A DNA stretch of 32,921 nt, taken from contig JALENH010000200.1 in the NCBI GenBank assembly GCA_022767895.1, positions 1 through 32,921 of the forward strand. The letters run 5' to 3'. The translations under genes and the position numbers were made by a program. This DNA is from Eubacterium sp. (GTDB taxonomy: Bacteria > Bacillota > Clostridia > Lachnospirales > Lachnospiraceae). The notes below the pieces were generated by a model. It worked only from the letters and a program-made list of their open reading frames with translations, made no database searches and was not told the origin of the DNA. Positions 1 to 32,921 of the stretch are shown here, piece by piece. Every line of letters begins with the position of its first letter. Within the stretch, counting starts at the first letter, position 1.

Positions 1-55
1 CTATCGCCATTTGAAATATATAGTAAGAAATGAATTGTAAGGAGGAAATAGATAT

Positions 56-3000
56 ATGAACAGTAATATTAAGAAAAGGAAAATACGCTTTTGGGCTTTT
101 TTAATGGCTCTTGTGCTGATGCTGCCGTGTACGCCGATTACAGTGGAGGCGAGAGTGTTGTCGGATGTCGAGACGAAGGCTCTTGCATCTGGCAATGAAC
201 TTTATGCGGATGATCAGTTTAGGCAAAGTGGAGACGGGCAATATTTACTGGAACCTTGTCCTTATGTAATATATTATCAATCGGATGGTTCAACTGAAAT
301 GCAAAAAGATCAGCTTACGTATTCTGGAGATTTGTATACTGTTCTTGACTATTGTGATATGCCAGAGGGTAAACGAGAATTCAATATAGATAATTTCAAA
401 TGTTGGAAAATTGAGGCGGTCGCAAAAACTGGAGCTCAGGTGGCAATGTTAAAATTGACGCCGGTTCAATATGTACAAAAGAACATTAAATATTATGTTG
501 ATGGAATGGAGAATAATGATACAGGAAATCCGGCCACCTATCGAGAGGGAGAAGGCCTGTCATCATTTAGTGAACCCACTCGAACAGGTTATAGCTTTGA
601 CGGCTGGTACACAAATGCAGGTTGTACTGGTACGAAAGAGGACAGTGAATCCAGCAAAAGCTGGACAGGTGATATTAATTTATACGGGAAGTTTACGCCG
701 AAGTCGTATAATATCAGCTATGATTTGGATGGAGGAACGAATGGGGCAGGGAATCCAATTACGTATACCTATGGAACTGGTGTGCCAAATCTGAAGGATG
801 CCAGTAAGACGGGATATACATTTAAGGGTTGGTACAAAGAATCTACCTTTGCAACGAAAGTAACAAGTATACCAGCAACCCAGACCGGTGATGTAAAGTT
901 GTATGCGAAGTTTGAGTTGGCAAGCTATAATATCACCTACGATCTGGACGGAGGAACCAATGGAACAGGGAATCCAAGTACGTATACCTATGGAACTGGT
1001 GTGGCAAGCTTTGCGGATGCCGAAAAAGAGGGCCATACATTCAAGGGTTGGTACAAGGAATCTACCTTTGCAACGAAAGTAACAAGTGTATCAGCAGATC
1101 AGACTGGTGATGTAACCTTGTATGCGAGATTTGAGAAAAATACTTATAATATCGCCTATGAACTGTATGAAGGAACGAATGGGGCAGGGAATCCAACAAG
1201 TTACACCTATGGAGATACGATTGCTGCCGATAGTCTATCGGATCCCAATAAAGTTGGTTATACATTCCATGGATGGTTTACTGAAGGTACCTTTAATACT
1301 CCGTTCAGTGGAATATCAGCGACTCAAACAGGTAATGTAACATTGCATGCGAAGTTTGAGGCGGCAAAATATGATATTAATTACGTACTGGGAGAAGGTG
1401 AAACCAATGCATTGACCAATCCTGCCCAATACACTTACGGAGAAGGTGTGACAAGCTTTGATAAAGCAAGTAAGACAGGTCATACATTTAAGGGGTGGTA
1501 CAAGGAATCTACCTTTGCAACAGAGGTAACAAGCATATCAGCAAGCCAGACCGGTGATGTAACCTTGTATGCCAAGTTTGAGGTGGCAAAATATGATATT
1601 AATTATGTGTTGGGAGAAGGAGCTACCAATGCGTCGGCCAATCCTGCCCAATATACCTACGGAGAAGGAGTATCAAGCTTTGCGGATGCTGAAAAAGAAG
1701 GTCATGCATTTAAGGGTTGGTACAAAGAATCTACCTTTGCAACGAAAGTGACAAGTATATCAGCAAACCAGACCGGTGATGTAACCTTGTATGCGAAATT
1801 TGAGGCAAAAACATATAATATTAATTACGTACTGGGAGAAGGTGCAACCAATGCATCGACCAATCCTGCCCAATACACCTACGGAGAAGGTGTGACAAGC
1901 TTTGATAAAGCAAGTAAGACAGGTCATACATTTAAGGGATGGTACAAGGAATCTACCTTTGCAACGGAGGTAACAAGCATATCAGCAAGCCAGACAGGTG
2001 ATGTAACCTTGTATGCGAAGTTTGAGGTGGTAAAATATGATATTAATTATGTGTTGGGAGAAGGAGCTACCAATGCGTCGGCCAATCCTGCCCAATATAC
2101 CTACGGAGAAGGAGTATCAAGTTTTGCAAATGCCGAAAAAGAGGGCCATACATTCAAGGGTTGGTATAAGGAATCTACCTTTGTAACGAAAGTGACAAGT
2201 ATATCAGCAACCCAGACCGGTGATGTAACCTTGTATGCGAAGTTTGAGGCGGCAAAATATGATATTCATTACGTACTGGGAGAAGGAGCCACCAATGCGT
2301 CGGCAAATCCTGCCCAATACACTTATGGAGAAGGTGTGGCAAGCTTTGATAAAGCAAGCAAGAAAGGTCATACATTCAAGGGTTGGTACAAGGAATCTAC
2401 CTTTGCAACGAAAGTGACAAGCATATCAGCAACCCAGACCGGTGATGTAACCTTGTATGCGAAGTTTGAGGTGGCAAAATATGATATTAATTATGTATTG
2501 GGAGAAGGAGCCACCAATGCGTCGACAAATCCTACCCAATATACCTACGGAGAAGGAGTATTAAGCTTTGCAAATGCCGAAAAAGAGGGTCATGCATTTA
2601 AGGGTTGGTACAAGGAAGCTAGCTTTGCAACGAAAGTGACAAGTATATCATCAACCCAGACCGGTGATGTAACCTTGTATGCGAAGTTTGAGGCGGCAAA
2701 ATATGATATTCATTACGTATTGGGAGAAGGGGGGACCAATGCGTCGACCAATCCTACCCAATACACCTATGGAGAAGGAGTATCAAGTTTTGCGAATGCC
2801 GAAAAAGAGGGTCATGCATTTAAGGGTTGGTACAAGGAATCTACCTTTGCAACGAAAGTAACAAGTATATCAGCAACCCAGACTGGTGCTGTAACCTTGT
2901 ATGCCAAGTTTGAGGTGGCAAAATATGATATTAATTACGTATTGGGAGAAGGGGGGACCAATGCGTCGGCAAATCCTGCCCAATATACCTACGGAGAAGG

Positions 3001-4231
3001 AGTATCAAGTTTTGCGGATGCCGAAAAAGAGGGTCATGCATTTAAGGGTTGGTACAAGGATGCTAGCTTTGCAACGAAAGTGACAAGTATTTCAGCAACC
3101 CAGACCGGTGACGTAACCTTGTATGCGAAGTTTGAGGCAAATAAGCATAATATCACCTACGAACTGGATGGAGGAACCAACGGAGCGGGGAATCCGGATA
3201 CGTATACCTATGGAATCGGTGTGCCAAATCTGGCGGATGCCAGTAAGACCGGATATGCATTCGAAGGATGGTATGAGGACGAACACTTTACAGGAAGTGC
3301 AGTGACAAGTATATCCACCACTCGTGATGAGAATGTAACGTTGTATGCAAAGTTTAGCGTGGCAAGCTATGACATCACCTATGAGCTGAACGGAGGAACC
3401 AATGGAGAGGGGAATCCGACAAAATATACTTATGGAGTGGGCGTATCAAGCTTTGCGGATGCCGATAAGGAAGGTTATTCATTCGAGGGCTGGTATAGTG
3501 ATTCTAATTTTGCAACAAAAGTAACAGGTATATCAGCAACCCAGACCGGGAATGTGACTTTGTATGCAAAGTTTGAGGCAAACAGTTATGGAATTACCTA
3601 CGAGTTAGATGGCGGAATCAATGCGAAGGAAAATCCGGAGAGCTATACTTACGGAATCGGCGTAACACGTTTTGCGGATGCCAGTAAGGAAGGTTATGCA
3701 TTCTTGGGCTGGTATAGTGATGCAGATTTTACGACACCGATAACAAGTATATCAGAGCGTCAGATTGGAAAGGTTACGCTATATGCCAAGTATGCCAAAA
3801 AGTATGCGATTACCTATGAACTGGATGGGGGAACCAACGCTAAGGAAAACCCAGAGAGCTATGTGATGGGAACAGGCGTGCCAAGTTTTGCCGATGCAAG
3901 CAAGGAAGGATATACCTTTGATGGCTGGTACAGCGATTCCACCTTCACAACAAAGGTGACCGGTATATCAGCAACCCAGACAGGAGATATTACGCTATAT
4001 GCGAAGTTTACTGTCAAGGAAGAAGTAGAAGAAGAGGAAGATGAACAGGAAACAGATGATTTGACTTCGGATGAGCCGAAAGCAAACAAAACAAAACGTG
4101 ATACAAAGGGTGATGAGCCGGAAACCGGTGATAACAGTCCTATTACATTTTGTTTCTTGATTCTTATATTTAGTGGACTGGCAATCCTTTTCATTAGAAG
4201 GTATACAGTAAGAATGAAAGAGAGAAACTAG
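56..4231 (+). CDS. InlB B-repeat (Listeria-Bacteroides repeat) surface protein with sorting signal
   Basis: Predicted 1391-residue wall-attached surface protein. Seen: a basic start followed by a hydrophobic stretch at about residues 12-30 (signal peptide), a unique region to about residue 145, then 16 tandem repeats of about 74 residues. The repeats carry the InlB B-repeat signature (GY/GH-x-F-x-GWY near the middle, NPxxYTYG, LYAKF at the end). After them comes an acidic stretch, then PETGD, a hydrophobic segment and a basic tail (RRYTVRMKERN). This is a sortase-type signal with Pro where Leu is usual in LPxTG. AAGGAGG lies at 40-46, ten bases before the ATG. Repeats of this family occur in adhesins and internalin-like proteins; no ligand can be named here. 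No operon partner is visible. The next gene lies 178 bases away, past a hairpin. Confidence 0.9.
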   Translation: MNSNIKKRKIRFWAFLMALVLMLPCTPITVEARVLSDVETKALASGNELYADDQFRQSGDGQYLLEPCPYVIYYQSDGSTEMQKDQLTYSGDLYTVLDYCDMPEGKREFNIDNFKCWKIEAVAKTGAQVAMLKLTPVQYVQKNIKYYVDGMENNDTGNPATYREGEGLSSFSEPTRTGYSFDGWYTNAGCTGTKEDSESSKSWTGDINLYGKFTPKSYNISYDLDGGTNGAGNPITYTYGTGVPNLKDASKTGYTFKGWYKESTFATKVTSIPATQTGDVKLYAKFELASYNITYDLDGGTNGTGNPSTYTYGTGVASFADAEKEGHTFKGWYKESTFATKVTSVSADQTGDVTLYARFEKNTYNIAYELYEGTNGAGNPTSYTYGDTIAADSLSDPNKVGYTFHGWFTEGTFNTPFSGISATQTGNVTLHAKFEAAKYDINYVLGEGETNALTNPAQYTYGEGVTSFDKASKTGHTFKGWYKESTFATEVTSISASQTGDVTLYAKFEVAKYDINYVLGEGATNASANPAQYTYGEGVSSFADAEKEGHAFKGWYKESTFATKVTSISANQTGDVTLYAKFEAKTYNINYVLGEGATNASTNPAQYTYGEGVTSFDKASKTGHTFKGWYKESTFATEVTSISASQTGDVTLYAKFEVVKYDINYVLGEGATNASANPAQYTYGEGVSSFANAEKEGHTFKGWYKESTFVTKVTSISATQTGDVTLYAKFEAAKYDIHYVLGEGATNASANPAQYTYGEGVASFDKASKKGHTFKGWYKESTFATKVTSISATQTGDVTLYAKFEVAKYDINYVLGEGATNASTNPTQYTYGEGVLSFANAEKEGHAFKGWYKEASFATKVTSISSTQTGDVTLYAKFEAAKYDIHYVLGEGGTNASTNPTQYTYGEGVSSFANAEKEGHAFKGWYKESTFATKVTSISATQTGAVTLYAKFEVAKYDINYVLGEGGTNASANPAQYTYGEGVSSFADAEKEGHAFKGWYKDASFATKVTSISATQTGDVTLYAKFEANKHNITYELDGGTNGAGNPDTYTYGIGVPNLADASKTGYAFEGWYEDEHFTGSAVTSISTTRDENVTLYAKFSVASYDITYELNGGTNGEGNPTKYTYGVGVSSFADADKEGYSFEGWYSDSNFATKVTGISATQTGNVTLYAKFEANSYGITYELDGGINAKENPESYTYGIGVTRFADASKEGYAFLGWYSDADFTTPITSISERQIGKVTLYAKYAKKYAITYELDGGTNAKENPESYVMGTGVPSFADASKEGYTFDGWYSDSTFTTKVTGISATQTGDITLYAKFTVKEEVEEEEDEQETDDLTSDEPKANKTKRDTKGDEPETGDNSPITFCFLILIFSGLAILFIRRYTVRMKERN
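491..4012 (+). repeat. 16 tandem coding repeats of about 222 bp
   Basis: Units of about 222 bases encode the InlB-type repeats of the surface protein. Units 5-12 (1379-3154, exactly 8 x 222 bases) share an NYVLGEG or HYVLGEG start and are nearly identical in DNA, so they are recent duplications. Units 1-4 and 13-16 start with forms such as TYELDGG and are more diverged, as expected if arrays grow from the middle. Confidence 0.9.
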
Positions 4232-4273
4232 ACTTTTGACAGTTGAATATCAAAAACTATAGTGCCACATTCA

Positions 4274-4313
4274 CTGGGAAAATGATACCCATGCAAGGGA
4301 ATCATTTTCCCAG
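4274..4313 (+). terminator. 13-bp perfect hairpin, possible terminator of the surface gene
   Basis: Arms CTGGGAAAATGAT (4274-4286) and ATCATTTTCCCAG (4301-4313) are perfectly complementary around a 14-base loop. The sequence that follows is T-rich but has no clean T run, so termination is plausible rather than certain. Loop bases 4291-4297 (ATGCAAG) also complement 4315-4321 (CTTGCAT), which would make an H-type pseudoknot. Confidence 0.5.
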
Positions 4314-4377
4314 TCTTGCATTTCCTTCCATATTTTGATAAACTGTAAAATTGAGAATAGGACTAACTATATTATTA

Positions 4378-4394
4378 TGCGCCGCCAAGGCGCA
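4378..4394 (+). promoter_or_regulatory. Small GC hairpin just upstream of the asnS ribosome binding site
   Basis: TGCGCC (4378-4383) and GGCGCA (4389-4394) form a 6-bp stem with the loop GCCAA. It ends about 7 bases before the Shine-Dalgarno-like AGGAA (4401-4405) of asnS. It has no T run and is too small for a T-box. It could tune translation or mRNA stability; no function is shown. Confidence 0.3.
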
Positions 4395-4409
4395 GAAACG
4401 AGGAATGAT

Positions 4410-5801
4410 ATGGAATTAACAAGTATACGCAATTTATTTCGTGAAAAGGAGAAGTACCTTGACCAGACCGTAACTGTTGGTGGATGGCTCCGCAGTGTCA
4501 GGGATTCCAAAACTTTTGGTTTTTTGGTAGTTAATGATGGAACTTTTTTTGAACCCCTGCAGGTGGTGTACGCCGACAAGCTGGAGAACTTTGCAGCAAT
4601 TTCTAAGCTCAATGTGGGAGCGGCAGTGATTGTGACCGGCAAACTGGTGGCAACGCCCAATGCTAAACAGCCTTTTGAGATTCAGGCAGATGAAGTGGTG
4701 GTGGAAGGAGAGTCTGCACCGGATTATCCGCTACAGAAAAAACGCCACTCTTTTGAATATCTTCGGACGATTTCCCATTTGCGTCCGCGGACCAATACGT
4801 TCCAGGCGGTGTTCCGTGTGCGTTCCCTGATTGCTTATGCCATTCATAAATTTTTTCAGGAGCGGGAATTTGTCTATGTGCATACACCGCTGATTACCGG
4901 AAGTGACTGCGAGGGAGCCGGTGAGATGTTCCGTGTTACGACGCTGGATATGGACAATCCTCCAAAGATCGAAGATGGTAAAACGGATTTTTCCAAGGAC
5001 TTTTTCGGAAAAGAGACCAACCTGACCGTCAGCGGACAGCTCAATGGCGAGACCTATGCCATGGCATTTAAGAATATTTATACTTTTGGGCCGACATTCC
5101 GGGCAGAGAATTCTAATACGACCCGCCATGCGGCAGAATTCTGGATGATTGAGCCGGAGATTGCCTTTGCGGATTTGCAGGATGATATGATGCTGGCGGA
5201 GAGTATGTTGAAATATGTAATCCGCTATGTGCTGGACAATGCCCCGGAGGAGATGAAATTCTTTAACCAGTTTGTGGATAAAGGATTGATTGAGCGTCTG
5301 GAAGGTGTTGTGAATGCAGACTTTGGTCATGTGACTTATACCGAGGCCATTGAGATGCTGGAGAAGCATAACGACAAATTTGAATATAAGGTAAGCTGGG
5401 GCTGTGATTTGCAGACCGAGCACGAACGATATTTGACCGAGGAGATTTTCAAACGTCCGGTCTTTGTGACAGATTATCCGAAGGAGATTAAAGCCTTTTA
5501 TATGAAGATGAACGAGGATGGCAAGACCGTGGCAGCCATGGACTGTCTGGTACCTGGTATCGGTGAAATAATTGGAGGAAGCCAGCGAGAGGATGATTAT
5601 GACAAGCTGGTGACAAGAATGAAAGAATGCGGACTGGATGAGAAGGACTACGAATTTTATCTGGATCTGCGTAAATATGGTACGGCCCGCCATGCCGGAT
5701 TTGGTCTCGGCTTCGAGCGCTGTGTAATGTATCTCACGGGAATGCAGAATATCCGTGATGTCATTCCGTTCCCGCGTACTGTTAATAATTGTGAATTATA
5801 A
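4410..5801 (+). CDS. asnS: Asparagine--tRNA ligase (AsnRS)
   Basis: Charges tRNA-Asn with asparagine in the cytoplasm; class IIb aminoacyl-tRNA synthetase. The 463-residue product has the usual family length. An N-terminal OB-fold anticodon-binding domain ([19 protein letters not shown]) is followed by the catalytic core, with motif 2 around [21 protein letters not shown] and motif 3 [15 protein letters not shown] near the C terminus. I chose the ATG at 4410, preceded by AGGAA at 4401-4405. An in-frame extension back to 4335 adds 25 residues unlike the family. It precedes asnA by 24 bases, so asparagine synthesis and charging are probably co-transcribed. No T-box is seen in the leader. Confidence 0.95.
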
Positions 5802-5825
5802 ATTTTTTCATAGGAGGACAGCATC

Positions 5826-6833
5826 ATGAATTTAGTAATTCCAGAAGGCTATCAGTCCGCTCTCGATATCCGGGAGACAGAGGTAGCTATCAAAATGGTA
5901 AAAGACTTTTTTGAAAAGGCATTGGCAGCCAATTTGAATCTGACCCGTGTCTCGGCACCACTTTTTGTGTCACCGGAATCCGGGTTGAATGACAACTTAA
6001 ATGGCGTAGAACGTCCGGTGGATTTTGATATCCTGGAGCAGAACGGGCGGGTGGCAGAAATCGTTCATTCACTGGCAAAGTGGAAACGTCACGCTTTGGG
6101 ACGCTATGGCTTTTCTCATGGTGAGGGTCTCTATACGGATATGAATGCGATTCGCAGAGATGAGGAAACGGATAATGTCCATTCCCTGTTTGTTGACCAG
6201 TGGGATTGGGAGCGCATTATCGACAAGGACGAGAGAAATACAGATACGTTAAAGGATATTGTTTCCAAAGTGTATCAGGCTCTGCAGGAGACAGAGGACT
6301 ATATGGCGATGAAGTACAACTACATTGAAAAATCCCTGCCTCAGCAGCTTACTTTTGTAACGACCCAGGAACTGGAGGATCAATATCCGGACAAGACGCC
6401 GAAGGAACGTGAGTATGCGGCCGTGAAAGAACACGGAGCTATTTTCCTTATGCAGATTGGTGACAAGTTAGCTTCCGGGGAACCTCATGACGGACGTGCA
6501 CCGGATTATGATGACTGGTCTTTGAATGGTGATATCATTGTTTATTACCCGGTTTTGGACATGGCTTTTGAGATTTCCTCCATGGGAATCCGTGTGGATG
6601 AAAAGGCATTGAAGGAACAGCTTGTAAAGGCCGGCTGCCCGGAGAGAGAAAATCTTCCGTTCCAGAAAGAGATTCTGGAGAAAAAGCTGCCTTATACCAT
6701 TGGCGGCGGTATTGGCCAGTCCCGGATTTGTATGTTCTTTTTGAAAAAGGCACATATTGGTGAGGTACAGGCTTCTATCTGGCCGGAGGATGTATTGGAA
6801 GAAGCAGAGAAGAAAGGACTTAATATTTTATAA
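5826..6833 (+). CDS. asnA: Aspartate--ammonia ligase (AsnA-type asparagine synthetase)
   Basis: Makes asparagine from aspartate, ammonia and ATP through an aspartyl-adenylate. The fold is related to class II aminoacyl-tRNA synthetases. The 335-residue length is normal for AsnA. The start (MNLVIPEGYQSALDIRETE), the early VSAPLFV and GLNDNLNGVERPV segments, and the late GGGIGQSRICMF motif-3-like segment are characteristic. AGGAGG (5812-5817) precedes the ATG. Its position directly after asnS supports an asparagine supply-and-charging operon. Its stop overlaps the next start (TAATG), indicating translational coupling to the dehydrogenase gene. Confidence 0.95.
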   Translation: MNLVIPEGYQSALDIRETEVAIKMVKDFFEKALAANLNLTRVSAPLFVSPESGLNDNLNGVERPVDFDILEQNGRVAEIVHSLAKWKRHALGRYGFSHGEGLYTDMNAIRRDEETDNVHSLFVDQWDWERIIDKDERNTDTLKDIVSKVYQALQETEDYMAMKYNYIEKSLPQQLTFVTTQELEDQYPDKTPKEREYAAVKEHGAIFLMQIGDKLASGEPHDGRAPDYDDWSLNGDIIVYYPVLDMAFEISSMGIRVDEKALKEQLVKAGCPERENLPFQKEILEKKLPYTIGGGIGQSRICMFFLKKAHIGEVQASIWPEDVLEEAEKKGLNIL

Positions 6834-8002
6834 TGGATAATTTTGCATTTTATTCACCCACTTATTTTGATTTTGGAAAAGATACGGAATATCATGTGGC
6901 AGAATTGATTCAGAAGTATGGCGGGACGAAAGTGTTGCTGCATTATGGCGGAGGTTCTATTAAAAAAAGCGGTCTCTATGACCGGGTAACGGATACTCTG
7001 AAAAAAGCTGGTCTGGCCTTTTGTGAACTGGGCGGCGTAAAGCCAAATCCCAGGAGCGGTCTGGTGAGAGAGGGAATCCGGCTGTGTCAGCAGGAGAACG
7101 TAGATTTCATTCTGGCTGTAGGCGGAGGAAGTACCATAGATTCTGCTAAGGCAATTGCAGCAGGAAGTCTGTACGATGGAGATTTTATGGACTTTTATCG
7201 GGGAAAAGCAAAAATTCAGAAAGCGTTGCCCATTGGCACCATTCTGACCATTGCTGCAGCAGGAAGTGAAGGTTCCCCCAATACGGTGATTACAGATGAA
7301 GAAACTATGGTGAAAAAGGGGACAAAAAGCGATTTGCTCCGCCCCAAATTTTCCATTTTGAATCCGGCTCTTACCTGTACACTGCCACCTTATCAGACGG
7401 CAGCAGGAGCGACGGATATTATGATTCACGTGTGTGAGAGATATTTTTCCAATACGGAAGAAGTAGAGATTACAGACCGTCTCTGTGAGGCGATTCTTAA
7501 AACGATTATTTATGAAGCACCCCGGGTTATTGAAAATCCGGAGCATTATGAGGCAAGGGCCAACATTATGTGGGCCGGCATGCTGGCACACAATAATGTC
7601 TGTGGTGTGGGGCGTGTTCAGGATTGGGCAAGCCACCACATTGAACATGAACTTTCGGCTCTTTATGATGTGAACCATGGAGCCGGGCTGGCGGTGATTG
7701 CACCGTTATGGATGCGCTATGTGAGTAAGATGAATCCACACAAGTTTATTTTGTTTGCTACCCGTGTGTGGGATGTCCCGATGGATGAAAGCCATCCGGA
7801 GGATGTAATTTTGAAAGGAATCGAGGCTTTCGAGGCATTTTTAAAGAAGATTGGAATGCCATCTTCTTTTGCGGAAATTGGTGCCAGGGAAGAAGATATC
7901 GAGAAAATGACAGATAAACTGCTGAATGGACGGGAGACAGAGGGCAATTATGTGAAACTGACGCGGGATGATGTGATTGCCATTTACCGAAGTGCGCTGT
8001 AA
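6833..8002 (+). CDS. Iron-containing alcohol dehydrogenase (butanol dehydrogenase-like)
   Basis: Group III metal-dependent alcohol/aldehyde oxidoreductase of 389 residues, probably reducing aldehydes with NADPH or NADH. Seen: the nucleotide-binding GGGS segments (LHYGGGSIKKSG and LAVGGGSTIDSAKA), metal-ligand candidates in DIMIH, and the later histidine-rich SHHIEHELSALYDVNHGAGL. These match the Asp/His ligand pattern of Fe-ADHs. Overall it resembles the YqhD/BdhA branch rather than bifunctional AdhE, because no aldehyde dehydrogenase domain is present. The start codon overlaps the asnA stop. The physiological substrate and any link to asparagine metabolism are unknown; co-transcription may be incidental. 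Confidence 0.88.
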   Translation: MDNFAFYSPTYFDFGKDTEYHVAELIQKYGGTKVLLHYGGGSIKKSGLYDRVTDTLKKAGLAFCELGGVKPNPRSGLVREGIRLCQQENVDFILAVGGGSTIDSAKAIAAGSLYDGDFMDFYRGKAKIQKALPIGTILTIAAAGSEGSPNTVITDEETMVKKGTKSDLLRPKFSILNPALTCTLPPYQTAAGATDIMIHVCERYFSNTEEVEITDRLCEAILKTIIYEAPRVIENPEHYEARANIMWAGMLAHNNVCGVGRVQDWASHHIEHELSALYDVNHGAGLAVIAPLWMRYVSKMNPHKFILFATRVWDVPMDESHPEDVILKGIEAFEAFLKKIGMPSSFAEIGAREEDIEKMTDKLLNGRETEGNYVKLTRDDVIAIYRSAL

Positions 8003-8025
8003 AAGTATCCGAAATGGAGGAAATT

Positions 8026-8814
8026 ATGGATCAGAGAGAATTTCTACGCCAGATGGAAGAGTTGGTTGATTATGGAAGGACAAAGGAGAATCAGCTGACC
8101 AAATCGGAGATTGCCGATTATTGCAGTGATCTAGATTTGTCGAAGGAGCAGTTGGAATTAGTGTATGCCTACCTGAGAGAACACCAGATTCAGGTGGAGG
8201 GATATCGCAGCCCGTCAGAGACAGAAACTGCGGATTCAAATGAGACCAACGATAAAGAAAACCAGAAAGCATCGGGTGATTCGAAATATTTACGCCTGTA
8301 CCGGAAGGAACTGAGACAGCTGGAACAATATGACGAAGAAGCCATTGAACTTCTGTTTGACCGTCTTCGCCGTGGGGAACAGGAAGTGGTGCCTGCTGTG
8401 ATTGAAGCCCATCTGAACCGTGTTGTGACCCTGGCGGGGAAATATCGCGGACGCGGTGTGCCGCTGGAGGATTTGATTCAGGAGGGAAACCTGGAACTTA
8501 CCACCTGTGTGGCCATGCTCTGTGGCAACCAGGAAGTGCTAGACTGTAAAAAGGCCATTGACCATGCTGTCAGAAGCCGTCTGATTGAACTGGTGGACGA
8601 AGAACTGTCCGGCAGTGACAGTATCAGCATGGTGCTTGCCCGGGTGAATCTGCTGTTGGAAGCCACCCGGACGCTGGCAGAAGAATATGGCAGAATTGCC
8701 ACCATTGAAGAATTATCCGAATTTACCCATATGGATATCGAAGAAATCAATATGTATGTGGATTTGTCCCGAAATGAAATCGAATTGGGAAAAGGTGAAA
8801 ATAGTGGAAAATAG
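8026..8814 (+). CDS. Degenerate sigma-70-like protein lacking region 4
   Basis: A 262-residue protein related to primary sigma factors but incomplete. Residues 1-60 resemble sigma region 1.1 (LVDYGRTKENQLTKSEIADY ... LELVYAYLREHQI). From about residue 85 it follows regions 1.2-2.2, including HLNRVVTLAGKYRGRGVPLE and DLIQEGNLEL, the usual core-binding segment. The aromatic promoter-melting region 2.3 and most of the -10-reading region 2.4 are absent. A region-3-like stretch (EEYGRIATIEELSEFTHMDI) follows and the protein ends without a -35-reading region 4. GGAGG at 8016-8020 fits the ATG at 8026 better than the ATG at 8014. It overlaps mutY by 11 bases. It could bind RNA polymerase core without directing promoters; its function is not established. 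Confidence 0.75.
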   Translation: MDQREFLRQMEELVDYGRTKENQLTKSEIADYCSDLDLSKEQLELVYAYLREHQIQVEGYRSPSETETADSNETNDKENQKASGDSKYLRLYRKELRQLEQYDEEAIELLFDRLRRGEQEVVPAVIEAHLNRVVTLAGKYRGRGVPLEDLIQEGNLELTTCVAMLCGNQEVLDCKKAIDHAVRSRLIELVDEELSGSDSISMVLARVNLLLEATRTLAEEYGRIATIEELSEFTHMDIEEINMYVDLSRNEIELGKGENSGK

Positions 8815-9865
8815 AGAGTATATGCTGGGGGCTCTAGTGGAGCCCCTTTGTTCTTGGTATGAGAAAAATAAGAGAAGCATGCCCTGGCGGGAGGATGCGT
8901 CCCCCTATCATGTGTGGCTGTCAGAGATTATGTTGCAGCAGACAAGGATTGAAGCGGCCTGGGCGTATTATGAGAGATTTATCGGGCGTCTGCCGGATGT
9001 GAAGGCACTGGCAGAGGTCCCGGAGGAGGAGCTGCTGAAATTGTGGGAAGGACTGGGGTATTACAACCGTGCCAGAAATCTGCAGAAGGCAGCGCGTCTT
9101 GTGATGGAACGGTATGACGGGAAGCTTCCGGCGGACTATGATCTTCTCCTTACGCTGCCGGGGATTGGCAATTACACGGCAGGTGCCATTGCTTCCATTG
9201 CCTATGGGATTCCTGCCCCGGCGGTGGACGGGAATGTGCTGCGGGTGGCGATGCGGTATCTGAATTGTGAGGATGATATCATGAAGATGTCGGTGCGTCG
9301 AAAAATGGAGCAGGCCGTCATGGATGTGATTCCATCCCGGTGCCCCGGTGAGTTCAACCAGGCGTTGATGGAACTGGGAGAAGTTATCTGTATTCCCAAT
9401 GGCAGGCCTCTGTGTGAGAAATGTCCGTTACAGGAGCTGTGCGAAGGGCACAAGGCAGGAAGAGAAATGGAACTGCCGAAAAAAGCAGAGAAAAGGGAAC
9501 GGCGGGTGGAGAAAAAAACACTTCTTGTGTTCCGGCAGGGAGACTCTGTGGGAATCCGGAAACGTCCGGATAGTGGCCTGTTGGCAGGTATGTGGGAATT
9601 CCCTGCGCTGGAAGGGCATCAAACATTGCCTCAGATGAAACAATGGCTGGCAGAACACAATCTGCAGGAGGTCGGTGTGAAACGGCTGAAGGGAGGCAGA
9701 CATATTTTTTCCCATGTGGAGTGGAATATGAAAGGATATGAAATTGTCTTGCCGGAGGGCCAGACACAAGATATTGTGTCCGGACTCTTGTGGTGCGGAT
9801 GGCAGGAATTGGAAAATAAGTATCCCATTCCGGTTGCTTTTCATATTTTTTTACACCAGATTTAA
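8804..9865 (+). CDS. mutY: Adenine DNA glycosylase MutY
   Basis: Removes adenine mispaired with 8-oxoguanine or guanine in base-excision repair. Seen: the MPWRE start region, a catalytic-region SEIMLQQTR, a helix-hairpin-helix LPGIGNYTAGAIAS followed by the catalytic Asp in VDGNVLRV, a C-terminal iron-sulfur cysteine cluster, and a NUDIX-like lesion-recognition domain (RPDSGLLAGMWEFP). Cysteine spacing is C-x7-C-x2-C-x5-C, one residue longer in the first gap than the common x6. GTG 8804 is chosen because AAAGGTGA (8791-8798) lies five bases upstream; ATG 8822 is the alternative and loses six residues. It is the last gene before a strong terminator. Confidence 0.93.
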   Translation: MENREYMLGALVEPLCSWYEKNKRSMPWREDASPYHVWLSEIMLQQTRIEAAWAYYERFIGRLPDVKALAEVPEEELLKLWEGLGYYNRARNLQKAARLVMERYDGKLPADYDLLLTLPGIGNYTAGAIASIAYGIPAPAVDGNVLRVAMRYLNCEDDIMKMSVRRKMEQAVMDVIPSRCPGEFNQALMELGEVICIPNGRPLCEKCPLQELCEGHKAGREMELPKKAEKRERRVEKKTLLVFRQGDSVGIRKRPDSGLLAGMWEFPALEGHQTLPQMKQWLAEHNLQEVGVKRLKGGRHIFSHVEWNMKGYEIVLPEGQTQDIVSGLLWCGWQELENKYPIPVAFHIFLHQI

Positions 9866-9888
9866 ACTCTGCAAACCACGTGATTATA

Positions 9889-9919
9889 GGACCTCAGAAG
9901 GTATCTGAGGTCCTTTTTT
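9889..9919 (+). terminator. Rho-independent terminator after mutY
   Basis: A perfect 9-bp stem, GGACCTCAG (9889-9897) with CTGAGGTCC (9905-9913), has a 7-base loop and is followed by six T residues. It closes the asnS-to-mutY unit. Confidence 0.95.
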
Positions 9920-9953
9920 GTCGGAAAAGCACGATGTGTTCCTGTGTGAGAAA

Positions 9954-9969
9954 ACACATGATATTGTGC
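9954..9969 (+). promoter_or_regulatory. Candidate NrdR box 1
   Basis: ACACATGATATTGTGC matches the 16-base NrdR consensus (acaCwAtATaTwGtgt, from the literature) at 13 of 16 positions by my count. It sits upstream of nrdD, where NrdR normally binds to repress ribonucleotide reductase genes when dATP is high. It pairs with a second box 42 bases downstream. Confidence 0.65.
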
Positions 9970-9995
9970 AAAAGAAGAAAAAATGAAGAAAAAAA

Positions 9996-10011
9996 TTACA
10001 AGATATAGTAG
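9996..10011 (+). promoter_or_regulatory. Candidate NrdR box 2 overlapping the -35
   Basis: The 16-base site with core ACAAGATATAGT matches the NrdR consensus at 11 of 16 positions. It starts exactly 42 bases (four helical turns) after box 1 and runs into the -35 hexamer at 10009-10014, where a bound repressor would block RNA polymerase. Confidence 0.55.
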
Positions 10012-10037
10012 ACAAGGAGTACTTCTTTTGTTATAAT
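10009..10037 (+). promoter_or_regulatory. Promoter of nrdD-nrdG-dut
   Basis: A -35 TAGACA (10009-10014), a 17-base spacer and a -10 TATAAT (10032-10037) with the extended TGn element at 10029-10031. The predicted start near 10044 gives a leader of about 58 bases before the nrdD GTG. Confidence 0.85.
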
Positions 10038-10101
10038 AGGCACCGTAGGAAATTTTCGAGTACATAAGGTATTGGAAGTTAATTGAAAGGAGTGTACACA
10101 A

Positions 10102-12228
10102 GTGAGGGTTATTAAAAGGGATGGCCGTACTGTAGATTATGACCGCAACAAGATATTGATTGCGATTCGGAAGGCCAACGCAGAAGTGGATTCGTTTGAA
10201 CGGGTGAGTGATGATATGATTGATGGTATCATTGCCGGCATCGAGAATATGAAGAGGGATACGATGCAGGTGGAGGATATCCAGGATATCATTGAGCAGA
10301 AACTGATGGCAGCAGGTAAGTTTGACCTTGCGAAGAAATACATTATTTACCGTTACACCAGGGAGTTAGTTCGTAAAGCCAATACCACAGATGATTCGAT
10401 TATGAGTTTGATTCAGAACAGCAACAAGGACGTGATGGAAGAAAACTCCAATAAAAATGCATATGTAGCAAGTACCCAGCGTGACTTGATTGCCGGTGAG
10501 GTGTCCAAGGATCTGACCAAGCGTGTCCTTCTCCCAGAGAAGATTACGAAGGCACATGAGGATGGTGTGCTTCATTTCCATGATATGGACTATTTCATCC
10601 AGCCAATTTTTAACTGTTGTCTGATTAATATCGGGGATATGCTTGACAATGGCACCGTGATGAACGGGAAGCTGATTGAGAGCCCCAAGAGTTTCCAGGT
10701 TGCCTGCACCGTTGTGACGCAGATTATTTCTGCGGTTGCCAGCAGCCAGTATGGCGGGCAGTCTGTGGATACGAGACATCTGGGCAAGTACCTGCGCAAG
10801 AGTGCAGAAAAATACCGCAAGCAGTATATGGGTAAGTTTGGCGATACCGTGGATGCGGAAGTGATTGAAGAGTTTGTACAGGAACGTCTGATGGATGAAC
10901 TCAAGTCCGGTGTTCAGACTATCCAGTATCAGATTAATACACTGATGACCACCAATGGACAGTCTCCGTTCGTTACATTGTTCCTCAATCTGGATCCGAA
11001 GGATGAGTATATTGAAGAAAATGCGATGATTATCGAGGAGATTCTTCGTCAGCGTCTGGAAGGAATCAAGAATGAGAAGGGCGTTTATGTGACACCGGCG
11101 TTCCCGAAACTGATTTATGTTCTGGATGAGCACAATGCGTTAAAGGGCGGCAAATACGATTATATTACGAAGCTTGCCGTACAGTGTTCCGCCAAGAGAA
11201 TGTATCCGGATTATATTTCAGCCAAGAAAATGCGTGAGAACTACGAGGGGAATGTGTTCAGCTGTATGGGATGCCGCAGCTTCCTGACCCCATGGAAAGA
11301 CGAAAATGGAAATTATAAATTCGAAGGACGTTTTAATCAGGGTGTTGTCAGCCTGAATCTGCCACAGATTGGTATTCTTGCCAAGGGTGATACGGAATAT
11401 TTCTGGCAGCTTCTGGAGGAGAGACTGTCTCTCTGTTTTGAGGCTTTGATGTGCCGTCACCGTGCCCTGGAGGGCGTGACAAGTGATGTGAGCCCGATTC
11501 ACTGGCAGTATGGTGCCATTGCCCGTCTGGGAAAAGGCGAGAAGATTGACAAGCTGCTTCATGGTGGCTATTCCACGATTTCTCTTGGATATATCGGCCT
11601 TTATGAAGTGACCAAGCTGATGACCGGCGAAAGTCAGACAACCGAAAAGGGAAGTCAGTTTGCCATGGCGTTGATGAATCGCCTGCGTCGGGCAACAGAT
11701 ACATGGAAAGAAGAGACTGGAATCCACTTTGGACTTTATGGTACACCGGCAGAGAGTCTGTGTTACCGTTTTGCTGAGATTGACAAAAAGCGTTTTGGCA
11801 ACATTGAGGATGTGACAGACAAGGGATATTACACCAATTCCTATCATGTCGATGTGCGCGAGAGGATTGATGCTTTCAGCAAATTTGATTTCGAAGCACA
11901 GTTCCAGGTAATTTCTTCCGGCGGTGCCATATCTTATGTTGAGGTACCGAATATGCAGCACAATCTGCTGGCATTGGAAGAAGTTGTGAAATATATTTAC
12001 GAAAATATTCAGTATGCAGAGTTTAATACGAAGTCGGATTATTGCCACGAATGTGGATTTGACGGAGAGATTGTAGTCAATGATGATTTGGAGTGGGAAT
12101 GCCCGAACTGTGGAAATAAAGACCACGACAAGATGAACGTGACGAGAAGAACTTGTGGTTATCTCGGAGAAAATTTCTGGAATGTAGGGAAGACCAAAGA
12201 GATTAGCTCCCGTGTGCTCCATCTGTAA
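10102..12228 (+). CDS. nrdD: Anaerobic ribonucleoside-triphosphate reductase, large subunit (class III)
   Basis: Reduces ribonucleoside triphosphates to deoxy forms without oxygen, using a glycyl radical. Seen in 708 residues: an N-terminal ATP-cone (about 1-90, beginning MRVIKRDGRTVDYDRNKI) for allosteric control, catalytic-barrel segments with a cysteine in FSCMGCRSFLTPW, a zinc site with cysteines 648, 651, 667 and 670, and the radical-loop RRTCGYLGENFW with Gly686 as the likely radical residue. The start is GTG with AAAGGAG at 10086-10092. nrdG, the activase, follows 17 bases after the stop. The upstream NrdR-like boxes suggest repression tied to the dNTP pool. Confidence 0.96.
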   Translation: MRVIKRDGRTVDYDRNKILIAIRKANAEVDSFERVSDDMIDGIIAGIENMKRDTMQVEDIQDIIEQKLMAAGKFDLAKKYIIYRYTRELVRKANTTDDSIMSLIQNSNKDVMEENSNKNAYVASTQRDLIAGEVSKDLTKRVLLPEKITKAHEDGVLHFHDMDYFIQPIFNCCLINIGDMLDNGTVMNGKLIESPKSFQVACTVVTQIISAVASSQYGGQSVDTRHLGKYLRKSAEKYRKQYMGKFGDTVDAEVIEEFVQERLMDELKSGVQTIQYQINTLMTTNGQSPFVTLFLNLDPKDEYIEENAMIIEEILRQRLEGIKNEKGVYVTPAFPKLIYVLDEHNALKGGKYDYITKLAVQCSAKRMYPDYISAKKMRENYEGNVFSCMGCRSFLTPWKDENGNYKFEGRFNQGVVSLNLPQIGILAKGDTEYFWQLLEERLSLCFEALMCRHRALEGVTSDVSPIHWQYGAIARLGKGEKIDKLLHGGYSTISLGYIGLYEVTKLMTGESQTTEKGSQFAMALMNRLRRATDTWKEETGIHFGLYGTPAESLCYRFAEIDKKRFGNIEDVTDKGYYTNSYHVDVRERIDAFSKFDFEAQFQVISSGGAISYVEVPNMQHNLLALEEVVKYIYENIQYAEFNTKSDYCHECGFDGEIVVNDDLEWECPNCGNKDHDKMNVTRRTCGYLGENFWNVGKTKEISSRVLHL

Positions 12229-12245
12229 TGAGGAGATGACAACAA

Positions 12246-12776
12246 ATGAATTACGCAGATATTAAGCGGTGTGATGTAGCCAATGGCGAAGGGGTACGTG
12301 TGTCCCTCTTCGTCAGTGGCTGCACGCATCATTGTAAAGAATGTTTTAACAAAGAAGCATGGGATTTCAATTATGGTAAGCCCTTTACAGAAAAAGAGAT
12401 AGATACCATTATGGAATATCTGAAACCGGGTTATGTGGCCGGGTTATCCCTCCTCGGTGGGGAACCCATGGAGCCCTCCAACCAGGAGGGTATTCTGCCT
12501 CTTTTGCGTCGGGTGAAAAAAACCTATCCCGAGAAGAATATCTGGTGTTATACCGGATACCTTTTTGACAAAGATATTCTGGAACGGATGTGTCAGGAAT
12601 CAGAGATTACGAAAGAGATTGTGTCTTATCTGGATATTGTAGTTGATGGCGAATTTGTAGTAAAACAGAAAAATCTTAAGGTGAATTTCCGAGGTTCGGA
12701 TAACCAGAGAATTATTGATGTAAAGAAAACGATGGAAGCAGGAAAAATCGTTCATTGGGAAAATGAAATTGTGTGA
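12246..12776 (+). CDS. nrdG: Anaerobic ribonucleotide reductase-activating protein (radical SAM)
   Basis: Uses S-adenosylmethionine and a [4Fe-4S] cluster to install the glycyl radical on NrdD. The 176-residue length is normal for the family. Seen: the cluster motif C26-x3-C30-x2-C33 in SGCTHHCKECFNKEAWDF, the following LLGGEPM SAM-binding segment (radical SAM GGE motif) and VDGEFV near the C terminus. ATGAGGAGATGAC precedes the ATG. It lies between nrdD and dut in the same unit and would share the predicted NrdR control. Confidence 0.95.
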   Translation: MNYADIKRCDVANGEGVRVSLFVSGCTHHCKECFNKEAWDFNYGKPFTEKEIDTIMEYLKPGYVAGLSLLGGEPMEPSNQEGILPLLRRVKKTYPEKNIWCYTGYLFDKDILERMCQESEITKEIVSYLDIVVDGEFVVKQKNLKVNFRGSDNQRIIDVKKTMEAGKIVHWENEIV

Positions 12777-12797
12777 TGCTTCAGCATGGAGGTTAGG

Positions 12798-13244
12798 ATG
12801 GATACAACCAAAATACGTTTTAAAAAATTAGATGAAAAAGCTCAGATGCCTTACTATGGTTCTGAGTATGCGGCAGGAGCGGATCTCTATGCCTGTATGG
12901 AAGAGCCGCTGACCATTGCCGCCGGAACCACGGAATTTGTTCACACCGGACTTGCCATGGAGATTCCCGTGGGACTGGTGGGACTGGTGTATGCTCGAAG
13001 CGGCCTTGCCTGCAAGAAGGGGTTGGCTCCCGCCAACAAAGTGGGCGTGATTGACTCCGATTACCGTGGTGAGATTATGGTGGCGCTGCACAATCATTCC
13101 GCAGAGGATATTACCATTGAAGCAGGAGAACGTGTGGCACAGATGGTGATTGCTCCCTATGTATTTGCCCAGTATGAGGAAGCGGAAGAACTGGAAGATA
13201 CCGTGAGAGGCGATGGGGGATTTGGTCACTCCGGAACCAAATAG
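12798..13244 (+). CDS. dut: dUTP diphosphatase
   Basis: Hydrolyses dUTP to dUMP and pyrophosphate, which keeps uracil out of DNA and supplies the thymidylate precursor. All five trimeric dUTPase motifs are visible: GADLYA, ARSGLACKKGL, GVIDSDYRGEI, GERVAQMVI and the C-terminal RGDGGFGHSG, close to the usual RGxGGFGSTG. I chose ATG 12798 (148 residues) because GGAGG at 12788-12792 is spaced for it; ATG 12786 lies before that site. Third gene of the nrdD-nrdG-dut unit, directly followed by a terminator. Its grouping with an anaerobic reductase makes a coherent dNTP module. Confidence 0.95.
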   Translation: MDTTKIRFKKLDEKAQMPYYGSEYAAGADLYACMEEPLTIAAGTTEFVHTGLAMEIPVGLVGLVYARSGLACKKGLAPANKVGVIDSDYRGEIMVALHNHSAEDITIEAGERVAQMVIAPYVFAQYEEAEELEDTVRGDGGFGHSGTK

Positions 13245-13258
13245 GCATTAGAAACGGT

Positions 13259-13293
13259 AAAGGTACGTCTGAAATATTGGCGTACCTTTTTTT
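13259..13293 (+). terminator. Rho-independent terminator after dut
   Basis: AAAGGTACG (13259-13267) pairs with CGTACCTTT (13281-13289) around a 13-base loop, and the T run continues to 13293. Confidence 0.93.
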
Positions 13294-13294
13294 C

Positions 13295-13323
13295 TTTGCA
13301 AATCGGATATTTTCTGTTATGAT
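13295..13323 (+). promoter_or_regulatory. Promoter of leuCD
   Basis: A weak -35 TTTGCA (13295-13300), a 17-base spacer and a -10 TATGAT (13318-13323) with the extended TGn element at 13315-13317. The leader before leuC is only about 37 bases, too short for a T-box or a leader-peptide attenuator. Confidence 0.65.
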
Positions 13324-13366
13324 AGGATACAGGATAAAACATACATAAAGATTGGAGGAATGAACA

Positions 13367-14632
13367 ATGGGTATGACGATGACTCAGAAGATTCTGGCAG
13401 CCCATGCAGGACTGGAGTCGGTGGTGCCGGGACAATTGATTGAGGCGAATCTCGATTTGGTACTGGCCAATGACATCACCGGACCGGTGGCAATTCATGA
13501 AGTGGAGAAACTGAACAAGAAAACAGTATTTGACAAGGATAAGATTGCTCTTGTTCCGGATCATTTTGCTCCGAACAAGGATATTAAATCAGCGGAGCAC
13601 TGTAAATGTGTCCGTGAATATGCGAAAGCGCAAGGAATCACCAACTATTTCGAAGTGGGTGAGATGGGGATTGAGCATGCGCTTCTTCCGGAAAAAGGAT
13701 TGATTGTAGCAGGAGAGACCTGTATCGGAGCAGATTCCCATACTTGTACCTATGGTGCACTGGGGGCATTTTCCACCGGTGTGGGAAGCACGGACATGGG
13801 TGCCGGCATGATTACCGGTCAGGCGTGGTTCAAAGTGCCATCTGCCATCAAGGTAGAGTTGACCGGTGAACTGAAGCCATGGGTGAGCGGTAAGGATGTG
13901 ATTCTCCACCTTATCGGGAAAATCGGTGTGGATGGGGCACTGTACCGCTCTCTGGAATTTGCCGGAGAGGGTGTGAAGAGCCTTTCCATGGATGACCGCT
14001 TTACCATTGCCAATATGGCCATCGAGGCGGGAGCGAAAAACGGAATCTTCCCGGTGGATGAGAAAACCATTGCTTATATGGAAGAGCATTCTACCAAGAA
14101 ATATACTGTATATGAGGCAGATGAGGACGCAGAATACGATGAGACGATTACCATTGATCTGAGTGAACTGGAGCCTACGGTGGCATTCCCGCATTTGCCG
14201 GAAAATACGAAGACGGTGAAGGAAGCCGGTGATGTTGCTATCGATCAGGTGGTGATTGGTTCCTGTACCAATGGACGGATTGAGGACATGCGTGTGGCAG
14301 CAGCAGTTCTGAAAGACCGCAAGGTGAAAAAAGGTATCCGCTGTATCGTCATTCCGGCGACACAGGCGATTTATCTGCAGGCCATTGAGGAGGGACTGAC
14401 CCAGACCTTTATCAAGGCGGGGGCAATCGTCAGCACACCAACCTGCGGACCTTGTCTGGGTGGTCACATGGGTATTCTGGCAGAGGGAGAGAGAGCGGTG
14501 TCTACCACAAATCGTAACTTTGTCGGACGAATGGGACATGTGAATTCGGAGATTTATCTGGCGAGTCCGGCGGTGGCAGCAGCCAGTGCCGTAACCGGTA
14601 AAATTTCAGAGCCATCGGAATTAGGCTTGTAA
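13367..14632 (+). CDS. leuC: 3-isopropylmalate dehydratase, large subunit
   Basis: Aconitase-family subunit that, with LeuD, isomerises 2-isopropylmalate to 3-isopropylmalate in leucine synthesis. The 421 residues carry the three [4Fe-4S] cysteines: Cys300 in GSCTNGR and Cys360/Cys363 in PTCGPCLGG. Substrate and cluster segments [20 protein letters not shown] are also visible. The length fits the shorter LeuC type shared with homoaconitase-like and dimethylmalate dehydratase enzymes, so a related substrate is possible. leuD follows by 36 bases. No leuA or leuB lies in the window. GGAGGA is at 13354-13359. Confidence 0.92.
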
Positions 14633-14668
14633 TGAAACAGTGACGTGTGCAAATGGAGGTATAAGTGA

Positions 14669-15160
14669 ATGAAAGCATTAGGAAAAGTTTTTAAATATGG
14701 AGATAATGTAGATACGGATGTGATTATTCCTGCCCGTTATCTGAATTCCTCAGATCCGGCAGAACTGGCAACCCACTGTATGGAGGATATTGACAAGGAT
14801 TTTGTCAATCAGGTGCAGAAGGGAGATATCATCGTAGCAGAGAAGAATTTTGGCTGCGGTTCTTCCAGAGAGCATGCCCCAATTGCCATCAAGGCATCCG
14901 GTGTCAGCTGTGTCATTGCTGAGACCTTTGCCCGCATCTTTTACCGCAATTCCATCAATATCGGTCTTCCCATCATCGAGTGTAAGGAGGCTTCTCAGCG
15001 GATTGCGGCAGGTGATGAGGTGGAAATTGACTTTGACAGCGGTGTCATCACCAACAAGACAAAGGGTGAAACCTATCAGGGTCAGGCATTCCCGGAATTT
15101 ATGCAGAAGATCATTAAGGCAGAGGGCCTGATGAATTATATCAATGCCAAAGAAGCATAG
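14669..15160 (+). CDS. leuD: 3-isopropylmalate dehydratase, small subunit
   Basis: Swivel-domain partner of LeuC, 163 residues. The start [20 protein letters not shown] and the [17 protein letters not shown] active-site loop are diagnostic for the aconitase small-subunit family. The next segment, [17 protein letters not shown], is typical of LeuD. GGAGG (14653-14657) precedes the ATG. It forms the second gene of a two-gene leuCD unit. No convincing terminator follows; the inverted repeat at 15183-15237 lacks a downstream T run. Confidence 0.93.
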
Positions 15161-15173
15161 GGAACTTAATTTT

Positions 15174-15182
15174 TGTTAAAAT
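15174..15182 (+). promoter_or_regulatory. Possible distal promoter of the fic gene
   Basis: TGTTAAAAT is an extended -10 (TGn plus TAAAAT). The sequence from it (TAAAATAACGGCAA) closely resembles that at the FKBP gene promoter (TAAAATAACAGCAA from 16201). No good -35 is visible. Confidence 0.35.
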
Positions 15183-15237
15183 AACGGCAAAATAGATGCA
15201 CTTTTTTGGAACGAAAAGCTGTATTTATTTTGCCGTT
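15183..15237 (+). promoter_or_regulatory. 12-bp inverted repeat ahead of fic, possible operator
   Basis: AACGGCAAAATA (15183-15194) and TATTTTGCCGTT (15226-15237) are perfect inverted copies, with 31 bases between them and 43 bases from start to start. The right arm lies in the spacer of the proximal promoter. No T run follows, so an operator or mRNA stem is more likely than a terminator. The HTH of the Fic protein is one possible binder. Confidence 0.45.
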
Positions 15238-15239
15238 TA

Positions 15240-15248
15240 TGTTATACT
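15240..15248 (+). promoter_or_regulatory. Proximal promoter of the fic gene
   Basis: Extended -10 TGTTATACT (15240-15248), 20 bases before the fic ATG. The -35 is weak. The same TGTTATA pattern recurs ahead of several other genes in the window. Confidence 0.55.
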
Positions 15249-15267
15249 AATCACGAGAGGTGATTGG

Positions 15268-16158
15268 ATGAATTATATAACAGTAAAACAAGCCGCCCAA
15301 AAGTGGAATTTATCAGAAAGAAGTGTAAGAGGTTATTGTCAGGAAGGAAAATTGAAGGGGACTGTTCGGGTCGGAAATACATGGGGGATTCCTGAGGATG
15401 CCGTAAAACCAGCTCGTAAAAAACGGGTACAAACGAAAAAACGCACGCTGCTTGAAGCGTTGAAGCAGGAGAGGACAAATGGTGTCTCAGGTGGCATTTA
15501 TCATAAGATACAGGTTGAACTGACATACAACTCCAATCATATGGAGGGCAGCAAATTGACTCATGATCAAACAAGATATATTTATGAAACAAACACGATT
15601 GGATTTGTGGAAGAATGTGTAAAAGTTGACGATGTTGTAGAGACCGTGCATCATTTTCGGTGTATTGACTATATGCTTGAACATGCCAATAAGCAACTGA
15701 CAGAAAAAATGATAAAAAGTCTGCATCAAATATTAAAGAACGGAACTTCCGACAGCAGAAAAACATGGTTTGCTGTAGGTGAATATAAGAGGGAGCCAAA
15801 TGAAGTAGGCGGAATGGAAACCTGTGAACCGGAAGATGTGCCGGGGGAAATGCAACGCTTACTTGCAGAGTATCAAAAGAAGGAGAACATTTCCCTGGAT
15901 GATTTGTTGGAGTTTCACTATCGTTTTGAGAAAATTCATCCTTTTCAGGATGGAAACGGACGTGTTGGAAGGTTGATTTTGTTTAAGGAATGTCTCAAGC
16001 ATGGAATCGTTCCCTTTATTATCGAAGATGATATCAAGTATTTTTATTACCGTGGTTTGAAAGAATGGCAGAAGGAAAAAGGATTTTTGCGGGATACCTG
16101 TCTGGCTGCACAGGATAAGTTCAAGGCCATACTAAACTATTTTCGACTTGATATGTAG
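15268..16158 (+). CDS. HTH-Fic family protein (putative AMPylase) with built-in inhibitory motif
   Basis: A 296-residue Fic/DOC-family protein that probably transfers AMP, or another nucleotide moiety, to protein targets. Residues 1-45 form an excisionase/MerR-like helix-turn-helix (TVKQAAQKWNLSERSVRGYC). An inhibitory-helix motif [S/T]xxxE[G/N] is present as S89-NHM-E93-G94. The catalytic motif HPFQDGNGRVGR starts at His224 and is intact. The inhibitory motif lies N-terminal to the core, as in class II Fic proteins, so no separate antitoxin is needed and none is adjacent. I chose ATG 15268 with GAGAGG upstream; an extension to 15196 lacks support. It is a single-gene unit between leuCD and the FKBP gene. 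Targets are unknown. Confidence 0.88.
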   Translation: MNYITVKQAAQKWNLSERSVRGYCQEGKLKGTVRVGNTWGIPEDAVKPARKKRVQTKKRTLLEALKQERTNGVSGGIYHKIQVELTYNSNHMEGSKLTHDQTRYIYETNTIGFVEECVKVDDVVETVHHFRCIDYMLEHANKQLTEKMIKSLHQILKNGTSDSRKTWFAVGEYKREPNEVGGMETCEPEDVPGEMQRLLAEYQKKENISLDDLLEFHYRFEKIHPFQDGNGRVGRLILFKECLKHGIVPFIIEDDIKYFYYRGLKEWQKEKGFLRDTCLAAQDKFKAILNYFRLDM

Positions 16159-16197
16159 TGAGAGTAAGAAACGGTACTTTATTTCGTCACATTTTTA

Positions 16198-16206
16198 TGC
16201 TAAAAT
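16198..16206 (+). promoter_or_regulatory. Promoter of the FKBP-to-sensor-kinase unit
   Basis: Extended -10 TGCTAAAAT, 30 bases before the ATG. A T-rich stretch stands where the -35 would be. There is no obvious gap or terminator between the following four genes. Confidence 0.5.
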
Positions 16207-16236
16207 AACAGCAATATACTTCAAATGGAGGTCAAT

Positions 16237-17343
16237 ATGCAAAAGGTACAAAAAAAATGGATTTTAGTTGCCGCGGTTGCGGTGGTTTGTGTCGCTCTTG
16301 TGGTTCTTCTTTTTATATGGGACAGCCGGAAAAAGGAGAATACAGAGAAGAAGACGGAAGAACTTCCGACGGCTTCAGGAGATATGAAAGATGGAGAATT
16401 GGTAGATTATGAGGCCAATGGGATGCTGACTCTTGGGAAATATCTGGAGCGCAGTGTGACCGTGACACCCACGGATACTGATGTGTATCAATCGATTCTT
16501 TTAGAGTCAGAGGATATCGATAAGGATAAAATTGAAAATGGTGACCGTGTATTAAAAGGAGACTGGATTTCCCTAGATTATGAGGGGTATATTGATGACC
16601 AGCCATCGGACGACCTGAATGAAACGGGTGCTGTAATCCGAGTCGGAGACGGCAATTTGTTTAATGCGGCATTTGAGCGGGGCCTGATGGGATTAAAATT
16701 GGGAGAGACATATACGATTGACGTATCCTTCCCGGAAAGCTTTGACGACCCGGATGTGGCAGGACAAGATGTGACATTTTCTGTTGTGGTAAATGCTAAA
16801 TTCAATGATGCTTATGCGAAGGTGTTGTCGAAAAATAAATATGAAACAGTGAAAGATTATTTTGATTATGCCAAGGCAAAAGAAGAAGAGGAAAATTTGG
16901 CGTGCATTGGTGATACTGTATGGGAAAAACTTGTGAAAGATTGTGAGGTTAAGTCCTATCCGGAAGGAAGCAGAGAGCAGGCATATAAAGACCAGAAGAG
17001 GTCGTATCAGGTGTTTGCGAAAGCCAGTGGTCAGACTTATCAGGAATTTATAGGTGCTCTTGGTTATGGTGACTCGGACATCCACTCTCTTGGCGATGAA
17101 TGTGTCAGAGACAGGATGATTGCAAAGACGATTGCCAAAAAGGCGGGATTAGAAATGTCTGATACTGAGTACGAGAAATACCTTCTGGCTTTTCTAGAGC
17201 CGGAAGAGGAGGAAGATAAGACTTTGAAGGCAATGGAGAAAAGATATATTGAGGAACAGAGCTGTTATCCGAGAGATGATATGCTGATTGAACTGGTGAA
17301 AGAGTATATCGGTGAACACGCAAAAGTGAAAAAGACGTCGTGA
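16237..17343 (+). CDS. Membrane-anchored FKBP-type / trigger-factor-like peptidyl-prolyl isomerase
   Basis: Probable extracytoplasmic folding helper of 368 residues. Seen: an N-terminal membrane anchor (about residues 8-28, KKWILVAAVAVVCVALVV) with no lipobox, a Lys/Glu-rich linker, then an FKBP-like domain at about residues 95-195 (GDWISLDYEGYIDD, FERGLMGLKLGETYTIDVSFPE, DVTFSVVVNA). A helical C-terminal part resembles the chaperone arms of trigger factor. GGAGG at 16227-16231 supports ATG 16237 over ATG 16225. It likely heads a unit with the membrane protein and two-component genes that follow. Its clients are unknown, and isomerase activity is inferred from the fold only. Confidence 0.78.
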   Translation: MQKVQKKWILVAAVAVVCVALVVLLFIWDSRKKENTEKKTEELPTASGDMKDGELVDYEANGMLTLGKYLERSVTVTPTDTDVYQSILLESEDIDKDKIENGDRVLKGDWISLDYEGYIDDQPSDDLNETGAVIRVGDGNLFNAAFERGLMGLKLGETYTIDVSFPESFDDPDVAGQDVTFSVVVNAKFNDAYAKVLSKNKYETVKDYFDYAKAKEEEENLACIGDTVWEKLVKDCEVKSYPEGSREQAYKDQKRSYQVFAKASGQTYQEFIGALGYGDSDIHSLGDECVRDRMIAKTIAKKAGLEMSDTEYEKYLLAFLEPEEEEDKTLKAMEKRYIEEQSCYPRDDMLIELVKEYIGEHAKVKKTS

Positions 17344-17381
17344 AAATCCGATATTGTAAAAAAGAGAAAGCAGGGATAGAA

Positions 17382-17933
17382 ATGGGGGAAACGTATTCAA
17401 CGGACAGCTTCTCCTTTGAAAGTCGCGAGTCCTACGAACAGACAAAAAAGGAAGCGGAGCTCATAGATAAACTGATGGAGAGTACCGATTTGTCGGATTC
17501 CAAAACAGCATTAAAGGTGTACAACAAATCGGTTTCAGAAAAAGTGTTCAGCACAGTGGCGGGATACTTTTTTCTGCTTGAATTGCGACAATCCATTCTG
17601 GACAGCGGTCTTGTAACGGAACGGGCACTGGCACCGATTCCCATTAAAGAACCGACAGAAAGGAAAAAGGATGTAATATCTGCGGCTTCTCCGAAGGAAG
17701 GAAAACTCCAGAGGCTGTATGAGGGCCAGAAACTGTTAAATAAAAAGCTGAAGATTGCTCTTGTGGCGGCTATTGTACTTCTTGTGGGTTTTGTTGTCAT
17801 TAATTTACGATTTGAGTACACGATTTTCACATATTTTACAAATTATAAGGCTAATATGGAGGAAGAACTAATCGATAAATACGAAGAATGGGAAGAAAAG
17901 CTGGAAGAAAGAGAAAAGCAGCTGGAACAGTGA
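17382..17933 (+). CDS. Small membrane protein with C-terminal coiled coil, function unknown
   Basis: I do not recognise this family. The product is 183 residues from ATG 17382, with AGGGA about six bases upstream. A GTG at 17340 that overlaps the previous stop would add 14 residues. Seen: a charged cytoplasmic-looking N-terminal part, one hydrophobic span (KIALVAAIVLLVGFVVINL) about 60 residues before the end, and a highly charged heptad-like tail (YEEWEEKLEEREKQLEQ). It sits between the FKBP-like foldase and the response regulator, 13 bases from the latter. It may be an accessory part of that envelope-sensing unit. Confidence 0.75.
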   Translation: MGETYSTDSFSFESRESYEQTKKEAELIDKLMESTDLSDSKTALKVYNKSVSEKVFSTVAGYFFLLELRQSILDSGLVTERALAPIPIKEPTERKKDVISAASPKEGKLQRLYEGQKLLNKKLKIALVAAIVLLVGFVVINLRFEYTIFTYFTNYKANMEEELIDKYEEWEEKLEEREKQLEQ

Positions 17934-17946
17934 AAGGAGACAGAAT

Positions 17947-18618
17947 ATGGCAGGAAATACGATTTTGGTTGTGGATGATGAGCAGAGAATGCGGAAACTT
18001 GTGCGAGATTTCTTGACAAAGCAGGATTTTAATGTGTTAGAGGCGGCGGATGGTGAAGAAGCCATTGATGTATTCATGGAAAATAAAGATATTGTACTTG
18101 TAATCCTGGATGTCATGATGCCGAAGATGGATGGCTGGGAGACCTGCCGCGAGATTCGTCAGTATTCCAAGGTGCCGATTATCATGCTCACTGCCCGCGG
18201 AGGGGAGAATGACGAACTTCGTGGATTTGAACTGGGGGTTGATGAGTATATTGCCAAGCCATTTAGCCCCAAAATTCTTGTGGCAAGAGTGCAGGCATTG
18301 CTGCGCCGGACCAATTCTGCAAATGAGGAGAATCTGGAATATGGCGGAATTGTGTTGAATCGTTCCGCCCACGAGGTAGTAATAGACGGTGAAAAAGTAG
18401 ATTTGAGTTTTAAGGAATTTGAATTATTATCCTATTTTATGGAGAACAAGGACATTGCCCTTTCCCGTGAGCGCATTTTAAATCACGTCTGGGATTATGA
18501 TTATTTTGGGGATGCCAGAACCATAGATACCCATGTCAAAAAATTACGCAGCAAAATGGGAGGGAAAGGGAAATATATCAAGACGATCTGGGGAATGGGA
18601 TACAAATTTGAAGTCTAA
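17947..18618 (+). CDS. OmpR/PhoB-family response regulator
   Basis: DNA-binding half of a two-component system, 223 residues. The receiver domain (1-120) has acidic D10/D11, phospho-acceptor Asp55 in VILDVMMPKMDG, the IIMLTARG switch Thr and Lys in YIAKPFSP. The winged-helix effector domain (about 130-223) ends TIDTHVKKLRSKMGGKGKYI ... WGMGYKFEV, typical of OmpR regulators. AAAGGAG (17933-17939) precedes the ATG, and the kinase gene starts 18 bases after its stop. Its regulon is not evident; the flanking foldase and lipoprotein genes hint at an envelope role. Confidence 0.95.
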   Translation: MAGNTILVVDDEQRMRKLVRDFLTKQDFNVLEAADGEEAIDVFMENKDIVLVILDVMMPKMDGWETCREIRQYSKVPIIMLTARGGENDELRGFELGVDEYIAKPFSPKILVARVQALLRRTNSANEENLEYGGIVLNRSAHEVVIDGEKVDLSFKEFELLSYFMENKDIALSRERILNHVWDYDYFGDARTIDTHVKKLRSKMGGKGKYIKTIWGMGYKFEV

Positions 18619-18636
18619 AGAACGGAGAGAAGAGCT

Positions 18637-20184
18637 TTGAAACGATCCATGAAGAGAAGGCTGGTGGCTATATTTGCCAGTATGCTGTTGATTACGATTA
18701 GTGTAATCTGTCTGGCGAATATTGTGTTGCTGCCTTCGTTTTACCAGTCGAATAAAGTGAGCCAGATGCAGGGAGTTTACTCCCGCATTATCAATATCTG
18801 TCATGATATTGACTGGAAAAGTGTCGATGAAACGAAAAAAGATGAAGTATATGACAAATTAGATGCACTGACAAGTAATACCAATGTCAGTATTTATATC
18901 GTGCAAATTCGTGCTTATCCGGGTTCCGGTGATATTGCGGAACTGGAATATGTATATCCGGGGGATACAGAACGCCTGCAGCAGGTAACCAAAACGCAGC
19001 TGAGTAAATATGTCAAGTCAATCTACTTTGGAGAATCTTTGGGGGACAACTGCCAGATGATGAATGAGACCCCGAATTATGCCATGTACAAGGTGTATGA
19101 TGATCGTGTGGACTCCAGTTTTATCGAATTGACAGGAAAAATGCCGGATGACTACTGGGTCTATCTCCGTTGTAATTACCAGAGTATTCAGGAAAGTGCC
19201 AGCGTTACCAACCAGTTTATGACTTATGTGGGAATTGTGGTTGTGATTGCCGGTATTTTTATCATGTTCTTTGTCAGTAACCAGTACACGAAACCGATTC
19301 TCAAACTGGCAGCCCATGCACAGGATATGCAGCGTCTGAATTTCTCTACCCGTTACACGGATAATCGGGACGATGAGATTGGCGTCTTGGGTAACAGCAT
19401 GAATGCCCTTTCCGACAAACTGGAGGAGACCATTTCGGAACTGAAGACGGCGAACAATGAATTGCAGCTGGATTTGCAGAGACGTTCGGAACAGGAGCAG
19501 ATGCGGCAGGAATTTTTGGCCAATGTTTCCCATGAACTGAAGACACCTATTGCGCTCATTCAGGGATATGCGGAAGGATTGCAGGAAAATATTAACGATG
19601 ATTCGGAGAGCCGGGAGTTTTACTGTGAGGTCATCGTGGATGAAGCAGATAAAATGAATAAAATGGTGAAGAAACTTCTTAATCTGAACCAACTGGAATT
19701 TGGCAACGGTCAGGTGCATTTAGAGCATTTTGATTTAAATAGTGTAATTCAGTCTGTTGTAAATTCCTCCGAAATTTTGTTCCGTCAGAAAGAGGTGACA
19801 TTGTCCTACCAACCGAGTGATACTCCTCTGATGGTTTGGGCGGATGAGTACATGATTGAGGAAGTTGTGAGTAATTATGTCAGCAACGCATTAAATCATG
19901 TAAAAAATGAGAAGAAGATTGAAATAAAGACCGTTCAGAACGGTGACCATATTTGTACCAGTGTTTTTAACACCGGTGATTCGATTCCGGAAGAAGATTT
20001 GGATAAAATCTGGACCAAATTTTATAAAGTGGACAAGGCCAGAACCAGGGAATATGGAGGAAACGGAATTGGACTTTCCATTGTAAAAGCGGTGATGGAT
20101 GCCCATAATCAGAAATTCGGTGTTAGAAACTATGACAATGGTGTGGAATTCTGGTTTGAACTTGATAGGAAAAGTGTTGATTGA
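18637..20184 (+). CDS. Membrane sensor histidine kinase
   Basis: Partner of the preceding regulator, 515 residues. Seen: a first membrane span (about 10-30), an extracytoplasmic sensor domain of about 160 residues with no recognisable ligand motif, a second span (YVGIVVVIAGIFIMFFVS), a HAMP linker, the HisKA motif NVSHELKTPIALIQGYAEGL with phospho-acceptor His299, and an ATPase domain with N-box NYVSNALNHV and G-box GGNGIGLSIV. The start is read as TTG 18637 because GGAGAG (18624-18629) is spaced for it; ATG 18649 is the alternative. The next gene's promoter overlaps its 3' end. Confidence 0.93.
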   Translation: MKRSMKRRLVAIFASMLLITISVICLANIVLLPSFYQSNKVSQMQGVYSRIINICHDIDWKSVDETKKDEVYDKLDALTSNTNVSIYIVQIRAYPGSGDIAELEYVYPGDTERLQQVTKTQLSKYVKSIYFGESLGDNCQMMNETPNYAMYKVYDDRVDSSFIELTGKMPDDYWVYLRCNYQSIQESASVTNQFMTYVGIVVVIAGIFIMFFVSNQYTKPILKLAAHAQDMQRLNFSTRYTDNRDDEIGVLGNSMNALSDKLEETISELKTANNELQLDLQRRSEQEQMRQEFLANVSHELKTPIALIQGYAEGLQENINDDSESREFYCEVIVDEADKMNKMVKKLLNLNQLEFGNGQVHLEHFDLNSVIQSVVNSSEILFRQKEVTLSYQPSDTPLMVWADEYMIEEVVSNYVSNALNHVKNEKKIEIKTVQNGDHICTSVFNTGDSIPEEDLDKIWTKFYKVDKARTREYGGNGIGLSIVKAVMDAHNQKFGVRNYDNGVEFWFELDRKSVD

Positions 20185-20206
20185 TACTGGTCAAATGTGT
20201 TATAAT
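20177..20206 (+). promoter_or_regulatory. Promoter of the lipoprotein-to-ung unit
   Basis: A -35 TTGATT (20177-20182), an 18-base spacer and a -10 TATAAT (20201-20206) with the extended TGn at 20198-20200. The -35 lies inside the last codons of the sensor kinase, so this unit can be expressed separately from it. Confidence 0.75.
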
Positions 20207-20243
20207 AACTTAAATATATCCTACACGGAAAAGGAGGGGTAGT

Positions 20244-20969
20244 TTGAAACGCACTCGAATTTTGTGCCTTATTCTTGCTGTGTCGGTTATATCCCTCACT
20301 GGTTGTATGGATGTGAAGGATATGTCGGAAGAACAGTCAGACCTGGTGGCAGAGTATGCTGCGGGGGTACTGCTCCGTTATTCTGACAAGTATGAACGCC
20401 GACTGATTACAAAAGAACAACATGAAAAACAGGATGAGGCTGAGGTGACAGCGTCACCGCCTGTTGCAACACCGACTGCAACTCCAGCACCTGTAACGTC
20501 AGCTGCTACAGAGCCGACAGCATCCGCCTCGGATGCTCCGGAAGCGACGGTGGAGCCTGTGCCGGAGGTGTCACTGGATGAATTATACCAGCTGGAGGGA
20601 ATTAAGGTTTCTTATGATTCCTGCCGGTTTACCAAAAGATACGGAAGTTCTCAAATCCGTGCGGACAAAGGGCAGACTCTTTTTGTTGTGACATTTGCTC
20701 TTAAAAATGTATCCGGTGCTGGCAAAAAAGTGAGTTTGATGGACAGGAGAAATATTACATATACACTGGATGTGGACGGCAGCCAGTACTCACCGGGAAT
20801 CAATATGCTTCCCAATGGGGGGATGGATTATCTTGAGACATCTATTGCAAAAGGAAAGACAGATAAAGCGGTATTGATTTTCCAGATGGATGCTGGGAAA
20901 CAATCGGCATCTTCTATGACCCTGACCATTGAAGAGGGAAATAAGAGAACCAGTCTGAAGCTGAAATAG
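20244..20969 (+). CDS. Lipoprotein with DUF4352-like domain
   Basis: Secreted lipoprotein of 241 residues. The signal peptide ends with lipobox SLTGC (lipidated Cys21). A Thr/Pro/Ala-rich linker (about 70-110, TPTATPAPVTSAATEP) leads to a C-terminal beta domain (VSYDSCRFTKRYGSSQIRAD ... TLFVVTFALKNVSG) of the DUF4352 or related immunoglobulin-like type. The start codon is TTG after AAGGAGGGG. First gene downstream of a strong promoter, directly after a two-component system. Such domains commonly mediate envelope protein contacts; no specific partner can be named. Confidence 0.82.
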   Translation: MKRTRILCLILAVSVISLTGCMDVKDMSEEQSDLVAEYAAGVLLRYSDKYERRLITKEQHEKQDEAEVTASPPVATPTATPAPVTSAATEPTASASDAPEATVEPVPEVSLDELYQLEGIKVSYDSCRFTKRYGSSQIRADKGQTLFVVTFALKNVSGAGKKVSLMDRRNITYTLDVDGSQYSPGINMLPNGGMDYLETSIAKGKTDKAVLIFQMDAGKQSASSMTLTIEEGNKRTSLKLK

Positions 20970-20977
20970 GAGGTATT

Positions 20978-21358
20978 ATGTATCAGGAGAAAAAGCGAAG
21001 TCTACTTTTTGGGTTGCCTCTTTCGTTTACGACATATCGAATAGAGGAAGAAAAAGTAAATATAAGGAAAGGACTTCTCCGGACGGTGGAGGATGATACC
21101 CTGATGTACCGCATTCAGGATGTCAAGCTGGTTACCGGATTTCTGGAGAGAATATTCCGTTTAGGAACGGTGGTTTGTTATTCTAGCGATGTGACAGATC
21201 CTATGCTGGAGTTAAAGCACATCAGACGAGCAAGAGAGATTAAAGACTATATTTTGAGTACGTCGGAGAGTGAACGGCGAAAAGTACGGACACTACATAC
21301 ATTGGATCTGGATACCGATGCATCTGAGTTTGCGGATGCTTCGGACGATATAGAGTAA
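20978..21358 (+). CDS. Small bacterial PH-domain protein
   Basis: A 126-residue cytoplasmic protein. The pattern TTYRIEEEKVNIRKGLLRTVED with DDTLMYRIQDVKLVTGFLERIFRLGTV is typical of the bPH2/YdbS-like PH fold, here without the membrane helices that usually precede it. An acidic C terminus ends with DASEFADASDDIE. It follows the lipoprotein by 8 bases and precedes the CheV-like gene by 14, so it is in the same unit. Its function is unknown. Confidence 0.7.
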   Translation: MYQEKKRSLLFGLPLSFTTYRIEEEKVNIRKGLLRTVEDDTLMYRIQDVKLVTGFLERIFRLGTVVCYSSDVTDPMLELKHIRRAREIKDYILSTSESERRKVRTLHTLDLDTDASEFADASDDIE

Positions 21359-21372
21359 GGAGGAGAGATAAA

Positions 21373-22281
21373 ATGGCAGTAGAAACAGGGATTTTATTAG
21401 AGAGCGGGACCAATGAATTGGAATTGCTGGAGTTTGTAGTAGGAACACAACATTATGGGATTAATGTGGCTAAGATTAATGAACTTTGTCCTTATCAGGC
21501 GCCGACAATGGTGCCAAATTCCCATGAATACATTGAGGGTATTTTTATGCCGAGGGACAGAATTATTACAGTAATTGATTTGGCGAAAGCTTTGGGCATA
21601 ACAATGACAGCAGATACTTCGAGGGATATGTATATCATTACGAATTTCAACCGCTTACATACGGCGTTCCATGTGCAGGAAGTGTTGGGGATTCATCGTG
21701 TTTCGTGGAAGGATATAGCAAAGCCGGATTCTACGATTAGTGGTAATGGTAAAGGTGTGGCGACTGGAATTACGAAAATTGACGGTAAAATCATAATAGT
21801 TCTTGATTTTGAGAAGATTGTGACGGAGGTCAATCCGGAAACCGGTCTGAAACTGTCTGAGATTGAGGCTTTGGGTGAGCGTTCCCGTAATGATTGCACG
21901 ATTCTCATGGCAGAGGATTCACCACTCCTTCTGGAAATGTTGAAGAAGTGTCTGACCAAGGCGGGATATACACATCTTATTCCAACCAACAATGGTATGG
22001 AAGCATGGACCACGCTGGATCGTATGATGAATGATGGCGCTGTTATTGGTAAAGATATTTCATTGGTTATCACCGATATTGAGATGCCACAGATGGACGG
22101 ACATCATTTGACTAAGCGAATAAAGGAAGATCCGAGATTTGAAGGACTGCCTGTAGTTATTTTCTCTTCTTTGGTAAATGATGAGATGAAGAGAAAAGGC
22201 GAGGCACTTGGTGTGGATGCGCAGTTGTCTAAGCCGGAGATTGGAAGACTGGTACATCAGTTGGATTTGCTGTTGAAATAG
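21373..22281 (+). CDS. CheV-like chemotaxis coupling protein (CheW + receiver)
   Basis: A 302-residue two-domain protein. Residues 1-165 form a CheW domain (LELLEFVVGTQHYGINVAKI, YIEGIFMPRDRIITVIDLAK). Residues 175-302 form a receiver domain with phospho-acceptor Asp235 in ITDIEMPQMDG, an SS switch in VIFSSLV and Lys in LSKPEIG. CheV couples chemoreceptors to CheA and aids adaptation. No receptor, CheA or flagellar gene is in the window, so it is an orphan here. Either its partners are elsewhere or it serves a non-motility signalling array. GGAGGAG lies upstream of the ATG. Confidence 0.88.
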   Translation: MAVETGILLESGTNELELLEFVVGTQHYGINVAKINELCPYQAPTMVPNSHEYIEGIFMPRDRIITVIDLAKALGITMTADTSRDMYIITNFNRLHTAFHVQEVLGIHRVSWKDIAKPDSTISGNGKGVATGITKIDGKIIIVLDFEKIVTEVNPETGLKLSEIEALGERSRNDCTILMAEDSPLLLEMLKKCLTKAGYTHLIPTNNGMEAWTTLDRMMNDGAVIGKDISLVITDIEMPQMDGHHLTKRIKEDPRFEGLPVVIFSSLVNDEMKRKGEALGVDAQLSKPEIGRLVHQLDLLLK

Positions 22282-22337
22282 GAGATGAAAGAGTTGCCGC
22301 AGACTCTTCATGTTTCGGTATAAAGGAGGTGTGACAG

Positions 22338-23870
22338 GTGACCCTATGCAGAAAATGCGGGAAAGAAATCCCGGATGGACAGGAACTGTGCGAGGAATGC
22401 CAGGGGGCAGAATTGCAGATTGACGAGGCATATCTGGATGAGTTGATGCAAAGTATGGAACAGGAACTTGGAGAAGTGGAGGATTCTGTCGAGGAACCGC
22501 CTGTTGCAGAGGAACCGGTAGGAGAGGAACCCGTAGCAGAGGAATCTGTGGTAGATGACTCTGTAGAAGAGGAACCTGTTGCAGAGGTACCGATAGAAGA
22601 GGAGCCTGTTGCAGAGGAACCGGTAGGAGATGAGGATATCAATGATCTGTTGGCTCTTCTTTCTCAGGATTATGAGGATTACGATGAGCCGGCAGTTGAG
22701 GAAGAACAGAAAGAAGAGCCGGTAGAGGAGTTGGATGATAGTCCGGCAGAGGCTACTTTGTTCCGCGAGGATGATGAGGGGGAAGGGATATTTGCTGATG
22801 ATCCGGATGCTTTGTCTGTGGATGATATTTTTGGCGATGCCCTTTCTGCCGTGGATTATAGTGGCGCAGAGGAAGAGGAACCACAGGAAGAGGTTTTAGA
22901 GGAGTTTATTCCACCGAAAGAAGATTCATCTGAGGCTTTTGATGATATGGCGTTGGATTCATTGGTGTTAGATGATAGTGATATATCATTAGTGGCAGGT
23001 GATGAACTGGAAGAGACAGTGCAATCGGAAAAAGATGAGGTTCCAAAGGAAAAAAAACCAAGTATTTGGAAGAGAGTCTTTGGCAATATCATTACTGAAC
23101 AATCTGCGGAAGAGGAAGCCAAAGAGAGGGAAAAAGAGCAGGCGGATGCGGAAGAAAAGGCTCTTGCTCGTGAAGAAAAGAAAAAGCAGACTGCTGAGGA
23201 AAAGGCGGAAAAGGCAGAACAGGCCAAGCTGGAAAAGGAAAAGAAGGCGGCAGAAAAAGCAGAGAGGGCCGCGGTAAAAGCTGCTGAAAAGGAAGAAAAG
23301 AAGCGCCTGAAGGCGGAGATGGAAGAACAGGAAGTTGTCGGCCGGATTAATCCACTGGGAGCTTCGATTGTTATGGTGTTCTTTGGGGTGCTTTGTGTGC
23401 TTGTTATATTAGGAACCCAATCCCTTTCTTATACAAGCTCAGTACGTAATGCAGAATCCTCTTTTGAGGAGCGGGATTACAAGGATGCTTATGAGTCGCT
23501 GGCAGGTGTAGAAGTTTCCGAATCTTCACAGGAACTGAAGGAAAAAGTGCGGATATGTATGCAACTGCAACATGAATTGGATGCCTACCAAAATTATTAT
23601 GAAATGAAGATGTATTTGGAATCTTTGGATTCCTTGATGAAGGGAATCCGCAGTTACGATACCAATAAAGGAAAAGCAGAAGAATTTGATATACTGGGAC
23701 CATACAATGAGCTGGAGGGGAAACTGGCAAATCAGCTTTACGAGGAGTTTGGTGTCAGTGAGTCACAGGCAAGGAACATTAATTCCAGTAAATCGCAGGA
23801 AGAATATACAAGCCGTTTGGAAAATATCATTGCCCAGTGGGAAAAACGCAACAAGGAAGATGAAAGATAG
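22338..23870 (+). CDS. Zinc-ribbon, acidic-repeat membrane protein of unknown function
   Basis: A 510-residue protein of unrecognised function. Seen in order: an N-terminal zinc ribbon with cysteines 4, 7, 18 and 21 (LCRKCGKEIPDG), a Glu/Pro/Val repeat region (about 50-100, units such as EEPVAEEPVG), a long acidic stretch, a Lys/Glu/Ala-rich charged helix or coiled coil (about 255-335), one membrane span at about 341-362 (SIVMVFFGVLCVLVILGTQS), and an outer helical domain. The start is GTG with AAAGGAGGT at 22322-22330. It sits between the CheV-like gene and hisH. The layout suggests a cytoplasmic scaffold tethered to the membrane. Confidence 0.75.
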   Translation: MTLCRKCGKEIPDGQELCEECQGAELQIDEAYLDELMQSMEQELGEVEDSVEEPPVAEEPVGEEPVAEESVVDDSVEEEPVAEVPIEEEPVAEEPVGDEDINDLLALLSQDYEDYDEPAVEEEQKEEPVEELDDSPAEATLFREDDEGEGIFADDPDALSVDDIFGDALSAVDYSGAEEEEPQEEVLEEFIPPKEDSSEAFDDMALDSLVLDDSDISLVAGDELEETVQSEKDEVPKEKKPSIWKRVFGNIITEQSAEEEAKEREKEQADAEEKALAREEKKKQTAEEKAEKAEQAKLEKEKKAAEKAERAAVKAAEKEEKKRLKAEMEEQEVVGRINPLGASIVMVFFGVLCVLVILGTQSLSYTSSVRNAESSFEERDYKDAYESLAGVEVSESSQELKEKVRICMQLQHELDAYQNYYEMKMYLESLDSLMKGIRSYDTNKGKAEEFDILGPYNELEGKLANQLYEEFGVSESQARNINSSKSQEEYTSRLENIIAQWEKRNKEDER

Positions 23871-23893
23871 CCAGAGAACAGTTGGAGGTTGAC

Positions 23894-24502
23894 ATGATAG
23901 CGGTTGTGGATTATGATGCAGGAAACATAAAGAGTGTGGAAAAAGCATTGCAGTACATTGGCGAAAAACCGGTGATTACAAGAGAAATTTCCCAGATTAA
24001 TAAGGCAGATAAGGTAATTGTTCCCGGAGTGGGAGCTTTTGAGGATGCCATGGGAAAGATGAACCGGTACCACCTTACGGAGACTCTTCGCAAAGTAGCA
24101 GCGAGTGGGACTCCAATTATGGGTATTTGCCTCGGACTGCAGCTTTTTTTTGAGAGAAGTGATGAGTCTGAGCATGACGTAGAGGGGCTGGGACTTCTCC
24201 CGGGTGAGATTGTGAGATTCCCGGAAAAGGAGGGGTACAAAATTCCTCATATGGGATGGAACTCTCTGAAAATCAATCCTTCGTCCCGTCTGCTAAAAGG
24301 GATTCCGGAAGATACTTATGTATATTTTGTTCATTCCTACTATTTACAAGCAAAGCATGAAGAAGATGTGGCAGCTACTACAGATTATATCGTTAATGTA
24401 CATGCAGCAGTAGAACATGACAATGTATTTGCTACCCAGTTCCATCCGGAGAAGAGCGGAGATGTGGGGCTGGAGATTCTGAAAAATTTTGCTTCAATAT
24501 AG
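23894..24502 (+). CDS. hisH: Imidazole glycerol phosphate synthase, glutamine amidotransferase subunit
   Basis: Releases ammonia from glutamine and feeds it to HisF in histidine synthesis. The 202-residue class I amidotransferase has nucleophile Cys79 in GICLGLQLFF and catalytic His184/Glu186 in TQFHPEKSG. Its start MIAVVDYDAGNIKSVEKAL is typical. ATG 23894 is chosen because GGAGG at 23884-23888 is spaced for it. hisF follows 15 bases after the stop. None of the other his genes is in this window, so the pair is separated from any main his operon. Confidence 0.95.
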   Translation: MIAVVDYDAGNIKSVEKALQYIGEKPVITREISQINKADKVIVPGVGAFEDAMGKMNRYHLTETLRKVAASGTPIMGICLGLQLFFERSDESEHDVEGLGLLPGEIVRFPEKEGYKIPHMGWNSLKINPSSRLLKGIPEDTYVYFVHSYYLQAKHEEDVAATTDYIVNVHAAVEHDNVFATQFHPEKSGDVGLEILKNFASI

Positions 24503-24517
24503 AATAGGAGGACTAGC

Positions 24518-25279
24518 GTGTTTACCAAAAGAGTGATTCCATGTCTGGATGTGAATAACGGAAGAGTTGTTAAGGGAGTTAATTTTGTTAATTTGATTGA
24601 TGCCGGAGATCCGGTATCGGTGGGAGCTGCCTATGGGAAAGCGGGTGCGGATGAACTTGTGTTCCTTGATATTACAGCATCCAGTGACGCCAGAGAGATT
24701 AAGGCAAATATGGTTCGAAAAGTGGCTGAGACAGTTTTTATACCTTTTACAGTGGGTGGTGGAATACGAACCATTGATGATTTTAAAATGATTCTCCGTG
24801 AAGGTGCGGATAAGGTTGCTGTTAACTCGGCAGCAATTTTAAACCCGACTCTTGTCTCGGAAGCGGCGGACAAATTTGGTAGTCAGTGTGTGGTTGTGGC
24901 CATTGATGCCAAGAGACGAACGGATGGAGAGGGCTGGACGATTTATAAAAACGGCGGCCGTGTTGATATGGAAAAAGATGCTGTGGAATGGGCCATGGAG
25001 GCGGAGCGTCTTGGTGCGGGAGAAATTCTTCTGACCAGCATGGATTGTGATGGAACAAAAGACGGATACGATATCGAACTGACTCGTACGATATCAGAAA
25101 ATGTAAGTATTCCTGTTATTGCATCAGGAGGAGCAGGGACGAAAGAACATTTCTACGAGGCTCTGACAGATGGCAAGGCAGATGCTGTACTGGCAGCTTC
25201 TCTGTTTCATTTTAAGGAGTTGGAAATTATGGAACTGAAACAATATTTGCGTGACCGGGGAATCAGTGTAAGAATGTAA
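24518..25279 (+). CDS. hisF: Imidazole glycerol phosphate synthase, cyclase subunit
   Basis: TIM-barrel enzyme that combines PRFAR with ammonia from HisH to give imidazole glycerol phosphate and AICAR. The product has 253 residues, the normal length. Seen: the start [21 protein letters not shown] with its catalytic Asp, [23 protein letters not shown] and the second catalytic Asp in [15 protein letters not shown], then VIASGGAG and [12 protein letters not shown]. It starts with GTG after AGGAGGA. It forms an operon with hisH and is followed 19 bases later by ung. Confidence 0.96.
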
Positions 25280-25298
25280 AAAACAAACGGAGGATAGT

Positions 25299-25973
25299 AT
25301 GGCTGCTTTGACAGGAGAATGGGAGAATGCTCTAAAAGAAGAATTTTCCAAAGAATACTATAAGAAACTGTTTCTCTTTGTCAGGGAGCAGTACAGCAAA
25401 GTTCCGGTGTACCCGGCATCCGATGAAATATTTACGGCTTTTCATCTGACGCCGCTGGAACAGGTGAAGGTTGTGATTCTTGGGCAGGATCCATACCACA
25501 ACGTAGGCCAAGCCCATGGTCTTTGCTTTTCCGTAAAACCACAGGTTGACATTCCTCCGTCGTTGGAAAATATATATAAGGAATTGCATGATGATTTGGG
25601 TTGCAAAATACCCAATCATGGATATTTGACATCATGGGCAGAGCAGGGAGTTCTACTCCTCAATACAGTACTTACAGTACAGGCCCATAAGCCAATGTCC
25701 CACCGTGGCGTGGGTTGGGAAGAGTTTACCGATGCTGCTATTCGCAAAGTAAATGAACAGGACAGGCCGATTGTGTTCATTTTGTGGGGGAAACCGGCTC
25801 AGGGGAAGGAAAAAATGTTGGACAACCCGAAACATTTAATTTTGAAGGCACCACATCCTAGTCCTTTGTCGGCTTACCGCGGTTTTTTTGGTAGTAAACC
25901 CTTCAGCCAGACCAATGAATTTTTAGTGAAAAATGGGGAGATACCCATTGACTGGCAGATTCCGGATCGATAA
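25299..25973 (+). CDS. ung: Uracil-DNA glycosylase (family 1)
   Basis: Removes uracil from DNA at the first step of base-excision repair. The 224-residue length is standard. Seen: the water-activating motif GQDPYHNVGQAHGLCFSV (Asp64) and the DNA-intercalation/His loop HPSPLSAYRGFFGSKPF. GGAGGA lies before the ATG. It is the last gene of the unit. Its stop codon lies at the foot of a large bidirectional terminator. In function it complements dut, which lies in a different unit of the window. Confidence 0.96.
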   Translation: MAALTGEWENALKEEFSKEYYKKLFLFVREQYSKVPVYPASDEIFTAFHLTPLEQVKVVILGQDPYHNVGQAHGLCFSVKPQVDIPPSLENIYKELHDDLGCKIPNHGYLTSWAEQGVLLLNTVLTVQAHKPMSHRGVGWEEFTDAAIRKVNEQDRPIVFILWGKPAQGKEKMLDNPKHLILKAPHPSPLSAYRGFFGSKPFSQTNEFLVKNGEIPIDWQIPDR

Positions 25974-26018
25974 AAAAGGAATTTCAATCCGTTTGATTTG
26001 ATTGAAATTCCTTTTTTT
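25972..26018. terminator. Bidirectional terminator shared by ung and the convergent gene
   Basis: A perfect 18-bp stem (25972-25989 with 26000-26017) and a 10-base loop. The left arm begins with six A and the right arm ends in seven T, so both strands give a stem followed by a T run. It begins inside the ung stop codon, and the minus-strand gene ends 57 bases to the right. Confidence 0.95.
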
Positions 26019-26074
26019 GTAGCGTATGCCTGACAAGCACCATCGCGCTACATAGGATGAGCTAAATGGATATA

Positions 26075-27130
26075 TCAGGCAGAAAAGTCTACATGCTGGA
26101 TTGTGCCGGCCTCGCCGGTGGATTCATGTAGAAAAATGCCGGTACTCTGAATCCGGGCATTGGTGTCGTTAGTTTCTGCGTCTTTTAAATCAAAGCCGGT
26201 AGAAACATGTCCCAGATATATCGCACCGATATCTGCTTCTTTTAAAGAGAGGAGGGTGTCGTTCCCCTCAAAATCTTTAGTCCATACTTTTAAACTCTGA
26301 TAAATCTCATCATTTTCGTCAATCCACCCATTTTTATCCAGATCATAGGCTGCCAGGTCACGAAAACCATCCCCACTCTTTGTGCCAAACAGCTCAGAAC
26401 CATCATTGATTACACCATCACCATTTTTGTCTAAAGCCAGAAAACCGCTCCCCTTTCCCAGGCTGGATATGTTCTCTTTGTTACCATCTTGATTGATATC
26501 AAAAAAGAATTTCTGGTCTGTAACAGATGCTGTTGGGACATCCATATTCAGGACCAGAGGATCATAGAATGTCATAACATCATTGACTACCTCATTCAAA
26601 TGCGTTTCTTCCATAAAACTCCGGGACATGGAAAAACTCAGACCAAAGGGGATTTCTCTGCCATCCGATGTGTGTACCATACCCTTTGTATCAAAAGTCA
26701 CCGCTTCCCTTTCTGAATAGTAAGTGTCCGTCGTTTCCTCGTGACGGTACCATACCTGATTTGAGGCATTCTGGTAGTCGTCAGCAGACGTAAGATATTC
26801 TGTCTTCGACTGGCTGAGAAAGTTATCTCCCTTCAACATCTTATGCATCATTTCGATGATATGTCGAAGAAGACGGGTGTTCAGATCGTGAAAATATTCC
26901 TCGATGGAAAAAGTGTCTTCGGTTGCTGGGATGTAGATGAGAGTGGCAGGCTGTGATAAATCATAATCTGCCTTTTGACCCGCCTGGGAGGGTAACATAT
27001 CTGGCAAGTTATTATTGTCAGATTGGGTGGCTGCCAGAGAGAATGTTTTCCCTGAACTGCGTGTCGTTAGGGAAACCTTGCTGGCGGAGTAGACTGCGTC
27101 CATTTGGACCGCACTGCTTTCGATTTTCAT
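26075..27130 (-). CDS. EF-hand-like calcium-binding repeat protein, function unknown
   Basis: A 351-residue protein on the minus strand. Two Asp/Asn-rich calcium-loop motifs are seen in its C-terminal half (LDKNGDGVINDGSELFG and YDLDKNGWIDENDEIY), followed by LKVWTKD, plus an upstream FDINQDGNKE. This GSELFG-to-VWTKD block recurs in uncharacterised and RTX/hemolysin-related proteins. There is no signal peptide, lipobox or membrane span, so it is cytoplasmic or exported by a leaderless route. I chose the ATG at 27130 (MKIESSAVQMDAVYSAS); AAAGGA lies about 10 bases upstream, while the longer start at 27223 adds residues unlike a normal N terminus. It is convergent with ung and divergent from the xylanase. 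Confidence 0.75.
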   Translation of the reverse strand: MKIESSAVQMDAVYSASKVSLTTRSSGKTFSLAATQSDNNNLPDMLPSQAGQKADYDLSQPATLIYIPATEDTFSIEEYFHDLNTRLLRHIIEMMHKMLKGDNFLSQSKTEYLTSADDYQNASNQVWYRHEETTDTYYSEREAVTFDTKGMVHTSDGREIPFGLSFSMSRSFMEETHLNEVVNDVMTFYDPLVLNMDVPTASVTDQKFFFDINQDGNKENISSLGKGSGFLALDKNGDGVINDGSELFGTKSGDGFRDLAAYDLDKNGWIDENDEIYQSLKVWTKDFEGNDTLLSLKEADIGAIYLGHVSTGFDLKDAETNDTNARIQSTGIFLHESTGEAGTIQHVDFSA

Positions 27131-27156
27131 TGCAATCGCATCCTTTCTTTTCACGC

Positions 27157-27186
27157 AATTGCAAATCGACACCAAAGTTTGCAATT
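27157..27186 (-). promoter_or_regulatory. 9-bp inverted repeat upstream of the EF-hand-like gene
   Basis: AATTGCAAA (27157-27165) and TTTGCAATT (27178-27186) are perfect inverted copies 21 bases apart, two helical turns, starting 27 bases before the gene. It could be an operator or a leader hairpin. The whole gap 27131-27462 holds no gene that I can support; it contains this repeat, a minus-strand TATAAT at 27262-27267 without a good -35, and a possible xylanase promoter. Confidence 0.4.
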
Positions 27187-27350
27187 CCGTGCTTTTTGTG
27201 TGCGCTTCCTTGCAAAATAACATAGACCAACCTTGGTGCCATGTGGTGATTGAATATCGCCATTATATATATCGGTGTCATTGAATAAAATATTAAGTAC
27301 GGAGTGTGTGGGAGTGATGGAATAGTATAGGAATAGAATGCAAAAATGCA

Positions 27351-27379
27351 TTTACAATTGTTGTTCCTTTTTTAATAAT
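27351..27379 (+). promoter_or_regulatory. Possible promoter of the xylanase gene
   Basis: A -35 TTTACA (27351-27356), a 17-base spacer and AATAAT (27374-27379), each one base off consensus. A small palindrome, ATGCA-AAAA-TGCAT, overlaps the upstream edge of the -35 and could be an operator. No clear catabolite-response site is seen. Confidence 0.4.
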
Positions 27380-27462
27380 GAAGGTAGAATAATTGGGCGG
27401 AAATCGTATTCCTTATGTACATGCTTTGGAATGAAAATTAAAATGAAAGGAGATGTTAGAGC

Positions 27463-29580
27463 ATGAGTCAAGGCAGAAAATTAGGAGCAGCAAGTCTTGT
27501 TTTTGCGCTAATCGTTTCTTCCTCTGTGACTGCGTCCGGAGTGAACGAATCGTTTGCAGCAAAAAAGGTAACTCTTTCATCAAAAAAGGTTACAGTTCAA
27601 AAAGGAAACAGGAAGAAAGTCTCTGTCAAGAATGCCAAAGGAAAGAAGATTAAGTGGAGTGTTAAAAAGAAGTCGATAGCCACGTTAAAAAAGAAAGGTA
27701 AATATGCGGTTTATATTACCGGTAAGAAAGTTGGCAAGACAACCGCTACCTGTAAGGTAAAGAGCGGCCGTAAGTGGAAATCTTTGTCGTGTAAAATTAC
27801 GGTGACGGACAAAAAGAAGGATGTTGCCACGCCACCAGTGTCCAGCAGCAAGCCGGTAGTTTCCCCGACGGGAACAGTCGAAATTACGCCGACGCCAAAA
27901 GTAACACCGAAAGAGACGCCAAAAGTAACAGCGACGCCTACACCAACAGCAACACCGGGGGAGGGGGCTGAATTTGTTCCGGTTGAGTACAAAAAGGCAG
28001 GGTTTGAAAATGGTACGGATAGTTTTGGCTCCAGAGGAGGTACGACGTTGTCTGTTGTATCCGGGGGGCATACAGGAAATGCACTTTCTGTCACAGGCAG
28101 AATGTCGACATGGAATGGTGCAGAACTGAATATTGCATCCACAATTGTGAAAGGTGCTACCTACAAATTCTCGGCATGGGTGAAACAAGACACGGGTTCA
28201 GAGCAGTCTATAAAAATGTCCATACAATTGAAAGTAGGAACAGATACTACATATCCGTCTGTGGCCCAGTTGAAATGTAAGAGTGGTGAGTGGACTTATT
28301 TAGAAGGAACCTATACCATTCCTACCAGTTTTGATGAGTTGTCATTCTATTTAGAGGGGCCGGATGGAACCTATGATTTTTTGGTTGATGATATTCTTAT
28401 CACGCAGATTACAGAAGGGGCAGAGATTATCGATCCTTTGTTGCTCCCCAGTCTGAAGGATGCATATGCCGGTACATTTGAACGGATAGGTAATATATTG
28501 AATTACAATACATCGTGGAATGATGGATACCAGTTGCAGAATGCGGACACCATGGCTTTTGCGAAGAAGCAGTTTAACAGTTATACACTGGAGAATGAGA
28601 TGAAGCCGGATTCGTTGTTGCCATCCTGGACAGGTACAATCCCTGTCAGTCAGGCAAAGCAACTTGGCTATGTGATACCGGAGAATTATCAGGAATCTAC
28701 TGTTGCCAAACTCAATTTTGACAATCTGGATAAGATATTGGAAATTTCGAATACCTATGGGCTTCAGATGCGTGCCCACGTTTTGATGTGGCATCAGCAG
28801 ACGGCTGGTCGCTTTTTCAAAGAGGGATACAGTGATGATAATAGTGTTGTATCAAAGGAAGTCATGAATGCGCGGCTTGAGTTCTATGTCAAGACAGTCA
28901 TGAAACATGTGATGGAAAAGGAGAAGAGTCTGAACGGGAAGGCTGGTTCCATTGTCTATTGCTGGGATGTGACCAATGAGTATATCCACCGTGACAATTC
29001 CCCATCCTCTACATCTTGGGTGGATGTGTATGGCGATATGGGACTAAGGCCTACTTATGTAAAACTTGCTTATGAATGTGCTTATAGCATGTTGAAGGAG
29101 TATGGATTGGAAACAAAGGTTCCTCTTTTCTACAATGATTATAACGAATATGATTGTGCAGATGACATTGTGACTCTGGTGAACTATATTAATGAAGGAG
29201 AGGAAGCAAAGATTTGTGGTGGAATTGGTATGCAGAGCCACATTACCATTGCTTATCCATCTCTGGAAAGATATGAGACAGCGCTGAATAAATTCCTTGC
29301 AACCGGACTTCAGGTTCAGGTGACGGAACTGGATATTGGAATGGAGGAAGGAGACACAGAAGAGGATCTTGCGGAACATTATAAAGATATTATGTCCCTC
29401 CTTGTAAGCAAGCAGAAAAACCGGGATCAGAATATGAATGTGAAAGGAATTACCGGTGTGACGATATGGGGGCTTTATGACAGCATTTCGTGGAGAAAGA
29501 ATAGTACACCACTTCTTTTCGGAACAGGTTTGGATGATCCGAAACAGGCGTTTTACTCCGTGTTAGAAGCGGCAAAATAG
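27463..29580 (+). CDS. Secreted endo-1,4-beta-xylanase, GH10 with CBM22-like and Ig-like domains
   Basis: Hydrolyses xylan outside the cell. Seen in 705 residues: a signal peptide (1-33), a very Lys-rich Ig-like (Big_2-type) domain (35-125), a Pro/Thr linker (about 130-165), a CBM4/9/22-like sandwich (about 170-320, GFENGTDSFGSRGGTTLSV), then the GH10 barrel (about 330-705). The GH10 acid/base Glu506 lies in WDVTNEYIHR and the nucleophile Glu622 in QVTELDIGM. There is no sorting signal or dockerin, so it is probably released or held through the basic N-terminal domain. AAAGGAG is at 27444-27450. It is a single-gene unit with its own terminator. Confidence 0.93.
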   Translation: MSQGRKLGAASLVFALIVSSSVTASGVNESFAAKKVTLSSKKVTVQKGNRKKVSVKNAKGKKIKWSVKKKSIATLKKKGKYAVYITGKKVGKTTATCKVKSGRKWKSLSCKITVTDKKKDVATPPVSSSKPVVSPTGTVEITPTPKVTPKETPKVTATPTPTATPGEGAEFVPVEYKKAGFENGTDSFGSRGGTTLSVVSGGHTGNALSVTGRMSTWNGAELNIASTIVKGATYKFSAWVKQDTGSEQSIKMSIQLKVGTDTTYPSVAQLKCKSGEWTYLEGTYTIPTSFDELSFYLEGPDGTYDFLVDDILITQITEGAEIIDPLLLPSLKDAYAGTFERIGNILNYNTSWNDGYQLQNADTMAFAKKQFNSYTLENEMKPDSLLPSWTGTIPVSQAKQLGYVIPENYQESTVAKLNFDNLDKILEISNTYGLQMRAHVLMWHQQTAGRFFKEGYSDDNSVVSKEVMNARLEFYVKTVMKHVMEKEKSLNGKAGSIVYCWDVTNEYIHRDNSPSSTSWVDVYGDMGLRPTYVKLAYECAYSMLKEYGLETKVPLFYNDYNEYDCADDIVTLVNYINEGEEAKICGGIGMQSHITIAYPSLERYETALNKFLATGLQVQVTELDIGMEEGDTEEDLAEHYKDIMSLLVSKQKNRDQNMNVKGITGVTIWGLYDSISWRKNSTPLLFGTGLDDPKQAFYSVLEAAK

Positions 29581-29609
29581 TAAATAATAAGGGGAAAAGT
29601 AGAACAAAG

Positions 29610-29650
29610 ACAGGGTTTGATACATATACTGTAGTATCAGACCCTGTTTT
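29610..29650 (+). terminator. Rho-independent terminator after the xylanase gene
   Basis: A 14-bp stem with one G-U pair, ACAGGGTTTGATAC (29610-29623) with GTATCAGACCCTGT (29634-29647), followed by a T run to 29650. Confidence 0.9.
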
Positions 29651-29701
29651 ATACAATTTTAACAAAAAAAACATACAATTGTAAAAAAATGAAAAAAAAA
29701 C

Positions 29702-29731
29702 TTGATATACTTATAACTGTTGTGTTATACT
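29702..29731 (+). promoter_or_regulatory. Promoter of the second surface-protein gene
   Basis: A -35 TTGATA (29702-29707), an 18-base spacer and TATACT (29726-29731) with the extended TGn at 29723-29725. The gene starts 58 bases downstream after GGAGGG. Confidence 0.75.
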
Positions 29732-29789
29732 CTTATTGTATAGAAAATTGCGCGATTTCGTGCTTTGAATCAAGACTGGAGGGAAAAAT

Positions 29790-31154
29790 ATGAAAAGATT
29801 GAAGCGTGGCTTTTGGGCCAAGGCGGCAATAGCCATTGCAGCAATTGTAGTAGCGATTGGAATCATTGGTGGAACATCATATGCTTCTAACAATCAGCCG
29901 TTTCTGGGGGATTGCATTGAGTATGGTATTGTCTGCAATTATTTGAATCAAACAGCTGATATGGAGACCAATTTTGCTACGGGTAAGTATCAGGGAAATG
30001 GACATACGAATGGGAATACCGTATCTGATTCAAGAGCCAATTCATCTGGGGAAATTCGAATTGGCGAAGTGGTTGAAGATGTCAAGTTCCGTGGCAACCC
30101 ATTGGTTGTAGTTGACAAAGAAGTCAAGAAGGAAGTAAAGGCTATGCTTGCTTCTGTTTCCAACTATGCAGAATCTGTAGTGGGCAAGAAGGATGTCAAG
30201 ACATCAGCAGACGTAAAAGATGGGAACAATTATAGTATCGACATCACAGATGTGAAAGAGGACGTCGTTTATGTTGATGCAGATAATATGATTGACAATC
30301 TGATGGCTGGAAAAATCCAGAATGGCGGTTTAAAGATTGCACTTCGTGATGATCAGACAATTGTCCTAAATATTACAGAAAAGGATAAGGTTGAGATTCC
30401 TCGATATACACTTACTGTAAAGGATGGTACGAAGACCAATGAGGAGATTGCTGAGTCTGTGATTTGGAATATGCCATATATAAATGATTTAGCTATTTCA
30501 TCTGATAATATGCGTGCTACCATTATTGCACCAAAAGCATTCGTGAATCTGAATGTGACTGGTGAAGGATGGCTTGTCTGTGATACGATTGTCAGAAACT
30601 CTGGTGAGTGGCATATGATTTCTAAAAAGTTGCCGGAAGTAACAGCGACACCGAAAGTGACATCAACACCGAAGATGACATCAACACCGAAAGTAACGCA
30701 AACTAATACACAAATAATTACATCAATGCCAAGTGTAACTCACACTGTTACTACAGTAGTTACAATTTCACCATCGCCATCACCAACTTCAATAATGCCT
30801 ACATCAACACAAACATTGGCACCAACTCCGTCAGTAACACCAACTAATAGTCCAGTTGTTACAATGACACCTAATACGACCATATCACCATCTCCTACTA
30901 TACTAATTAGTGCAACACCGTCAAATGTGCCGGTATATTCCATTGATGAAGATACACCATTAACAAATAAGGAGTTAAGGAATAATGATACGAAAAAGGC
31001 TTCTACGACAAGCAAGAATACGACAACGCTTTTGGATGATGATGTACCATTGTCAGATTCATCACCTGATACCGGTGATACAATAGATATTATATCAATT
31101 TTAATTATTTTCGTCGTTTGCGGAATGTTCATTTTCATTATAATGTTACTATAG
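29790..31154 (+). CDS. Secreted surface protein with Thr/Pro-rich stalk and SPDTGD sorting-like tail
   Basis: A 454-residue exported protein. Seen: a signal peptide (about 1-32), an N-terminal domain with GDCIEYGIVCNYLNQ and METNFATGKYQG, which recalls choice-of-anchor-A-type surface domains (tentative), and a Thr/Pro/Ser-rich stalk (about 285-375) with units such as ATPKVTSTPKMT. An acidic stretch leads to SPDTGD followed by a hydrophobic span that ends the protein at MLL. The usual basic tail after a sortase span is missing, unlike the first surface protein in the window. The 3' third is markedly AT-rich. It may be a stalked adhesin or wall protein; ligand unknown. Confidence 0.75.
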   Translation: MKRLKRGFWAKAAIAIAAIVVAIGIIGGTSYASNNQPFLGDCIEYGIVCNYLNQTADMETNFATGKYQGNGHTNGNTVSDSRANSSGEIRIGEVVEDVKFRGNPLVVVDKEVKKEVKAMLASVSNYAESVVGKKDVKTSADVKDGNNYSIDITDVKEDVVYVDADNMIDNLMAGKIQNGGLKIALRDDQTIVLNITEKDKVEIPRYTLTVKDGTKTNEEIAESVIWNMPYINDLAISSDNMRATIIAPKAFVNLNVTGEGWLVCDTIVRNSGEWHMISKKLPEVTATPKVTSTPKMTSTPKVTQTNTQIITSMPSVTHTVTTVVTISPSPSPTSIMPTSTQTLAPTPSVTPTNSPVVTMTPNTTISPSPTILISATPSNVPVYSIDEDTPLTNKELRNNDTKKASTTSKNTTTLLDDDVPLSDSSPDTGDTIDIISILIIFVVCGMFIFIIMLL

Positions 31155-31175
31155 GTTAATGTTTTATATTTAATT

Positions 31176-31214
31176 ATAGGGTATACAGATAAGTTTCTGT
31201 ATACCCTATTTTTT
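31176..31214 (+). terminator. Terminator after the second surface-protein gene
   Basis: A 13-bp stem (31176-31188 with 31197-31209, core TAGGGTATACAG) with an 8-base loop and a T run to 31214. On the minus strand it could also slow transcripts from int, but the tail there is A/T mixed rather than a T run. Confidence 0.9.
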
Positions 31215-31220
31215 ACGATT

Positions 31221-32372
31221 TTAATCGAGAGTTTTAATTGCATCAAATTTTTGTTGTTCAGTTATTCCAATATATATATTATATGTGGTTCTAATATCTT
31301 TGTGTCCCATAAGTTCTGAAATAGTTTTTATTTCAACTCCGTTTTTTAACAATATGCTACCAAATCCGTGTCGCAATGCATGAGGTGTTAAATCATTATT
31401 CGCATCACATCTACTAAGCATTTGTTTTAATGTTCTAAAGATATTGCGCCTAGTCATAGGAGTCATATTTTTAGTAACACATACATAATCATCTTCATTG
31501 TGATTTTCGTTAAACTTATGAAAATATTCAAATTGTGAGAATGCACGTTTTGACAAAGGTATTGTACGTTGCCGATATGTTTTGGGAAGACTTATAATAG
31601 TTTTCGTTTTAGTTGTTGCATCTCTATCTCTATTTTTCGCTGTAGCATGTGTGTATTTTACTGTTATTGTCCTATTTGACATATCTACATTTTCCCATTT
31701 TAAAGCACATAATTCTGATATTCTTAAACCAGTATACATTATAATAATAATTGCTCTTGCATTGTTTCCATACATATATTCAGTATTTGAATATTCCTTT
31801 TTTCTAAATGCTTCTTGATAAAGTGCTTCGACATCTTCAGTTGTGGCAAAAGGTACTTCTTTTGTTTTTACAGCAACTCTGTCTTCGGAAGGTATCTGTA
31901 TTAATGATAAATCAAAATATGGTAATTCTTCCTTTGACATGCCATATTTTAAACATTGGCGAACAATAGACCAAACTTTTCGTATTGTTCCAATAGAGTA
32001 TTTTTCTGCCAATGAATCTATATATTCTTGAACTAATTCGTAATTTAATATCTTTATATTTTTATTTCCAAAATTACAAGTGTTCATATTAAGGTATTTT
32101 GTAATAATTAGTTCATACGAATCATATGTTTGTTGTTTGAGCTTCTTTTGTCTAGTTGTAGATAACCAATCTAACATATATTCTTCGATTGTTTTAACAC
32201 TAGATTGTTGTATATGAATATTTTGTTTCTTTTTCTTTTTTATTTTTTCTTTTACTTCGTTTATGGTTTTACCGTATGTGTACTTATTATCAGGGTCACG
32301 ATAATATTGATAAGTAACTCCTTTGATAGTTTTAGTTCCCCATGATCCTTCTCCATTCTTTCTTCTTTTCAT
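31221..32372 (-). CDS. int: Tyrosine site-specific integrase
   Basis: Phage/ICE-type tyrosine recombinase of 383 residues. Seen: an AP2-like arm-binding N-terminal domain (KRRKNGEGSWGTKTIKGVTY, about 1-50), a SAM-like core-binding domain (about 60-160), and a catalytic domain with Arg in TGLRISELCAL, HALRHGFGS (His-x2-Arg), GHKDIRTTYNIYI (His and the nucleophilic Tyr). All expected catalytic residues except the poorly conserved Lys are evident. I chose the ATG at 32372, with AAAGGTG about nine bases upstream; GTG 32384 overlaps that site. The gene and its surroundings are much more AT-rich than the left of the window, which fits acquired DNA. Confidence 0.93.
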   Translation of the reverse strand: MKRRKNGEGSWGTKTIKGVTYQYYRDPDNKYTYGKTINEVKEKIKKKKKQNIHIQQSSVKTIEEYMLDWLSTTRQKKLKQQTYDSYELIITKYLNMNTCNFGNKNIKILNYELVQEYIDSLAEKYSIGTIRKVWSIVRQCLKYGMSKEELPYFDLSLIQIPSEDRVAVKTKEVPFATTEDVEALYQEAFRKKEYSNTEYMYGNNARAIIIIMYTGLRISELCALKWENVDMSNRTITVKYTHATAKNRDRDATTKTKTIISLPKTYRQRTIPLSKRAFSQFEYFHKFNENHNEDDYVCVTKNMTPMTRRNIFRTLKQMLSRCDANNDLTPHALRHGFGSILLKNGVEIKTISELMGHKDIRTTYNIYIGITEQQKFDAIKTLD

Positions 32373-32420
32373 ACTACTCAACACCTTTCAGTTTGTTATG
32401 TATGTTATGTAGTTTGTAAA

Positions 32421-32446
32421 ACAGGGTAGAAAAACAGGGTAGAATT
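32421..32446 (+). repeat. Two direct AGGGTAG repeats near int, candidate integrase arm sites
   Basis: ACAGGGTAGAAAA and ACAGGGTAGAATT are adjacent 13-base direct copies. The same motif recurs three times at 32655-32690. The integrase has an arm-binding domain, so these are plausible arm-type sites. Confidence 0.6.
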
Positions 32447-32457
32447 TTTATAAAGAA

Positions 32458-32496
32458 GCTACAAATAACGAATACTCGTTATTTTTCGAATGTAGC
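32458..32496 (-). promoter_or_regulatory. Long hairpin abutting the tRNA fragment
   Basis: A 9-bp inner stem (32463-32471 with 32476-32484, AAATAACGA) with a 4-base loop, and an outer 5-bp stem (32458-32462 with 32492-32496, GCTAC) separated by a one-sided 7-base bulge. It begins three bases after the tRNA-like anticodon stem on the minus strand. Part of the int leader RNA if the promoter at 32716-32744 is used. Confidence 0.5.
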
Positions 32497-32499
32497 ACC

Positions 32500-32542
32500 C
32501 TTCATTACGAGTGAAGTGCTCTACCGACTGAGCTATCGAAGC
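32500..32542 (-). pseudogene. 5' half of tRNA-Thr(CGU), probable attachment core
   Basis: Reading the minus strand from 32542: a 7-base acceptor arm GCTTCGA, D stem GCTC/GAGC with a normal D loop, and an anticodon arm CTTCA-CTCGTAA-TGAAG with anticodon CGT (Thr). After that the sequence stops matching a tRNA: no T stem pairs and no full complement of the acceptor follows. Attachment cores of tRNA-targeting elements often contain the anticodon arm. The retained half here is the 5' one, whereas elements more often carry the 3' half. Confidence 0.7.
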
Positions 32543-32602
32543 ATAACTAATCGTTTATCACCATTTCATGCTAATTTCCGATTGTTTCACCATTTGTTCA
32601 AC

Positions 32603-32630
32603 TTACTGATATTTACTGGTTTTTACTGAT
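32603..32630 (+). repeat. Three TTACTGRT repeats at exact 10-base period
   Basis: TTACTGAT (32603), TTACTGGT (32613) and TTACTGAT (32623) are direct copies on one DNA face. Phased short repeats of this kind are used by excisionases that bend DNA; that role is inferred. A 9-base direct repeat TCACCATTT also occurs at 32558 and 32587. Confidence 0.6.
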
Positions 32631-32654
32631 ACATTCTTGTTTTTTCTAATCAAA

Positions 32655-32690
32655 CTAGGGTAGAAATCAGGGTAGAAATTAGGGTAGTAA
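32655..32690 (+). repeat. Three direct AGGGTAG repeats near the excisionase-like gene
   Basis: AGGGTAG occurs at 32657, 32669 and 32681, an exact 12-base period, in the same orientation as the two copies near int. Together they flank the tRNA-like core on both sides. Confidence 0.6.
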
Positions 32691-32715
32691 ATATATTTAA
32701 GTTTTAACAAAAACA

Positions 32716-32744
32716 ATGATACTATAATCAATATAATTTGTCAA
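32716..32744 (-). promoter_or_regulatory. Promoter reading towards int
   Basis: On the minus strand, TTGACA (32744-32739), a 17-base spacer and TATCAT (32721-32716). The predicted start near 32709 gives int a leader of about 335 bases that contains the arm repeats, the tRNA half and the long hairpin. Confidence 0.75.
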
Positions 32745-32745
32745 C

Positions 32746-32790
32746 AAAAAAATAAGTAGGTAAACTATTCGTCTGTATTACCTACTTATT
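32746..32790 (-). terminator. Terminator of the excisionase-like gene
   Basis: A perfect 13-bp stem, AATAAGTAGGTAA (32751-32763) with TTACCTACTTATT (32778-32790), is followed on the minus strand by a run of T through 32746. It ends the excisionase-like transcript just before the int promoter, so the two genes are separate units. Confidence 0.88.
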
Positions 32791-32799
32791 TCTATTAAT

Positions 32800-32921
32800 T
32801 CATTCTAATATTATCTTTAGCCCTCTATGTTCTTTTAAGAATTTTTCTAAGTCATCTTCAAAAACTCTATATGATGAGCCAATTGCAAATGAGGGGAAAC
32901 CTTTTAATTTCATTAATGTAT
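32800..32921 (-). CDS. Excisionase-like HTH protein, C-terminal fragment (cut by window edge)
   Basis: The last 39 codons are visible on the minus strand, ending at a TGA at 32802-32800; the N terminus lies beyond the window. The segment LKGFPSFAIGSSYRVFEDD followed by LEKFLKEHRG matches the wing and tail of small excisionase/MerR-type HTH proteins (HTH_17, Tn916 Xis-like). Its position upstream of int on the same strand supports an excision or regulatory role. A strong terminator follows its stop. Confidence 0.75.
   Translation of the reverse strand, partial: TLMKLKGFPSFAIGSSYRVFEDDLEKFLKEHRGLKIILE

Follow-up and report, generated by a model that had tools for sequence, protein, structure and literature searches.

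The last ~1.8 kb of the DNA analyzed here most likely belong to a large temperate phage in its unintegrated form. This reading follows from an intact attP, from one relative with the same arm sites and core and another with these arms around a different core, and from a terminator of the large-phage type. The phage DNA is considered to extend from approximately 31084-31171 to the contig end, and its off-site link to a chromosomal surface-protein gene is most probably a join of chromosome and phage reads made by the assembler. The analyzed stretch (the window, 32,921 nucleotides) is the whole of contig C98; the genome, in 332 contigs, totals 2.58 Mb at 90% completeness and appears to be metagenome-derived, judging from its fragmentation and from neighbouring records. 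The left 31 kb contain genes that, named by eye, read as ordinary chromosomal ones. Within the 1.8 kb, the phage identity is based on an integrase, the att layout and one terminator; structural and packaging genes of a large phage were not found in the window.

Organization of the attP region

Read from right to left, the last 1.8 kb comprise the end of an excisionase-like gene, three AGGGTAG words, three phased TTACTGRT words, a tRNA core, a hairpin, two further AGGGTAG words and a tyrosine integrase. The features of the region are as follows.

29790..31154, plus strand: surface-protein gene, chromosomal, whose 3' end meets the putative phage DNA (paralog alignment, relatives, tree)
31084..31171, no strand: stretch where chromosome and putative phage DNA meet (alignment end, G+C, start of phage likeness)
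31176..31217, plus strand: terminator ending CCTATTTTTTACG, large-phage type, at the integrase 3' end (likeness to MT835469.1)
31221..32384, minus strand: tyrosine integrase (PF00589, phrog_1)
32423..32442, plus strand: two AGGGTAG arm-type sites, integrase side (same word in relatives L130 and L132)
32446..32500, minus strand: hairpin between the core and the integrase-side arms (folding)
32498..32545, minus strand: attP core, the 5' half of tRNA-Thr(CGT) (exact match to contig C12)
32603..32630, plus strand: TTACTGRT triple in 10-bp phase, candidate array for the excisionase
32657..32687, plus strand: three AGGGTAG arm-type sites, excisionase side
32716..32744, minus strand: promoter-like TTGACA-17-TATCAT reading into attP (11/12 matches)
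32800..32919, minus strand: 3' end of the excisionase-like gene, cut by the contig end (translation)

The AGGGTAG words start at positions 32423, 32436, 32657, 32669 and 32681, and there are no others in the window. Over the whole window this number is unremarkable (the shuffle mean is 2.3, with five reached in 8 of 100 shuffles). The clustering is unusual, as all five lie inside 265 bp, and none of 5000 shuffles of 32385-32792 contained five AGGGTAG; in the same shuffles no heptamer with at least three G/C occurred five times, and some heptamer did so in 49. The TTACTGRT words start at 32603, 32613 and 32623, in exact 10-bp phase. Three copies by themselves are again unremarkable (reached in 22 of 100 shuffles), and a fuzzy triple, with at most three mismatches in all, was absent from both strands of 50 kb of phage DNA. 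The hairpin has a folding energy of -13.7 kcal/mol (z -3.7), with an equally good fold in one of 200 shuffles. Counts, shuffles and folding thus bear out the initial annotation, which had placed two plus three AGGGTAG, a hairpin and three phased TTACTGRT between the integrase and an excisionase-like gene.

The initial annotation had also held that AGGGTAG repeats scattered genome-wide would speak against its attP reading. Single AGGGTAGWAA words do occur elsewhere in the genome (10 places in all, compared with 23 for the reversed control), but the cluster of three pairs is seen only here. Close AGGGTAGWAA pairs are present in three of 397 family genomes, and since pairs of the reversed control also occur (7 of 397), a single close pair means little. 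Three close pairs in 265 bp were found only in this genome among the 397. The other two pair-bearing genomes have one pair each, with no tRNA nearby and no related integrase adjoining (in one of them, a 27% identical integrase lies 3.4 kb away).

In the integrase, R220, K249, H334, R337, H360 and Y370 are invariant in a four-member alignment, and we take them to be the catalytic residues R, K, H-x-x-R, H and Y. The Pfam search yielded no match outside residues 180-374. The 39-residue fragment of the excisionase-like gene matches no PHROG family, so its name rests on position and on by-eye likeness to the gene beside phage integrases. Promoter-like sites of the type listed above are at chance level regionally (14 found, 13.1 expected).

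Core and target tRNA gene

The core is a 48-bp exact match between the window and C12:9349-9396, covering the first 45 of the 73 nt of an intact tRNA-Thr(CGT) and three nucleotides preceding the tRNA. The initial annotation had described a tRNA anticodon-arm core: a tRNA core is indeed present, but it is larger than the anticodon arm, being the 5' half of the tRNA. Given the 45 nt covered, a tRNA rebuilt by integration would therefore have its 5' half from the phage and its 3' half from the host. This direction is the less usual one among the tRNA-targeting islands covered by the relevant part of the Islander report, where 159 islands have a 5' tDNA fragment and 3760 a 3' fragment (PMC4383910).

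The tRNA-Thr(CGT) target on C12 is complete and unoccupied in the assembly, and its surroundings look undisturbed. No second copy of the core was found in the genome except the tRNA-Thr itself, and none at the join with the surface-protein gene. The contig ends 376 bp past the core, and the window contains no complete tRNA. As in lambda-like attP sites, the integrase lies beside the site, arms are present on both sides, and the core is identical to a chromosomal target. A search of viral contigs for an exact 44-bp core gave no matches, and in two 'phage' records where the core occurs entirely or partly, MT838226.1 and MT836003.1, the tRNA-Thr genes are chromosomal and intact.

In lambda attP, as described in PMC4880445, the integrase is held at the arms by its N-terminal parts and at the core by its catalytic parts, and a row of three excisionase sites bends one arm. 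The window resembles this system in having arm sites that flank the core and a candidate row of three tandem excisionase sites on one arm, and differs from it in that the target is a tRNA gene and the arm and array sequences are other ones. In the actinobacteriophages of PMC10865867 arm-type sites flank the cores, and one of these phages, Hestia, has tRNA-Thr-CGT as its target and a core of 52 bp that rebuilds the tRNA; hosts and phages are different from those considered here.

The gene order in the phage would be excisionase-like gene, attP, integrase, terminator. By analogy with lambda, the AGGGTAG arms would be the binding sites for the integrase's N-terminal part, strand exchange by its catalytic part would take place in the anticodon-loop core, and the TTACTGRT array may serve the excisionase as a binding site that favours excision. 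Integration at tRNA-Thr(CGT) would then send the two arm sets to opposite prophage ends. The sequences themselves show the identity of core and target, the arms and the array, related phages with a layout of this kind, and the intact target; binding, the crossover point, excision control and the size of the phage, as given here, are what we infer.

Relatives of the integrase and of the attachment site

The single-sequence search gave no integrase relative above 43%; its matches comprised 11 loci on genome contigs (22-37% identical) and a single viral one (26%), and among the matches listed the best phage record has 31% and the best plasmid 28%. Integrase matches are present in three of 39 genus genomes, the source included, and the integrase itself in one of them; at E 1e-60 it is found in one of 397 family genomes, which is the source genome. 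Searching with the four-member integrase alignment outperformed the single sequence, yielding 101 viral loci, 80 of them listed. AGGGTAG arms were counted upstream in 75 of these 80 relatives (five with less than 600 bp upstream were excluded). The integrase match starts in the first 72 residues in 43 of the 75; in the other 32 it starts past residue 72, so the counted stretch may miss the att site. Among these 75, at least two AGGGTAG upstream were found only in L130 and L132, and four others have one.

The first of these, IMGVR_UViG_3300050645_000036 (L130), is a 140-kb viral contig with a 42% identical integrase. Like the window, it has AGGGTAG arms on both sides (2637 on one side, 2870, 2881 and 2912 on the other, with AAGGTAG at 2649), a core from the anticodon loop of tRNA-Thr(CGT), and an excisionase-like gene before attP. 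The arms flank TTCATTACGAGTGAA, 15 nt that also occur in the window core. The differences from the window are the short core match to the host tRNA (these 15 nt) and the presence of a complete tRNA-Thr(CGT) gene next to attP. In L132 (117 kb, integrase 37% identical) three plus two AGGGTAG surround a different core, by eye another tRNA half, and L129 (43%) has two plus two arms of the word GTGGTAGTAA.

The 24-kb viral contig IMGVR_UViG_3300022654_000658 (L128) has the same order of excisionase-like gene, attP, integrase, terminator and opposing gene, with two plus three arms and a phased triple. Its parts follow each other as excisionase-like gene, two TGTCCA, core, phased triple, three TGTCCA, integrase and terminator. 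It differs in the arm word, TGTCCA, and in the core, by eye a 3' tRNA half. Moreover, the site has opposite orientations relative to the genes: its three-arm side, where the phased triple lies, is next to the excisionase gene in the window (32423-32687) and next to the integrase in L128 (7179-7460). The phased triple has two mismatches in L128 and, more weakly, three in MT835469.1, a relative of L103; it was seen neither in L103 nor in nine of ten relatives scanned, the tenth (L141) being the same contig as L128.

In MT835469.1 the arm word differs again. As an integrated control, L103 resides at tRNA-Arg(CCG), where the tRNA is whole and the three arms are confined to the integrase side; on the other side there is one lone arm-like TTCACCC, 860 bp away. 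L128, L129 and L130 have the order excisionase-like gene, attP, integrase in common; beyond the integrase, the genes are on the opposite strand in L128, L129 (after one small ORF) and L130, and on the same strand in L133. The contigs of L129, L130, L132, L103 and MT835469.1 have 78-177 kb, that of L128 24 kb. The attP reading of the initial annotation is thus supported by a related phage that has both arms and core in common with the window, and by other relatives in which the layout is similar and the arm words differ. The comparison suggests that an arm-site word is common to integrases that are ~40% identical.

In two other species of the genus (L070:9183-10633 and L071:292-1742), TTTTACACC repeats separate a related integrase from an intact tRNA-Pro(CGG) next to it, and a gene resembling those of chemotaxis receptors lies further on.

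From 31171 on, the window resembles a terminator of MT835469.1 (84% over 50 bp, E 9e-5). The ending CCTATTTTTTACG occurs three times in MT835469.1, always on the strand of the structural genes, and a 20-base version of it is found in nine viral contigs, five of them longer than 80 kb. A 12-base version is present three times in this genome (control, 2), the other two copies having no stem by eye. The ending looks like a late-gene signature in large gut phages.

Join with the surface-protein gene

The surface-protein gene aligns with its paralog on C203 up to 31083 and no further, the tail common to its relatives (TNLxxP ... R/K) is missing in the window, the G+C content falls from 0.366 to 0.225 at the join, and likeness to the phage MT835469.1 begins at 31171. 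On these grounds chromosome and phage DNA meet within 31084-31171, which is not an att site. From the gene order of the relatives, a phage gene would be expected where the chromosome adjoins the integrase terminator. The window gene and the C203 paralog are sisters in the tree (support 0.999). C203 starts inside this second copy of the surface gene, at residue 66 (C203:1-1149), and has a 23-base stretch identical to the first copy. An activase directly follows the surface gene in four of five relatives read; the fifth contig ends inside the gene.

An integrated prophage end (attL or attR) was rejected, as the arm sets flank the core on both sides and the join has no core copy. Integration at the surface gene by the window integrase was also rejected, since attP is complete and, apart from the tRNA, the core occurs nowhere else in the genome. 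A phage-borne origin of the surface gene was rejected too: it has no match in 50,697 phage records at E 1e-5, and of six stretches in viral contigs that fit the peptide pattern, none encodes a relative.

Both arms are thus found next to chromosomal genes on the left because the two kinds of DNA are joined at 31084-31171, at a junction other than att. Among the causes offered for the two arms by the initial annotation, a circular form, that is, unintegrated phage DNA, fits best; the passage from chromosome to phage outside att had escaped it.

Origin of the link

The window integrase did not make the link between chromosome and phage, which is probably an assembly error. This is favoured because the target is empty, neither the rest of the phage nor a right-hand join was found, and the break is at a two-copy locus. 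Assemblies often fail at loci with two similar gene copies. In particular, a second N-terminal part of the surface gene, and hence a right-hand join, was not found in the genome, nor was the rest of the phage by terminase (phrog_2) and portal searches, of which the portal search is weak (0/1). The phrog_2 search recovers terminases of three of four related phages; in this genome it gives two loci only, unlike those. The terminase at C15:3376-4680 (45% G+C, on a 4.7-kb contig) was rejected as belonging to this phage, being unlike the terminases of L129, L130 and L132 (best E 0.068). It is a gene of a different phage.

A repeat common to the join and another contig was not seen, which counts against a chimera, and the contig passes the join without a visible repeat, as would be the case for the main rival, a real non-site-specific insertion that, through illegitimate recombination or a different recombinase, hit the surface gene and left attP whole. 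Such an insertion would also be in keeping with the second surface-gene copy and the activase on C203, starting inside the gene as if something were between the copies, and tandem copies of the surface gene do exist in two of the five relatives read (L073, L074). However, events of this type are generally known to be rare, and neither the right-hand join nor other parts of the phage were found in the genome; we consider such an insertion unlikely.

A tandem-prophage junction, or a prophage that underwent rearrangement once integrated in tandem, would have an attP-like structure, as a tandem lysogen does, and tandems are on record (125 of at least two among 3919 islands in the relevant part of the Islander report, PMC4383910). 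This is highly improbable here: a further rearrangement is needed because phage genes, not chromosomal ones, should follow the integrase, and the tRNA-Thr target is whole in a C12 neighbourhood that looks undisturbed. An integrase resident in the chromosome, with an att site of its own and retained to capture incoming DNA or for some other function, recalls the two genus members with a related integrase (~30-33%) and arm-like repeats next to an intact tRNA-Pro, but is the least probable of the three, as the integrase is unique to this genome in both the genus and the family comparison, and the G+C content and terminator are phage-like.

With the end of the contig read as unintegrated phage DNA joined by the assembler, the paradox of a complete attP beside chromosomal genes is removed. 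It also serves as a warning that, in metagenome-derived genomes, a contig end with an attP may consist of phage DNA that was joined off-site.

Complete tRNA-Thr genes in related phages

In two relatives a complete tRNA-Thr lies between the excisionase-like gene and the arms, with the anticodon CGT in L130 (2542-2731) and GGT in L133 (131 kb; 2599-2777). A second 11-bp copy of the anticodon arm is located between the arm sets (L130:2719, L133:2767), and 11-bp sharing is reached in one of 500 shuffles for L130 and in none of 500 for L133. This arrangement is that of tRNA-dependent lysogeny in actinobacteriophages, as described in part of PMC10865867, and both phages, in which the core repeats no more than the anticodon arm, are candidates for it. 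The window does not have the short core, not rebuilding the tRNA, that marks this scheme, given the length of its core.

We tentatively suggest, holding it somewhat more doubtful than probable, that the window phage and L130 form a natural pair, whose related integrases have the arm code AGGGTAG and, as target, the tRNA-Thr CGT anticodon loop in common, one using a 48-bp rebuilding core and the other a short core with a whole replacement tRNA; L133 shows the replacement-tRNA arrangement for tRNA-Thr(GGT). The authors of PMC10865867, in the part concerned, call the tie between tRNA-dependent and tRNA-rebuilding systems unclear and consider tRNA-dependent lysogeny plausible in other phages, and a possible evolutionary pair of this kind bears on that relation. 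If true, tRNA-dependent lysogeny would exist in large phages outside actinobacteriophages, and there would be a lineage where the switch between the two schemes is traceable.
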